Positions 1 through 64,000 of a stretch of 64,000 nt of DNA are shown here, in pieces. Source of the DNA: Kordiimonas sp. (GTDB lineage: Bacteria > Pseudomonadota > Alphaproteobacteria > Sphingomonadales > Emcibacteraceae); NCBI GenBank assembly GCA_002700365.1, contig PADB01000012.1:310001-374000 (forward strand), given 5' to 3'. The position numbers and the translations under genes are program-made. Each line of letters begins with the position of its first letter. Position 1 is the stretch's first letter. The notes under the pieces are model-generated. The model saw only the letters and a program-made list of their open reading frames with translations, searched no databases and was not told the DNA's origin.

Positions 1-320
1 CCAGTTATCAGATACGGCAAAAATTACGACAAAAGGGGCTAAGTGAAGAGAACATACGTATAGCCCTCGAAGCATTAGCAGAGTTTTCAGATCGTCCAGA
101 CTGGGATGCAGCCGTACGTTTCGCAAAACGCAAGCGTTTTGGAGTCTTTGCCTCACAACGCGGAGAATCTAAGGGAACAGGCTCCGCAGATAATGCCAAA
201 TATCAAAAACAGCTACAAAGCTTTATGCGGGCAGGGTTTTCGGTTGACCTTGCGCGTAAGGTCCTAAGTGCCAAGACGGAAGATGAATTACAGCAGTTAT
301 CCAACGAGTTCGAAGATTGA
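1..320 (+). CDS. recX: RecX regulatory protein, C-terminal part
   Basis: The visible 105 codons, in frame from base 3 to a TGA at 318-320, carry the RecX repeat pattern: IRQKLRQKGLSEENI near the start, then KRKRFG, then FMRAGFSVDLARKVL near the end. RecX is a small cytoplasmic protein of tandem three-helix repeats that binds RecA filaments and limits RecA activity. The 5' end lies outside the window, so length and neighbours upstream cannot be judged. The family call rests on motif recognition and is fairly secure. Confidence 0.85.
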   Translation, partial: SYQIRQKLRQKGLSEENIRIALEALAEFSDRPDWDAAVRFAKRKRFGVFASQRGESKGTGSADNAKYQKQLQSFMRAGFSVDLARKVLSAKTEDELQQLSNEFED

Positions 321-393
321 TTTCCATTGGCTAATTGTGGTGGCTACATAAGCGGGCAGAGCCGCTCTTTATAGCTATACAAAAAGCTGTAAG

Positions 394-1326
394 TTAACCG
401 TTTTGAATCCAATTTAGAGTGTATGTTAGTCCATCGCGCAAGCTGACATTTGCTGATGTGCCAAGGTCACCAATTGCTTTATCGGGTTTACCATAAGATG
501 CGTATATATCTCCCATTCTTGCAGGCTCATAAACTATATTGGCTTCGACACCCAAGATGTCGGCTATCAGCTTTGCGAGATCGGTAATCGTTGTTGGGTT
601 TCCAGTGCAGACATTATAGACAGCAGCGCCTTGGGAAGCGTTTTCCATTCCGGCAATGAGGTGACGGACAACATCACCCACATATATAAAATCACGGGAT
701 TGCCCACCATCGCCAAAAATGGTGATTGTTTGCCTGCGTGCAAGTTTTTCAGCAAAAATTGCAATTACGCCCGAATAGGGTGATTTGGGGTCTTGTCGTG
801 GGCCATAAACATTGAAGAAACGAAAGCCACGCGTTGGAACCATATGTACATTGGACGCGACAAAGGCGTGTAGTTCAGACCCATATTTATCAGCACCATA
901 AGCGGATAAAGGTTTTATAGCTGATTCTTCGTGCAGGGGGACTTCTGAATTGTCCCCATAAACAGCTGCAGAAGAAGCGTAGACGACGGGAATAGGGCCC
1001 GCAACGTTTGCTCTGCGAGCTTCGTCCAGAATACAGATTGTCCCGGTTAAATTAGCTTTGTGTGTTTCTAACCAGGCTTCATTAGAACGTTGAACAGAAG
1101 CAACAGCGGCCAGATGAAAACAGCCGTCTACGTTCTCAAGGCTTTTTTTGACAATCGCCTCGTCAGCAACGTCACCAATGATGACTTCTGCACCGTTGGG
1201 GGCATTTTCACGATGACCAGTGGAGAGGTCATCGAGGATACGAACATGATGACCCTGATCTATCAAAGAGGCCGCAAGATGCGAACCAATAAAGCCAAGG
1301 CCGCCTGTCACAAGATATGTCGCCAT
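394..1326 (-). CDS. NAD-dependent epimerase/dehydratase (UDP-glucose 4-epimerase-like)
   Basis: 310 residues, an extended short-chain dehydrogenase. The NAD-binding loop TGGLGFIG lies at residues 7-14, acidic DD at 32-33 should hold the adenine ribose, SSA at 118-120 supplies the catalytic serine, and YxxxK is Y143/K147. The FFNVYGPRQ segment is typical of sugar-nucleotide epimerases of the GalE/WbpP group. The likely role is C4 epimerisation of a UDP-sugar for surface polysaccharide. The exact sugar cannot be read from the sequence, and no glycosyltransferase lies alongside. It is transcribed alone, away from the recX end. Confidence 0.85.
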   Translation of the reverse strand: MATYLVTGGLGFIGSHLAASLIDQGHHVRILDDLSTGHRENAPNGAEVIIGDVADEAIVKKSLENVDGCFHLAAVASVQRSNEAWLETHKANLTGTICILDEARRANVAGPIPVVYASSAAVYGDNSEVPLHEESAIKPLSAYGADKYGSELHAFVASNVHMVPTRGFRFFNVYGPRQDPKSPYSGVIAIFAEKLARRQTITIFGDGGQSRDFIYVGDVVRHLIAGMENASQGAAVYNVCTGNPTTITDLAKLIADILGVEANIVYEPARMGDIYASYGKPDKAIGDLGTSANVSLRDGLTYTLNWIQNG

Positions 1327-1410
1327 TTTTACCGTACTCCGTCTATGGGTCAGCGCAGTGTAAAAGGCATGCGTTAAAAGAAAATGAAATCTTTAAATCA
1401 GGTCAGCATT

Positions 1411-1851
1411 CTATGCATGAACATTTTTGATGTCTAAGGCGGCGAGAGCTTCGAACGGTAAAGTAACACAATGGTGACGGCTTTTATGTGGGCCCACGGC
1501 AGAAAAAGCGGTCAGTTTTTCCCATTCTGGGGCCGGCCATTTTACTTCAGTAAGTGTGTTTGTTTGCAGGGCCGTTGTTAGAAGAGTTTCTACCTGGCAT
1601 AGCTCTTCAACTGTTTTTCCCTCTATATATTCTCCGATCAGTGATGCCGTAGCCTGGCAAAGGACGCAGGCCTTTGTTTCATGGGCATAGGATTGAATTT
1701 TGTTGTCTTCCAGGACCACATCAATGGTAATACGATCCCCGCAGTTTGGATTATGTATCGTGGTACTGTGTGTCGGCTCTTTTATGCGTCCCGCGTGACT
1801 TGCCGTAGCCGCCATTTTAAGAATTTCACGCTGATAAAGTTCGTCTATCAT
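1411..1851 (-). CDS. SufU/IscU-type iron-sulfur cluster scaffold protein
   Basis: 146 residues matching the NifU N-terminal (IscU/SufU) fold. The conserved cluster or zinc ligands are visible: C37 with D39 in NPNCGD, C62 in ACVLC, and C128 in SRHHC followed by LPFEAL. The inserted segment before the last Cys resembles SufU more than IscU. It probably assists Fe-S cluster assembly or sulfur transfer in the cytoplasm. No sufS or sufB is adjacent. It is followed on the same strand by the epimerase after 84 bases, which looks coincidental. Confidence 0.85.
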   Translation of the reverse strand: MIDELYQREILKMAATASHAGRIKEPTHSTTIHNPNCGDRITIDVVLEDNKIQSYAHETKACVLCQATASLIGEYIEGKTVEELCQVETLLTTALQTNTLTEVKWPAPEWEKLTAFSAVGPHKSRHHCVTLPFEALAALDIKNVHA

Positions 1852-2081
1852 TTAACAACAATTGCTTTCTTGGTGGACCTGCCTAGAGGGCATAATATTG
1901 TCTATACATCCGATATATACAGATGCGTTTCTATAGGGGCGTGCTGTTTTTCGCATAAACTGTGAATAATATTCCGGTTTTGCTTGATTCTGCTATGCCA
2001 GAAGCCCTATTTAGTAGCATGTTTTTTTATACATAGATGCAGGCCCTTATTTTTAAGCGGCAAATTAACGCAGGTAGTGCA

Positions 2082-3632
2082 ATGGCAAAAACTATAAGTA
2101 ATGGACTGGCTAGAAATTTTCTAGGGCATTCTCCCGAATGGTACAAGCTCACCATCATCGGCTTTCTTATCCTTAACCCTTTTCTTTTGAAAATCGCCGG
2201 GCCTTATGTGACAGGTTGGGCCTTGGTATTAGAATTCATCTTTACGTTGGCGATGGCGTTAAAATGCTACCCGTTGCAGGCAGGTGGGCTTCTAGCTATT
2301 GAAGCCTTATTCATTGGACTAACAAACGAACACTCCGTTTATCATGAGATTGAACATGGTTTGGAAGTGATCTTGTTGTTGGTCTTCATGGTGGCGGGTA
2401 TTTACTTTATGAAGAACCTGCTGCTGTTCTGCTTCACAAAGTTGCTGTTGAAAGTTAAGTCCAAGTTACTGCTATCATTACTCTTTAGTTTCTCGGCGGC
2501 TGTTTTGTCTGCGTTTTTGGACGCGTTGACGGTGACGGCAGTAATTATATCTGTCGCCGTAGGTTTTTATTCCATTTATCATAAGGTGGCATCCGGTAAA
2601 CAATTCCACCATGCCCACGACCACAATGATGACGATGAAGTTCATCATCTCCACCGTGAAGACCTGGAAGAGTTTCGTTCGTTTCTCCGCAGTCTGTTAA
2701 TGCATGCGGCTGTTGGTACCGCATTGGGTGGCGTATGCACGATGGTTGGGGAACCGCAAAACGTGATTATTGCCAGTCAGGCGAATTGGAGTTTTGTGGA
2801 ATTTTTCTTAAGAGTTGCCCCCGTCTCCATGCCAGTTTTCGTCATCGGCCTGATAACATGCGCAGGACTGGAACTGACAAAGGTTTTTGGTTACGGAACA
2901 CCGTTACCGTATAAAGTCCGGGTCATTCTTGAAGAATATGACGAAGAGGAAAGCAAGAAGCGCACGAAGCAGGACATTGCGGCGTTAGTTGTGCAGGGCA
3001 CCGTTGCTGTCTGGTTGGTGATTGGCTTAATGTTCCATTTAGCCCCCGTTGGGCTCATTGGTCTATCCGTGATTGTTTTGGCGACAGCGTTTATGGGAAT
3101 CACAGAAGAACATGCGATCGGTAAGGCGTTCGAAGAAGCACTGCCTTTTACCGCATTGCTTGTTGTGTTTTTTGCGATTGTCGCGGTCATTAATGACCAG
3201 AAGCTCTTCGCGCCTGTGATTGAACTTGTATTACAGCAAGAGGGTAATACCCGTGTTGCGGCGTTTTATCTGGCCAACGGTTTCCTCTCCATGATCAGTG
3301 ATAACGTTTTTGTGGCGACGGTTTACATTGGTGAAATCAAACAAGCCCTTATTGGCGGTATCATTACACGTCCTGAGTATGATATGATGGCTGTGGCCAT
3401 TAACACTGGTACCAATATCCCAAGCGTTGCAACACCTAATGGACAGGCGGCCTTCCTGTTCTTATTGACATCTGCGATTGCACCATTGGTAAGGCTATCA
3501 TATGGCAGAATGGTTATTATGGCCTTTCCGTATACTATTACGATGAGTATTACGGGCTTGTTTGCGGTTATTTATCTATTAGAGCCGTTGACAGACATGA
3601 TGTATTCGGCAGGGGTTATTATGCCACATTAA
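2082..3632 (+). CDS. nhaB: Na+/H+ antiporter NhaB
   Basis: 516 residues, close to the length of E. coli NhaB (513), which exchanges sodium for protons in the inner membrane. The N-terminal [13 protein letters not shown], the segment [13 protein letters not shown], the [13 protein letters not shown] motif and [12 protein letters not shown] are all diagnostic. The ATG at 2082 aligns with the family start; the ATG at 2037 would add 15 unmatched residues. A cytoplasmic loop holds a His/Asp-rich stretch (around residues 183-198) that I do not remember from the E. coli protein. Two hairpins follow the gene. Confidence 0.95.
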
Positions 3633-3654
3633 TGAGCATGAATTGCTGAAGTTG

Positions 3655-3682
3655 AAAAGCGGGGTTTTCCCCGCTTTTTTTC
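3655..3682 (+). terminator. Rho-independent terminator after nhaB
   Basis: A 10-bp stem (AAAAGCGGGG pairing with CCCCGCTTTT) with a TTTT loop runs directly into a run of seven T residues, 22 bases past the nhaB stop codon. Confidence 0.9.
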
Positions 3683-3692
3683 TGTCTATACC

Positions 3693-3721
3693 ACCGCCGC
3701 CTTCTGGAAGTTGGCGGTTTT
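3693..3721 (+). terminator. Second, weaker hairpin downstream of nhaB
   Basis: ACCGCC (3693-3698) pairs with GGCGGT (3713-3718); an inner CTTC/GAAG pairing extends the stem, and TTTT follows. It lies 10 bases after the first terminator, so the two may act in tandem. The inner loop of two bases makes it less certain. Confidence 0.5.
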
Positions 3722-3817
3722 AAAAAAGCATGATATGTTACAACCGTGTGTATATGGGAGTGTACGCACTGTAAGCACTTGTAAATAATACAAGGCAAAA
3801 CATAAAAGTACGAAAAT

Positions 3818-4468
3818 ATGGATATGAGCATTTTAGTAGATGAAAAACTAAAGACATCTGGGGGAGAGGTGACCGCGTTTGATGCCGTAGCTGCAGAAAA
3901 CCAGTCCGATGTACACAAAGATGTTTCAGAAGAAGCCATTGCGGTAACCGGAAAAGTAAAATGGTTTGATGCTGTTAAAGGATATGGTTTTTTAATTCCT
4001 GAACAAGAAGACGGCGCAAATATCATCAATCAGGATATCCTGATTCATTTTTCTGTTCTGCGTTCTCACGGGAAAAGAAGTCTGCCAGAAGGTACAACTA
4101 TAAAGTGTTTTGCAGAAAGGCGTAGTAAGGGTTTTCAGGCAACTGAAATATCCCATATTGACCTGTCGACGGCGATTGTGCCAGAGCCGAAAGAGGGCGC
4201 AAAGCCTTATCTTATCAGTGAAGAAGAAAAGAAAACCTTAGAATTCGTTCCGGCGACCGTGAAGTGGTTTAATCGATCTAAGGGTTACGGCTTTGTAAAT
4301 CAGGGCGAAGGTAGCCAGGATGTTTTTATTCATATGGAAGTCCTGCGTCAGGCAGATATCGATGTATTAAGCCCGGGAGATACTATTGAGATTGCCGTAG
4401 GGCAAGGGGAGCGTGGCCTCATGGTACGTGCGGGTGCGCTAATTGCCTTGCTCACTCTGCGTGTCTGA
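3818..4468 (+). CDS. Double cold-shock-domain protein
   Basis: 216 residues with two cold-shock domains. Domain one spans about residues 44-112 with RNP1 KGYGFLI and RNP2 DILIHFS. Domain two spans about 146-206 with KGYGFVN and DVFIHME. Both begin with the VKWF strand. Such proteins bind single-stranded RNA or DNA and act as chaperones or anti-terminators; the paired-domain form is common in alphaproteobacteria. The first 40 residues are acidic and low in complexity. The gene is followed nine bases later by the DUF192 gene, a conserved pairing, so they probably share a transcript. Confidence 0.92.
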   Translation: MDMSILVDEKLKTSGGEVTAFDAVAAENQSDVHKDVSEEAIAVTGKVKWFDAVKGYGFLIPEQEDGANIINQDILIHFSVLRSHGKRSLPEGTTIKCFAERRSKGFQATEISHIDLSTAIVPEPKEGAKPYLISEEEKKTLEFVPATVKWFNRSKGYGFVNQGEGSQDVFIHMEVLRQADIDVLSPGDTIEIAVGQGERGLMVRAGALIALLTLRV

Positions 4469-4477
4469 GGATGGGGG

Positions 4478-4990
4478 ATGGTCTCACGTATTTTTCAAGC
4501 CACTTTTATCCTGATTGCCTTTGCAGCGGGCTTGACAGGCTATGGGGGTATCGTACCATCGCCTTACATGGCCGGGGAGGCCTATGCGGCGCCCAAAGCG
4601 CAGCATGCAGCCACAGCTGACGTTACGATTCAATCAGCAGAAGGTGAAGTAAAAGCACGGTTTATTGTGGAAATCGCAGAGAATGCCGAGGCCAGAGAAA
4701 TTGGCCTAATGGGGCGGGAATATCTGCCTGAAAATCATGGCATGCTATTTTTGTATCCAGAGCCAAAACATGTTGCGATGTGGATGAAAAATACATCACT
4801 TTCATTAGATATATTTTTCATAAGTCAGGATGGTGAGATCCTGCAAATTGAAGAAAAAACAACGCCATATTCACTGAAGCTGATGATAGCAGAGCAAAAA
4901 GTGAATGCGGTATTGGAGCTTAACGCTGGTACTGCGCAACAGCAAAACTTGCAGTTAGGTAACAAGGTGATCTGGGCGCGTCATCCATAG
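4478..4990 (+). CDS. Exported DUF192 family protein
   Basis: 170 residues. A hydrophobic N-terminus ends in an AYA|AP-type signal peptidase site near residue 37, so the protein is probably periplasmic. The DUF192 signature follows: REIGLMGREYL, then GMLFLY, then WMKNTSLSLDIFFI and an acidic turn DGEI. The biochemical function of the family is not established. A GGATGGGGG-like ribosome site precedes the ATG at 4478, and the gene lies just behind the double cold-shock gene. Confidence 0.88.
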   Translation: MVSRIFQATFILIAFAAGLTGYGGIVPSPYMAGEAYAAPKAQHAATADVTIQSAEGEVKARFIVEIAENAEAREIGLMGREYLPENHGMLFLYPEPKHVAMWMKNTSLSLDIFFISQDGEILQIEEKTTPYSLKLMIAEQKVNAVLELNAGTAQQQNLQLGNKVIWARHP

Positions 4991-5082
4991 TTCTATAGAC
5001 AAAGGTTTTTTTCGTTTTTTATTGTAAAAACTGTTGCCCTCTCAGGGTGGTTAGAGTATTAACCGTTTCACGCTCTTACGGT

Positions 5083-5159
5083 CGGGGAGTGGCGCAGCCT
5101 GGTAGCGCACCTGTTTTGGGTACAGGGGGTCGCTGGTTCGAATCCAGTCTCCCCGACCA
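5083..5159 (+). tRNA. tRNA-Pro (anticodon TGG)
   Basis: 77-base cloverleaf. The acceptor stem CGGGGAG pairs with CTCCCCG, the T arm contains TTCGAAT, the anticodon loop is TTTGGGT with TGG, and the 3' CCA is encoded. Confidence 0.97.
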
Positions 5160-5287
5160 CTTCACGCACTTTCCAATGATAATCGACGGAACGGATAGAA
5201 TTTGCCTTTCGCTTTAGGTTGAATTGCGCTAAAACTCGGCCTGATAATGATGTCCTTCTTTTGACCGCATGGAAAAAAGGCTTATAG

Positions 5288-5569
5288 ATGGTTGCTACAA
5301 TATATCGCCCCGCAAAGAACGTGATGCAGTCCGGCCCCGGTAAAAGCAAAACATGGGTTTTGGAATTTTCCCCATCTGGCGACAAAGCACATGATCCCCT
5401 GACAGGTTGGATTGGGTCAACTGACACGAAAAGTCAGTTGCAATTACGCTTTGGCAGTTGTGAACTTGCACAAAATTATGCCAAAAAGCATGGTATTGAA
5501 TACCGTGTGAGGCTTCCGCACAGCCGTAAAATGCGGATAAAAACCTACGCCGATAATTTTAAATATTAA
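5288..5569 (+). CDS. NADH dehydrogenase accessory subunit, NDUFS4-like (ETC complex I subunit)
   Basis: 93 residues. The pattern ARIYRPAK-like VATIYRPAKNVMQSG, then WVLEF, DPLTGWIGSTD and a tail rich in basic residues with YADNF matches the ETC complex I subunit family, homologous to mitochondrial NDUFS4. It should sit at the peripheral arm of complex I, which is encoded elsewhere. It lies between two tRNA genes, an arrangement seen in many alphaproteobacteria. An AAAGG sequence sits upstream of the ATG at 5288. Confidence 0.9.
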   Translation: MVATIYRPAKNVMQSGPGKSKTWVLEFSPSGDKAHDPLTGWIGSTDTKSQLQLRFGSCELAQNYAKKHGIEYRVRLPHSRKMRIKTYADNFKY

Positions 5570-5575
5570 TCTTTA

Positions 5576-5652
5576 GCGCCCGTAGCTCAGCTGGATAGAG
5601 CAACTGACTTCTAATCAGTAGGTCGAGGGTTCGAATCCTTCCGGGCGCGCCA
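5576..5652 (+). tRNA. tRNA-Arg (anticodon TCT)
   Basis: 77-base cloverleaf starting seven bases after the NDUFS4-like stop codon. The acceptor stem is GCGCCCG with CGGGCGC, the anticodon loop CTTCTAA contains TCT, the T arm has TTCGAAT, and CCA is encoded. Confidence 0.97.
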
Positions 5653-5660
5653 TATAGTTC

Positions 5661-5692
5661 AAGGGCTTAGCAGCTAACTGCTAAGCCCTTTT
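5661..5692. terminator. Bidirectional terminator between tRNA-Arg and the multicopper oxidase gene
   Basis: A perfect 13-bp stem, AAGGGCTTAGCAG with CTGCTAAGCCCTT, closes a CTAA loop and is followed by T residues on the plus strand. On the minus strand it lies just beyond the oxidase stop codon and is followed by a short T-rich stretch, so it can serve both convergent units. Confidence 0.85.
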
Positions 5693-5697
5693 TACAT

Positions 5698-7848
5698 CTA
5701 GAATCTGAGCTGTACACCGGCACCGAAGTCATATTCATCATGCTGCCGGACAAGCAGAGACAGCTTTTTACTGACTTCATAATCCAGCATCAGGGTATGT
5801 TCCTCGTCGGTATTCCAGTCCCAGGCAAAAGACAGCCTGTCAGTTAGCTGTAATTCACTGCCCAGACCAAAGCGCAAGCGACCATCAGTATCAAGCCGCA
5901 ATTCGCTTTCAATCAATAGCGGTAGCAACATGGACAGGCCCACATATCCCACCGTGTGGCGGTCATCATCTTCCTCTTCATATTCCAGACCGGCAAGCAG
6001 TTCGGTGAAGCGGTTATAGAAATATTCCGCGTTGATTTTCCCACTCACGTCGCCATCATAATCACCTTCCCATTCCGCCTCCAGACGGTAGCGGTGATTA
6101 GAGGTCCAGATACGACCGAAATACTGGTTTGTGAGCACGGCCAGATCAGCAAAGCCATACCAGTGATTATCCATGGAAAGCGATTGGGCAGCAAAGCCAT
6201 CATCAATGCTGCTGGTCCCTGCGTAAGAGATAACGCGGCTCATCCCTGATTTCATGTGGTAGAGGTTATGGCAGTGAAAGATCCAGTCCCGCTCTTCATT
6301 GGCATCAAACTCAATGGTGACTTTGCCCATGCTGGCTAGGTCGACGGTGTGTTTTAAGGGGCTGTAATCCCCCTGACCATTCAATACCCTAAAGAAGTGC
6401 CCATGCAGATGCAGGGGGTGGTTCATCATGGTGGTGTTATTAAAGATAAAGCGGACCCGTTCGCCTTTCTTGATTAGGATGCGGTCAGCCTCGCTCATGG
6501 TGCGGCCATTAAATGACCAGACATAACGTTCCATGTCGCCGGTCAGCTTCAGGTGCACTTCCCGTATAGGCAGGGCCTGATCCAGTACTGTGGGCCGAGT
6601 GGCCTTAAGCGGGGCATAATCCGTCAGATGCTCAATGATTTTCTCTTCGGGCTTCTCATTGGACTTATGGGGTGTGCAATGGCCCATGGCGGCATGTTGC
6701 GGCGCGCAGCCATGATCATTTATATGCCCCGCATGCACCCTATATTGCCTATGTTCAGGTGCCATATCATGGTCGTTATGATCATTATGACTGTCATTAG
6801 TGCCATGACTGCTGTGATCCACCAGAAACAGGTTGGGGCGGGGTATATCCGGCGCCATGACCTTTTGGGCCTTTGGCACTCCAATAAAGGCTGATGTATG
6901 GCCGGTGCCATCGGTATTTGTGGCGCGGAGTTCATAATTTCCTGCGTCAGGAATAGTCACTTCAATGTCATAGGTCTCAGCAATGGCGTGCTTAAGACGT
7001 CTGACCTTCACCGGCTGGACATCTATCCCATCTACGGCAACTATAGTCATTGGGCCACCGGCAAATTCAATATTAAAATAGCTGCTGGCAGCGGCATTAA
7101 TCATGCGAATGCGTACGGTTTCGCCGGGCTGTGCCGTGGCCAATTGTGTTTCCATATCACCATTGGCCAGATGGGCATCATATCCCACATCTGACAGGTC
7201 CATGGGGCCCATGCGCGTCAAGCTTCCTTGGAGGCGATTCTTGATGGCGGGCCAGCCATGGGCAATGACCTTGTCCCAGCTTTGCACACTGCCTTTCTTG
7301 CGGGCATACCAGTCACCATCCCGCTTCAGATTGCGCAGGATTTGTTCCGGGTTTTCATTGGTCCAGTCTGACCAGACAAGCATAAGGTCTTGTTGTGTGT
7401 CAGCATGGTGATGATGGTGATGCTCTGAGCGGGGCAACAGGCGGATGGGGCCATAAATGCCGCGTTCTTCCTGTAGGCCTGTATGGCTGTGATACCAGTA
7501 GGTGCCTGTATGTTTGATCTTGAAGCGGAAGGTAAAACTTTCGCCAGGCCCAATAGGGCGGGTATTTAACCAGGGCACACCGTCCTGATCTGGTGGCAAT
7601 AAAATACCATGCCAGTGTACGGAACTTTCCACATTCATATTGTTGTGGAAGGTGACCTCCAATGTATCGCCAAGATAGGCTTCGATCAGGGGCGCGGGAA
7701 CGCTGCCGCCAATGGCCATGGCCCGTACTGGCACACCGGTTTTATTCAGGGTGATATAGTCAATATTAAATTCATAACGTCTCACCTCTGCCGTTGCTGG
7801 TAGGGAGAGTGAAGCGATGCTGATAAGCATCAAAATCATAAGTCGCAT
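5698..7848 (-). CDS. CopA-type multicopper oxidase with C-terminal beta-barrel-like extension
   Basis: 716 residues. After a Sec-type signal peptide (about 1-20, no twin arginine) come three cupredoxin domains with all copper motifs: HWH 78-80, HSH 120-122, HPLHLHGH 477-484 and HCHNLYHMKSGM 525-536. Such enzymes oxidise Cu(I) in the periplasm. A natural run of six histidines is at 143-148, and residues 344-394 form a His/Met/Cys-rich linker. From about 556 the chain has short alternating strands and ends in LRF, resembling the CopB-type outer-membrane beta domain. I infer a CopA-CopB-like fusion. An AGGA ribosome site precedes the ATG. It is last in a set after hisI and a small Cys/His gene. 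Confidence 0.88.
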   Translation of the reverse strand: MRLMILMLISIASLSLPATAEVRRYEFNIDYITLNKTGVPVRAMAIGGSVPAPLIEAYLGDTLEVTFHNNMNVESSVHWHGILLPPDQDGVPWLNTRPIGPGESFTFRFKIKHTGTYWYHSHTGLQEERGIYGPIRLLPRSEHHHHHHADTQQDLMLVWSDWTNENPEQILRNLKRDGDWYARKKGSVQSWDKVIAHGWPAIKNRLQGSLTRMGPMDLSDVGYDAHLANGDMETQLATAQPGETVRIRMINAAASSYFNIEFAGGPMTIVAVDGIDVQPVKVRRLKHAIAETYDIEVTIPDAGNYELRATNTDGTGHTSAFIGVPKAQKVMAPDIPRPNLFLVDHSSHGTNDSHNDHNDHDMAPEHRQYRVHAGHINDHGCAPQHAAMGHCTPHKSNEKPEEKIIEHLTDYAPLKATRPTVLDQALPIREVHLKLTGDMERYVWSFNGRTMSEADRILIKKGERVRFIFNNTTMMNHPLHLHGHFFRVLNGQGDYSPLKHTVDLASMGKVTIEFDANEERDWIFHCHNLYHMKSGMSRVISYAGTSSIDDGFAAQSLSMDNHWYGFADLAVLTNQYFGRIWTSNHRYRLEAEWEGDYDGDVSGKINAEYFYNRFTELLAGLEYEEEDDDRHTVGYVGLSMLLPLLIESELRLDTDGRLRFGLGSELQLTDRLSFAWDWNTDEEHTLMLDYEVSKKLSLLVRQHDEYDFGAGVQLRF

Positions 7849-7892
7849 TTGTCGTCCTGATTACGTGTTCAAAATGGTTTGAAGGCACATAA

Positions 7893-8273
7893 TTAGGTGC
7901 GGGGTGGCGGTGATTGTGGGGTGAAAGAAACAGAATTAGGAATGTTGAACCGGGGAAGGTCATCCCCATGTCGATTAAAATGTGGGGTATGCAGAAAGGC
8001 TAATGGCAGTGTAATGGCACTGACAACAGCACATTGCACGGCGCATGATTTAGTGGCGTTATCAGTTTTTTCTGATGTGGATTGAGATAGGGAAACATCT
8101 GCATGTCCCGCACATTCTTCTATAGTGGAAACAGATAATTCATGTGTTGAAATTTCTGACGTGGTCATGTGTAGGACATGGCAGTTTTGGGAAAACGCAA
8201 TAGTAAGTGGCCCCATTATAATAATCGCGATTATAAGGAGGGGAGTTACGGTATATGTGACTTTCCGCATCAT
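7893..8273 (-). CDS. Small exported or membrane-anchored Cys/His protein, copper-locus type
   Basis: 126 residues, family not recognised. A hydrophobic segment spans about residues 10-27, followed by a polar region with Cys and His pairs (NCH, ECAGH, SCAVQC) and a second short hydrophobic stretch (ITLPLAF). The C-terminus ends in a proline run (PPPR). Small proteins of this general form often sit upstream of copper oxidase genes, which suggests metal binding or sensing outside the cytoplasm. It starts 11 bases after the hisI stop and ends 44 bases before the oxidase start, on the same strand. Confidence 0.6.
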   Translation of the reverse strand: MMRKVTYTVTPLLIIAIIIMGPLTIAFSQNCHVLHMTTSEISTHELSVSTIEECAGHADVSLSQSTSEKTDNATKSCAVQCAVVSAITLPLAFLHTPHFNRHGDDLPRFNIPNSVSFTPQSPPPRT

Positions 8274-8284
8274 TGTTATCCGGC

Positions 8285-8704
8285 CTATTTCTTATACAGC
8301 TCACCCGGGTCGGTCACGACATCTGCAATAATATTGACCCCGTCATTGCCCGCTTCCAGATAAAAACAATTGCGCCGGCCCGTGTGACAGGCCACGCCGT
8401 CCTGGTGGACTTCCAAAAGGATGGTGTCTGCATCGCAGTCATAGCGGAAGGCCTTTAGACTTTGCACCTGACCAGAACTTTCACCTTTGCGCCAGAAGTT
8501 ATTGCGGGATCGTGACCAATAGCAAACCCGTCCTGTGGTCAGGCTTTCGCGGACCGCATCCGCGTTCATCCACGCCATCATTAATACTTCGCCGGTATCA
8601 TGCTGCTGGGCGATAGCCGGGATTAGGCCGCGATCATCAAATTTAAGGGCGTCCACCACATCATTGATGACATTTCCGGGGAGGGGGTACTGAATTTTCG
8701 TCAT
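8285..8704 (-). CDS. hisI: Phosphoribosyl-AMP cyclohydrolase
   Basis: 139 residues, a standalone HisI that opens the adenine ring of phosphoribosyl-AMP in histidine synthesis. The Mg site DCDAD holds D89, D91 and D93; zinc ligands are C90, C106 and C113 in the ACHTGRRNCFY motif. No other his gene is near. Instead it is first in a leftward set with a small Cys/His gene and a copper oxidase, and its start lies opposite zur. HisI is a zinc enzyme, and zinc-responsive placement of hisI genes is known in other bacteria. Confidence 0.95.
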   Translation of the reverse strand: MTKIQYPLPGNVINDVVDALKFDDRGLIPAIAQQHDTGEVLMMAWMNADAVRESLTTGRVCYWSRSRNNFWRKGESSGQVQSLKAFRYDCDADTILLEVHQDGVACHTGRRNCFYLEAGNDGVNIIADVVTDPGELYKK

Positions 8705-8733
8705 TCTTTGTTCCTGCCAAAAGGCTTTGTAAG

Positions 8734-8760
8734 TATAGTAGGTTACTATATAACATTTTG
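8734..8760. promoter_or_regulatory. Candidate Zur operator between hisI and zur
   Basis: TATAGTA (8734-8740) and TACTATA (8744-8750) form a perfect 7-3-7 inverted repeat. Overlapping it, TATAACATTT at 8749-8758 equals the right half of the known Zur box, and GTTA at 8742-8745 matches part of the left half. The site lies in the 101-base gap between divergent hisI and zur, where it could regulate both units. The operator identity is inferred from motif and position. Confidence 0.5.
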
Positions 8761-8805
8761 TGACGTTCGCAGTGAAGCGGTGATTTAATATTTAAGCAGG
8801 TCCTG

Positions 8806-9294
8806 ATGCCACATCATATTCTGAAAGACCATGACCATAATCAATGTATTTCTTCGGCTTTGCGTTCAGCAGAGGATATTTGCCTTCAACGTGGCATTAA
8901 GCTGACGCAAATTCGCCGTCAGGTGTTGGAGATTATCTGGCAGGGGCATCAACCTTCTACGGCTTATGATATTCTTGATTGCCTCTCTCAACAGCAAAAC
9001 AAGAAAGTGGCCCCACCAACGGTATATAGGGCGTTGGACTTTCTGCTGGATAACGGTTTGATCCACCGGCTGGAATCCATGAATGCCTATATTGGCTGTG
9101 ATGCACCGACCACCCCACACCAAAGTTGTTTTCTCATCTGTTCTCATTGTCGGTCTGTGGCTGAATTGCATGATATGCCCATTTACGCCGCGCTGGCGGA
9201 GGAGGTGCGACAGGAAGGCTTTAAAGCCAAAGGCATCATGATTGAAGTAAAGGGTGTCTGTGCCGATTGCGTTGAACAGGGACAGAGCGCGTGA
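8806..9294 (+). CDS. zur: Zinc-responsive Fur-family repressor Zur
   Basis: 162 residues of the Fur superfamily. The recognition helix APPTVYRALDFL lies at 69-80, and paired structural zinc ligands are C112/C115 and C152/C155. The His-rich N-terminus (HHILKDHDHNQC) and the coupling to znuC and znuB point to zinc rather than iron sensing. When loaded with zinc it should repress uptake genes. Its stop overlaps the znuC start by four bases, so zur, znuC and znuB form one transcript, probably autoregulated by the site upstream. Confidence 0.92.
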   Translation: MPHHILKDHDHNQCISSALRSAEDICLQRGIKLTQIRRQVLEIIWQGHQPSTAYDILDCLSQQQNKKVAPPTVYRALDFLLDNGLIHRLESMNAYIGCDAPTTPHQSCFLICSHCRSVAELHDMPIYAALAEEVRQEGFKAKGIMIEVKGVCADCVEQGQSA

Positions 9295-10052
9295 CCGCTT
9301 TACTCGAGCTGGATCATGTCTGCAAAAAATTCCACGGCAATACTGTGCTGGATAATGTGAGCCTGTCTGTGAGCAAGGGAGAGATTGTGACACTGATTGG
9401 TCCCAATGGTTCCGGAAAAAGTACATTGATGCGCATTGCTCTGGGATTGGAAAAACCGGATCAGGGGCGGGTGCAAAGACAGCCGAAATTGCGGATTGGT
9501 TATATGCCGCAAAAAGTGAACGTAGAAGCCACGATGCCGCTGACAGTCAAACGGTTTCTAGAATTGCGCCCGAAAACGCGGCTGGATGGAATCAAAAGAC
9601 GGCTGGATGAAGTAAGGGGGGGGCATTTACTGGATAAGCCCTTTCGCACCCTGTCTGGTGGAGAAATGCAGCGCGTACTATTAGCCCGCGCCATTTTAGG
9701 GGACCCGGACTTTCTGGTTTTGGATGAGCCTGTTCAGGGTGTCGATATCGTTGGGCAGGAAGAATTATATGAATTAATCGGTAATATTCGTGACCGACAT
9801 CAGTGTGGTGTTTTAATGGTATCCCATGATTTACATCTGGTGATGGCCCAGACCGATCATGTTCTCTGTCTAAATAAACATGTGTGTTGTCACGGCGCGC
9901 CCGATAAAATTATTGAACACCCGGATTATTTATCTTTATTCGGGGCGTCGTCACAGAATATTGCTGTATACAGTCATCATCATGACCATCACCATGATGC
10001 TGCGGGGCAGGTGATTCCCGGAGAGCATACAGAGCATTGCCGCCATGATTGA
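9291..10052 (+). CDS. znuC: Zinc ABC transporter ATP-binding protein ZnuC
   Basis: 253 residues with Walker A GPNGSGKST (37-45), signature LSGGE (121-125) and Walker B FLVLDEP (141-147). A GTG start overlaps the zur stop codon. It should energise zinc import with the ZnuB permease. The C-terminus carries a His-rich tail (HHHDHHHD around 229-236, then further His and Cys), longer than the catalytic fold needs; such tails may buffer or sense zinc in the cytoplasm. Confidence 0.95.
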   Translation: MTALLELDHVCKKFHGNTVLDNVSLSVSKGEIVTLIGPNGSGKSTLMRIALGLEKPDQGRVQRQPKLRIGYMPQKVNVEATMPLTVKRFLELRPKTRLDGIKRRLDEVRGGHLLDKPFRTLSGGEMQRVLLARAILGDPDFLVLDEPVQGVDIVGQEELYELIGNIRDRHQCGVLMVSHDLHLVMAQTDHVLCLNKHVCCHGAPDKIIEHPDYLSLFGASSQNIAVYSHHHDHHHDAAGQVIPGEHTEHCRHD

Positions 10053-10833
10053 GCAATTTATCATATACGCGATTATTGCCGGACTATGTGTTGCTATTCC
10101 TGCGGGGCCGATGGGAACAATCCTTGTCTGGCAGCGGATGGCTTTTTTCGGGGATGCTTTGTCACATACGGCATTGCTGGGGGTCGTGCTGGGTGTGATA
10201 ACGGGGTTAAATATTGATATAACGGTGATCGTTATATGTTTTGTCGTGGCCTCACTACTCGTTTTTTTAGGCCATCGGGATAGTTTATCCACAGATACGG
10301 TTTTGGGCATTTCATCCCATGCCACATTAGCTTTTGGCCTCATTGCATTGTCTGTGACAACTGCAGGACAGACTGACCTCTATGGGTTGCTTTTTGGCGA
10401 TATTTTATCAGTGCAGATTGAAGAACTTTATTGGCTTGCTGGTGGTGGTGTGCTGATGTTGTTGGCCTTGGCGTTGTTATGGAAATCCATATTAATGGTC
10501 ATTATTAACGAGGACTTGGCCCAAGTAGATGGTGTTTATGTGCTTATTGCAAAACTTACGTTTATGGGCCTGATGGCCCTTATTGTAAGTATGGCAATGA
10601 AGGTCGTTGGCGTGATGTTGATAACGGCGTTGTTAATTATCCCTGCGGCAACAGCACGAAGGCTTTCACGATCACCCGAGCAGATGGCCGCTTTCGCCAG
10701 TTTTACAGGAGCCGTTGCAGTTTTATTGGGTATTTCTGCATCTTACCTATGGGACTGGCCTGCGGGTCCAGCCATTGTCGCCATGGCAACGGGGGCATTT
10801 ACAGTCAGTTTACTGATCCCATTAAGGCATTAA
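10045..10833 (+). CDS. znuB: Zinc ABC transporter permease ZnuB
   Basis: 262 residues with roughly eight hydrophobic segments, typical of the ABC-3 metal permease family. The motif RMAFFGDALSHTALLGV near residues 31-47 is characteristic of ZnuB/MntB. The start lies eight bases inside znuC. No periplasmic binding protein gene (znuA) is next to it; the set ends here, and the stop codon overlaps that of the convergent metC. Confidence 0.95.
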   Translation: MIEQFIIYAIIAGLCVAIPAGPMGTILVWQRMAFFGDALSHTALLGVVLGVITGLNIDITVIVICFVVASLLVFLGHRDSLSTDTVLGISSHATLAFGLIALSVTTAGQTDLYGLLFGDILSVQIEELYWLAGGGVLMLLALALLWKSILMVIINEDLAQVDGVYVLIAKLTFMGLMALIVSMAMKVVGVMLITALLIIPAATARRLSRSPEQMAAFASFTGAVAVLLGISASYLWDWPAGPAIVAMATGAFTVSLLIPLRH

Positions 10834-12002
10834 TCACTTTCCGCCAGAAGGCGTGCAAAACCAGCACTCAGATCCTCTATCAGATCTTCTGGATCTTCCA
10901 GACCAATATGTAAACGCAGCAACGGACCCGGGGCGGACCAATTGGTTGCTGTGCGATATTTTTTCAGCCCGTGATAGGCCAAGATAAGACTTTCATAGCC
11001 CCCCCATGAAAAGCCCATTTTAAAATGCTGCATGCCATCTAACATTGCGGTGACAGCTTTTTCACTCCCTGATTTGAGGACGAAGGAGAATAAGCCGGTG
11101 GAGCCGTCAAAATCACGCGCCCAGATATCATGACCAGGAAAATCAGCAAGGGCAGGGTGGCGCACATGATCTACGCATTCATGCTGCTGAAGCCAGTGGG
11201 CTACGGTGAGCGCATTCTTTTCATGCTGCTTTAACCGCACATCGAGCGTCCTAAGGCCGCGAAGGGCTAGGTAAACATCGTCCGGGGCGGCACAATAGCC
11301 AAGCTGATAACTATTCTCCCGTAGCTGCTCATAATTTTCTTTATTTGCAATTGCCGCGCCCAGCATCGCATCTGAATGTCCGACAATATATTTTGTCGCG
11401 GCCTGCACAGAGACATCAACGCCATGTTCGAGGGGGCGAAAATACAGGGGACTAGCCCATGTGTTATCGAGGATAACCTTGACCCCATACTTCTTTGCAA
11501 TTTTTGTGATTGCGGGGACATCCTGAATTTCCATGGTGATAGATCCAGGAGATTCTAGAAAAATCAGGCTTGTATTTTTTTTGATCAGGGATCCTATGCC
11601 ATCAGCGATTTGCGGATCGAAATAGGTTGTCTCGACGCCCATACGCTTTAGTTGCTGATCACAAAAATTGCGTGTGGGATCATAGACGCTATCTGACACC
11701 AGTATATGGTCACCGTGGGCCACAAAAGCCAGGATAGAAGCACATACAGCCGCCAGTCCTGAAGGATATAAGCTACATCCTGCGCCGCCCTCTAATTCTG
11801 TAAGGGCTTCCGCAAGGGCAAAGCTTGTGGGGGTGCCGCGGCGTCCATAGTACAGGGAGGTGTCACGGTTACGGATGGCATTATTAAGGTCTGCAACCGT
11901 ATCAAACAATACTGTAGAGGCATGGTAAACGGGTGGATTTACGATACCATGGGTCCAATCTTTACGACGGCCTGTCTGCACAATGAGGGTGTTTTTTTTC
12001 AT
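10830..12002 (-). CDS. metC: Cystathionine beta-lyase
   Basis: 390 residues of the Cys/Met metabolism PLP family. The PLP lysine is K204 in QAATKYIVGHSD, and the tyrosines in YYGRRGTPT near 51-58 contact the cofactor of the partner subunit. The whole-length resemblance is to bacterial MetC, which cleaves cystathionine to homocysteine, pyruvate and ammonia. It is the last gene of a leftward set with sseA (9 bases upstream) and cysK. A cystathionine gamma-synthase or gamma-lyase role cannot be strictly excluded. Confidence 0.87.
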   Translation of the reverse strand: MKKNTLIVQTGRRKDWTHGIVNPPVYHASTVLFDTVADLNNAIRNRDTSLYYGRRGTPTSFALAEALTELEGGAGCSLYPSGLAAVCASILAFVAHGDHILVSDSVYDPTRNFCDQQLKRMGVETTYFDPQIADGIGSLIKKNTSLIFLESPGSITMEIQDVPAITKIAKKYGVKVILDNTWASPLYFRPLEHGVDVSVQAATKYIVGHSDAMLGAAIANKENYEQLRENSYQLGYCAAPDDVYLALRGLRTLDVRLKQHEKNALTVAHWLQQHECVDHVRHPALADFPGHDIWARDFDGSTGLFSFVLKSGSEKAVTAMLDGMQHFKMGFSWGGYESLILAYHGLKKYRTATNWSAPGPLLRLHIGLEDPEDLIEDLSAGFARLLAESD

Positions 12003-12011
12003 GTAAAAAGA

Positions 12012-12863
12012 TCATTCTGTTGCAACGGGGCAATCTTCTTTCGCGCCCCATTCAGACCAAGAGCCATCATATAAAGCAACATGCCGATGACCAACCATAT
12101 AGAGCCCTAAGGTCAATACCGCAGCGGTTATTCCTGAACCGCAGCTCGTCGTGATCGGCTTGTTTAAATCAACGCCTGCCTTTTCAAATATAGTCCTGAT
12201 TTCGTCAGGGGATTTAAAAGTGTAATCGCTTTCATTGAGAAGCTTGCTAAAGGGCACGTTCAAGGCATTAGGGATATGACCAGAACGTATACCGGGGCGG
12301 GGGTCTTGTTCCTGACCGGAGAAACGGGCTGGGCTGCGCGCATCAACTATTTGTTCCTTTTGCGTATCCAGGTTTTGTTTAATTTGTTCGCAATTACGGA
12401 TCAGGGTTGTATCGACACGGGCGGTAAAATGTCTTTCACGCGTCTTTGCGGGCAAATCTTCGACGGGGCGTTCTTCCATAGTCCATTTACGTAAACCACC
12501 ATCCAGCACAGCGACGTCATGATGTCCAAATATTTTCAGCATCCACCATACCCGGGCAGATGAACAGACATTGCTGCTGTCATAGACGATAATACGATTA
12601 CCATCCCCAAGGCCGAGTTGACGCATTCGTGAGGACATTTTTTCAGAACTGGGAAGCATGTGAGGTAACGGATTGTCACTGTCACAAATTTCATCAATAT
12701 CAAAAAAGGTGGCACCGGGTATGTGCATCGTTTCAAATTCTGATCTTGCATCACGACCACTGGCGGGCATATGCCAACTGGCATCAATAATGCGTATATC
12801 AGGGGCCGAAAGATGATCTTCTAACCACTGGGTTGAAACGAGTGCGGGAATTTCCTGTCGCAT
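12012..12863 (-). CDS. sseA: 3-mercaptopyruvate sulfurtransferase
   Basis: 283 residues with two rhodanese domains. The second domain holds the catalytic C241 in SCGSGITAA, the mercaptopyruvate-type loop, whereas thiosulfate sulfurtransferases have a different loop. The inactive first domain begins with LVSTQWLEDHL. The enzyme moves sulfur from 3-mercaptopyruvate to an acceptor, fitting its place between cysteine synthase and cystathionine beta-lyase genes. Confidence 0.92.
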   Translation of the reverse strand: MRQEIPALVSTQWLEDHLSAPDIRIIDASWHMPASGRDARSEFETMHIPGATFFDIDEICDSDNPLPHMLPSSEKMSSRMRQLGLGDGNRIIVYDSSNVCSSARVWWMLKIFGHHDVAVLDGGLRKWTMEERPVEDLPAKTRERHFTARVDTTLIRNCEQIKQNLDTQKEQIVDARSPARFSGQEQDPRPGIRSGHIPNALNVPFSKLLNESDYTFKSPDEIRTIFEKAGVDLNKPITTSCGSGITAAVLTLGLYMVGHRHVALYDGSWSEWGAKEDCPVATE

Positions 12864-12923
12864 TTATTATATCCTCCACCTAGTTTTCCATATTCGATTA
12901 GCCCGTGATATGGCTTGTTAGAA

Positions 12924-13934
12924 TTAATGAGCTTTTGATAACCAGTCGGGACAGGGTAAGCCTTTTTCCCGTAAAAAATCAGGATTGAATAATTTACTTT
13001 GGTAACGCGTGCCGTAATCACAAAGAATTGTGACAATACGATGCCCTGGTCCCAGTTCACGGGCGAGTTTAACCGCCGCAGCGACATTAATACCTGATGA
13101 CCCCCCAAGACATAGTCCTTCATGAATAAGCAAGTCGTGAACGATCCTAACCGCATCTGTATCTGGAATTTGATATGCCTGATCTACAGTCAAATCTTCC
13201 AGGTTTGCTGTAATGCGTCCTTGGCCAATTCCCTCGGTAATTGAGCTGCCTTCGGCTTTCAGCTCGCCTGTTTTATAGTAACTGAATAAAGCCGCCCCCA
13301 TAGGGTCTGCCAGCGCGATTTTGATGTCAGCCTTTTGCTCACGGATAAACTGACTGACGCCTGCTAATGTACCCCCGCTGCCAACCGCACATGTGAAAGC
13401 ATCAATGGTTCCGTCTGTCTGTTGCCAGATTTCGGGGCCGGTTGTTTCATAATGGGCGCGTTTATTTGCGGTATTGTCAAATTGATTAGCCCATATGGCG
13501 CCGTTGCTTTCTGTCTCGTTAAGTTCAGCGGCAAGACGCCCTGAAGCCCGCACATAATTATTCGGATCGCGATAAGGGACAGCAGGGACGAGGATTAATT
13601 TGCACCCTATCAGGGTCAGCATGTCTTTCTTTTCTTGGGACTGTGTTTCGGGCATAACGATAACGGTCTTATATCCCAAGGCATTTCCAACTAAGCCCAG
13701 TCCAATACCAGTATTTCCTGCGGTGCCTTCGACAATGGTGCCGCCCGGCTGAAGGAGGCCTTTTTCTTCTGCATCACGCACGATGTAGAGGGCTGCGCGA
13801 TCTTTGACAGACCCACCGGGGTTCAGGAATTCTGCTTTTCCCAAAATGTCACAGCCTGTCTCTTCTGAAAGCTTACGTAAACGGATGAGGGGGGTGTTCC
13901 CGATTGCTTCTATAAAGCCATTACGAATATCCAT
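12924..13934 (-). CDS. Cysteine synthase A-like PLP enzyme
   Basis: 336 residues. The PLP lysine is K44 in NPGGSVKDRAA, the substrate loop is EGTAGNTGIG, and the phosphate loop GSGGT follows. It should make cysteine from O-acetylserine and sulfide. I prefer the ATG at 13934, preceded by AGG, to the ATG at 13955, which lacks a ribosome site. The TAGNTG loop (rather than TSGNTG) also occurs in related enzymes, so a cystathionine beta-synthase-like role is possible. It is first of the sulfur set with sseA and metC. Confidence 0.87.
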   Translation of the reverse strand: MDIRNGFIEAIGNTPLIRLRKLSEETGCDILGKAEFLNPGGSVKDRAALYIVRDAEEKGLLQPGGTIVEGTAGNTGIGLGLVGNALGYKTVIVMPETQSQEKKDMLTLIGCKLILVPAVPYRDPNNYVRASGRLAAELNETESNGAIWANQFDNTANKRAHYETTGPEIWQQTDGTIDAFTCAVGSGGTLAGVSQFIREQKADIKIALADPMGAALFSYYKTGELKAEGSSITEGIGQGRITANLEDLTVDQAYQIPDTDAVRIVHDLLIHEGLCLGGSSGINVAAAVKLARELGPGHRIVTILCDYGTRYQSKLFNPDFLREKGLPCPDWLSKAH

Positions 13935-14006
13935 TGTAGACCTGCACTGTACCATTATTATGTGTGTATTTTAGAGCTTATCATAACAACATAGGTCTTT
14001 TATTGA

Positions 14007-14065
14007 AGGGGTGTTTTTTCAGTTACGAAATAAAATTAGTCTTCTGTCCATTCGACAGAACCCCT
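14007..14065 (+). promoter_or_regulatory. Structured leader candidate upstream of queF
   Basis: GGGGT at 14008-14012 can pair with ACCCC at 14060-14064, enclosing a hairpin of TTCTGTC (14042-14048) with GACAGAA (14054-14060). The two stems would stack next to each other, sharing one base at their junction. It ends 57 bases before queF. queF genes are often under preQ1 riboswitches, but the class I signature is not seen, so identity is open. Confidence 0.35.
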
Positions 14066-14122
14066 AAATTCGTGTAAGCCGTAAAAACAGATAAAGAATG
14101 ATCGAAGGCACAGGTAAGATCG

Positions 14123-14587
14123 ATGACCAATACACACTATGATGGCTTATCACAGTTGGGACAAAAAACGGATTTGCCGACGACCCCTGAAGCGGCTGTT
14201 TTGGAAAAAATCCCCAACCCGCATCCTGATGTTGCTTATAATGTACGCTTCAGTTGTCCTGAATTTACCTCTCTCTGTCCGGTGACGGGACAACCCGACT
14301 TTGCGCATCTGGTGATTGATTATATTCCCGCAGAGTATTTGATTGAAAGCAAATCCCTGAAACTCTACCTACATTCTTTTCGTAATCATGCTGGTTTTCA
14401 CGAAAAATGCACCGTTGGGATTGCGAAACGTTTAATTGAAACGCTCTCACCTTTATGGTTGCGCATTGGGGGATATTGGTATCCCCGCGGGGGCATGCCG
14501 ATTGATGTGTTCTATCAAACAGGGCAGATCCCGGAAAAAGTATGGATACCAGAACAAGGGGTTAGTAACTATCGCGGCCGTGGATAA
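14123..14587 (+). CDS. queF: NADPH-dependent 7-cyano-7-deazaguanine reductase
   Basis: 154 residues, the short single-domain QueF form. The nucleophile is C52 in [12 protein letters not shown] with D59, and ESKS (75-78) is the NADPH-binding motif. It reduces preQ0 to preQ1 in queuosine synthesis. The gene is convergent with queE and queC; the remaining late steps, queA and tgt, are about 40 kb further on. Confidence 0.96.
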
Positions 14588-14629
14588 GTAACAGATCACG
14601 CTGCACGAAAGCCACGACTATATGATGGT

Positions 14630-15298
14630 TTATGGAATGTCTAACAGCTTATGCGTTTGCAGACTTAAGCGCCATTGCGGATGAGCAAGGCAATATTCAA
14701 GGGCTTCTTTTGTGTGTGGCGCCGCTATATCCGCGTCATCATTAAGTGGTGCTTTGGGTTGTAAAAAGAAATGTTTAAAATCCAGATCCGCATATAATTC
14801 CGGTAAGGCATCACTTTGCGGATAAACTAGTTTTAATTCATCACCGCGAAAGACCACGAGGTCAGTCCCTGCCTTGGGACTTATACAAACCCAATCAACA
14901 CCGACGGGCACAGGGCAGGTTCCATTACTTTCGATGGCGATTTCAAAACCCAGTTTTTTGCACTGGTTAATGAGCGTATCATCTAATTGCAAAAGGGGCT
15001 CTCCTCCCGTAAAGACCACATAAGGCTTTCCGGTATCATTATGCGTATGCTGAAGCCATATATCCTGTATTAATTGCGATAGCCTTTCAGCAGTATATTT
15101 TCCTCCGTTCAGACCGTCCGTTCCCACGAAGTCAGTATCACAAAATTGACAGATCGCATTTTTGCGATCTTCATGACGGCCACTCCACAAGTTGCAACCG
15201 CTAAAACGGCAGAAAACAGCTGCGCGTCCGGATTGCGCGCCTTCACCTTGTAAGGTGTAGAATGCTTCCTTAATGCTATAGGAATTATGGTTGTTCAT
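14630..15298 (-). CDS. queE: 7-carboxy-7-deazaguanine synthase
   Basis: 222 residues of the radical SAM superfamily. The cluster ligands are C35, C50 and C53, spaced CX14CX2C, which is the QueE variation of the normal motif. The N-terminal [15 protein letters not shown] and [10 protein letters not shown] segments are typical. It converts carboxytetrahydropterin to carboxydeazaguanine. Its start overlaps the queC stop by four bases, so the two are translated together. No queD lies in this window. Confidence 0.95.
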
Positions 15299-15993
15299 GT
15301 GATGTACTTGATGGGATCTATGATGCCGTTTTCACGAAACCCTTTGAGACGCAGTTTGCAGGCATCACATTGTCCGCATGATGCCCCTTTTTCGTCTGGG
15401 TCATAACAACTGGTAGTCAGGCTATAATCTACACCCAGGGACAAACCTTTTTGGATAATCTCTGCTTTTGTCATATCAATGAGAGGCGCATGAATGGTGA
15501 CTTTTTCGCCGCTAACGCCGGATTTTGTAGCTAGGTTAGCCATCTGCTCATAAGAACGAATATATTCAGGGCGACAATCCGGGTAGCCGCTGTAATCCAT
15601 TGCGTTCACCCCTATGAATATGTCATAGGCTTTAAGGACTTCGGCCCAGGCCAAGGCATAAGAGAGAAAGATCGTGTTACGTGCAGGAACGTAGGTGACT
15701 GGAATTTCAACATCCATCTCACTTTCTGTACGTCCCTTTGGAACCGGGATGTCATCAGTGAGTGCCGAGCCGCCAAAACCCCGCAAATCTATATTGGCAA
15801 TGACATGCTTTGCGGCGCCTTGTTTCACAGCAATATTCGCGGCAGCATCCAATTCAATTGTATGACGCTGTCCATACTGGAAACTAAGCGCATAAGTTTC
15901 ATACCCTTGCTGTAGAGCCATGGCAAGGCAGGTTGATGAGTCAAGTCCGCCACTCAACAATACGACAGCTTTTCTTTTTTCCGGATTATTCAT
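15295..15993 (-). CDS. queC: 7-cyano-7-deazaguanine synthase
   Basis: 232 residues. The ATP-pyrophosphatase loop SGGLDSST lies at 14-21, and four zinc ligands close the protein: C196, C206, C209 and C212. QueC turns carboxydeazaguanine into preQ0 with ATP and ammonia. It is the first gene of the leftward queC-queE unit. The promoter must lie in the 109 bases shared with the divergent DUF2889 gene. Confidence 0.96.
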
Positions 15994-16069
15994 GTTGCTA
16001 TAGATTTATAAGTTTTCAACAGTGCCTTATGCTATGCATATGACAATTTACATTCCCTGTGAGGGGTGT

Positions 16070-16084
16070 TGTGCTCATAGCACA
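16070..16084. repeat. Short inverted repeat between queC and the DUF2889 gene
   Basis: TGTGCT, spacer CAT, AGCACA: a perfect 6-3-6 palindrome in the 109-base divergent gap, 18 bases before the DUF2889 start. It could be an operator for either gene. Confidence 0.35.
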
Positions 16085-16102
16085 TCATAACCAAAAGGTT
16101 AA

Positions 16103-16729
16103 ATGGCAAAAGCTAAATTCAGAGAGGTAAGAATGCCCTTCAAACCACCTGTGGCCCGGCGGCATATTCATACGCGGCAGATCAAGTGTGATGGCTATGA
16201 ACGTAAAGATGGCCTTTGGGATATTGAAGCACGAATGACAGATATAAAGTCATATGACTTTCCCAATTTATGGCGTAAGACAATTCATGCAGGCGAACCT
16301 ATTCATGAAATGCTCTTGCGGATTACATTGAATAATGAGCTTGTCGTCCAAGGTGTTGAAGCCATTACAGAAAACAGTCCATTTGAAATCTGTCCTCAAG
16401 TGACAGCGCAATACCAATTGTTAATTGGACTCAAGATCGGGCCGGGGTGGCGACGAGCGATTAAGCAAAAATTGGGGGGTGTGAAGGGGTGTACACATTT
16501 AACGGAATTACTAGGCCCAGTGGCCACAACGGCCATCCAGACTATATACTCGCTATTGCAACGTCGCAGTGGGCGTAAAGATTTTAACCCAACGGCAGGG
16601 AAAAATGATAAACCCTCGATGTTAAATAGTTGTTATACATGGGGGGAGGGGTCAGAAATGATACGGCAGAACTACCCGGATTTTTATGTAAAAACCGAGA
16701 ACTCGTCCGACTTAAATACCAAAGAATAA
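16103..16729 (+). CDS. DUF2889 family protein
   Basis: 208 residues. The DUF2889 pattern is clear: RRHIHTRQIKCDGYERKDG, WDIEARMTDIK, GEPIHEM, GPGW, GCTHLTELL and AT-A-Q near 154-160. There is no signal peptide or membrane segment. The molecular function of the family is unknown. AAAGG precedes the ATG. The C-terminal 40 residues are poorly conserved in appearance and polar. Confidence 0.85.
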   Translation: MAKAKFREVRMPFKPPVARRHIHTRQIKCDGYERKDGLWDIEARMTDIKSYDFPNLWRKTIHAGEPIHEMLLRITLNNELVVQGVEAITENSPFEICPQVTAQYQLLIGLKIGPGWRRAIKQKLGGVKGCTHLTELLGPVATTAIQTIYSLLQRRSGRKDFNPTAGKNDKPSMLNSCYTWGEGSEMIRQNYPDFYVKTENSSDLNTKE

Positions 16730-16754
16730 TGTTAATCCCTTTATTCCTATAGAA

Positions 16755-16785
16755 AAGGCCCGGTACATTTACATGACCGGGCCTT
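16755..16785 (-). terminator. Terminator of the tRNA-Asn transcript
   Basis: AAGGCCCGGT and ACCGGGCCTT form a perfect 10-bp stem around an 11-base loop. Read on the minus strand it is followed by TTTTCT, five bases after the tRNA-Asn CCA end. The plus-strand side lacks a T run. Confidence 0.8.
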
Positions 16786-16790
16786 AATTC

Positions 16791-16866
16791 TGGCTCCCCG
16801 AGCAGGACTCGAACCTGCGACAAATAGATTAACAGTCTACTGCTCTACCAACTGAGCTATCGGGGA
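16791..16866 (-). tRNA. tRNA-Asn (anticodon GTT)
   Basis: 76-base cloverleaf on the minus strand with acceptor TCCCCGA, anticodon loop CTGTTAA containing GTT, T arm TTCGAGT and encoded CCA. A GUN anticodon makes it a natural substrate for queuosine modification. Confidence 0.97.
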
Positions 16867-16867
16867 A

Positions 16868-16883
16868 TTTCCCTTGCGGGAAA
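16868..16883 (-). other. GNRA-loop hairpin abutting the tRNA-Asn 5' end
   Basis: On the minus strand TTTCCC, loop GCAA, GGGAAA forms a 6-bp stem with a GNRA tetraloop, one base before the tRNA-Asn 5' end. No T run follows, so it looks like a processing or spacer element between tRNA-Cys and tRNA-Asn rather than a terminator. Confidence 0.4.
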
Positions 16884-17003
16884 ATTCTTTTATATGCGGC
16901 AGATTGTTGCCAACGCCGCCCTTATACAAATAGTTTTTTCGAATGCCAATAGAGAAATTCAAAAAAAATTCGCATTTTGACAGGGTAAAATTCGTTCCAT
17001 ATA

Positions 17004-17077
17004 TGGAGGCGCGGACCGGAATCGAACCGGTGTACACGGATTTGCAATCCGCTGCGTAGCCACTCCGCCACCGCGCC
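17004..17077 (-). tRNA. tRNA-Cys (anticodon GCA)
   Basis: 74-base cloverleaf on the minus strand. The acceptor stem GGCGCGG pairs with CCGCGCC, the discriminator is U, the anticodon loop is TTGCAAA with GCA, and CCA is encoded. It lies 137 bases upstream of tRNA-Asn in the same orientation. Confidence 0.97.
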
Positions 17078-17103
17078 AAATTTTCAAAAAACACTTATAC
17101 CCT

Positions 17104-17155
17104 GCAAGCAGGCTAATACTTATGAAATACACCATAAAATTCAAGGCCTGCTTGC
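17104..17155. repeat. 10-bp inverted repeat upstream of tRNA-Cys
   Basis: GCAAGCAGGC (17104-17113) and GCCTGCTTGC (17146-17155) are perfect inverted copies separated by 32 bases. They lie between the divergent tRNA-Cys and methyltransferase-like genes. Function unknown. Confidence 0.45.
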
Positions 17156-17301
17156 TAATGGCTGTGGCTTTTCGCATATTCGGTTATCTTTGGCAAGATG
17201 AAAACATGGCTTTCTCTTGAAGAGAGGTGAAAGCACCGTTGTCAATCATTGCGAATGACAGTATACAGACCGAAATCATGTGATTATTCAGGAAAAGAAC
17301 C

Positions 17302-17955
17302 ATGACCTCATTTGCGCAAGCCCGCAGTCATATGGTGGAAGGACAGATCCGCCCCAATAAAGTCACCGATGAAGCTCTATTGGACGTAATGGCAGCGATT
17401 CCTCGTGAAAAATTTGTTCCAAAGCCACTACAGGGTGTGGCGTATCTTGATGAAGACCTTTTGGTCGGTGATAATCGCTATATGATGGAACCTATGGTCT
17501 TTGCCCGTTTATTAGATGCAGCAAACATAAAAGAAACGGATGTGGTTTTGGATATTGCCTGTGGCCGGGGTTATTCTTCTGCGGTTCTATCCAAATTGTC
17601 CGAAGCCGTTGTTGCTTTGGAAGATAATGAGGAATTAGCAAATTATGCGACAGATCAGCTTGCAGAAATCGGCTGTGACAATGTTGCTGTTGTTACCCGC
17701 GACTTGACCAAAGGATATCCGGAACAAGGGCCGTATGACATTATTCTTATTAATGGTCTCGTTGAACACGTTCCGTCAGAACTTATTGACCAGCTATCAC
17801 CAGAAGGGCGACTGTTATGTGTCATGGCGATCAATGGCGTAGGTAAAGCATGTTTGTTTACGAACTTTAATGGTGTCAAAGGCCGGCGGGAAATATTCGA
17901 AGCTTCGGTCCCCGCGCTGGAGTCCTTTACGCAAGAAAAAGGGTTTACTTTCTAA
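17302..17955 (+). CDS. Isoaspartyl methyltransferase homologue, atypical, upstream of tolC
   Basis: 217 residues of the protein-L-isoaspartate O-methyltransferase family. The N-terminus AIPREKFVP and the Rossmann region VLDIACGRGYSSAVLSKLS (motif I about 83-91) match. However, the catalytic TISQPY segment, present in the second copy at 38484-39131, is replaced here by NRYMMEP. The SAM loop is ACGRG instead of GTGSG. Alphaproteobacteria often encode such a copy just before tolC. I infer a SAM-binding protein of unsettled substrate rather than a standard repair enzyme. Confidence 0.75.
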   Translation: MTSFAQARSHMVEGQIRPNKVTDEALLDVMAAIPREKFVPKPLQGVAYLDEDLLVGDNRYMMEPMVFARLLDAANIKETDVVLDIACGRGYSSAVLSKLSEAVVALEDNEELANYATDQLAEIGCDNVAVVTRDLTKGYPEQGPYDIILINGLVEHVPSELIDQLSPEGRLLCVMAINGVGKACLFTNFNGVKGRREIFEASVPALESFTQEKGFTF

Positions 17956-18037
17956 GAAAGAAGTCCTTAGCTTCATTCTTTGTTTACCATGTTATGTTAG
18001 TTGCTTAAGCATCCTTAAACTTTTCATAAAAAATGAA

Positions 18038-19438
18038 ATGAGCCGTCATATGCGCAAAATTAGCCTGCTTACTTCTCCTGTTATGTTGGCCTTGTCTTTA
18101 GCAATGCCCGTTTCCGCTGAAACACTGCAGGAAGCATTGGTTTCTGCCTACCTCAATAATCCACAACTAGAGGCTCAACGGGCCTCAGTTCGCGCAACGG
18201 ATGAGAATATTAATCAGGCAGCTTCAGGCTGGGGCCCAACGATTGCCGCGACGGGCTCCTACAGTCGCAAGACGACCGAAGGGAGTAGCGTATTTTCACC
18301 TTCAAATAAGCTGACGACCGATCCGCGAAGTGTACAGGTTTCAATAGATCAGCCGCTTTTCAGGGGCTTCCAAACAGTCAATAGTATCAGAGAAGCCGAG
18401 AACGCTGTTAAAGCTGCGCAAGGGGGACTCGCGGATACAGAGCAAGACATTCTTCTCAGTGCTGTTACGGCTTTCGTTGATGTGAGACGCGATGAATCCG
18501 TTGTTGAGTTAACACGTAATAATGTCAAGGTTTTGCGTCGCCAACTGGAAGCGAGTGAAGACCGTTATCGTGTTGGTGAAATTACACGCACAGATGTTGC
18601 GCAATCAAAGGCCCGTTTGTCACGTTCCATTTCTGAAAGAACACAGGCCGAAGCCTCTCTCACCGCGAGCCGTGCTGCCTATCAGCGCATTATCGGCGCA
18701 ATGCCAGGCAGTTTGAGTGGAGGGGCGACTTTACCGCCTTTACCAAAAAGCGAACAAGAGGCTATCGAAATTGCGAAGCAGGAAAGCCCCGTTCTGGCGA
18801 GTGCGCGCTATAGTGAAGAAGCTGCACGCAATAATGTTAACAAGCAGTACGGCGGGCTATTGCCACAAGTGAGCCTTAATGCCAGTTATGGAAAAGCCTG
18901 GGAAAACTTTAACCAAAGCGACCAGACGGAGACACGCCAGGTGACTGCGCAGTTAACGATCCCCCTATACCAGGCAGGCGCGCAATCGTCCCGGATTAGG
19001 CAGGCAAAGCAAACCGAATACCAGCGCCGATATGAGCGTATAGCGGCCGAACGGGGTGTAAAGGCTGGCGTACAGATAGCATGGGAAAGTTTGCGTGAGG
19101 CGACTGCACGCATAAAATCAACCGAAGCACAGATACATGCCAATGAAATCGCTCTTGAAGGGGTTAAGCAGGAAGCGGAAGTTGGGGCGCGAACAACACT
19201 AGATGTGCTGGATGCCGAACAGGAATTACTGGATTCAAGAGTGAGCAACGTTCGTGCTGTAAGAGACCAGATTGTCGCCGCTTACCAGTTGTTACGCAGT
19301 GTTGGGCGGCTTTCTGCCAGAAACCTTCAATTACCTGTTGCGTATTATGATGCCAATGACGATGCACATAGAAACAGTTATCGTGCTTATGGGTGGGGAA
19401 CCGGGGATGTGGAAGCATGGAAGGCCAGCGCAAACTAA
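18038..19438 (+). CDS. tolC: TolC family outer membrane efflux protein
   Basis: 466 residues from the ATG at 18038. A signal peptide (MRKISLL to VSA) is followed by two outer-membrane efflux repeats, each starting with a helix such as ETLQEALVSAYLNNPQL and EAIEIAKQESPVL, with QPLFRG and IPLYQAG beta motifs. TolC trimers form the exit duct for type I secretion and tripartite efflux pumps. An open frame runs back to 17870 inside the preceding gene, but that part has no signal peptide, so I reject it as the start. No pump genes are adjacent. Confidence 0.93.
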   Translation: MSRHMRKISLLTSPVMLALSLAMPVSAETLQEALVSAYLNNPQLEAQRASVRATDENINQAASGWGPTIAATGSYSRKTTEGSSVFSPSNKLTTDPRSVQVSIDQPLFRGFQTVNSIREAENAVKAAQGGLADTEQDILLSAVTAFVDVRRDESVVELTRNNVKVLRRQLEASEDRYRVGEITRTDVAQSKARLSRSISERTQAEASLTASRAAYQRIIGAMPGSLSGGATLPPLPKSEQEAIEIAKQESPVLASARYSEEAARNNVNKQYGGLLPQVSLNASYGKAWENFNQSDQTETRQVTAQLTIPLYQAGAQSSRIRQAKQTEYQRRYERIAAERGVKAGVQIAWESLREATARIKSTEAQIHANEIALEGVKQEAEVGARTTLDVLDAEQELLDSRVSNVRAVRDQIVAAYQLLRSVGRLSARNLQLPVAYYDANDDAHRNSYRAYGWGTGDVEAWKASAN

Positions 19439-19467
19439 ACGCGTTTTCCAAACTTTAAGATATAGTT

Positions 19468-19515
19468 CGCTATAGCGTTTTGAGCCTTTCTTGAAACTTT
19501 CTTGGGCGTTTCTTG
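19468..19515. repeat. Palindrome plus three phased 11-bp repeats upstream of popZ
   Basis: A perfect 10-bp palindrome CGCTATAGCG (19468-19477) is followed by three copies of TTTCTTG at 19487, 19498 and 19509, exactly 11 bases apart and so on one helix face. The block lies 119 bases or more before the popZ start. It is a good candidate for regulator binding, inferred from structure only. Confidence 0.5.
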
Positions 19516-19633
19516 AGCGTAGTCATATTTCCTTGTGGCAAAACGCGTAAAAAGTGTTTATGACTCAATAGAGATAGAAAAGATTGTCCTTTCTGTATCC
19601 ATGGGGAGCGATACAAATACGGGTTGAGAGGAA

Positions 19634-20269
19634 ATGAGCGAAAACGCGCAACAAGACGAACCAACGATGGAGGAAATCCTCGCATCGATTCGTAAAATTA
19701 TTTCTGAAGATGATGAAGAAGGTGAGAAAAGGACAGCTGAGCCTGAGGAATCTTCTGCGGAAGACGCCGTGCCTGAACCTGTCGTGGACACAACTTCTGA
19801 AACTGAATCCACTGAGGCGGAGAACGATGATGTTCTCGAGCTGACGGATGATATGACTGAAGAACTCGATGAGTTTGAAGAAAATGTGTCCGCTATGGCT
19901 CCAGAAGCGGAAGATACCCAAATTGAAGAGGAAGAAGTTCCTCCTTCTGAACCCGAAGAGCCGGAGCCTTTACCTGATGTGAAGCCTGCTGACCATACTG
20001 ATTTTAACAGTATCGATGATGTAGACCCTGCCGAAGGAAATGACGTCCTGATGTCAGATGCTCAGGCGTCTGCTGCAATGGCCCAGTTTGGTTTTCTTTC
20101 TGATGTGCTGACTAAAGGCTATGAAGGGTCTGAAAATACGCTGGAAGCATTGGTTCGTGAACTCTTAAAGCCTATGTTAAAAAGTTGGTTGGATGAAAAC
20201 TTGCCGCCTATTGTAGAGCGTATGGTAGCAAAAGAAATAGCCCGGCTTGCACGTACCAAACAAAAATAA
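19634..20269 (+). CDS. popZ: Polar organizing protein PopZ (DUF2497)
   Basis: 211 residues with the three-part PopZ layout. The N-terminal helix is EEILASIRKIISEDDEE (about 12-28). A long acidic, proline-rich disordered middle follows (about 30-140). The C-terminal helices LEALVRELLKPMLKSWLDEN and IVERMVAKEIARL (about 172-207) drive oligomerisation. PopZ forms a polar network that anchors the chromosome origin and recruits cell-cycle proteins. valS follows, the same order as in Caulobacter. Confidence 0.93.
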   Translation: MSENAQQDEPTMEEILASIRKIISEDDEEGEKRTAEPEESSAEDAVPEPVVDTTSETESTEAENDDVLELTDDMTEELDEFEENVSAMAPEAEDTQIEEEEVPPSEPEEPEPLPDVKPADHTDFNSIDDVDPAEGNDVLMSDAQASAAMAQFGFLSDVLTKGYEGSENTLEALVRELLKPMLKSWLDENLPPIVERMVAKEIARLARTKQK

Positions 20270-20382
20270 CAGTGAGCTTATTTTCAGAGTTGATCTCATA
20301 GCCTGACGGTCATATACCTCAATCCACAAATCTTAGCGGATACTCTCCGTCTCCTCACAGTTATCAGAAAACGGATTTCTCG

Positions 20383-23058
20383 ATGCTTGAAAAAAAATAT
20401 CAGGCCGCAACATCAGAACATAAATGGTATGAGCATTGGGAAAAGAGCGGCGCCTTTAAAGGTGGACAACGCCCTGACGCAGAAACGTATTCAATTGTAT
20501 TACCTCCCCCAAATGTGACCGGCAGCCTGCATATCGGGCATGCACTAAATCACACATTGCAGGATATTCTTATCCGTTTCGAACGTATGCGGGGGAAAGA
20601 TGTCTTATGGCAGCCCGGTATGGATCATGCTGGCATTGCGACACAAATGGTCGTGGAACGTCAATTGGATGCCCAGGGCGTGTCACGCTATGATTTGGGA
20701 CGTGAAAAATTTTTGGAACGCGTATGGGAATGGAAAGAGGAATCGGGCGGCACCATTTTCAATCAGATGCGTCGTCTAGGGCAATCATGTGACTGGAGCC
20801 GCCAGCGCTTTACCATGGATGACGGCTTTTCCGAGGCTGTGCTGAAAGTTTTCGTCAAATTACATGAAGAAGGTCTTATTTATAAAGACAAGCGTTTGGT
20901 AAACTGGGACCCCAAACTGAAAACGGCAATCTCTGATTTGGAAGTTGAGCAAAAAGAGGTCAATGGCCATTTCTGGCATTTCCGATATCCGGTAGAGGAA
21001 GAAGAGGGGCGGTATATTGTCGTTGCCACGACCCGACCGGAAACGATGTTAGGGGATACGGCCGTGGCGGTGCATCCTGATGATGAACGCCATAAAGATT
21101 TGATCGGAAAATATCTAATACTGCCTTTGGTTGGCCGCCGTATTCTTGTGGTTGCGGATGAGCATGCCGATCCGGAACAGGGATCAGGTGCTGTAAAAAT
21201 CACGCCAGCCCATGATTTTAATGATTTTGTTGTGGGGCAGAGACACAATCTGGAAAAAATAAATATTCTGGATGAAAATGCCTGCTTAAATGAAAATGTG
21301 CCCGAGAAGTATCAAGGGTTGGATCGTTATGCGGCGCGTTCCCAAATCGTTGCAGATATGGAAGCTGCTGGCTATCTCGAGAAAATCGAAGAACGATTAC
21401 ATACGGTGCCTTACGGTGATAGATCCGGTGTCGTTATCGAGCCGTGGTTGACCGATCAATGGTATGTTAATGCCGCAGAATTAGCGAAACCAGCCATTAA
21501 AGCTGTTGAGGATGGCCAGACGAAATTTGTTCCAAAACAATGGGAAAAAACTTATTTCGAATGGATGTATAACATTGAACCGTGGTGCATTTCACGCCAA
21601 CTGTGGTGGGGGCATCGTATTCCTGCGTGGTACGGACCGGATGGGGAAATATTCGTCGCTTTATCTGAAGAACAGGCACAAGAAAAGGCGCGTAAGCATT
21701 ATGGCGAAGATAAAACTCTGACGCGTGATCCAGATGTTTTAGATACCTGGTTCTCATCAGCCCTTTGGCCTTTTGGGACACTGGGCTGGCCGGAAGATAC
21801 CAAAGCCTTAGAACGTTTTTATAAAACAGATGTTCTGGTGACCGGGTTTGATATTATTTTCTTCTGGGTTGCGCGAATGATGATGGATGGCCTTCATTTC
21901 ATGCGTGATGAAGAAGATAAAGCCGAAGTTCCTTTTCATACTGTGTATGTTCACGCTCTAGTCAGAGATGAGCATGGCCAAAAGATGTCGAAGAGTAAGG
22001 GGAATGTTATAGATCCTCTGGAGCTCGTGGATAACTATGGTGCTGATGCATTGCGCTTTACTTTAGCAGCCATGGCGGCGCAGGGACGGGACCTAAAACT
22101 CTCCGAAAAACGTGTGGAAGGCTATCGTAACTTTGTCACAAAGTTATGGAATGCAGCACGTTTTTGTGAAATGCATGATTGCCACGGGGCAGGGGAATTA
22201 GATTTAGATAATTTGTTACTCACCAATAATAAATGGATCGTTGGCGAAGTAACGAAGACTGCTTCTAATCTCAATCAGGCTCTGGAAGATTATCGCTTTA
22301 ACGAAGCTGCTGGTGCGATTTATCATTTTACGTGGGGGACATTCTGTGATTGGTTTATCGAGCTGTCCAAGCCGTTACTTAATGGCGATAATGTAGCAGA
22401 AAAGATAGAAACCCGGCAGACGGCAGCGTGGGTATTGGATCAAATACTGAAAATGCTGCACCCCTTTATGCCCTTCGTCACCGAAGAACTGTGGCAATCT
22501 CTCTCCTCAACACGTGAGACGGATTTGATTGTGGCTCCATGGCCGGAATTATCTTCTGATTTGATTAATAATAACGCCTCAGAAGAAATGAATTGGGCCA
22601 TTGCCTTAATTTCAGAAATTCGTACCGGACGCGCGGAAATGAATGTGCCAGCGGGGGCCAAGATTGAAATGCATATTCAAGGGGCTAATGAAAGCAACCT
22701 GAAGGCATTGTCAGCACATGAAGAAGTTATAAAACGACTGGCGCGTATATCAGACATTATCTGTATAGACGGGGAAGGGCCAAAAGGCTCTGCGCAAATT
22801 GTTATTAAAGAAGCAACTGTTTTTCTCCCCTTGGCGGGGGTTATTGATGTCGAGCAAGAACAGGCCCGCTTGACCAAGTCTCTGGACAAAATAGAAAAAG
22901 AGATGGGCGGTATTAAAGGGCGCTTAAATAACGAAAAGTTTATTTCGAAAGCGCCGGAGTCTGTTGTTGCGGAAAATAAAAGCAATTTAGCGGATGCAGA
23001 AGAAAAGGCCGCAAAACTAAGAGCTGCACTGGCCAGGTTGGCCAGCCTTGCGCAGTGA
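20383..23058 (+). CDS. valS: Valyl-tRNA synthetase
   Basis: 891 residues, a class I synthetase. HIGH lies at 50-53 after [14 protein letters not shown] at 534-538, and the editing domain includes [17 protein letters not shown]-terminal coiled coil (about 830-889) with repeated Lys/Glu-rich heptads is typical of ValRS. It charges tRNA-Val. The length and motifs are normal for the family. Confidence 0.98.
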
Positions 23059-23142
23059 GGGTATCCTAGGCGGTTATATTAGTCTTGTGCGTTTTACACT
23101 GCTATCTGCTAGGCTTAGCGTGTAACGATGACAGGGGACCAA

Positions 23143-23577
23143 ATGCCTGATATTGGCTTTACACATATCGCCTTACCCGCAACGGACCTGGATGCCAGTG
23201 CGGCTTTTTATCAGAAATATGCCGGTTTCCATATCGTTCACGACCGGGTCGACGAAGATGGGGAGCATCGTGTCATTTGGTTGAGCGATGGACGTAGGCC
23301 GTTCGTATTAGTTCTCATTCAGGTAGACTATATTCGTCATGCATTAGGGCCGTTGTCCCATTTAGGGGTGAGCTGTCACTCGCGCGCAGACGTTGATGCA
23401 ATGGCGAAAATGGCAAAAGCGGCAGGATGTTTACGTGAAGGTCCCTATGATTTAGGGCAACCGGTTGGTTACATTGTGCTTTTGGCCGATCCTGATGGCC
23501 ACACATTAGAGCTTTCCTATGGGCAGGAAGTCAGAATGGCCGTAGAAGAGACGGACATGCCGCCGGCATATGACTGA
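23143..23577 (+). CDS. VOC (glyoxalase/bleomycin resistance) family protein
   Basis: 144 residues forming two beta-alpha-beta-beta-beta modules. GFTHIALPATDLDASAAFY opens the first and HLGVSC the second, with DPDGHTLELS near the end. H8 region, the second-module His and E near the C-terminus are potential metal ligands. The substrate cannot be predicted. I chose the ATG at 23143, preceded by GGGGA, over the ATG at 23128. Confidence 0.83.
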   Translation: MPDIGFTHIALPATDLDASAAFYQKYAGFHIVHDRVDEDGEHRVIWLSDGRRPFVLVLIQVDYIRHALGPLSHLGVSCHSRADVDAMAKMAKAAGCLREGPYDLGQPVGYIVLLADPDGHTLELSYGQEVRMAVEETDMPPAYD

Positions 23578-23608
23578 CTTCTTCCCAAAGGGTGTTGAAA
23601 AATAGAAT

Positions 23609-24379
23609 TTAGGCGGCCAACTGGCACCATACCGGGGTATGGTCTGATGCTTTTTGTTTGCCCCGTGGTTTGCGATCAATTTCACAAGCAACTAAAATAT
23701 CAGCGGCCTGCGGTGAAAGCAGTAAATGGTCAATTCGAACACCATTGTCCTTCTGCCATGCGCCGCCCTGGTAATCCCAAAAGGAATAATCTGGGCCAGA
23801 AGGCTTAAAAGTGCGAAAAGCATCTGTGAGCCCCAGATTTAAAAGCTGCCTATAACGTGAACGACTTTCTGGCCGACAAAGTGCATCATCTTTGAAAAGT
23901 GCGGGATTATAGCAATCTTCGTCCTTGGGGCAGACATTGTAGTCTCCGGCAAGGATAAATTTCTGTTCTGAAGCAATTAATTCTTTCGCTCGGACAACAA
24001 GGTGGTCCATCCAGCGCAATTTATAGTCAAATTTTTCACCCGGAGTAGGATTTCCGTTTGGCAGATACAAGCAACCAATACGCACATTCCGAATTGTGGC
24101 TTCTATATAACGAGCTTGAATATCTTCCTCGAAACCAGGTAATCCAATTTGCAGATCTTCTATGGGGTCTTTAGATAAAATTGCAACGCCATTATATGTT
24201 TTTTGCCCATGGGTTGCGATATGATAGCCTTTTTCGGCTATTTCCATACGTGGAAAGGCTTCATCAACGCATTTTAGTTCTTGCAGTAAGGCAACATCGG
24301 GCGAAAAATCATCCAGCCATTCCAAAACACGCGGTAGGCGGGCTTTTATGGAATTTACATTCCAGGTCGCAATTTTCAT
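23609..24379 (-). CDS. xthA: Exodeoxyribonuclease III
   Basis: 256 residues of the endonuclease/exonuclease/phosphatase fold. MKIATWNVNSIKARLP begins the protein, LLQELKC holds the metal-binding Glu, LAGDYNVCP the catalytic Asp-Asn pair, and SDHTPVW the final Asp-His. It cleaves abasic sites and removes 3' blocked ends in base excision repair. It ends convergently with the VOC gene and follows erpA on the same strand after 15 bases, a common alphaproteobacterial order. Confidence 0.95.
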   Translation of the reverse strand: MKIATWNVNSIKARLPRVLEWLDDFSPDVALLQELKCVDEAFPRMEIAEKGYHIATHGQKTYNGVAILSKDPIEDLQIGLPGFEEDIQARYIEATIRNVRIGCLYLPNGNPTPGEKFDYKLRWMDHLVVRAKELIASEQKFILAGDYNVCPKDEDCYNPALFKDDALCRPESRSRYRQLLNLGLTDAFRTFKPSGPDYSFWDYQGGAWQKDNGVRIDHLLLSPQAADILVACEIDRKPRGKQKASDHTPVWCQLAA

Positions 24380-24394
24380 TAGGCGTTCAGTTCC

Positions 24395-24757
24395 CTATAT
24401 AGAAAATGATGTACCGCAACCACATGAGGCTGTCGCGTTTGGATTTTTAACAACAAATGCAGCACCAACAAGATCTTCTACGAAATCGACCTCTGATCCT
24501 GTCATATATAAGAGCGATAATGAATCAACCAGCATTGTTACACCGTCTTTGACGACAACAATATCATCATTTTCCGCCGTTTCAACGAAACTGAAATGAT
24601 ATTGAAAACCGGAACAGCCGCCCCCATCAACGCGGACCTTGAATTTTAAGTCGTCATTACCTTCTTTTTGCTTGAGCACTGCAATACGTTTTGCCGCGTT
24701 AGCAGATAAACTCACTGGCGGCGGTACGTCTTGTCCTGTTGTATTCGCGATGTTCAT
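24395..24757 (-). CDS. erpA: Iron-sulfur cluster insertion protein ErpA
   Basis: 120 residues, an A-type Fe-S carrier. The three cluster cysteines are C48 in VDGGGCSGF and C112/C114 in SCGCGTSFSI. It hands clusters to target enzymes. It is the first gene of the leftward erpA-xthA set and is divergent from dgt; the 150-base gap holds a short inverted repeat at 24811-24829. Confidence 0.95.
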   Translation of the reverse strand: MNIANTTGQDVPPPVSLSANAAKRIAVLKQKEGNDDLKFKVRVDGGGCSGFQYHFSFVETAENDDIVVVKDGVTMLVDSLSLLYMTGSEVDFVEDLVGAAFVVKNPNATASCGCGTSFSI

Positions 24758-24810
24758 ACCCTGAACTCCGATTATTAAACCCGGATATTATTTTTATCTC
24801 TTTCTTTTAT

Positions 24811-24829
24811 GTAGGTGTTAACATCCTAC
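24811..24829. repeat. Inverted repeat between erpA and dgt
   Basis: GTAGG (24811-24815) and CCTAC (24825-24829) flank a 9-base spacer that itself contains the palindrome TGTTAACA (24816-24823). It lies in the divergent promoter gap and is a possible operator for erpA, dgt or both. Confidence 0.35.
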
Positions 24830-24906
24830 TGTCAATTTCTTTGGCGATAATCATGTTAAAAAAAGCACTATTGCCACGCTGTTTTAACAAAGATAATGTG
24901 CCCCCT

Positions 24907-26115
24907 ATGACAGACACAAGAACGTTCGAAATTTTCACCCCGCAACAACAGTATGCACCATATGCTTGTCGACCTGAACAGAGTAGGGGGCGGCTTTATG
25001 ATGAGCCTGGAACAGTGTCACGGTCGGCCTTTCAGCGGGACCGTGACCGAATTATTCATTCTGCCGCGTTTAGACGTCTAAAACATAAAACACAGGTTTT
25101 TGTATATCACGAAGGTGATTATTACAGAACACGGCTCACACATTCCATTGAAGTTGCACAAATTGCACGCAGTATTACCCGGGTTTTAGGGTTAAACGAA
25201 GATATTGCCGAAGCATTATCGCTTGCCCATGATTTTGGCCACACACCCTTTGGACATGCTGGCGAAGACGCCCTGAACGAAGCCATGATGCCATTTGGTG
25301 GTTTCGATCATAATGCGCAGTCATTACGTGTTGTCACAATGCTGGAGCGTCGATATGCCTCTTTCGATGGATTAAACCTGACATGGGAAACGCTGGAAGG
25401 CTTAGCAAAGCATAATGGTCCTTTATGTGCCGAAGGAAGCTTCGATAACTTACCCGAAGGTTTGGCCCTTTATAATGACCAACATAATCTGGAATTGCAT
25501 ACGCATGCCAGCGCAGAAGCGCAGATCGCAGCACTTTCGGATGATATTGCCTATAATAATCATGACGTTGCAGATGGTTTAAAGGCAGGCTTATTCTCAA
25601 TGGATGAACTACGGACTGTGCCGTTAGTAGATGGAATAGCGGATAATGTTCGTGACGCATACGGTGACCTATCCCGGTCGCGTTTAATTCATGAAATTGT
25701 GCGCCGATTAATTAATATGATGGTCAACGACCTATTGACTGAAACACGGCGGCGTCTTAATCAATTACAACCAACCGATGCCAATGATATCCGGCAGGCT
25801 GGTCAACAGATTGTTTCTTTCTCTGCGGAGATGAAAGCGCATGATAAAGCGTTGAAATCTTTTCTGATGACGAACATGTATCGGCATTATAAAGTCAACC
25901 GTATGGCCAGCAAAGCGCGGCGGGTCATTCGCGATCTATTTTCACTTTACGTGGCTGAACCAGAATGCCTACCAACGGAATGGCGTGAGGCGGCCTTTAA
26001 CGCAACAAAACAACAAAGCGCACGGTTGGTTGCGGACTTTATAGCTGGCATGACAGACCGTTATGCCCTTCTGGAACACCGAAGATTATTTGACATATCG
26101 AATTTTGAATTATGA
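24907..26115 (+). CDS. dgt: Deoxyguanosinetriphosphate triphosphohydrolase-like protein
   Basis: 402 residues of the HD superfamily. The family opening [19 protein letters not shown] and [20 protein letters not shown] lies at 17-58; metal ligands include H79 and the H108/D109 pair in [12 protein letters not shown]. It hydrolyses dNTPs to nucleosides and triphosphate. The frame is open from 24739, inside erpA, but the family start fits ATG 24907 (an ATG at 24853 is possible). It overlaps argS by four bases. Confidence 0.92.
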
Positions 26116-27860
26116 ATATATTCAATCAGTTTAAAGAAGAACTTAACCTTTTACTTCAAGAATTGTCTACTCAAAGTATTCTGCCCGACGATCTTGATGC
26201 TCGTAATATTACCGTTGAGCCACCCCGGGATGAAAAACACGGGGACATTGCCACTAACGCAGCTCTTGTTTTATCTAAACAGGCCCGCATGAAACCACGG
26301 GATCTTGCTGAATGTCTCGTTGGCCCCTTGACGGCTTTGGAGCATGTGGAGAGTGTGGAAATCGCAGGTCCCGGTTTTATCAATTTACGTTTAAGTCCGA
26401 ATTACCTGGTTGCTATCGTCCTTGATGCTATTGCGGACCCTAATGGAGAATATGGGAGCTCGAATATCGGGGATGGAGAAAAAATCAATGTAGAATATGT
26501 CTCTGCCAATCCGACCGGGCCTATGCATGTAGGGCATTGCCGCGGGGCCGTATTCGGTGATGCGCTGGCGTCGTTATTGGCTAAAGTTGGCTATGCTGTC
26601 ACGCGGGAATATTACATCAACGATGCGGGGGCGCAAATAGATGTGCTCGCGCGATCAGCATACTTACGTTACCGTGAGGCACTTGGAGAAGAGGTCGGAG
26701 ATATCCCGGAAGGACTGTATCCGGGTGAGTATCTTGTAAGCGTTGGTGAAAAGCTAGCCAGGTTATATGGCGATAAGTGGCTTAAAGCCCCTGAGGCAGA
26801 ATGGCTTACTGTCATCCGCGATTTTGCAGCTGCGGAAATGATGGACATGATCCGTGATGACCTTGCATCCTTGGGGATTTCTTTTGATCTATTCTATTCT
26901 GAAAAGACGCTGCATGATAGCGGCCGCATAGCGGATGCTCTCGCACAACTTGACGCAAAAGGCCTGATTTATGAAGGGGTGCTTGAGCCGCCGAAAGGGA
27001 AGTTGCCAGACGATTGGGAGGCGCGTCCGCAGACATTATTCAAATCTACACAATTTGGTGATGATGTGGATAGAGCTGTCAAAAAATCCGATGGAAGTTG
27101 GACGTATTTTGCGGCCGATGTTGCTTACCATTTAGACAAATATCAGCGCGGCTTTAGCCGCATGGTTGACGTATGGGGGGCAGATCATGGGGGCTATATC
27201 AAACGGGTACAGGCCGCAGTAACGGCATTGACGGATGGTGAAGGGGATTTGGACGTCAAACTATGCCAGTTAGTGCGACTGTTCAGGAATGGCGAACCCG
27301 TCAGAATGTCTAAACGGGCCGGAAACTTTGTGACTTTGCGCGATGTTGTTGATGAAGTGGGCAAGGATGTTGTGCGCTTTATTATGTTGTCACGTAAGAA
27401 TGACGCAACGCTAGATTTTGACTTTTCCAAGGTAACGGAACAATCAAAGGATAATCCGGTTTTTTATGTGCAATATGCACATGCACGCATCTGTTCCGTT
27501 CGGGATAAAGCGGCTGAGCAACTCCCGGAAATTGACGAGACAGATGAAGAAGATATTGATTTATCCCTGATCCAAGATCCGGCTGAAATTCGGCTTATTA
27601 AAACCTTGGCAAATTGGCCACGTATTATCGAAAGTGCCGCCATGGCACATGAACCGCACAGGGTTGCTTTCTATCTATATGATTTAGCGTCTGATTTTCA
27701 TGCTTTGTGGAACAAAGGCAACGATAATCCTGAGCTGCGTTTTATCATCGACAACAATGTTGCCCTAACACGTGCACGTTTAGTTATGATTTTGGCTGTG
27801 CGTTGGGTAATTGCTTCTGGATTGGAAATATTAGGTGTCGAGCCGGCCGAGGCAATGTAA
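26112..27860 (+). CDS. argS: Arginyl-tRNA synthetase
   Basis: 582 residues, class I. The HVGH form of the HIGH motif follows SANPTGPM, and RMSKRAGNF replaces KMSKS, as is usual for ArgRS. The N-terminal Add-1 domain (about 1-110) and the C-terminal anticodon domain ending in LGVEPAEAM are present. It is translationally coupled to dgt and followed by a SPOR gene, an order I know from other alphaproteobacteria. Confidence 0.97.
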
Positions 27861-27895
27861 ACTGATCTGCACTAATAACGATAGAGACCTGGTTT

Positions 27896-28777
27896 ATGAA
27901 AAACGGCCCTACAGACGACAATAATGTGCCTTGGCTGGAGCCAGTACCTGATGAATCCAATAATCATCAATTAGGGGTGCCCGTAAAAAAGGTAATAGTC
28001 GCTTTTGTATCATTATTGTTTTTTGGTCTATTCTCTTGGTTCGTATGGGATAGTTACCTGACAGGGCCAGAAGACATTCGTCAGAATAAAATTCCTCTGG
28101 TGAAAGCGGAAAAGGGTGAGATTAAAATCAAACCTACTGATCCCGGCGGGCTTAAAATACCAGATCAAGATAAACTGGTTTATAACCGCCTTAGCGGAGA
28201 CGAAGAAGAAGCCCAAGTGACCGTACGTAAAACGTCAGAACTCCCATTATCTAAACCCGAAAACAGTTCAGCGTCCTTTACAGAGGGGAATGATATTCAG
28301 GCTGTCATACCTAAGGTCACCCCTGCTGAAGAAGGGAAGGCAAACAATAACGCTTCCGCGCCCCTCGTGTCTGATGACGAGCGGGTCACTGCACCTGATT
28401 CACAGGGCAATATTGCAAAGACAGAAAAACAGAAAGACGTTGAAAAACGTCCTGCACAACAGCCTCATGGGCAAAATACAACAAAGACAGTAACGACACC
28501 GCCGATAGCGATCAGCCCGCAATTTAAGGGGGCCTATATGGTCCAACTAGGGGCATTCCGGGACAAAAGCAATGCGAAGGCGTTATGGCAAAAATTACAA
28601 TCCACCTTTGTTATGGAGCTGCAAAATTTGCAACCTGAATATATTATGGTCGATTTAGGGGCTAAAGGTGTCTTATACCGTCTGCGTGGGGGCGCACTTG
28701 AGACAAGAGCTGCTGCAGATCAGGTCTGCCAAAAATTGAAAGCCAAGGGGCAAGCATGCATTGTTGCGCGACGATAA
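27896..28777 (+). CDS. SPOR-domain inner membrane protein
   Basis: 293 residues. A single membrane helix lies at about 31-52 (VIVAFVSLLFFGLFSWFVW). A long, charged, low-complexity periplasmic linker (about 55-205) leads to a C-terminal SPOR domain (about 212-293) with AYMVQLGAFRDKSNAKALW and VLYRLRGG. SPOR domains bind denuded septal glycan, so it is probably a division or envelope protein. It sits between argS and nagZ, consistent with cell-wall work. Confidence 0.85.
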   Translation: MKNGPTDDNNVPWLEPVPDESNNHQLGVPVKKVIVAFVSLLFFGLFSWFVWDSYLTGPEDIRQNKIPLVKAEKGEIKIKPTDPGGLKIPDQDKLVYNRLSGDEEEAQVTVRKTSELPLSKPENSSASFTEGNDIQAVIPKVTPAEEGKANNNASAPLVSDDERVTAPDSQGNIAKTEKQKDVEKRPAQQPHGQNTTKTVTTPPIAISPQFKGAYMVQLGAFRDKSNAKALWQKLQSTFVMELQNLQPEYIMVDLGAKGVLYRLRGGALETRAAADQVCQKLKAKGQACIVARR

Positions 28778-28810
28778 ATATATTCTTGGCAAAAATAATA
28801 GAGAGAGAGA

Positions 28811-29830
28811 ATGCCCCGTCCGATTATCGTTGATTGTGCAGGCCCCATATTAAGTGATGAAGAGAAGACCTTTTTTCAGAAAATGCAGCCATATGGCTTT
28901 ATTCTGTTTAAACGTCACTGCCAGTCACCCGAGCAACTTCGTCATCTGACAAAATCACTACGCGATTGTTTAGACCATGATGCAGTTCCTATCCTGATCG
29001 ATCAAGAGGGCGGACGTGTGGCTAGAATGACACCGCCACACTGGAGACAGTCACCAGCAGGGGGCGTATTCGCTGACTTAGCTAAAGTTGATCTTCATAA
29101 GGCAGAAAGAGCCGTCTTCCTGAATGCCTATTTAATGGCCTGCGACCTTAAAGACGTCGGGGTGAATGTGGACTGTTATCCGCTTTTAGACATTTTACAC
29201 CCGCAAACACATGACGTGATCGGCGACCGTTCTTTCGGGGAAGACGTTGATATCGTGAGCAAACTAGGGCGGAGTGCCTGTGAAGGTCTACTAAACGGTG
29301 GGGTATTACCTGTTATTAAACATATTCCCGGGCATGGTCGCGCCACATTAGATAGCCGCCATGCATTACCGCGTGTTGCCGCAAGTCGTACAGAATTGGA
29401 GCAGGATTTTGCACCATTCAGGGCGTTATGTGATATGCCCTTGGCAATGACAGCACATATTTTGTACGAAGCACTGGACCCTTCTGCATGTGCAACTCTC
29501 TCTAAGCATATTGTGCATGACATTATACGTCATGATATTGGTTTTAAGGGGGTTATTTTATCTGATGACCTGATGATGAAGGCTTTAGGGGGGACATTGA
29601 ATGAGCGCGCGACTGCGGCACTAACGGCTGGCTGCGACGTCCTTTTGTTGTGTAATGCTTCGTTAGCAGAACAAAAAACGGTCCTCGAAGGTCTTGGGCT
29701 CATGTCAGACAACACGCATCGCCATGTTGATATGCATTTTCGTTACAGAGAGGAATGGGCCTCCACTGAGCATAAACCATTCCCGGATATAAAAAGCGCT
29801 AAAGCCGAATTACAACGCTTAATATCGTAA
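28811..29830 (+). CDS. nagZ: Beta-N-acetylhexosaminidase NagZ
   Basis: 339 residues, glycoside hydrolase family 3. The signature KHIPGHGRATLDSRH near 171-185 includes the His and Asp used as acid/base; the nucleophile Asp is in SDDLMMKAL near 250. LIDQEGGRVARM binds the sugar. It removes N-acetylglucosamine from recycled anhydromuropeptides in the cytoplasm. An AGAGAGAGAG ribosome site precedes the ATG. Confidence 0.96.
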   Translation: MPRPIIVDCAGPILSDEEKTFFQKMQPYGFILFKRHCQSPEQLRHLTKSLRDCLDHDAVPILIDQEGGRVARMTPPHWRQSPAGGVFADLAKVDLHKAERAVFLNAYLMACDLKDVGVNVDCYPLLDILHPQTHDVIGDRSFGEDVDIVSKLGRSACEGLLNGGVLPVIKHIPGHGRATLDSRHALPRVAASRTELEQDFAPFRALCDMPLAMTAHILYEALDPSACATLSKHIVHDIIRHDIGFKGVILSDDLMMKALGGTLNERATAALTAGCDVLLLCNASLAEQKTVLEGLGLMSDNTHRHVDMHFRYREEWASTEHKPFPDIKSAKAELQRLIS

Positions 29831-29849
29831 TGTTAGGATAATCGTTGCT

Positions 29850-30539
29850 ATGACCGCCGACATAATGATGACCATCTCTGTCTGGGCTATTCCCCTCCTT
29901 TTAGCGATTACTTTTCATGAGGCGGCGCACGGCTTTGTTGCATGGAAATTAGGTGATCCAACGGCCTATCAATTAGGTCGTGTCAGTTTTAACCCGTTTA
30001 AGCACATTGATACGTTTGGGACTGTCCTGCTGCCCCTGTTATTATTGGTCATGCAGGCCCCGTTTCTCTTTGGTTACGCAAAGCCCGTTCCGGTTAATTT
30101 CCATAACTTACGGCATCCCCGTACAGATATGGTCTGGGTTGCCCTTGCCGGTCCGGGCGTCAATTTATTCATTGCATTTGCCGCAGCGTTAAGCATTGGC
30201 ATTATTACATTTCTACCTGTCATCACGCAGGAATGGTTTTTAGCAAATTTAATGAATACTATTCTGATTAACGTCATATTGGCGGTGTTCAATATGATTC
30301 CTATTCCGCCGCTTGATGGTGGGCGTGTCGCTGTGGGGCTTCTGCCAGATAGTTTGGCCCGACCGCTGGCGCGGGTGGAACCTTATGGTATGCTCATTCT
30401 TATCATGTTAATTTTTATAGCACCGATGATTGGGCAGGCAATCGGTATGAACCTTCACTTTTTTACATTGATTATTCAACCGATTGTAAAAGTCATCGTA
30501 TCATTCATTTATGAAATTCCGCTGGCTATATTCAGTTAA
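29850..30539 (+). CDS. Site-2 protease family M50 membrane protein
   Basis: 229 residues with about five to six membrane segments. The zinc motif HEAAH is at 23-27 and the second metal site NMIPIPPLDGGR has its Asp at about 156. It lacks a PDZ domain, so it belongs to the short M50 group rather than the RseP type. The substrate is unknown. It is placed between nagZ and scpA in one rightward run, again a common arrangement. Confidence 0.9.
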   Translation: MTADIMMTISVWAIPLLLAITFHEAAHGFVAWKLGDPTAYQLGRVSFNPFKHIDTFGTVLLPLLLLVMQAPFLFGYAKPVPVNFHNLRHPRTDMVWVALAGPGVNLFIAFAAALSIGIITFLPVITQEWFLANLMNTILINVILAVFNMIPIPPLDGGRVAVGLLPDSLARPLARVEPYGMLILIMLIFIAPMIGQAIGMNLHFFTLIIQPIVKVIVSFIYEIPLAIFS

Positions 30540-30586
30540 TGATGGCGTAATGCGGAAACATAATAGTCAAAAATGGAATAACTTTT

Positions 30587-31402
30587 TTGAACGACCCGGA
30601 TAAACAACATAACGATAACGGTGATCAAAACACCGCGCCTTACGATAAGGGCGAGGCGGACAACCTTATCCTTAATATCGATGGTTTTGAAGGGCCTCTG
30701 GATATCCTGCTGACGTTAGCGCGCAGTCAAAAAGTTGATCTGAAACAAATTTCCATTTTACAGCTTGTTGAACAATATCTTTCTTTCATTAAACAGGCAC
30801 GTCATCTTCGCCTTGAGCTAGCGGCGGATTACCTTGTGATGGCAGCGTGGCTTGCTTTTTTAAAATCATTATTATTGTTGCCTGAGGACAATAATAGCGA
30901 AGAGCCAAACGCAGAAGAACTGGCTGCACGACTGACTTTCCAGCTACAGAGATTAGAAGCTATCCGTAATGCGGCCGCAACGCTCATGTCTAGCGACCAG
31001 TTAGGACGTGATTTTTTCGTGCGCGGCGCCCCGGAAACGACAAAAATCAATAAAACTTTCACCTATGAGCTGAGTTTATATGAAATTATGAAGGCTTATG
31101 CCGACCACAGCGCACGGATGGCCGTGGGGGAAGTTAATCTGGAACGACGTCCGGTCTATACGATTGAAAAGGCTATAGAGAGGCTGGAAAGATTGGTTGG
31201 CAGTGCCATAGACTGGACCGCATTGGAAAGTTTTTTACCTCATTTTCCAGAAGACCAAGCACTACAAAAATCAGCGCGGGCCTCTATTTTTTCGGCAACC
31301 TTGGAATTAGCAAAACAGGGGAAGGTGAATTTAGTGCAGAAACAAACCTTTGGGCCTGTTTTCCTCAAAATAAAGAAGGGGGATCACAATGGTGCAGTCT
31401 GA
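30587..31402 (+). CDS. scpA: Segregation and condensation protein ScpA
   Basis: 271 residues. The kleisin N-terminal core FEGPLDILLTLARSQKVDL lies at about 34-52, the LAADYLVMAAWLAFLKSLLLLP helix follows, and a winged-helix end closes it. ScpA links the Smc heads. The only in-frame start that keeps the full N-terminus is TTG at 30587, with GGAATAA upstream. The acidic first 25 residues look disordered. It overlaps scpB by 14 bases. Confidence 0.93.
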   Translation: MNDPDKQHNDNGDQNTAPYDKGEADNLILNIDGFEGPLDILLTLARSQKVDLKQISILQLVEQYLSFIKQARHLRLELAADYLVMAAWLAFLKSLLLLPEDNNSEEPNAEELAARLTFQLQRLEAIRNAAATLMSSDQLGRDFFVRGAPETTKINKTFTYELSLYEIMKAYADHSARMAVGEVNLERRPVYTIEKAIERLERLVGSAIDWTALESFLPHFPEDQALQKSARASIFSATLELAKQGKVNLVQKQTFGPVFLKIKKGDHNGAV

Positions 31403-31994
31403 AAATATGCGCATTCTAGAGGCTTTAATTTTTGCGTCTGATAAACCGTTGTCGACGGTGGCCTTGGGTGAACACCTTTCGGAAGGCACGGATGTAGAGG
31501 CGCTATTAGAAGAGTTGCGGCAATCTTACGAGCATCGCGGGGTGAATTTAGTTAACGTTGCCGGAAAATGGATGTTTCAGACTGCCCCTGATTTAGCCTT
31601 TTTGTTACGCAAAGAGCTGGAGGAAGAACGTCGTCTATCGAAAGCTGCTATCGAAACATTAGCAATTATAGCTTACCACCAACCAGTAACACGTGCGGAA
31701 GTTGAAGATATTCGCGGGGTTAGTATGAATAAAGGAACACTGGATGTTCTTTTAGAGACGGGCTGGGTGAGACCATTAGGCCGACGGCGGACCCCCGGAC
31801 GTCCCATGACATACGGGACTTCTGAAGCATTTCTCGTTAATTTTGGCTTGAACAGTATAAAAGACCTTCCAGGGCTAAAAGAATTAAAAGCTGCGGGCTT
31901 ACTGGATAATGTAAATGTGGCTCTTTTAAATCTTGTCAATCCGCAAGAAGATATTGAAGAGCAGGGGGAGCTTCCCGTAGAAAATCTCAGTTAA
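31389..31994 (+). CDS. scpB: Segregation and condensation protein ScpB
   Basis: 201 residues with two winged-helix domains. ILEALIFASDKPLS opens the first; LSKAAIETLAIIAYHQPVTRAEVEDIRGV is the typical second recognition region (shown here as two parts: LSKAAIETLAIIAYH and QPVTRAEVEDIRGV). It binds ScpA and Smc as part of condensin. It is coupled to scpA; no further gene follows on the transcript before the iron ABC unit 125 bases on. Confidence 0.95.
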   Translation: MVQSENMRILEALIFASDKPLSTVALGEHLSEGTDVEALLEELRQSYEHRGVNLVNVAGKWMFQTAPDLAFLLRKELEEERRLSKAAIETLAIIAYHQPVTRAEVEDIRGVSMNKGTLDVLLETGWVRPLGRRRTPGRPMTYGTSEAFLVNFGLNSIKDLPGLKELKAAGLLDNVNVALLNLVNPQEDIEEQGELPVENLS

Positions 31995-32118
31995 TGCTCT
32001 GACTATCAGATGAGAAAATAATACAAACCAGTTCCGCATCAACCCTTGCACTTATACCCGGTTCGGTCTACACAATCTAATTAATAACCACTCTTAACTT
32101 CTGGAATGCAGTCGCTCC

Positions 32119-33825
32119 ATGACTTTTGCGAGCCATAGACAACGATTTTTGTCTACCCTTGATGGTTGGTCGTGGCTCACGTTGACCATATGTGGGCTAC
32201 TGATTATCCCTGTTGCCGTTGTCGTATCGTCTATTTTTATCCCCTTAACCGATATCTGGGCTCACCTGTTCGAAACTGTTCTTCAGGATTATATATTAAA
32301 TACATTGCAACTGACCCTGGGAGTATTACTCGGCACATTTTTTATCGGCGTGGGGACGGCATGGTTAGTCACCATGTGTCGCTTTCCAGGAAGGCGTCTC
32401 TTTGAATGGGCGTTATTCTTGCCAATGGCTATTCCTGCCTATGTGCTGGCTTATAACTATACAGGCCTCCTGGACTTTGCCGGCCCCGTACAGACATTAC
32501 TCAGGGATTTCTTCGGCTGGTCACGCAGTGATTACTGGTTTCCGGAAATACGCTCTCTCGGCGGGGCGATAACGATGTTAACCCTCGTACTATATCCCTA
32601 CGTTTATATGCTATCACGTTCCGCTTTTCTCGAACAATCCGTCTGCGTGCTGGATGTCAGTCGCTCTTTGGGCTGCACACCTCATCAAGCCTTTGTCCGT
32701 GTGGCACTCCCCCTTGCACGCCCGTCTATTATGGGGGGGCTGGCCTTAGTTCTGATGGAAACGCTGGGTGATTTTGGTACGGTTGATTATTTTGCCGTTG
32801 ATACTTTCACAACGGGTATTTTCCGCATCTGGTTTGGTTATGGGGAAGTCACTGCGGCGGCGCAATTATCTGCCGTGTTGATGATGTTTATCTTTATCTT
32901 GCTTTGGGTGGAACGTGCTTCACGACGTAAGGCACGTTTCTTCCATACAACCAATCGCTATCAGGCCCTGCCGAATTATCAATTAAAAGGGATTTACTCT
33001 ATAGGTGCGATGCTGGCTTGTTTAATCCCGGCAACATTAGGCTTTTTACTGCCTGTGACCATTATGTTGAGCTGGAGTGTTACCTCTGGCATGAATGAAC
33101 TATTCTCGGCTGAATTTATTACTCTGGGGCGGAGCAGTATGATGACCGCCCTCGTGGCGGCAATATTGACAACTTTTATCGCACTTATTTTTGTCTATGC
33201 CCGCCGTTTTTCACAGAGTCCTATTAGCCGCCTTTCTGTCAGAATCGGCACATTGGGCTACGCCGTTCCCGGTATTGTTGTCGCCGTTGGGCTGATTATT
33301 CCGATGGGATGGCTTGATAATCGCCTGGATCATTGGGCGATGGATAATCTTGGTGTTTCTACAGGGCTGATTTTCAGCGGTACATTAGCAATACTGATTT
33401 TTGCTTATTTAGTAAGATTTCTAGCCGTCGCCTGTAATGGGTTAGAAGCGTCATTGGATAAAATTACCCCTAGTATGGATGCTGCATCACGTAGTCTGGG
33501 GCTGAATTCATTACAAACACTTCGCCGCGTTCATCTGCCGATTATGTGGGGCAGTATACTAAATGCGACCTTGCTGGTTTTTGTTGATGTTATGAAAGAG
33601 CTACCAGCTACGCTGGTTCTTAGGCCTTTCAATTTTAACACCCTGGCGGTACGGGCCTATGAATTAGCAAGTGATGAAAGACTTACGGAAACGGGTCTGC
33701 CTGCATTAATCATAGTATTATTAGGACTGATCCCTGTTATTATCCTGAATCATTCGATGACACGATCACGCCCAGGACATCGCGCGATGGCAAAGTCGCA
33801 GGCGCTAAAAAGAGTAAAAATATGA
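32119..33825 (+). CDS. Iron(III)-type ABC transporter permease (FbpB family)
   Basis: 568 residues with about twelve membrane segments, formed by two fused permease halves. Each half has the cytoplasmic loop that contacts the ATPase: ASRSLGCTPHQAFVRVALPLARP-like (DVSRSLGCTPHQAF, residues about 183-196) and AASRSLGLNSLQTLRRVHLP near 453-472. This is the fused FbpB/SfuB/ThiP type; the partner ATPase pushes the call towards iron. No binding-protein gene is adjacent. Confidence 0.85.
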   Translation: MTFASHRQRFLSTLDGWSWLTLTICGLLIIPVAVVVSSIFIPLTDIWAHLFETVLQDYILNTLQLTLGVLLGTFFIGVGTAWLVTMCRFPGRRLFEWALFLPMAIPAYVLAYNYTGLLDFAGPVQTLLRDFFGWSRSDYWFPEIRSLGGAITMLTLVLYPYVYMLSRSAFLEQSVCVLDVSRSLGCTPHQAFVRVALPLARPSIMGGLALVLMETLGDFGTVDYFAVDTFTTGIFRIWFGYGEVTAAAQLSAVLMMFIFILLWVERASRRKARFFHTTNRYQALPNYQLKGIYSIGAMLACLIPATLGFLLPVTIMLSWSVTSGMNELFSAEFITLGRSSMMTALVAAILTTFIALIFVYARRFSQSPISRLSVRIGTLGYAVPGIVVAVGLIIPMGWLDNRLDHWAMDNLGVSTGLIFSGTLAILIFAYLVRFLAVACNGLEASLDKITPSMDAASRSLGLNSLQTLRRVHLPIMWGSILNATLLVFVDVMKELPATLVLRPFNFNTLAVRAYELASDERLTETGLPALIIVLLGLIPVIILNHSMTRSRPGHRAMAKSQALKRVKI

Positions 33826-34865
33826 GCCTGATTCTAGAAAATCTTTCTTTTTCGATAAACGATGTCCCCATTATTCAGGACATTAATCTGACCGTCGGTA
33901 GTGGTGAGATTGTTAGTTTGTTAGGTCCTTCAGGCTGCGGAAAAACAACCTGTCTGCGTATTGCTGCGGGATTAGCGAACGTGCAATGCGGACAGGTTGT
34001 CATCTCCGGAGAAATTATGGGAAGTCCCGTTGTACACATGCCCCCTGAACGTCGTCGTATCGGCATGGTGTTGCAGGATTATGCCCTATTTCCTCATTTA
34101 AGCGTGCGTGATAATGTCGCCTTCGGACTTCAGGGGCAGAGCCAGAAAAAACAGAACGATATCATCATGCCGCTGTTGGAACGGGTCGGTTTAGAAGAAT
34201 ACAAAGACCAATATCCCCATACCCTATCCGGTGGCCAACAACAGCGTATTGCACTTGCCCGGGCATTGGCTCCTAATCCACAAGTCATGCTGATGGATGA
34301 ACCATTTTCAGGACTTGATGTTGCACTTAGAGATAAAATCCGTGACCAGACCCTCGGCATACTAAAGGACATGGGCGTGCCTACATTATTGGTAACTCAT
34401 GACCCGGAAGAAGCCATGAGGTTATCTGATAAAATCGCTATTATGGAAAAAGGGCGCATCATACAATTCGGACGCCCGAGAGATATTTACTTTAATCCAG
34501 CGTCAAGTCAGGTCGTGCAGTTCTTCGGCCATATGAATCAACTGACCGGCATTGTTCAACAGGGAACTGTAACAACACCCTTGGGAGATATTAATGCGGG
34601 AAAATATCCTGATGGCCAGCAGGTAGATATTTTTGCCCGCGCGCAGGCTATTCGGGTTTATTGCAGCCGTGATACTGCCGAAGACTATATTAAGGCAACG
34701 GTGGTGCGTACAAGCATTATAGGTGCTACGACATTATTAACTTTATCCATTGAGGGCGTGGAAGATCACTATTTGGCACTTTACCCGACACGGGATTACA
34801 TCAACGCAGGTTCAGAAGTCTATATAGAATTAGAGCCAACAGAAGTGTTTGTTTTTGCCAAATAA
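33822..34865 (+). CDS. Iron(III)-type ABC transporter ATP-binding protein (FbpC family)
   Basis: 347 residues. Walker A GPSGCGKTT (about 34-42), Q-loop VLQDYALFPHLSV, signature LSGGQQQRIALARAL and Walker B VMLMDEPFSGLD are intact. A C-terminal TOBE-type regulatory region extends from about 240. The four-base overlap with the permease indicates one transporter. The substrate, ferric iron, is inferred from the FbpBC pairing. Confidence 0.87.
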   Translation: MSLILENLSFSINDVPIIQDINLTVGSGEIVSLLGPSGCGKTTCLRIAAGLANVQCGQVVISGEIMGSPVVHMPPERRRIGMVLQDYALFPHLSVRDNVAFGLQGQSQKKQNDIIMPLLERVGLEEYKDQYPHTLSGGQQQRIALARALAPNPQVMLMDEPFSGLDVALRDKIRDQTLGILKDMGVPTLLVTHDPEEAMRLSDKIAIMEKGRIIQFGRPRDIYFNPASSQVVQFFGHMNQLTGIVQQGTVTTPLGDINAGKYPDGQQVDIFARAQAIRVYCSRDTAEDYIKATVVRTSIIGATTLLTLSIEGVEDHYLALYPTRDYINAGSEVYIELEPTEVFVFAK

Positions 34866-34967
34866 AAAAATCCCCTTTAGTATCATTAAAGTGAATCCCT
34901 CAAGGCAATGGCGCCTTTATTCCGGCATTCAGAAAAATAACATTTATAACTGACAAGAGGCAGCAAA

Positions 34968-35189
34968 ATGGGTTTGAGTTTGTGGCAGATTATCCTTGTG
35001 ATTGTACTGGCAATTTTATTATTTGGACGGGGTCGCATTTCTGATCTGATGGGCGATGTTGCAAAGGGTATTAAAAGCTTTAAAAGTGGCATGGCTGAAG
35101 ATGACAACACGGAAAAACTGGGTGAAAACAAAACAGAACAGCCGCCAAAATCTCTGGATCAAGACAATGGAAATGATGTCCAGAAATAA
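34968..35189 (+). CDS. tatA: Sec-independent translocase subunit TatA
   Basis: 73 residues. A membrane helix ([15 protein letters not shown], 6-20) is followed by the [19 protein letters not shown] amphipathic helix and an acidic tail. The FGRGR form replaces the usual FGxxK. TatA multimers form the passage for folded proteins. AGAGG lies upstream of the ATG. First gene of tatA-tatB-tatC. Confidence 0.95.
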
Positions 35190-35220
35190 ACGACCCATTT
35201 AACGCGGCAGGTTTTTTTTA

Positions 35221-35631
35221 ATGTTTGACATCGGATGGACTGAAATGTTGACGCTTGCCGTATTGGCAATTGTCGTTGTAGGGCCCAAAGACCTGCCTAA
35301 ATTTTTACGTGCAGTGGGAAATGTGGTTCGCTCTGTTCGTAGTGTCGCAAATGATTTCAAACAAAACTTCGATCAATTGGCAAATGAAGCGGAGCTGCAG
35401 GATATAACCGATAAACTGAATGCGTCTGGCAATATACCCGTTGATAATAACGGGGCACCATTGGATGAAAAGCGGCGCCAACAATGGGAAGATGAAGCCT
35501 ATTTTGAGCCTAAGCCCGAAGCAGAGACATCAGACATACCTCAGGCGTCTTCCAATGATGATGCAACGTCTTCAGCGCAGGAAAGACCCTCTATAAAAGT
35601 GTCCGGAAAAACACCCAATGACGACACATAG
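35221..35631 (+). CDS. tatB: Twin-arginine translocase subunit TatB
   Basis: 136 residues. MFDIGWTEMLTLAVLAIVVVGPKDLPKFLR, given here in two halves MFDIGWTEMLTLAVL and AIVVVGPKDLPKFLR, is the TatB membrane helix with its GP hinge. A long amphipathic helix and an acidic, disordered tail follow. TatB and TatC form the receptor for RR signal peptides. It overlaps tatC by 14 bases. Confidence 0.95.
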   Translation: MFDIGWTEMLTLAVLAIVVVGPKDLPKFLRAVGNVVRSVRSVANDFKQNFDQLANEAELQDITDKLNASGNIPVDNNGAPLDEKRRQQWEDEAYFEPKPEAETSDIPQASSNDDATSSAQERPSIKVSGKTPNDDT

Positions 35632-36427
35632 CCAGGACCCCAATACCACAAATGATGTTGATAAAGATGCCCTTGATGATGTGCATAAAGCCCCGCTTAT
35701 TGCGCATTTAACTGAGTTGCGTCGCCGCCTCATGTGGTGCATAGCCTTTGTGTTAGTGGCCTTTGCGGGGGCTTACTATTTTTCCGAGCAAATATATGAC
35801 TTTCTGGTGCAGCCCTTATTAAAAGCGTTAGGGCCGGATAGTTCACACCGAATGATCTATACTGCATTGCATGAAGCCTTTTTTACGTATCTGAAGGTTT
35901 CCTTCTTTGCCGCGATCTTTATCACTTTTCCCCTAATCACTGTACAAATCTGGAAGTTTGTAGCACCAGGCCTTTATCAACATGAAAAGAAAGCGTTTCT
36001 GCCTTTTCTAATCGGTACACCTTTTTTGTTTTTTGCCGGCGGAGCATTGGCATATTACGTTGTTATTCCGATGGCTTGGAAATTCTTCATTCAGTTCGAA
36101 AAAGCACAAACCGCCGGGGCCATGGCCATACAACTGGAAGCTAAAGTCAATGAGTATTTAGCACTCGTGATGAAGCTGATCTTCGCTTTTGGACTGTGTT
36201 TCGAATTACCAATTTTGTTGCTACTGCTAGCAAAAGTGGGGGTGGTCACAGCCGATGGTCTGGCACGGGGACGGAAATATGCCGTCGTCATTGCCTTTGC
36301 GGCAGCCGCTATCCTGACGCCACCTGATATTATCAGCCAAATTATGCTAGGCATACCAATCCTATTATTGTACGAGCTATCCATCATCGCCATTCGTATG
36401 ACCTCAGGAAAAAAGAAAAATGTTTGA
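35618..36427 (+). CDS. tatC: Twin-arginine translocase subunit TatC
   Basis: 269 residues with six membrane helices. The N-terminal [14 protein letters not shown] is the conserved TatC start, and [17 protein letters not shown] is the periplasm-facing/cap signature. It recognises twin-arginine signal peptides. It overlaps serS by eight bases, coupling export and serine tRNA charging genes as in many relatives. Confidence 0.96.
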
Positions 36428-37694
36428 TATTAAAGCAATTCGCGAAAACCCCGGCCACTTCGACAAGGGGTGGCAACGCCGGGGGAAAGAGGCGCAATCT
36501 GCTGAGTTATTGGATCTCGACAATCAATACCGTAATGGTCAGACCACTTTACAAGATTTGCAGTCACGTAGAAATGAACTTTCAAAGGAAATAGGCAAAG
36601 CGAAATCTCAGGGGCTTGATGTAGATGATATTATTGCTGAAGTGGCGGATATTAAAAAACGTCTCCCGACTTTAGAGGAAGAGGTTAAAAAATTAGGTGA
36701 TCAGCTTACCGATAAACTAAGCCGCCTTGACAATATTCCCGATGAAGATGTTCCAGACGGTGAAAGTGAAGACGACAACGTTGAAATTCGACAAGTTGGC
36801 AACATTCCAGAGTTTGACTTTGCGCCAAAACAGCATTTCGAAATCGGTGAAAAGTTGGCACAAATGGATTTTGATGCCGCCGCGCAAATGTCAGGGGCAC
36901 GATTTGTAGTCCTTAAAGGTGATCTTGCCCGGCTGGAACGTGCCTTAAGTGCCTTTATGTTGGATCTACATACAACGCAGTTTGGCTATCAGGAAGTTTC
37001 CCCGCCCGTATTAGTACGGGACCATGCTCTTTATGGTACCTCCCAACTACCAAAATTTAAAGAAGACCTTTTTGAAACCACATCCGGGCATTTTTTGATC
37101 CCGACCGCGGAAGTCTCACTGACGAATTTGGTACGTGAACAAATTTTAGAAGAAGAAAAACTCCCCATACGTTTTGCAGCTATGACCCAATGTTTCCGGT
37201 CAGAGGCCGGGGCTGCAGGCCGCGATACACGTGGCATGATTAGATTGCATCAATTCAATAAGGTGGAAATGGTCAGTGTGACAACTGCTGAACAATCAAC
37301 AGATGAATTGGAACGTATGACATCTGCGGCAGAAGAAGTCCTTAAACAATTAGGCCTCGCTTATCGTGTCGTCATGTTATGTGCAGGCGACATGGGCTTT
37401 GCCGCCCGAAAAACCTATGACCTGGAGGTATGGTTACCGGGGCAGGGAGCTTATCGTGAAATTTCCAGTTGCTCTAATACTGGGGACTTCCAATCCCGCA
37501 GGATGCGTGCGCGCTGTCGTCCTGCTAATGATAAAAAAACACGATTTGTCCATACCCTAAACGGTTCCGGCTTAGCAATTGGTCGTACACTCGTTGCGGT
37601 TATGGAAAACTATCAACAAGAAGACGGATCTATTCTGATTCCAGACGTATTACAACCCTATTTGGGTGGCCAGAAAATAATAGAGGTCAACTGA
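36420..37694 (+). CDS. serS: Seryl-tRNA synthetase
   Basis: 424 residues, class II. A long antiparallel coiled-coil tRNA-binding arm fills about 30-105. Motif 2 is [20 protein letters not shown] and motif 3 near the end is [17 protein letters not shown]. The enzyme charges tRNA-Ser, also needed for selenocysteine where present. It directly continues the tat operon and leads into surE. Confidence 0.97.
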
Positions 37695-37695
37695 T

Positions 37696-38487
37696 ATGCC
37701 GTTTACGCATCATCGTATTTTAGTGACTAATGATGATGGTATACATGCGCCTGGATTAGAAGTGCTACATGATATTGCTCAACAGTTAAGCGATGATATC
37801 TGGATTATTGCGCCCGAAGTTGAACAGAGCGGTATGGGACATGCGCTGACATTAAGTTCGCCTGTGCGGTATCGTAAAGTTAATGACCGGCGTTATGCCG
37901 TACAGGGAACGCCTACCGATTGTGTCATGATGGGTGTACATAAAATTATAGAAGACAAACGCCCAACATTGGTATTGTCTGGGGTAAATCGCGGCAGTAA
38001 TCTTGCAGAGGATATGACGTATTCCGGGACCATTGCTGCGGCCATGGAAGGCGCAATCTGCGGCATTCCTTCTATCGCCCTAAGTCAGGAATTTACCCGT
38101 GGCCAAAATAACGTCTGTTGGGATAATGCGCGTCATCATGCCCCTGTTGTTATTGAAAAACTATTACACAATGGCTGGGACGATGGCATATTGATGAATA
38201 TTAACTTTCCGCCATGTGAAGCCAATGCTGTAAGGGGCATTCGTACTGTCTCCCAGGGGTTTCGCGATGAAGCTGAATTATTTGTCGATGAGCGTGATGA
38301 TGTGAGAGGTGGAAAATATTATTGGTTTGGCTTCAGACGTGCCTATGGAAGTCCAATGGCGGGGACCGACCTGGAAGCCATTAACACGGGTTATATATCG
38401 GTCACACCATTGCATCTGGACCTAACCCATGAGCAAACGTTACATCGCCTCAAGCATGAGGTAGATACTGATTTTGAAATATCATGA
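37696..38487 (+). CDS. surE: 5'/3'-nucleotidase SurE
   Basis: 263 residues. The metal site VTNDDGIHAPGL is at about 9-20, SGVNRGSNLAEDMTYSGTI near 94-112 completes it. SurE dephosphorylates nucleoside monophosphates and is linked with stationary-phase survival. The start lies one base after the serS stop codon, and its end overlaps pcm by four bases, preserving the surE-pcm pair. Confidence 0.96.
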   Translation: MPFTHHRILVTNDDGIHAPGLEVLHDIAQQLSDDIWIIAPEVEQSGMGHALTLSSPVRYRKVNDRRYAVQGTPTDCVMMGVHKIIEDKRPTLVLSGVNRGSNLAEDMTYSGTIAAAMEGAICGIPSIALSQEFTRGQNNVCWDNARHHAPVVIEKLLHNGWDDGILMNINFPPCEANAVRGIRTVSQGFRDEAELFVDERDDVRGGKYYWFGFRRAYGSPMAGTDLEAINTGYISVTPLHLDLTHEQTLHRLKHEVDTDFEIS

Positions 38488-39131
38488 TGGTGGAAACGAA
38501 AACCAAGTCACACCTTTTTACCGAATTACAAAAACAAGGTATCCGTGACGAAAAAGTATTAGAGGCCATGGATGCCATTCCGCGGGAAAAATTTATCTTA
38601 CCGGCTTTTAAAGATAAGGCCTATGCCAATGCGGCTCTGCCCATTGAAAAAGGGCAAACCATTAGTCAGCCATATATTGTCGCGTTTATGACCGAACAAT
38701 TAAAGATTACACAAAAAATGAAAGTGCTGGAAATCGGTACAGGATCGGGGTATCAGGCCGCCATTCTCTCAAAATTATGCCGTCGCGTTTTTACAGTGGA
38801 AAGGCATTTACAGCTATTGAAGGCCGCAGAGGAACGCTTTAAAAAATTGCACTTGTATAACATTACGACATTATTTGGCGATGGGATGAGGGGCTGGGCA
38901 GAGCAGGCACCGTTTGAACGTATTATGGTGACAGCCGCGGCGGAAAGCATCCCCGAAAAACTTGTGGACCAGTTGGAACATAATGGGGTCATGATTTTAC
39001 CTGTGGGCAGACAGACGGGGGTACAACCACTGGTGCGGATTACCCGAACAAATAATCATTTTGAGGAAGAAGAGCTGATCCCGACAAGATTTGTCCCTTT
39101 ATTGCCGGGCATCGATCATAATGGTGACTAA
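38484..39131 (+). CDS. pcm: Protein-L-isoaspartate O-methyltransferase
   Basis: 215 residues with all canonical parts: AIPREKFI, the catalytic loop GQTISQPYIVAFM near 53-65, motif I VLEIGTGSGYQAA, and VTAAAESIP. It repairs isoaspartyl residues using SAM. Its sequence contrasts with the atypical homologue before tolC in this window. The next gene is an NlpD-like lipoprotein, mirroring the surE-pcm-nlpD order of gammaproteobacteria. Confidence 0.95.
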   Translation: MMVETKTKSHLFTELQKQGIRDEKVLEAMDAIPREKFILPAFKDKAYANAALPIEKGQTISQPYIVAFMTEQLKITQKMKVLEIGTGSGYQAAILSKLCRRVFTVERHLQLLKAAEERFKKLHLYNITTLFGDGMRGWAEQAPFERIMVTAAAESIPEKLVDQLEHNGVMILPVGRQTGVQPLVRITRTNNHFEEEELIPTRFVPLLPGIDHNGD

Positions 39132-39193
39132 AAATATCAAAGTAAGCAATCTGACCATTGCCATTTCTGCCATTGCTTCTTTATGATCCCTTC

Positions 39194-40186
39194 ATGGATC
39201 TAAGGCCCTCTACATTTGTGTATCGCGTCTGCCTGCTGGTAAGCTTTTTTATAGTCAGCGGTTGTGTAAGCAGTGGGACACACCCAAAGCCGTCTTATAA
39301 AGACATTAAACCGAAATGGGAGGTCCGTAATTCGCCTGTGCCTGTACCCTACCCACGGGCGAAACCAACTGTGCCAAAGCGGCCTGTTGCTAATTACAGG
39401 TCAACCTCAACTATGACGACATCCCCATCAGGCCAGCCCAGGGACACAATAATCCATGTCGTTCGTAAAGGAGATACGCTTTATTCTTTAGCGCGCAGCC
39501 AAGGGACTAATACTAAGGCGATCATTAAACGAAATAAGCTCACTCCTCCTTATATTATAAAGCCCGGCCAAAAATTATTCTTACCGCAAAGTCAGCAGTA
39601 TACTGTCAGGAAAGGCGATACGCTTTATAGCATATCCCGGCGTTTTGGCAGCGACACCACCAGACTAGCACGGCTTAATAAACTGAAAGCTCCGTACCGT
39701 TTAAAAGTCGGCGATACACTTCGTCTGGATGTTACCGGAAAAGCCGCACATCAACCCAACAATGCAGCCGTAAAAAACAAGAAATACACACCGCCGGCAA
39801 GTAGTGGCAAAGGGTTCCTCTGGCCTGTACGCGGCTCGTTAATTTCCAGCTTTGGTCCCAAAAAGGGTGGATTACATAATGATGGTATTAACATCAAGGT
39901 TCCACGCTATACCAGTATAAAAGCATCAGAAAGTGGCATTGTCGTTTATGCAGATAATAAACTTCCAGGTTATGGAAATTTGATCTTAATACGTCATAGC
40001 AATGGCTGGTTAACTGCTTATGCGCATGCCGACGTTCTATTGGTCAAGAAAGGCACCCGCGTTAAAAGAGGACAAAACATTGCCAAGTCAGGCTCAACTG
40101 GTAATGTCAAAAGTCCACAACTTCATTTCGAATTACGCAAAGGGCGCAGGGCAGTCAATCCATTGAAATATCTAAAAAAGTCATGA
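39194..40186 (+). CDS. NlpD-like LysM/LytM lipoprotein, probably non-catalytic
   Basis: 330 residues from the ATG at 39194. A lipoprotein signal ends in FIVSGC. Two LysM repeats (about 89-135 and 136-178) start with HVVRKGDTLYS and YTVRKGDTLYS. The C-terminal LytM (M23) domain spans about 210-330. Zinc ligands are lost: NDGINI in place of HxGxDI, and SPQLHF in place of PHLHF. NlpD in E. coli is degenerate at equivalent sites and activates amidases, so I infer the same type of role at division. The track-long start at 39158 adds no signal-like sequence. Confidence 0.87.
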   Translation: MDLRPSTFVYRVCLLVSFFIVSGCVSSGTHPKPSYKDIKPKWEVRNSPVPVPYPRAKPTVPKRPVANYRSTSTMTTSPSGQPRDTIIHVVRKGDTLYSLARSQGTNTKAIIKRNKLTPPYIIKPGQKLFLPQSQQYTVRKGDTLYSISRRFGSDTTRLARLNKLKAPYRLKVGDTLRLDVTGKAAHQPNNAAVKNKKYTPPASSGKGFLWPVRGSLISSFGPKKGGLHNDGINIKVPRYTSIKASESGIVVYADNKLPGYGNLILIRHSNGWLTAYAHADVLLVKKGTRVKRGQNIAKSGSTGNVKSPQLHFELRKGRRAVNPLKYLKKS

Positions 40187-40196
40187 TGCCTACAGG

Positions 40197-41045
40197 CTAT
40201 AACTGCATACCCAGTCGGCCTGCATAATCCTGAATAAATTGCCAGGCTACGCGACCTGAGCGGGCCCCGCGGGTCTGTGACCATTCCAAAGCATGGCGAT
40301 GCAGGCTTTCTGTTTCTATCGAAAGTTCATAGCGCGCAGCGTAGCCATCAACAATTTCCAGATATGTTTTTTGGGAACAACCGTGAAAGCCTAGCCACAA
40401 ACCAAAACGGTCTGATAATGACACCTTTTCCTCAACTGATTCTGCAGGACTAATTGCTGTTGAACGTTCATTTTCCATCATATCGCGCGGCATGAGATGA
40501 CGGCGATTAGAGGTAGCATAAAACAAGACATTATCCGGCCGGCCAGCTATGCCACCATCCAAAACAGTTTTCAGGGATTTGTAATGGCTGTCATCATTAT
40601 CAAAGGACAGGTCATCACAAAACAGCAAGAATCGTCGGTCTGAATTCTTAAGAATGGAAAGTAAGCGACCGAGACTGGCGATATCTTCCCGATGTATTTC
40701 GATTAAGGCTAGCTTCTGCCCTGAAGGGGATGTGACCGCAGCATGCAATGCCTTAACCAAAGAACTTTTCCCCATGCCCCGCGCGCCCCAGAGCAAGGCA
40801 TTATTAGCGGCAAAACCACTGGCAAATTGTTCTGTATTTTTTTGAAGGATACCCCTGACTTGGTCAATACCCACCAGCAAATCAAGATCAATATGTTTTA
40901 CGTGGTGGACAGGTTGTAGTCTGTCCGGTTCTGTCTGCCAGATGAAGGCATCAGCGCAAGTTAGATTATATTCTATACTTCCCACAGGAGATAACCGCTC
41001 CAATGCATCAGCAATTCGTTCCAAAACGGGTAAATACTGTTCCAT
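40197..41045 (-). CDS. DUF815 family AAA ATPase
   Basis: 282 residues. Walker A GARGMGKSS lies at 87-95 and Walker B is FLLFCDDLSF near 145-154, followed by sensor-like LFYATSNRRHL. DUF815 proteins are cytoplasmic P-loop ATPases of unknown job. It is alone on the minus strand, convergent with the NlpD-like gene and divergent from yajC, the common neighbour of this family in alphaproteobacteria. Confidence 0.85.
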   Translation of the reverse strand: MEQYLPVLERIADALERLSPVGSIEYNLTCADAFIWQTEPDRLQPVHHVKHIDLDLLVGIDQVRGILQKNTEQFASGFAANNALLWGARGMGKSSLVKALHAAVTSPSGQKLALIEIHREDIASLGRLLSILKNSDRRFLLFCDDLSFDNDDSHYKSLKTVLDGGIAGRPDNVLFYATSNRRHLMPRDMMENERSTAISPAESVEEKVSLSDRFGLWLGFHGCSQKTYLEIVDGYAARYELSIETESLHRHALEWSQTRGARSGRVAWQFIQDYAGRLGMQL

Positions 41046-41190
41046 AATTAATTATATCCACTGGGAAACACAGAAAAAGCACCTATGAGATATAATCTAG
41101 CAGACGATGTTTGCAAAACAATTCCGTCACGCTATAGTCCGCGTAGCATTAAGTCTGTACTTAACAGTAATATTTATATGGGACGAAAGT

Positions 41191-41520
41191 ATGTTTTCTG
41201 AAGCTTTTGCACAAACAGCAGGTGGCGGTGCCGGTGGCATGGACTTTGCTGGTATTTTACCTCTTGTATTGATCTTTGTTGTATTTTATTTCTTGCTGAT
41301 CCGACCTCAACAAAAGCGAATGAAAGAGCACAAAAATCTGGTCGCAAACCTGCGGCGGGGTGATACCGTTGTTACTTCTGGTGGTTTAGTTGGTAAAATT
41401 GATAAAGTTGAAGAAAATGAAGTAATCGTTCAGATTGCTGAAGGGGTCAAAGTCACCGTAATCCGCAGCACAATTGCAGATATACGTGGAAAAACCGAAC
41501 CCGCAGATACAAAAAAATAA
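41191..41520 (+). CDS. yajC: Sec translocon accessory protein YajC
   Basis: 109 residues from the ATG at 41191, which has a GGACGAAAG site upstream; the earlier ATG at 41107 lacks support. A membrane helix (ILPLVLIFVVFYFLLI) is followed by RPQQKRMKEHKNLV and GDTVVTSGGLVGKI, the YajC hallmark. It joins SecD and SecF, encoded just after, to help late stages of protein export. Confidence 0.94.
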   Translation: MFSEAFAQTAGGGAGGMDFAGILPLVLIFVVFYFLLIRPQQKRMKEHKNLVANLRRGDTVVTSGGLVGKIDKVEENEVIVQIAEGVKVTVIRSTIADIRGKTEPADTKK

Positions 41521-41553
41521 GCATTACTGACTTTCGACGAAAGTAACTGAAGA

Positions 41554-43161
41554 ATGTTATATTTCTCCCCTTGGAAAACAGCCACGGTTATTGTGGTGTG
41601 CTTACTAGGTATATTATTAGCGTTCCCAAACTTTATTAGCCGGGAACAGGCAGAAAATCTGCCGTCTTTTCTGCCTAAATCACAGATTAACCTAGGGCTT
41701 GACCTCCAGGGGGGGGCACACCTCTTACTTGAAGTTGATATTAATAGCGTCATGCAGGACCGTCTTGAAGTCGTGCGCGATACAGTACGTTCAGCCTTGC
41801 GTGAGAAACGTATCGGCTATACGGGCGGGCTGCGTATCAAAGATAATACCATCCATGTCAAAGTCCGCAAATCAGATCAGATTGAAGCCGCGGAAGCGGC
41901 CATTGAAGACCTTGCTGTATTCGTCGGCGGAACAATGTCATCCCCCGGGGCCAAAGATCTTATCGTTGATCGGGAAGGCCGTGACATTTCCGTACGTCTC
42001 AGTGAGGTGGCGATGACCGAACGTAAACGCATGGCCGTGTCACAATCCATTGAGATTGTCCGTCGACGTATTGATGAAATGGGGACACGAGAGCCTACCA
42101 TACAACGTCAGGGGGACGACAGGATATTGGTGCAGGTCCCTGGCATTGAAAACCCGGATAAACTTAAAGAAATTCTAGGTAAGACCGCTAAGCTAGAATT
42201 TCGTATGGTTGACATGAAAACCAGCCTAACAGATGCAGAACGCGGTCGCGTGCCACCAGGATCTGAACTATTACCATCGGCGGACCCTTCTGATGATGTG
42301 CCACAGTGGGTTGTTTATAAACGTATTGTGATTAGCGGTGAGAACCTTGTGGATGCTCAACCCTCTTTTCAGAATAACGAGCCTGTTGTGAGCTTCCGTT
42401 TCGATAATGTAGGCGCCAAACGTTTTGCAGATGTTACGCGTAAAAATGTCGGGAAGCCATTTGCTATTGTTTTGGATAACAAAGTCATAAGTGCACCACG
42501 TATTAATGAACCTATCATGGGAGGATCAGGAATCATCAGCGGTAATTTCACGATTGAAAGTGCCAATGAGCTTTCCATTCTATTACGGGCAGGGGCACTG
42601 CCTGCACCGTTGACGATCCTCGAAGAACGGACGGTCGGTCCTGACTTGGGGGCAGATTCGGTCGCAGCCGGAAAAATGGCCGCGATCATCGGGTTTATCG
42701 GCATTATGATTTATATTGTCCTGAGTTACGGGCCTCTGTTTGGGATGGCCGCAAATACGGCTCTTATTATTAATTTGTTTCTGATCTTCGGTGTTTTATC
42801 CTTTCTGCAAGCAACCCTTACTCTTCCGGGGATTGCGGGTATCGTTCTCACAATCGGGATGGCCGTTGATGCCAACGTATTGATTTTTGAACGAATTAAA
42901 GAAGAAGTCCGTACAGGAAAGGGCCCATTGGCCGCATTGGATGCTGGTTATAAAAAAGCTTTTGGGACTATTCTTGATGCCAATATTACGACATTAATCG
43001 CCGCAGCAATTCTTTTTCAGCTTGGATCAGGTCCGGTTAAGGGATTTGCCGTCACGCTTGCGGTGGGCATCGTCACCTCTGTATTCACGGCCGTTGTTGT
43101 TACACGGTTAATGCTTTCTATTTGGGCCCGACGAAGCAGGCCAACGCAAATTTCGTTATAG
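41554..43161 (+). CDS. secD: Protein translocase subunit SecD
   Basis: 535 residues with six membrane helices. INLGLDLQGGAHLLLEVD lies at about 48-65, the periplasmic P1 domain follows, and GIAGIVLTIGMAVDANVLIFERIKEE (quoted in parts GIAGIVLTIGMAVDANV and LIFERIKEE) is the RND-type core near 428-454. SecDF uses the proton motive force to pull preproteins across. Second gene of yajC-secD-secF. Confidence 0.97.
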   Translation: MLYFSPWKTATVIVVCLLGILLAFPNFISREQAENLPSFLPKSQINLGLDLQGGAHLLLEVDINSVMQDRLEVVRDTVRSALREKRIGYTGGLRIKDNTIHVKVRKSDQIEAAEAAIEDLAVFVGGTMSSPGAKDLIVDREGRDISVRLSEVAMTERKRMAVSQSIEIVRRRIDEMGTREPTIQRQGDDRILVQVPGIENPDKLKEILGKTAKLEFRMVDMKTSLTDAERGRVPPGSELLPSADPSDDVPQWVVYKRIVISGENLVDAQPSFQNNEPVVSFRFDNVGAKRFADVTRKNVGKPFAIVLDNKVISAPRINEPIMGGSGIISGNFTIESANELSILLRAGALPAPLTILEERTVGPDLGADSVAAGKMAAIIGFIGIMIYIVLSYGPLFGMAANTALIINLFLIFGVLSFLQATLTLPGIAGIVLTIGMAVDANVLIFERIKEEVRTGKGPLAALDAGYKKAFGTILDANITTLIAAAILFQLGSGPVKGFAVTLAVGIVTSVFTAVVVTRLMLSIWARRSRPTQISL

Positions 43162-43171
43162 GAGCCGGAAC

Positions 43172-44107
43172 ATGCGCCTTAAACTGGTTCCCGAAAAAAC
43201 ATCAGTTAAGTTTATCAATAAACGATTGATCGCAATGATAATCTCATGTGTTTTGATCATCGCGTCTCTTGGATTATTTTTTAATAAGGGACTTAACTTT
43301 GGCATTGATTTCCAGGGTGGTATTCTTGTTGAAATTGGTACAGAGCAACCCGCCGACCTGAAACTTCTTAGACGTGAGCTAGGACAATTAGGACTGGGGG
43401 ATGTTGCTATTCAGGAATTTGGCGCGACGACTGATTTATTAATTCGCGTCGAGCAACAAGACGGCGGGGCCACAGCACAAAAAGTGGCCGTCGCTAAAAT
43501 CAAAGAAAAGCTTTCAGCACTTGTAGTCGGTGACATTAGCTACCGCCGCGTTGAATTTGTTGGCCCCAAAGTTTCCGGCGAACTGATCCGTGATGGTATT
43601 CTGGCTGTGGTCTTAGCCGTAAGTGCTGTTCTTATATATATTTGGTTCCGTTTTGAATGGCAATTTGGTGTAGGCGCCGTGATCGCATTAGTGCATGACG
43701 TTTTGCTGACAATAGGCATGTTTTCATTGACGGGTTTGGAATTCAATTTGTCTGTAATTGCTGCAATTCTGACCATCGTGGGTTATTCACTCAACGATAC
43801 GGTTGTTGTTTATGACCGCATAAGAGAAAATCTACGTAAATACCGCAAAATGGATTTAAAAGAACTTCTCAATCTTAGTCTGAATGAAACACTCTCGCGT
43901 ACGGTCATGACATCGGTGACAACCCTGATTGCTCTTTTCTCCTTATTTTTCTTTGGCGGTGAAGTTATTCGTGGATTTACAGCAGCTATGATTTGGGGTG
44001 TTTTCATTGGAACATATTCCTCTATTTTCATTGCAGCCCCTGTCTTGCTATGGTTTGAACTCCGTCGTGAGCCTATAGAAGCCGATACCGCTACATCTGA
44101 AAGTTAG
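43172..44107 (+). CDS. secF: Protein translocase subunit SecF
   Basis: 311 residues, six membrane helices. LNFGIDFQGGILVEI is near 39-53, GYSLNDTVVVYDRIRENLRK near 206-225, and LSRTVMTSVTTLIAL closes the core. It is separated from secD by ten bases that carry an AGGAG-like ribosome site. Four bases after its stop comes the Mth938-type gene. Confidence 0.97.
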   Translation: MRLKLVPEKTSVKFINKRLIAMIISCVLIIASLGLFFNKGLNFGIDFQGGILVEIGTEQPADLKLLRRELGQLGLGDVAIQEFGATTDLLIRVEQQDGGATAQKVAVAKIKEKLSALVVGDISYRRVEFVGPKVSGELIRDGILAVVLAVSAVLIYIWFRFEWQFGVGAVIALVHDVLLTIGMFSLTGLEFNLSVIAAILTIVGYSLNDTVVVYDRIRENLRKYRKMDLKELLNLSLNETLSRTVMTSVTTLIALFSLFFFGGEVIRGFTAAMIWGVFIGTYSSIFIAAPVLLWFELRREPIEADTATSES

Positions 44108-44111
44108 GGTA

Positions 44112-44492
44112 ATGAAATTCTCAGAACTTAAAGCCGGTGAACTGCCACTGATATCCAGCTATGGCAATGGAGGATTTCGTATTGCAGAACGCCGCTTTGA
44201 TGGCTCTATTTTGTTGAACCAGCAAGGTGCATATCCATGGTCTGTTGAACAGGCGGCGGATATCAAACTGGAATCTTTGTCCCGGATTTTAACACCTGAA
44301 GATCTAGCATCCCCAGAAGTACTATTGGTAGGGACGGGGGCCTGTATGGTTCTGCCACCTAAGTCTTTGCGCGATTATAGTCGTGACCACAATATAGCAA
44401 TTGAATTCATGGATAGCGGTGCAGCGGCACGAACATACAATGTTTTACTGCAGGAGGGGCGCTCAGTCGCGGCCGCCATTATTGCTGTATAA
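44112..44492 (+). CDS. Mth938-like domain protein
   Basis: 126 residues of the DUF498/Mth938 fold. It shows ISSYGNGGFRI, LLVGTG near 75-80 and IEFMDSGAAARTYNVLLQEGR, a strong family pattern. Relatives include human NDUFAF3 (complex I assembly), and yajC-secDF neighbours are usual in alphaproteobacteria. The molecular role is not known. It ends the sec run, followed by a strong terminator. Confidence 0.88.
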   Translation: MKFSELKAGELPLISSYGNGGFRIAERRFDGSILLNQQGAYPWSVEQAADIKLESLSRILTPEDLASPEVLLVGTGACMVLPPKSLRDYSRDHNIAIEFMDSGAAARTYNVLLQEGRSVAAAIIAV

Positions 44493-44519
44493 AAGTTCAG
44501 AGAATGCATAATGGGCATA

Positions 44520-44550
44520 AAAAAGGCCGGGAATAAATCCCGGCCTTTTT
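44520..44550. terminator. Strong bidirectional terminator
   Basis: A perfect 13-bp stem (AAAAAGGCCGGGA with TCCCGGCCTTTTT) closes a five-base loop. A and T runs on both sides let it end the rightward sec run and the leftward PuuD-like unit. Confidence 0.92.
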
Positions 44551-44567
44551 CCGTACAGACAATATGT

Positions 44568-45077
44568 TTATGATAAATGGTACAAGCTTTGAGCTGATAC
44601 CATGGCATAAAGCATCGGAATAGAAAGCATCGTATTGGTCCGAGAAAAGAGCATAGCTTTACGTGCTGCGGCTGCTTTTTCTTCGGCTGTGCCGTCCACA
44701 ATACCCAATGCGACTTTCTGGTTAGGCCAAATTATAAACCAAACATTGAAAGCCATGATTAAACCAAACCACATGCCAAATCCAATGCTCGCATGACCAG
44801 CAAGTTTGCTTTCAAGGCCCAAAGCCATTGCTTCGACGATGTAGCCGTTCATCCAGGCTAACATTAAACCGAAAAGAACCGTAAAGGCCGCGCCCCAACG
44901 GAACCAGAATAAAGCTGCTGGCGCGATAACCTTACCAATAGCTGGCTTCTGTTCATCAGGAATTTTCGGCATATTCGGTATTTGCACAAAATTAAAATAC
45001 CATAATAGACCAATCCACATCACGCCGCTTAGGACGTGAAGATAGCGTACGATAAATAAACCATATTCATGTGTCAT
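44568..45077 (-). CDS. PuuD-like membrane protein (urate oxidase N-terminal-type domain)
   Basis: 169 residues with about four membrane helices. RYLHVLSGVMWIGLLWYFNF near 12-31 is the haem-binding-like opening helix of PuuD/urate-oxidase N-terminal domains. Compared with full PuuD (about 400 residues with a cytochrome c domain) it is short. It ends in a plain helix without a haem-binding CXXCH. I infer a quinone- or haem-linked membrane protein; uric acid as substrate is unproved. GGGGGC lies upstream of its ATG. A small membrane peptide gene precedes it. Confidence 0.65.
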   Translation of the reverse strand: MTHEYGLFIVRYLHVLSGVMWIGLLWYFNFVQIPNMPKIPDEQKPAIGKVIAPAALFWFRWGAAFTVLFGLMLAWMNGYIVEAMALGLESKLAGHASIGFGMWFGLIMAFNVWFIIWPNQKVALGIVDGTAEEKAAAARKAMLFSRTNTMLSIPMLYAMVSAQSLYHLS

Positions 45078-45093
45078 AATTGCCCCCTATATT

Positions 45094-45240
45094 TTATTTA
45101 TTCATCAGAGATGCTGGATTGGGAACATCCCCCATAGACGGGCTACCGCCACCAATGGCATCCACAATCAGGACCATACAAATGGTAATAACAATACCCG
45201 CGGTAATAGTCATGGGTAATGACGATAAGATTTTAGACAT
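45094..45240 (-). CDS. 48-residue membrane peptide upstream of the PuuD-like gene
   Basis: This short frame reads MSKILSSLPMTITAG, a membrane helix (ITAGIVITICMVLIVDAI, 12-29), then GGGSPSMGDVPNPASLMNK. A GGGGAG ribosome site lies just before the ATG at 45240, and the stop is 16 bases ahead of the PuuD-like start, with its own GGGGG site. Coding use and spacing suggest a real gene, probably a single-span partner of the larger membrane protein. I recognise no family. Confidence 0.6.
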   Translation of the reverse strand: MSKILSSLPMTITAGIVITICMVLIVDAIGGGSPSMGDVPNPASLMNK

Positions 45241-45383
45241 AGATCTCCCCTATGTTTTCTATAATTCACCCTTTAATTCCGGTTTAACCCGGCGGTTTTT
45301 ACATGTACTTTGTTGATAAGTATTGGAACGATAACATATTCTGTATTTAACGCAAAATATGCCTGCATAATTTACGCGCTTTT

Positions 45384-46250
45384 TTGAATGATTTAAAATT
45401 TATCATGACATCAGAAGAAACCTTACAAGCCTTTTCCTTCTCTGAACAAATACAACGACATGATGCAGACCGTTATCTGCTAGGCTTGTTTGCACCGCAA
45501 CATCTGCGGGATGATTTTTTTGTACTTTTTGCGTTAAATTACGAACTCGCAAAGGTAAGAGATACGGTCAGTGAGCCACAATTGGGGGAGATGCGCTTAC
45601 TGTGGTGGCAGGAGACTATAGCAAATATTTATGCGGGAACCGTTTATCACCATCATTTGGTCGAGGCACTATCACAAGTCATCAATAAACATCAGCTACC
45701 TTTAGATTTATTTCTTCCATTGATAGGCGCACGCCGCGAAGAGCTGTATTTTCAAACAATTTCCACATTATCTGACCTAGAGGCGCATGCCGATAAAACA
45801 GCCGGGCAGTTATTACGATTGCAGCTTGCGTGTATGACAACAGACAAAACAGACTCAGATGCCTTTGCGCAACAGTCCGGAATGGCATGGGGGCTCACGG
45901 GATATATCCGTTCTTTTTCATATTACCACTTCATGGAAAATCGGCTTTATATTCCGCAAGACTTACTTTCTTTAGACCACCATGAACAATACAGAAGCGG
46001 GCGGGCAGATGACCATCTACGTCACGCTGTTGAAGAGATGGTCTGCCGGGCAGATAAACATCTCTCAAAGGCGCAAGACTGTAGATCAAACCTACCAAAA
46101 TCTTTACGGCATATTACACTGATTAATGAACTGACGAAAAGCTATCTTAAAACAATACGCAAAGCGCAATTCGATCCGTTTCATCTGAATGAAGATAGGG
46201 ATGCTGTATTTAGATACTGTCGACTTTTTCTAAGAAGAATGCTGTTCTGA
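45384..46250 (+). CDS. Squalene/phytoene synthase-fold protein, NDUFAF6-like
   Basis: 288 residues. The family signature LFALNYELAKVRDTVSEPQLGEMRLLWWQE falls at about 48-77 (cited as FALNYELAKVRD and SEPQLGEMRLLWWQE). True squalene or phytoene synthases have two aspartate-rich DxxxD motifs; here the first is absent, which points to NDUFAF6-type proteins that aid complex I assembly. A role in isoprenoid synthesis is less likely. Either ATG (45384 or 45405) could start it; neither has a strong ribosome site. Confidence 0.78.
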   Translation: MNDLKFIMTSEETLQAFSFSEQIQRHDADRYLLGLFAPQHLRDDFFVLFALNYELAKVRDTVSEPQLGEMRLLWWQETIANIYAGTVYHHHLVEALSQVINKHQLPLDLFLPLIGARREELYFQTISTLSDLEAHADKTAGQLLRLQLACMTTDKTDSDAFAQQSGMAWGLTGYIRSFSYYHFMENRLYIPQDLLSLDHHEQYRSGRADDHLRHAVEEMVCRADKHLSKAQDCRSNLPKSLRHITLINELTKSYLKTIRKAQFDPFHLNEDRDAVFRYCRLFLRRMLF

Positions 46251-46258
46251 TAACAACG

Positions 46259-47632
46259 CTAACGTGATTTTAAAAACGAGTTATCCGCAAGCCAGCCTGT
46301 AAAAGCCTCTAACGCCCGTGCCGCTTTCGCCGCTTTACGATCTTTTTTGCGAATTTTACGTCCTTCCAAAGTTGGCATTAGGCCAAAGTTAATGTTCATG
46401 GGCTGAAAACTTTGCTGTTTCTGGCTCTCTGCTGATATATGTCCGCCTGTAATATGACGTAATAATGACCCCATAGCAGACTCTACTGGTGGCGGGGTTA
46501 TCGTTTTGTCTAATCGTTCTGCGGCGGCAAAACGGCCCGCAAGCAATCCAATAGCCGTACTTTCCACATATCCCTCTACACCGGTAATTTGCCCGGCAAA
46601 ACGCAGACGTTTGGACACTTTTAAACGCAGGTTTTCATCCAGTAGTACTGGACTATTGATAAATGTATTTCTGTGCAGACCGCCGAGGCGTGCAAATTCA
46701 GCCTTTTCCAATCCGGGAATGGTCCTGAAAATATCCTGTTGTTTTGCGTATTTTAGCTTTGTCTGGAAACCAACGATATTATACAGGCTTCCTTGTTTAT
46801 TATCCTGGCGCAATTGTACCACAGCATAGGGGGCTTCATCAGAATGCGGGTTTTTCAGTCCCACTGGCTTCATCGGCCCAAAGGTTAAAGTCTCTGATCC
46901 CCGTGACGCCATGACTTCAATTGGCATACAGCCTTCAAAATAAGGTGTGTCTTTTTCCCACTCCTTAAATTCGGTGGTATCCGCTGCGAGCAATGCTTCA
47001 ATAAATTGATAATATTGTTCTTTAGAGAGGGGACAATTGATGTAATCATCGCCGTCTCCTTTGTCATAACGGGACTGGAACCAGGCTTTCGAAAAATCAA
47101 TGCTCTCTTTGTAGACAATAGGCGCAATGGCATCAAAAAAAGCCAAATGCTCTTCACCTGTGAGGGAGAGAATACTGTCTGCAAGTGATGATGATGTAAG
47201 TGGGCCTGTAGCAATAATGACGCTATCCCATTCTTCGGGCGGAAGTGTAGAAACTTCTTCCCGTTGCAGCGTAATCAGATCATTATTTGCCAGTTTTTGC
47301 CCTACCGATTCACTAAAACCATCCCGGTCAACGGCCAGCGCACTTCCTGCTGGCACACGATTTTCATCCGCGCAGGACATAATAAGCGACCCGCACCGCC
47401 GCATCTCTTCATGCAGGACACCAACTGCATTATTTTCTGCGTCATCAGAACGAAATGAATTGGAACATACCAATTCTGCAAGACCGTCTGTCTGATGTGC
47501 TGGTGTTTTCTGTTGTGGCCGCATTTCATGCAAGATTACGGGCACCCCTGCAGAAGCTAATTGCCAGCTTGCCTCACAACCGGCTAATCCGCCTCCGATA
47601 ACATGAACGGGTTTTGTATTCGCATTCGTCAT
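46259..47632 (-). CDS. trmFO: Methylenetetrahydrofolate-tRNA-(uracil-5-)-methyltransferase TrmFO
   Basis: 457 residues. The FAD loop is [16 protein letters not shown] (10-25) and the catalytic cysteine lies in [11 protein letters not shown] near 54-64. TrmFO makes ribothymidine at U54 of tRNA from methylenetetrahydrofolate. The basic C-terminus is typical. It follows uvrA by three bases. Confidence 0.96.
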
Positions 47633-47635
47633 ATT

Positions 47636-50485
47636 TTATTTCTTAAGAAAAGGGGCGAGATATTGGCCTGTATAGCTTTCGGTACAGGTGACAATGTCTT
47701 CAGGGGTGCCTGATGCCAATAGATAACCGCCACCATCACCACCTTCCGGACCTAGATCTATCAACCAATCTGCCGTTTTTATCACTTCCAGGTTATGTTC
47801 TATGATTACAACCGTATTCCCGGTATCCACAAGTGCATGTAAGACTTCCAAAAGTTTGCGTACATCCTCAAAATGCAACCCTGTTGTCGGTTCATCTAAA
47901 ATATATAATGTTCTGCCGGTTGCACGTTTCGACAGTTCTTTTGCAAGCTTGACCCGCTGGGCTTCCCCGCCGGAAAGCGTTGTCGCCGCTTGGCCTACCT
48001 TTATATAACTCAGTCCTACTTTTTCCAGCATTGCCAACTTATCGCGAATGGCGGGGACAGCCTTAAAAAATTGCACGCCTTCTTCAACCGTCATATCCAG
48101 TACGTCTGCGATTGATTTATCTTTGAATTTAATATCCAGAGTTTCTCTATTATACCGTTTGCCCTTGCATACATCGCATTCCACGTAAACATCGGGCAAA
48201 AAGTGCATTTCAATTTTGATAACACCATCCCCCTGACAAGCTTCACAACGACCGCCCTTTACATTGAAGGAAAAGCGGCCAGGCTTATAGCCCCTTGCGG
48301 CCGCTTCCGGAAGGCCCGCAAACCATTCACGAATTGGTGTAAAGGCTCCCGTATAAGTAGCGGGGTTTGATCGAGGGGTTCGGCCAATAGGGGACTGGTC
48401 GATATCAACAACCTTATCAATATATTCCAGTCCAGTGATATCTTTATGCGGGGAAGGGATCGCCCGACTACCGTTTAATTTCCTGGAAACAGCCTTATAA
48501 AGCGTATCAATAATTAACGTTGACTTGCCACTTCCAGACACTCCTGTTACGCATGTCATTGTGCCAAGGGGAATTTCCGCATCCACAGACTTAAGATTAT
48601 TTCCTTCTGCCTTACGCACGGCGATCAGTTTCTTTTTACGTCCCGCCTTATGCCCGGCACGGCGTGATGGCGGTACAGGAATAACCCTGCGCCCGGACAG
48701 ATAATCACCAGTGAGGCTGCTTTTATTGTCGATAATTTCTTCGGCATGGCCCTGTGCTACCACAATGCCACCATGTTCGCCCGCACCGGGGCCCATATCG
48801 ATAATGTGATCAGCAGCACGTATAGCGTCTTCATCGTGTTCCACAACGAGGACGCTGTTTCCCATATCACGTAGATTTCTCAGTGTTGAAAGCAGTCGAT
48901 CATTATCACGCTGATGCAAACCGATAGAGGGCTCATCCAAAACATATAAAACACCCGTTAGTCCGGAGCCGATCTGTGATGCCAACCGGATTCGCTGTGA
49001 TTCCCCGCCGGATAAAGTTGCGGAACTCCGCGATAGGTTTAAGTACTCTAATCCCACATTATTTAAGAAGCCGAGCCGTTCCGTAATCTCTTTTAGGATA
49101 CGTTCGGCGATCTCGCTATTTTTAGTGCTGAGTTTTTCCTGAAGTCCCATAAACCAGTCATAGGCATCAGCAACCGACTTCTGTGTAATCTGACCAATAT
49201 GGTTACCGTCAATCTTAACCGCCATAGCTTCGGCTTTTAAACGGTGACCCTCACATACATCACAGGTCGATGAACTCTGAAATCGCCCCAGTTCTTCGCG
49301 TATCCAGTTACTATCAGTCTCACGCCAACGACGTTCTATATTTCCAATCACACCCTCAAACGGCTTAGACACATTATAGCTTTTGCGGTCATCGCTATAA
49401 GTCATCTCTATGGCTTCGTCATTGCTGCCATAAAGGATGATATCCTGAATTTTATTTGTCTGTTTTGCCCACGGTTTATTCATACTGAACTTGTAATGCT
49501 TTGCCAGACTTTCCAATGTTTGCCGATAATAAGGCGCGTTAGACTTCGACCAGGGTGCCAATGCGCCATCGGCCAAAGATTTACTTTTGTCAGGCACGAC
49601 GAGTTCAGGATCAAAATATAACTTCTTACCCAGACCGTCACATGTAGGACAGGCCCCAAAAGGATTATTAAATGAGAAAAGGCGTGGTTCAATTTCCTCT
49701 ATTGTAAAACCAGAGACAGGACAGGCGAATTTAGCGGAAAATAGAATGCGTTCGTCCTCATCGTCCTTATGAAGGATTTCAATAGCCGCTAGTCCGTCAG
49801 AAAGGTCCAGCGCGGTTTCAAAACTATCTGCTAAGCGTGTTTGCAACCCATCGCGAATGACCAAACGATCAACAACAACGTCAATGTCATGCTTAATATT
49901 TTTTTCTAATGCAGGGACACTGTCTATTTCATAAAAAGTTCCATCAACCTTTACGCGTTGAAAACCCTTCTTTAGCAGTTCGGCAAATTCTTTGCGATAT
50001 TCACCTTTTCGACCACGAATATACGGCGATAGTAGATAAAGCCGACTTCCTTCCGGCAATGCCATGACACGATCAACCATTTGGCTGACAGTCTGGCTTT
50101 CAATAGGCAGCCCCGTCACCGGTGAATAGGGAACGCCAATGCGTGCAAACAACAAACGCATATAATCATATATTTCTGTCACCGTCCCCACAGTAGACCG
50201 TGGATTTCGGGATGTTGTTTTCTGCTCGATTGAAATTGCTGGTGATAAACCTTCAATGTGATCCACATCCGGCTTTTGCATTAATTCCAGAAATTGTCTC
50301 GCATAGGCTGAAAGACTCTCGACATATCGCCGTTGCCCCTCGGCATAAATGGTGTCAAATGCCAACGATGACTTTCCGGAACCACTCAGACCCGTAATCA
50401 CCACAAGTTTATCGCGCGGAATATCAATATTGATATTTTTCAGGTTATGTTCCCGTGCCCCGCGAATGGATATTTTGGTTAACAT
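47636..50485 (-). CDS. uvrA: Excinuclease ABC subunit A
   Basis: 949 residues with two ABC ATPase modules. Walker [14 protein letters not shown] is near 33-45 and [11 protein letters not shown] near 640-650; both LSGGE signatures are present. Zinc fingers include CPTCDGLG and CEACQGDG...CDVCKG. UvrA recognises bulky lesions in nucleotide excision repair. It is divergent from ssb, a classic pairing; I found no clear SOS box in the 187-base gap. Confidence 0.98.
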
Positions 50486-50672
50486 TATGGAAATCCGGAT
50501 AGTTTTAGAGAACCTAAGACGTCATTTTTAGATGGAATCTCACTGTTTTTACGTGCTTGTCAAGAAAATGGATTATCAAGGCCAATATTGTCGGAAAATG
50601 CTTTGCACAGGGCATGCTTCTGGGGCTATGTTAAGGAATAATTTTTAAATATAAATAATAAGGAAATTACTG

Positions 50673-51143
50673 ATGGCAGGTAGCGTCAACAAAGTCATTC
50701 TGGTGGGGAATCTTGGCAATGATCCTGAAATTCGCCGCACACAGGATGGCGCGCCTGTGGGTTCATTCCGCATGGCAACTACAGAAAGTTGGAAAGACCG
50801 TATGTCTGGGGAACGCCGCGAACGAACCGAATGGCACCGCGTCGTTATTTTTAACGAAAACCTATGTAACGTTGCCGAACGTTTCTTGCGTAAAGGCTCT
50901 AAAGTTTATATTGAGGGGCAATTACAGACCCGAAAATGGACAGACGATCAGGGGATGGACCGTTACACGACCGAAGTTGTGCTGCCAAAATTCCGGGGTG
51001 AATTAACGATGCTGGACAGCCGCAACAGTGGAGGAGGGGATTACGCCTCCTCTGGCGGCGGTAGCATGGCCTCCTCTAGTAATGAGACATCATCAGCCCC
51101 TTCATTCGATAGCAATGATCTTGATGATGAAATTCCATTTTAG
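50673..51143 (+). CDS. ssb: Single-stranded DNA-binding protein
   Basis: 156 residues. The OB fold (1-110) starts MAGSVNKVILVGNLGNDPE and holds the aromatic residues W55/W89-type positions, then a Gly/Ser-rich linker leads to the acidic tip DDEIPF that binds partners. AAGGAAA precedes the ATG. gyrA follows. Confidence 0.97.
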   Translation: MAGSVNKVILVGNLGNDPEIRRTQDGAPVGSFRMATTESWKDRMSGERRERTEWHRVVIFNENLCNVAERFLRKGSKVYIEGQLQTRKWTDDQGMDRYTTEVVLPKFRGELTMLDSRNSGGGDYASSGGGSMASSSNETSSAPSFDSNDLDDEIPF

Positions 51144-51230
51144 TTAAAGATTGTAAATTTCGTTCTTTCCTTAAAGAAGAGCGCGAATTTTCCTGAGACA
51201 ATTCAGAATTAACAACCAAGGTTTCAACCT

Positions 51231-53984
51231 TTGACTGAGCCGACTATACCTTCTCCACAAGACCCGAATACATCGACTATCACCATTGAGGAGGAAATGA
51301 AGACCTCCTACCTTGATTACGCGATGAGCGTAATTGTCTCTCGGGCTCTGCCCGATGTGCGTGATGGTCTAAAACCTGTACATCGCCGTATTCTGTATTC
51401 CATGCAGGAAAATGGTTATGAATGGAACAAACCTTACCGTAAGTCCGCCCGCGTCGTCGGGGACGTAATGGGTAAGTATCACCCCCATGGTGATAGTGCC
51501 ATTTACGATGCCATGGTAAGGATGGCGCAACCTTTTTCATTGCGTTTACCTCTTATTGATGGTCAAGGTAACTTTGGGTCAATGGACGGCGATTCCGCCG
51601 CGGCCATGCGTTATACAGAAGCCCGTATGGCGAAGGCCGCCTCTGCCTTAATGGAAGATATCGACAAAGATACTGTCGATTTCAGGGCCAATTACGATGA
51701 AACTGAAAGTGAACCAACGGTTCTACCTGCACGTTTTCCCAATTTACTGGTAAATGGTGCTGGTGGTATTGCTGTGGGTATGGCCACTAATATTCCCCCG
51801 CATAATTTGGGAGAAGTCTTGGACGCATGTACCACCTATATTGATAACCCCGAAGTAAGCGTTGAAGAATTGATCGACCTTGTTCCGGGACCAGACTTCC
51901 CCACAGGTGGTCAAATTATGGGTCAAAGCGGTGCCCGCGCAGCTTATAGTTCAGGACGCGGTTCCGTTATCATGCGGGGCAAGGTTCACGTAGAGGAAGT
52001 TCGCAAGGACCGCGAAGCACTGATTATTACGGAAGTGCCATATCAGGTCAGTAATTTGATAGAAAAAATTGGTGATGCCGTCCGTAATAAACGTGTAGAG
52101 GGAATTTCTGATTTACGGGACGAATCTGACCGCGATGGCGTACGGATAGTTGTTGAAATCAAACGGGACGCCATGGCCGATGTCGTCTTGAATCAGCTTT
52201 ATAAATATACGCCACTGCAAACCTCATTCGGTGCCAATATGTTGGCGCTCAATGGTGGTCGCCCGGAACTCATGAATTTGCGTGATATAATCCGCAGCTT
52301 CATCAAATTCCGTGAAGAGGTCATCACCCGGCGGACGAAGTTCAAATTAGGCAAGGCTCGTGATCGTGCCCATATCCTGGTTGGCCTCGTCATTGCCGTT
52401 AGCCATCTGGACAAAGTCGTTGCGATGATCCGTTCTGCGCCTACTCCCGCTGTTGCCCGGCAACGGTTAATGGATGAAGTTTGGGATGCGCGCGATGTTG
52501 CTGATTATATTAATTTGATCAACGATCCCGCCGGGGGAATTGTTGATGGTAAATATCGTCTATCCGAAACGCAGGTTAAAGCCATTTTGGATTTGCGCCT
52601 ACATCGGCTCACCGCATTAGGGCGTGATGAAATCGGTAATGAATTAAAAGAAATTGCCCAGGAAATTGAAGAGTACCTGGAAATTTTACGTAGCCGCGTG
52701 CGCCTTTACGAAATTATGCGTGGAGAATTGGTGGCGATCAAAGATGAATTTGCGACACCACGCCGCACAGAAATTGTAGAGGCCGCAGAAGACTTTGACG
52801 ATGAAGACTTTATCCAAAAAGAAGATATGGTCGTTACCGTAACACATTCTGGATATATTAAGCGCGTTCCGCTTTCAACGTACCGTGCCCAGAAACGGGG
52901 CGGAAAAGGCCGCTCTGGCATGTCGACCAAAGACGAAGATTTCTTACATGATGTTTTTGTCGCCAATACCCACACGCCCGTGTTGTTCTTCTCTGACATC
53001 GGGCAGGTATACAAAATGAAGGTCTGGAAGCTGCCCGTTGGGACCCCTCAATCTAAAGGTAAGGCACTCATTAATCTCCTACCTTTGACACAGGGAGAAT
53101 CTATATCAACAATCCTGCCATTGCCTGAAGATGAAGAAAGCTGGGCTGATCTGCATGCCATGTTTGCAACTTCTTCCGGTAAAGTGAGACGTAATTTGCT
53201 ATCTGATTTTTCGAATGTAAAATCTAACGGTAAAATTGCTATTCGCCTGGATGATAATGACAGGCTGGTCAGTGTTGCGATTTGCCACGCTGGAGAAGAT
53301 GATGTCCTGCTAGCCGCCAGAGGGGGGAAATGTATTCGCTTCCCTGCCGATAACATACGCGAATTTAAAAGCCGAACCTCTGATGGTGTGCGCGGTATGA
53401 AACTGGCGGCAGAGGATGAGGTCGTTTCCATGTCTATATTGAAACACAATGAATTGGATATGGACGAACGCGATAGCTATCTGCGCTATGCTGCTGCGAA
53501 ACGCCGGGATGAAAATCCCGAGCTGCCAGAAGGTTTGACCATAGAACGGTTAGAAGAACTTGAAGCAGGAGAGCAGTTTATTCTGACTGTTACAGAAAAC
53601 GGTTATGGCAAACGGACTTCAGCCTATGAATATCGCGTAGCCGGACGTGGCGGGCAAGGGATCATCAACATTGAGACCTCGGAAAGAAACGGCAGTGTAG
53701 TTTCTGCGTTCCCGATCGAAGTGACGGACCAACTGATGATGCTCACTGATCAAGGGCGCCTTATCAGACTGCCCATTCATGATGTTCGTATTGCAGGACG
53801 CAATACACAGGGTGTGACATTGTTCCGCGTCAATGATGATGAAAGCGTTGTTTCTGTGGAGCGGCTAGATGACAGCAATGATGACGATTCCGAAGACATC
53901 TCAGCAGAAACCGAGAGCACGGCATCACCTGCAGCTTTATCTGAAGGTGCTGATGACCAGGAAGAAACAAGCGGGTCTACATAA
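51231..53984 (+). CDS. gyrA: DNA gyrase subunit A
   Basis: 917 residues. The catalytic tyrosine is in [10 protein letters not shown], the quinolone region GDSAIYDAM has Ser and Asp at the usual resistance positions (wild-type), and the GyrA box is QKRGGKG. The chain carries an insertion near residue 745-770 typical of alphaproteobacteria and an acidic tail. The start is TTG at 51231 with AAGG ten bases before it; no in-frame ATG exists until the conserved [13 protein letters not shown] segment. Confidence 0.97.
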
Positions 53985-54044
53985 GATTTTTAATATAATG
54001 AAATGGAAAAAATAAACTGCTAGGTAATTTATCGGGGAACAACG

Positions 54045-54551
54045 ATGGCGATTAAAGAACGTATTGGGCTATACCCCGGGACATTTGATCCAATCACCTT
54101 AGGGCATACTGATATTATCAGCCGCGGTGCAAAGCTTGTTGACCGCTTAATTATTGGTGTGGCGACTAATCCTAGTAAAACCCCCATGTTTTCATTGGAT
54201 GAACGCCGCGAGATGGTAATACGCGAAACCCAGTCTATCCAAAAGGAAACAGGGACCGCTATTGACGTGCAGCCCTTTAATTCACTTTTAATGCATTATG
54301 CAGAAGAAATTGGGGCAACATGTATTATTCGCGGCCTGCGTGCTGTTTCGGATTTTGAATATGAATTTCAAATGACGGCCATGAATTACAAATTAAACCC
54401 GGATATAGAAACAGTTTTTTTAATGGCAGACCCCGCACTACAGTCCATTGCCTCCCGGCTAGTCAAGGAAATCGCCATATTTAACGGAAAAATTAGCGAT
54501 TTTGTCTCTCCGACTGTAGAACAGGAAGTCATCGCCAAAATAAAGGCATAA
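54045..54551 (+). CDS. coaD: Phosphopantetheine adenylyltransferase
   Basis: 168 residues. YPGTFDPITLGHTDII near 10-25 holds the nucleotidyl-transfer motif TLGH, and IIRGLRAVSDFEYEFQM is the second signature. It makes dephospho-CoA from ATP and phosphopantetheine. GGGGA lies before the ATG. Confidence 0.97.
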   Translation: MAIKERIGLYPGTFDPITLGHTDIISRGAKLVDRLIIGVATNPSKTPMFSLDERREMVIRETQSIQKETGTAIDVQPFNSLLMHYAEEIGATCIIRGLRAVSDFEYEFQMTAMNYKLNPDIETVFLMADPALQSIASRLVKEIAIFNGKISDFVSPTVEQEVIAKIKA

Positions 54552-54565
54552 CCGGAAACATCAAT

Positions 54566-55120
54566 ATGACTATGATTAAATACCTGTTGGCTGCAATTGT
54601 TGCCAATCTGATAATGACAGGAGCCACCATGTCACAGGACCTTGAAAACACACTTTATTTGGATAGCACCCACGGGCGGATCATTATTGAAATGTTTCCA
54701 GACCATGCGCCGCAACATGTTAGCCGTATAAAAGAATTAACGCGCCAGGGCTTTTATGATGGACTGACATTTCATCGCGTTATAGAAGGGTTTATGGCCC
54801 AAACAGGGGATCCCCAAGGTAATGGCACCGGGGGATCGGGACAGAACCTTCCAGCAGAATTTAATGACATGCCCCACTTGCGCGGTACTGTTGCAATGGC
54901 ACGTGCGGGGCATCCTGACAGCGCGGACAGCCAATTCTTCATTTGTTTTGAGCCTGCTTTCCATCTTGATGGCCAATATACAGTATGGGGGCGTGTCGTT
55001 TCCGGCATGGAATTTGTTGACCAGCTTAAGCGCGGCGAAGGACCGGGCTTCACTGACCCTGACCAAATTCTCAAAATGCAGGTCGCCGCAGATGCACAAA
55101 CAAATGAACCCGCCGAATAA
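54566..55120 (+). CDS. Cyclophilin-type peptidyl-prolyl isomerase
   Basis: 184 residues. The catalytic cyclophilin core includes FHRVIEGFMAQTGDPQGNGTGG and MARAGHPDSADSQFFI (quoted in short parts). A hydrophobic N-terminus (MIKYLLAAIVANLIMTGA) suggests export to the periplasm. A shorter cytoplasmic form from the ATG at 54629 is also possible. It isomerises X-Pro bonds to help folding. It sits in the coaD-ppi-queA-tgt run. Confidence 0.9.
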   Translation: MTMIKYLLAAIVANLIMTGATMSQDLENTLYLDSTHGRIIIEMFPDHAPQHVSRIKELTRQGFYDGLTFHRVIEGFMAQTGDPQGNGTGGSGQNLPAEFNDMPHLRGTVAMARAGHPDSADSQFFICFEPAFHLDGQYTVWGRVVSGMEFVDQLKRGEGPGFTDPDQILKMQVAADAQTNEPAE

Positions 55121-55149
55121 TTTTTTTCTAGAAAACCTTCTTAAACCCT

Positions 55150-56187
55150 ATGAAAGTTGACCAATTCGATTTTGATCTGCCAAAAGATCTTATCGCCTTA
55201 CGCCCTGTTGCCCAACGCGACAGGGCGCGACTACTTATTGTTCAGGATCAACAGTTAGAAGATCGCATTGTTACGGATCTTACATCATATTTAAAACCCG
55301 GAGATGTGTTGGTCTTTAACAATACCCGTGTTATCCCCGCCCGCCTGACAGGACGGCGCGGCAATGCAAAAGTCGAAATCACTTTACATATGTGTGTCTC
55401 TGATGATTGCTGGAAAGCCTTTGCCCGTCCAGCTAAAAAGCTACGCATTGGCGACACTATTGTATTTGCTGATACACTATCCGCACAGGTTACCGGGAAA
55501 GGGGATGCAGGTGAAGTTACCGTAACCTTCGATAAAAAAGGACATGACCTTCGTGACGCATTAGAAGATGTTGGGGTTATGCCGTTACCGCCCTATATAG
55601 CAGGACAACGTCCTGTTGATGCGCAGGATCTCAAAGATTATCAGACTGTATATGGCAAAAAAGATGGTGCCGTCGCGGCCCCAACGGCGGGCTTACATTT
55701 CACAGACCAACTTCTCGCCGCCACAAAAAATATGGGTATCAAACATGTCGAACTCACCTTACATGTGGGGGCAGGGACATTCCTCCCCGTTAAAGTTGAA
55801 GACACCGAAGACCATAAAATGCATGCAGAGTGGGGCGAGATTAGCGAAGAGGCTGCAAAAATCCTAAACGAGGCCCGGCGCGAAGGGGGACGCATCATCT
55901 CTGTCGGGACCACATCACTTCGGTTATTAGAATCTGCGGTTGATGCAAATGGAATAATACAACCTTTTACAGATACAACATCCATTTTCATCACCCCGGG
56001 ATATGACTTTAAAGCCGTTGATATCTTGATGACTAATTTTCATCTGCCGCGCTCTACCTTATTTATGTTGGTGTCCGCCTTTGCTGGATTTGAAAATATG
56101 AAAGCAGCATATCAGCATGCGATCGCAGAAAAATACCGTTTTTACTCATACGGCGATAGCAGCCTTCTTTTTCGACACAACAGTTAG
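55150..56187 (+). CDS. queA: S-adenosylmethionine:tRNA ribosyltransferase-isomerase
   Basis: 345 residues. [19 protein letters not shown] opens it, [12 protein letters not shown] and [10 protein letters not shown] are the signature blocks, and HVGAGTF and TSLRLLES follow. QueA adds the epoxy-cyclopentane ring to preQ1 in tRNA, making epoxyqueuosine. It is followed by tgt nine bases on. Confidence 0.97.
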
Positions 56188-56196
56188 ACTGTCCCA

Positions 56197-57342
56197 ATGA
56201 ATAACGCTTACCACTTAAATATTAATGCAACAGATGGCGCCGCACGTACGGGAATTTTAAGAACACCTCGCGGTGACATACGCACTCCTGCCTTCATGCC
56301 TGTTGGGACTGCTGCAACCGTAAAGGCGATGAAGCCCGCAACAGTAAGGCAAACTGGCGCAGATATCATTTTGGGTAATACGTATCACCTGATGCTGCGG
56401 CCAACTGCAGAGCGCATTCATAACCTTGGCGGCCTGCATAAGTTCATGGACTGGGATCGTCCGATACTGACCGATTCAGGTGGCTTTCAGGTGATGTCAT
56501 TAGCACAATTGCGCAAGATTACAGAGGAGGGGGTTAGCTTTCGTTCGCACATTGACGGCAGTAAACATCTACTCACTCCCGAACGTAGCATGGAAATCCA
56601 GAAACTTCTGGGCGCAGATATCATTATGGCATTCGATGAATGCACCCCTTATCCAGCCACGAAGGCGGAAACCGATAAATCCATGAGGCTCTCTATGCGA
56701 TGGGCCAAACGCTCCTATGAGGCTTTTGAAAATATCGATTTGCCCACAGCAAAAAGTAGTGCCATTTTTGGTATCGTACAGGGGGGAGTGTACAGAGACT
56801 TACGAGAAGAATCATTAAAGTCTCTCACTGATATTCCGTTTGATGGATATGCCATTGGTGGCCTTGCTGTTGGGGAAGGGCAGGACGTCATGTTTGAGGT
56901 ACTCGATTTTACAATGCCGCATATGCCTACTGACAAGCCCCGTTATCTTATGGGTGTTGGTAAGCCTGATGATATTGTCGGCGCTGTAGCACGGGGCATT
57001 GATATGTTTGACTGTGTGCTGCCCACACGGTCAGGGCGTAATGCACAGGCCTTTACAAGGCGCGGCACCGTCAATCTGAAAAACGCGAGGCACCAGGATG
57101 ATCCTCGTCCACTTGACGACCAGTGCGCTTGTAATGCCTGTCAGCGTTATAGCCGTGCATATTTGTCGCATCTCATTCGGTCCGGTGAAATATTAGGGGC
57201 TATGTTGTTAACCGAACATAACTTGCAATATTATCAAGACCTCATGTCAGGGCTACGTAATGCAATAGAACAGCAGAAATTGTCTAATTTCATTAATGAT
57301 TTCCATAAGTTAAGAGAAGTAGGCGACATTCCCCCACTTTAA
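56197..57342 (+). CDS. tgt: tRNA-guanine transglycosylase
   Basis: 381 residues. Catalytic D93 is in [10 protein letters not shown], the nucleophile Asp lies in [10 protein letters not shown] near 270, and the zinc site includes the [13 protein letters not shown] segment with a later His. Tgt swaps guanine-34 for preQ1 in GUN-anticodon tRNAs. With queA it completes the queuosine route that starts with queC, queE and queF elsewhere in this window. Confidence 0.97.
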
Positions 57343-57443
57343 TGATCCCCTTGGACATTCGATTATAAAAAAAATGCGAGAACACTCAAATTCACTATTG
57401 ACCAAACACCCTTCGCTGACTATGTTCCGCTCATCTCTTGAAG

Positions 57444-57519
57444 GGGCCCGTAGCTCAGCTGGTAGAGCAACTGACTTTTAATCAGTAGGTCACAGGTTCG
57501 AACCCTGTCGGGCTCACCA
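57444..57519 (+). tRNA. tRNA-Lys (anticodon TTT)
   Basis: 76-base cloverleaf with acceptor GGGCCCG (one G-U pair with CGGGCTC), anticodon loop CTTTTAA containing TTT, T arm TTCGAAC and encoded CCA. Confidence 0.97.
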
Positions 57520-57778
57520 TTCACAAGTATACGCATCTATCTATTGTTGGTTTGTCGTTTTGTGAATGATCTGTAACAGCCCCCTAAATAAGACCTGTCC
57601 GTCCTTTATCCTCGTGCACAATATTTTGCATAACTAGTATAACTTGCAAACAGCATGCAGGTGCTTAATGCTGTTCCCGCATGTTAAGCTGTATAATTTT
57701 CTAGACAGCGGCAAACGTTCTGCCTAAAAAAAGATGATCTTATTTAAATTATTTTTTTGACGACATAGAAGTAACATT

Positions 57779-58492
57779 ATGGAATCTGGAATTTCATCTG
57801 ATAAGTCAAGCTCTTATGAAAGTTTTGTTGATGAAAGTATCATTCAGAAACTAACCTTCACAGTGGATAATAATAGCGGCAGTCGCCGTTCAAGGTCTCA
57901 GGAGACACGACAAAAGATTCTTGATGCTGCTATTCAATGTTTTCTGGAATCTGGATTTGGTGGTGTATCAACATATGATATTTCTGCAAATGTCGGTGTA
58001 ACCCAGCCCGTTATTCTCTATCACTACAAATCTAAAGAAGGCTTATGGAAAGCCTGTATGGACCACATGTTTGGCCATTTTCGTAATGCTTTGGCACAAA
58101 AAATTTTGGAACTGCGCGAAGAAGAACCCAGAATATTTTTTCGTGAGTTAATCCGACATATTATTGTTTGGCCCACTCATTATCCCTTCATGATCCGCGT
58201 GTTACTGGATACGAATGAAGACGATGCAGAACGGCTTAACTGGCTATGGGATAAGCATATCGGGCCGACACAAACGGCAATGTCACATATCCTGGACCAT
58301 GGGGTAAAGATCGGTATTTTACGTGACCTGCCAACATTAAATACTCATTACTTATTAATGGGACAGTCCATGATCTTTAGTTTAGGGCAGAAAGTGCATA
58401 CCCTGACAAAAAAGTATCAATTTAATGAGGATTTTATTGAAGCTCAGATTGAATGCTTTACCGCAATGTTATTTGTTGATAGGGATAAATAA
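57779..58492 (+). CDS. TetR family transcriptional regulator
   Basis: 237 residues. The N-terminal 35 residues are polar. The TetR DNA-binding domain runs from about 40 to 90: TRQKILDAAIQCFLESGFGG, then VSTYDISANVGVTQPVILYHYKSKEGLW (in parts). The ligand-binding half is helical with Trp- and His-rich segments; the ligand is unknown. The nearest target would be an adjacent gene, but both neighbours point away or converge. About 260 bases of plain upstream sequence hold no recognisable gene. Confidence 0.87.
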   Translation: MESGISSDKSSSYESFVDESIIQKLTFTVDNNSGSRRSRSQETRQKILDAAIQCFLESGFGGVSTYDISANVGVTQPVILYHYKSKEGLWKACMDHMFGHFRNALAQKILELREEEPRIFFRELIRHIIVWPTHYPFMIRVLLDTNEDDAERLNWLWDKHIGPTQTAMSHILDHGVKIGILRDLPTLNTHYLLMGQSMIFSLGQKVHTLTKKYQFNEDFIEAQIECFTAMLFVDRDK

Positions 58493-58516
58493 CAAAGCTC
58501 TTCATTCCGACCCCTA

Positions 58517-59215
58517 TTAAATCTTACGCCCCATCCAAATAACGCGCCCCAAAACGTCTATCGTACCGGGAGTACAATTGCTCCAGCTCTCATATAGCGG
58601 GTTATCACTTTTAACTGTATACGTTTTGTCCACCGGATGAATAGAGACACGTTTTACCTGCAGCATATCATCATACCGTATGACATAAATGCCGTCACGG
58701 CGTACATGCGTTTCATTCAAATCCACAAGAATATGGTCCCCATCCATCAAAGTTGGTACCATTGAATCTCCAGAGACTGAGATAACGATCAAATTATCAT
58801 TCGTCGCCGATGAGCTGCTTTTTATCCAACTACGCTTAAAGGCCAGTCTGTCACCGATCACCTGACTATCTACAACACTTCCAGCTCCCGCTGCGGCTTC
58901 GATGTCGTAGACATTAATCAATACATATTCATCAAGCGGCGCGGTTGCCTCAAGCCCCTCTGTCAGCGGTGAGGTATTCATTATTTTGATAGTGTCGAGA
59001 AATTCTATATCCACTTCAAAGTGAGATGCGATTTTGCGAAGGTCTTTGTCTTGCAATTTTTTCGGCACACCACGTTTTATATATTGCTGAATATAGGCAT
59101 GGTTCTTCCCGATAAGTGCGGAAACGGATGCATAATCTTCATCATCTCGTTCCATAACAAGAGAATCTAAACGTTCCCGTGCGATTTTGTTCGCATCTTC
59201 AAGTGTCAGTGACAA
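58517..59215 (-). CDS. S24-family LexA-like or phage-type repressor with helix-turn-helix
   Basis: 232 residues from TTG at 59215. A helix-turn-helix (SVSALIGKNHAYIQQYIKRG, about 30-50) is joined by a linker to a peptidase S24 domain with catalytic S151 in SGDSMVPTL and K188 in MLQVKRV. Such regulators cleave themselves or bind operators without cleavage. GGAG lies eight bases before the TTG, whereas the GTG at 59224 overlaps that site, so I prefer TTG. It converges with the TetR gene. No SOS-type partner is visible. Confidence 0.8.
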   Translation of the reverse strand: MSLTLEDANKIARERLDSLVMERDDEDYASVSALIGKNHAYIQQYIKRGVPKKLQDKDLRKIASHFEVDIEFLDTIKIMNTSPLTEGLEATAPLDEYVLINVYDIEAAAGAGSVVDSQVIGDRLAFKRSWIKSSSSATNDNLIVISVSGDSMVPTLMDGDHILVDLNETHVRRDGIYVIRYDDMLQVKRVSIHPVDKTYTVKSDNPLYESWSNCTPGTIDVLGRVIWMGRKI

Positions 59216-59436
59216 AACGATCACTCCAGTTTTTACCTAACGATAACCTAGAAGTACCAATGTCGGCCGTATTCATAGCTTTAGCCAGTTCATACTATAT
59301 ACTCTGCCGTAAATAAGGTCTTTTTTTATATAACATTATAAGCTTATTAAGATTTATTTTAAAAATCTTCAGTACTATTTTTATGTTTTAAAACAATAAG
59401 AATAACCTTTTTAAATAGACGGGTAGGGGGCAAATA

Positions 59437-59994
59437 ATGGCTGCGTATCAACTGGGAAACATCAAAATCTTACTGGTGGACGATAACCATTATATGGTTT
59501 TATTGCTACGCACTATTCTTTCGGCATTTGGCGTCACGCGCATGAAACAGGCGGCAAACGGTGCAGAAGCCATGGACTTGTTAAAAACGTTTCAGCCTGA
59601 TCTCATTATTACCGACTGGCGTATGAAGCCTGTAGGGGGCTTGGAATTAACAAAAATGGTCCGGTATAAAGATAATTATCCGCTGTGTTTTACCCCCATT
59701 ATTATTGTAAGCGGCTACAGCGACCCCGGTAGTGTTGTCAAAGCGAGACGCGCAGGCATCAACCAATATCTGGTAAAGCCAATTTCCCCACAAACATTAT
59801 ACCAGCGCATTATATGGACTATTGAAAACCCATTACAATTTCAGCTTATTGATGACTGCTATGTCCCTGTTCATAATCAAGCTAACCACCCTGATGCATT
59901 CCCCATAGCAACCCAGGGTATTCCTGATGACACAGATGGGGACATTGTCATAGAAGACCTCGATGACGATACAAACACGAATTTCTGGTTATAG
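59437..59994 (+). CDS. Receiver-domain response regulator without output domain
   Basis: 185 residues. The receiver domain (about 9-128) has acidic pocket D15/D16, phosphorylation site D60 in IITDWRM, S92 and K114 in LVKPIS. After it only a short acidic tail (DGDIVIEDLDDD) follows and no DNA-binding or enzyme domain. It resembles CpdR/DivK-like or orphan regulators that act through protein contacts. No histidine kinase is near. The upstream 212 bases are AT-rich, fitting a promoter. Confidence 0.87.
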   Translation: MAAYQLGNIKILLVDDNHYMVLLLRTILSAFGVTRMKQAANGAEAMDLLKTFQPDLIITDWRMKPVGGLELTKMVRYKDNYPLCFTPIIIVSGYSDPGSVVKARRAGINQYLVKPISPQTLYQRIIWTIENPLQFQLIDDCYVPVHNQANHPDAFPIATQGIPDDTDGDIVIEDLDDDTNTNFWL

Positions 59995-60097
59995 CCCTTT
60001 TGAACACTTCTCGCCTTCTTGATAACTTTCTACTAGACGAACTGCTTAGGCAATGTCATATTCTGCGCGGTTTATGCAGAGTTATGGCGGTATAAAT

Positions 60098-60475
60098 ATG
60101 TCTTTTTTGAAACGTATATTTACTTGGTGGAATGATAGCACAGTCGGCACGTCCCTATTTACCTGTCTGAAAGGTAAATTTATCGGTGAAGACGATCAGG
60201 GAAACCGCTATTATTCAGAGAAGAATGGCAAACGCCGCTGGGTAATCTATAATGGTGAAATAGAAGCATCGCGCATTCCGCCTGAATGGCATGCTTGGTT
60301 ACACTATACTGTCGATGATGATCCGATCACTGCACCACCCGCAGTGAAGTCATGGGAAAAAGAGCATCAACCAAACCTAACCGGGACAGCCGGCGCTTAT
60401 TATCCACAAGGTAGTTTGGCACAGGCAGGGGAACGACCAAAAGCAACTGGTGACTATGAGGCCTGGCGCCCCTAA
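60098..60475 (+). CDS. NDUFA12-like complex I accessory subunit
   Basis: 125 residues from the ATG at 60098 (a GGCGG site precedes it; the ATG at 60053 adds 15 unmatched residues). The pattern [30 protein letters not shown] and [25 protein letters not shown], cited here in pieces, matches the NDUFA12/B17.2 family. The protein should cap the peripheral arm of complex I. It leads the block NDUFA12-mlaD-DUF2155. Confidence 0.92.
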
Positions 60476-60501
60476 TACGATAACAAAAGGCGGAACGCAT
60501 A

Positions 60502-60948
60502 ATGGGAAGTAAATTAGTCGAAACACTTATGGGGGCAGTGGTCCTTTTTGTGGTCGCCGCGTTTTTGTATTTCGCCTATAGTAATACCAGCATGCAAACG
60601 GCAGATGGTATTGAATTAACCGCGCGTTTTGATCGTGTGGACGGTTTGGCTATCGGTGGCGATGTCCGTATGAGCGGCATTAAAGTCGGCACAATCATTG
60701 ACCAATACCTAGATAAAGAAACCTATCAAGCAGTTGTTAGAATGTCCGTAGACAAAGAAGTAAAGTTGCCTGAAGACACCTTCGCCAAAATCACGTCTGA
60801 AGGTCTGCTTGGTGGTAACTATTTGGTGCTGGATCCCGGTGGAAGCGATGTCTTTCTAGAAGACGGTGATGAAATAGAAGAAACCCAAGGGGCCGTTGAT
60901 TTATTAGGCCTTATTGATAAATTTGGTGGCGATTCCGACAAGGATTAA
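60502..60948 (+). CDS. mlaD: Outer membrane lipid asymmetry protein MlaD
   Basis: 148 residues. A single N-terminal membrane helix (about 8-27) anchors an MCE domain (about 38-118) with DGLAIGGDVRMSGIKVGTI. It passes phospholipids between membranes as part of the MlaFEDB system; mlaE and mlaF are not here. It is the short, single-MCE form. Next gene is DUF2155, two bases after the stop. Confidence 0.92.
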   Translation: MGSKLVETLMGAVVLFVVAAFLYFAYSNTSMQTADGIELTARFDRVDGLAIGGDVRMSGIKVGTIIDQYLDKETYQAVVRMSVDKEVKLPEDTFAKITSEGLLGGNYLVLDPGGSDVFLEDGDEIEETQGAVDLLGLIDKFGGDSDKD

Positions 60949-60949
60949 T

Positions 60950-61387
60950 ATGCATAGCCGAACGTCGCGATCCAGCTGTCATCTTCTTATGCTTTTTTTA
61001 TCTTTACTGCTTTTTTATGTCAGTACTTCCTCAGCGCAAAGCACAAGCGAAAAAGAAGAAAACACAGCTATCGCCACGCTTGGCGCATTGGATAAAATTA
61101 CCGCTCGTGTCAGCACCCTAAAAGCCCCTGTGGAAACCCCTGTACGCTTTGGAACCTTGGAAATAACGGTACACTATTGTCGAAGTAATCCACCGGAACA
61201 AAACCCTGAAACGGCCGCTTTTCTGGAAATTCAGGACATCGATCACAACCAAAGTAGAGAAAAAGTTTTCGCGGGCTGGATGTTTGCATCAAGTCCTGCT
61301 TTATCCCCATTAGAACATGCTGTCTATGACATCTGGGTCGTAAGTTGCAGCACCGTCTCGGGACTTTCATCCAGCGATAACAGATGA
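60950..61387 (+). CDS. DUF2155 domain exported protein
   Basis: 145 residues. A signal peptide (LLMLFLSLLLFYVSTSSAQ) precedes the DUF2155 core: LGALDKITARVSTL, FGTLEITVHYC, AAFLEIQDID and [25 protein letters not shown]. Two cysteines (about C62 and C134) may pair. Function unknown. The start ATG at 60950 has AAGG upstream. Its 3' end overlaps the convergent aat gene by 64 bases. Confidence 0.87.
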   Translation: MHSRTSRSSCHLLMLFLSLLLFYVSTSSAQSTSEKEENTAIATLGALDKITARVSTLKAPVETPVRFGTLEITVHYCRSNPPEQNPETAAFLEIQDIDHNQSREKVFAGWMFASSPALSPLEHAVYDIWVVSCSTVSGLSSSDNR

Positions 61388-61980
61388 AAATCTCCTTTAG
61401 TTCTTAGAGCCTCCTGAAGCCTATTTCTATATACCATACGGGGAATTTCAATTGCGCCAAAACGGCTGAGGTGTGGCGTAATAAACTGAGCATCCAGCAA
61501 ACTGTAACCTCCAACTTTTAAGCGGGCCAGCAGGTATACCAATGCAACTTTGCTCGCATCAGTAACTGTATGGAACATGCTTTCTCCGCAAAAGGCTCCC
61601 CCCACAGAAACGCCATATAGCCCACCAACCATCCGGTCGTCCTGCCAACATTCTACAGTATGCACATGTCCTTGCTGAAAAAGCGTGGAATAGAGACGAA
61701 TGATTTCATCGTTAATCCACGTCTCTGCCCGACCTTTTGATATATTTATGGCCGCACATTGACGTATGACTTTATCAAAGTCCGTATCAATTTTGATATC
61801 GAATAAGCCACGACGTATCGTCCGGGCAAGACTTCGCGGAACATGGAAACTATCAATAGGGAATATCCCTCTCTGTTCCGGCTCTACCCAGAATATATCA
61901 TCAGCACCGGGGCCTTCTGCCATCGGGAATATTCCCTGCGTATACGCATAAAGCAAAAGGTCCGGTGTGATCGCCGTCAT
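61324..61980 (-). CDS. aat: Leucyl/phenylalanyl-tRNA-protein transferase
   Basis: 218 residues. [20 protein letters not shown] opens the protein and [31 protein letters not shown] and [10 protein letters not shown] follow, all typical of Aat. It adds Leu or Phe to proteins with N-terminal Lys or Arg, making them N-end-rule substrates for ClpS/ClpAP. The last 20 codons overlap DUF2155 on the other strand. It overlaps accC by four bases. Confidence 0.96.
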
Positions 61981-63323
61981 ATGTCCAAATTATTCAGATA
62001 GTTTTCCAGCCAATGGATGTCATATGCACCGTTAATAAAATCGCTTTCCGCAATGAGTTTCTGGTGCAACGGTATTGTCGTTTTGATGCCACCGATAACG
62101 TACTCTTCCAAAGAACGCCGCAATCTCATCAAACATTCATTACGGGTTTTGCCATGGACGATCAATTTGGAAATCAGGCTATCATAATAGGGTGGGATTT
62201 TATATCCGGCATAAAGTGCAGAGTCGACACGGACATCCAACCCACCTGGCGTGTGATAATCTGTTATATTCCCGGGAGATGGCATAAACGTAAATGGATC
62301 TTCCGCATTAATACGACATTCAATCGCATGACCTGAAAAGGTGATATCCTCTTGGTTATAAGAAAGCGGCATACCACCTGCGACACGAATTTGTTCGCGC
62401 ACCAAATCAACGCCTGTAATCATTTCTGTGACGGGGTGTTCCACCTGGAGGCGTGTATTCATTTCGATGAAATAAAACTCACCATTTTCATAGAGGAACT
62501 CAATGGTCCCTGCACCAACATACCCTAAATCGCTAATCGCCTTACTGACGATAGCTCCCATTTTTTCCCGTACTTCCGTATTCAAAGAAGGGGACGGTGC
62601 TTCTTCCAGGACCTTTTGGTGGCGTCGTTGTAATGAACAATCACGTTCTCCCAAGTGAATGGCATTACCGTGTTTATCCCCCATCACCTGAAATTCAATA
62701 TGGCGTGGCAAAACCAGGAATTTCTCAAGATACACCGCATCGTCACCAAACGCGGCCTTTGCCTCTGTTTTTGCCGAAGATACAGCCGCAGCCAGTTCAC
62801 CTTCGTTGTGCACCACTTTCATGCCGCGGCCACCACCACCAGACGCCGCCTTTACGATAACCGGATAACCGATCTCACGCGCTACGACTTTAGCGGTATC
62901 AATATCGCGAATTTCCCCTTCAGATCCGGGCACAACAGGTATGCCCAGCTTCTTTACTGTTTCTTTCGCGGTGATTTTATCACCCATCACACGTATATGT
63001 TCTGCTGTGGGGCCGATAAAGGCGATATTGTGCTCGGAAACAATTTCAGCAAATTTTGCATTTTCTGAGAGAAAGCCATACCCAGGATGAATAGCATCCG
63101 CACCTGTGATTTCCGCCGCCGAAATAATAGCAGGTATATTTAAATAACTGTCCGTCGAGGAAGCCGGCCCAATGCAGACACTCTCATCTGCAAGACGCAC
63201 ATGCATTGCATCTGCATCTGCCGTGGAATGAACGGCAACGGTAGCTATTCCCATTTCATGACAGGCGCGGTGAATACGCAGGGCGATTTCACCCCGATTG
63301 GCAATAAGAACTTTTTCAAACAT
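61977..63323 (-). CDS. accC: Acetyl-CoA carboxylase, biotin carboxylase subunit
   Basis: 448 residues. ATP-grasp fold: [12 protein letters not shown] at the N-terminus, ATP-binding [12 protein letters not shown] near 159-170, and EAPSPSLN plus [14 protein letters not shown] near 286-300. It carboxylates the biotin of AccB in the first step of fatty acid synthesis. accB lies 26 bases upstream. Confidence 0.98.
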
Positions 63324-63349
63324 CCGTGATCTCTACCTTCTGGTAAAAT

Positions 63350-63826
63350 CTATTCAATGATGACAAGAGGCTCACCGAATTCAATCGGTTGACCATTTTC
63401 AATCAGGATGTGTTTAACGACCCCGGACTTTGTCGCGGGAATTTGGTTCATCACTTTCATGGCTTCTACAATCATCAATGTTTGGCCTGACGTTACCTTA
63501 TCACCCACACTAATAAAGTCATCAGCCCCGGGTTCAGGCGCCAAATAAACTGTCCCCACCATGGGTGATGTGACGGCACCCGGATGATTAGCAAAATCAT
63601 TCTGCTCCGTCGGGGCATTCTCAACCGCTGCGGGTTGCGCGGTAGGGGCGATAGCCGCAGTTGCAGGAACAGTTGCAGAAGGAACCGACGCTGTTATGTG
63701 ATTAATTGAACGTGAAACCTTTATCCGTTTTTCGCCATCAGTGACTTCAATCTCACTTAGATCTGTATCATTTAACAATTCCGCCAGATCACGAAGCAGA
63801 TCTTTATCAACATTCATTTTTGACAT
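63350..63826 (-). CDS. accB: Acetyl-CoA carboxylase, biotin carboxyl carrier protein
   Basis: 158 residues from the ATG at 63826, which has GGAG nearby; the alternative upstream start is TTG. The biotin site is K124 in EAMKVMNQI within the lipoyl-type domain (about 84-158). A proline/alanine-rich linker (about 45-80) precedes it. AccB carries the carboxyl group between subunits. The order accB-accC is standard. Confidence 0.97.
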
Positions 63827-63868
63827 TATAACTCCAACCAAGTCTATTTGTTGTTATCAAATATATTT

Positions 63869-64000
63869 TTACTCAGAAAGAATATCCTGCATGGCATCTA
63901 ATGCCATGAGATAACCCCGTCCGCCAAATCCACAGATTACGCCTTGCGCAATATCTGAAATATAGGATTTATGGCGAAATTCTTCCCGCTTGTACAGATT
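63869..64000 (-). CDS. aroQ: 3-dehydroquinate dehydratase type II, C-terminal part
   Basis: Only the last 43 codons are in the window; the 5' end lies beyond base 64000. The visible [20 protein letters not shown] and [17 protein letters not shown] (as two segments) are the C-terminal half of AroQ, with the conserved Glu-Phe-Arg and His that bind substrate. Its stop lies 43 bases before accB, the common aroQ-accB-accC order. Confidence 0.93.

Follow-up and report, generated by a model that had tools for sequence, protein, structure and literature searches.

This locus raises the question of whether a copper oxidase and an outer-membrane barrel can be made as one protein and, if so, what such a protein would do. 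The gene concerned occupies positions 5698 to 7848 (minus strand) of the window, by which we mean the whole 64,000-nucleotide stretch of DNA analyzed, and its product of 716 amino acids continues for 180 residues after M536, the axial ligand of the last copper motif, before ending in LRF. A preliminary description of this DNA, which gave the same extension and the same ending but named no strand, had proposed that a multicopper oxidase is fused here to a barrel-like extension of the outer-membrane CopB type.

The fused chain and its oxidase half

The open reading frame (ORF) from 7848 to 5698 is a single uninterrupted frame without an internal stop, and its reading as a multicopper oxidase/PcoB(CopB)-like barrel fusion gene is borne out by full-length homologues in genomes and on plasmids, which confirms the proposed fusion as one intact chain. 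The CopA-type oxidase region covers residues 22 to 542 (6223 to 7785, minus strand): the Pfam models Cu-oxidase_3, Cu-oxidase, and Cu-oxidase_2 match within residues 31 to 540, and Pfam and NCBIfam together place the multicopper oxidase at about residues 24 to 541. The NCBIfam CopA model TIGR01480 scores 376 bits against the 716-residue chain, below its curated cutoff of 478.95. The type 1 and type 2/3 copper ligands are complete (H78/H80, H120/H122, H477/H480/H482, H525-C526-H527, H531, and the axial M536) and invariant across alignments of 3 and 19 sequences. As read from the sequence and the alignment, a His-rich insert at about residues 343 to 400 (6649 to 6822, minus strand) sits where other members have a Met/His-rich loop. 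Six consecutive histidines also occur naturally after the second copper motif (SEHHHHHHADT; residues 143 to 148, positions 7405 to 7422, minus strand), a run that is missing in two relatives aligned with the window oxidase. The source genome contains no Cu-oxidase_3 match besides the fused oxidase and no PF05275 protein.

A probable Sec signal peptide occupies residues 1 to 21 (7786 to 7848, minus strand), as judged by reading the sequence. The N-terminus holds no twin-arginine (RR) motif, in agreement with the preliminary description, and neither does any of the 20 fused proteins whose N-terminus could be read (raw counts, kinship ignored). The accompanying remark that this departs from most CopA proteins was only partly right: among 20 stand-alone CopA proteins sampled from the same class, each encoded next to copB, the signals, typed by eye from the N-termini, were mixed, with about 11 of 20 carrying a Tat-like RR and about 9 of 20 appearing to be of Sec type. 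Likewise, a Sec-type signal is compatible with the suggested Sec/BAM route but is not diagnostic of it. A lack of Tat export would fit such a route, because the C-terminus of the chain must arrive at BAM unfolded.

The C-terminal barrel, its kin, and its distribution

A short linker of about 20 residues (about residues 543 to 563; 6160 to 6222, minus strand) fills the gap between the last Pfam domain and the first predicted strand. The remainder of the chain, from about residue 564 to residue 716 (5701 to 6159, minus strand), is a predicted PcoB/CopB-like outer-membrane beta-barrel of 12 strands that closes with a candidate C-terminal beta-signal, FGAGVQLRF, whose final residue is Phe (5701 to 5730, minus strand). 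The last residue is F or Y in all 22 aligned tails, shortly past a conserved G.G motif, as would be expected for a BAM beta-signal.

When the tail was searched against the CopB family, the result depended on the level of comparison. As a single sequence, it gives a sub-threshold match to Pfam CopB (PF05275) at residues 579 to 678, the tail alone scoring 18.6 bits (E value, 0.0015) against a gathering cutoff of 27 bits; the tails of 10 of 22 relatives match PF05275 at an E value of 0.1 or better, and 4 of the 22 match OMP_b-brl instead. At the profile level, by contrast, hhalign aligned the profile of 22 tails with a profile of 31 CopB proteins at a probability of 96.2% (E value, 2.4e-9) over 122 columns in order, and all controls remained below 19% (OmpW, 10.7%; the phospholipase A PLA1, 0.3%; column-shuffled or reversed profiles, at most 1.4%). 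In addition, the window tail by itself matches the CopB protein of genome G457 (E value, 5.8e-5), whose gene overlaps the end of the CopA gene. A PDB sequence search with the tail returned no significant match.

Structure prediction with AlphaFold2 for residues 552 to 716, based on three sequences, gave a 12-stranded model (pLDDT, 88; pTM, 0.76); this was the one model of five that converged, the other four having pLDDT values of 58, 39, 28, and 25, and the full chain predicted from three sequences had a pLDDT of 38. Foldseek placed PcoB (PDB entry 7PGE) at the top of the matches to the tail model, with an E value of 9.8e-7. VIA gave PcoB a Z score of 13.4 and other barrels scores of up to 15.2, and because OmpLA, Tsx, KdgM, and NanC rank at or above PcoB, the fold by itself is not specific for PcoB. 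Several lines of evidence support the barrel, and its kinship with CopB rests more on sequence profiles than on fold. In all, the evidence supports the tail as a homologue of the 12-stranded PcoB/CopB barrel. The CopB-type assignment of the preliminary description is thus upheld, as is the barrel-like strand pattern that it had read in the tail, which is kept in full-length homologues; the compact soluble domain that it had named as a contrary outcome was not what the prediction gave. Positions near the acidic PcoB pore residues (D97, E130, E187, and E207; the acidic pairs compared were D97-E207 and E130-E223) vary among fused tails, in an alignment whose register between the two families is uncertain.

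Genomes that encode a full-length homologue include G001 from the same family (54% identity), G024 from the same order, two additional assembled genomes, another seven from the class, and one further representative of the phylum. Other homologues lie on plasmids of Bacteroidota (Hymenobacter, Spirosoma, Flavobacterium, Mucilaginibacter, Pontibacter, Bernardetia, and Ornithobacterium) and Fusobacteriota (Ilyobacter). At all 22 loci, the last copper motif of the oxidase and the tail share one open frame. The fusion is uncommon in the class, the tail being present in 8 of 385 genomes (own genome counted) and stand-alone CopB in 32 of 142. When 49 oxidase regions were placed in a tree, a single branch with 100/100 support separated 21 fused proteins from 28 CopA proteins, the latter nearly all sampled from one class. 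This pattern is consistent with one fusion event that may have been followed by spread across phyla, partly via plasmids. The records of plasmid homologues that were examined label the proteins as multicopper oxidases, and in such annotation as plain oxidases the membrane half is overlooked. Two of the plasmid copies have features of their own. In the Bernardetia copy (L051, 4000 to 4300, plus strand), the signal peptide is seemingly out of frame with the rest, through either a frameshift or a sequencing error near the N-terminus. The Ilyobacter copy (L045, 1 to 3721) adjoins a two-component system and periplasmic metal sensor proteins, a setting unlike that of the window.

Leader ORF and hairpin upstream of the oxidase

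Absent from the preliminary description were a small ORF and an RNA hairpin immediately upstream of the oxidase gene. The ORF (7893 to 8273, minus strand) ends 44 nucleotides (nt) before the oxidase on the same strand and encodes 126 amino acids with an N-terminus that looks hydrophobic by eye, the motif CAVQC at residues 77 to 81, and a C-terminal PPPRT. CutF-like leaders have been defined as proteins of <150 amino acids with PP in the last 15 residues and a Cys motif, followed within 1,000 nt by a gene on the same strand (PMC9973294); with its length, its PPPR at residues 122 to 125, its CAVQC motif, and its distance from the oxidase, the window ORF falls within this definition. Similar leader ORFs lie 36 to 45 nt ahead of the oxidase in three relatives, and the spacing from CxxxC to PP is 40 residues in the window leader and 38 to 44 residues (counted from the Cys motif nearest to the prolines) in those relatives. 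Searches of the leader against Pfam and NCBIfam, DUF2946 included, assigned it to no family at a meaningful score.

The hairpin (7856 to 7897, minus strand) spans the leader stop codon: it starts from the final leader codon and its stop, and base-paired within it is most of the ribosome-binding site of the oxidase, a Shine-Dalgarno-like AGGA located 6 nt upstream of the ATG (7855 to 7858, minus strand; mean unpaired probability, 0.27). Its stability corresponds to a z score of -3.7, with 0 of 300 shuffled sequences as stable, and to -2.6 over a longer stretch. Hairpins at two of the related loci have z scores of -5.2 and -4.2, and in one of the two a Shine-Dalgarno-like GGAG is mostly paired; at L035, the fourth leader locus, the hairpin signal is not significant (z score, -0.8). 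Together, the leader and hairpin suggest copper-dependent translational control of the oxidase. In Rhodobacter capsulatus, the hairpin covering the cutO ribosome-binding site is opened when CutF is translated and exported, and this oxidase gene is thereby switched on (PMC9973294).

The surroundings of the leader were read from translations. A hisI-like gene (8285 to 8704, minus strand) precedes the leader on that strand by 11 nt, and the leader and oxidase may therefore share the transcript of the histidine gene; a promoter scan returned fewer sites than were found in shuffled sequence. Divergent from the copper genes are genes for a Zur-like regulator and a zinc ABC transporter (8806 to 10833, plus strand). 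Elsewhere, a Cys-rich ORF of 138 amino acids that ends in SPPDLNILYRSFLI lies 136 nt upstream of a Bacteroidota fused oxidase (L022, 3361 to 3777, plus strand) and is a possible CutF-like leader.

Function, alternatives, and known systems

Most likely, the fused protein acts as a Cu(I) oxidase in the periplasm, tethered to a PcoB-like outer-membrane barrel that forms a putative pore. Sec would export the chain unfolded and BAM would place the C-terminal barrel in the outer membrane; the oxidase would fold and acquire its copper on the periplasmic side, where the barrel would keep it at its inner face. There, the oxidase would convert Cu(I) to the less toxic Cu(II), and the barrel would anchor it at the outer membrane, probably passing copper beside the active site. 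As for control, copper bound to the CxxxC motif of the leader would cause the ribosome to pause at the C-terminal PPPR, so that the hairpin hiding the ribosome-binding site of the oxidase opens. We consider it probable that this account is right as a whole, that is, a CopA/PcoA and a CopB/PcoB protein in a single chain, exported by Sec/BAM as a barrel-held periplasmic Cu(I) oxidase under CutF-like leader control. The preliminary description had offered export or surface positioning as the purpose of such a coupling. The export role is uncertain because PcoB conducts Cu2+ in liposomes and has been proposed as an importer (PMC9210255); surface positioning is unlikely, given that the PcoB barrel is one of 12 strands whose termini both face the periplasm (PMC9210255).

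Among the alternatives, the barrel could be an anchor only, which fastens the oxidase to the outer membrane but lets no copper through. The tail lacks the long N-terminal extension of CopB and follows a linker of only about 20 residues, and fused proteins do not always carry an acidic residue at the positions that align near the PcoB pore residues, as an anchor would allow; yet acidic residues are still frequent in the tail strands, and a barrel related to a Cu2+-conducting, 12-stranded one (PMC9210255) would be elaborate for that purpose, so that we regard an anchor without transport as rather unlikely. Greater doubt attaches to display of the oxidase on the cell surface by its own barrel. 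A classical autotransporter has its passenger at the N-terminus and a 12-stranded barrel at the C-terminus. The order of parts and the number of strands are the same here, the barrels of EstA, NalP, and AaaA are among the structural matches found with VIA, and a 20-residue linker could span the pore. Such structural similarity is generic, however, and Pfam matched no autotransporter family in the 22 tails; the sequence kin is CopB, whose barrel termini face the periplasm (PMC9210255), and a large cupredoxin protein would need to cross the barrel. Display is therefore improbable and has less support than periplasmic tethering.

It is more doubtful still, and in our judgment very improbable, that an oxidase became joined here to a generic outer-membrane barrel with no kinship to CopB. 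The OMP_b-brl matches in 4 of 22 tails and the similar VIA scores of several barrels point that way, but the CopB profile match far exceeds that of the control barrels, the tail directly matches a CopB that adjoins CopA (G457), and the protein fused to the tail is the same one found alongside CopB. A joint gene produced by a frameshift, an assembly error, or a miscalled stop, which the preliminary description had named as grounds for abandoning the fusion, has a negligible probability: the same oxidase-barrel junction recurs in one open frame at 22 loci, which come from several phyla and represent independent genomes and plasmids. We rejected artificial joining on the basis of these full-length homologues across phyla and of the grouping of fused oxidases apart from the 28 stand-alone CopA proteins.

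Tethering of a periplasmic oxidase to a PcoB-like barrel would have consequences beyond this locus. The role of PcoB/CopB alongside PcoA/CopA and the direction of copper movement are unsettled (PMC9210255), and a natural fusion would imply that oxidase and barrel function together at the outer membrane as one 1:1 unit, the oxidase being fixed at the barrel. The fused gene offers a single gene for testing oxidation and transport together, and the proposed CutF translational switch now stands upstream of a new type of target. As a broader proposal, which we advance tentatively, the fused proteins may form a distinct, widespread family of one-chain copper oxidase-channels that couple oxidation to passage across the outer membrane, use Sec/BAM rather than Tat, and in some genomes of the class are governed by a copper-sensing nascent leader.

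The architecture has been remarked on once before, and both elements of the locus have precedents: the pair that is fused here is known, and so is this kind of leader. A literature search for a named CopA-CopB fusion found none, nor any dedicated study, although subscription journals may differ. In the multicopper oxidase G2EDV6 of Bizionia argentinensis (Bacteroidota), three cupredoxin domains are followed, as in the fused protein, by a porin-like C-terminal region (residues 611 to 809) that its authors found to be PcoB-like (2024; PMC11213822); in the available portion of that article, the architecture is given one sentence, without study, and a leader ORF is not described. The oxidase half has the same region and all copper ligands of PcoA/CopA (TIGR01480), which is a separate protein, often Tat-exported and without a barrel, whereas the fused protein scores below that family's cutoff. 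The tail shares a 12-stranded barrel and a C-terminal aromatic residue with PcoB/CopB (PF05275; 7PGE), a separate protein with an N-terminal extension, in contrast to the shorter fused barrel that falls below the Pfam cutoff. For the leader, the closest known systems are CutF, CruR, and CopL. CruR is a related leader that shares features with that of the window (PMC9426467). In the CutF-CutO system (PMC9973294), as here, a small CxxxC protein with a C-terminal proline motif (exported in the case of CutF, and with an apparently hydrophobic N-terminus in the window leader) directly precedes a multicopper oxidase, with a hairpin at the ribosome-binding site of the latter. CutO, unlike the fused oxidase, is Tat-exported and has no barrel, and the window leader, for its part, matches no Pfam family.
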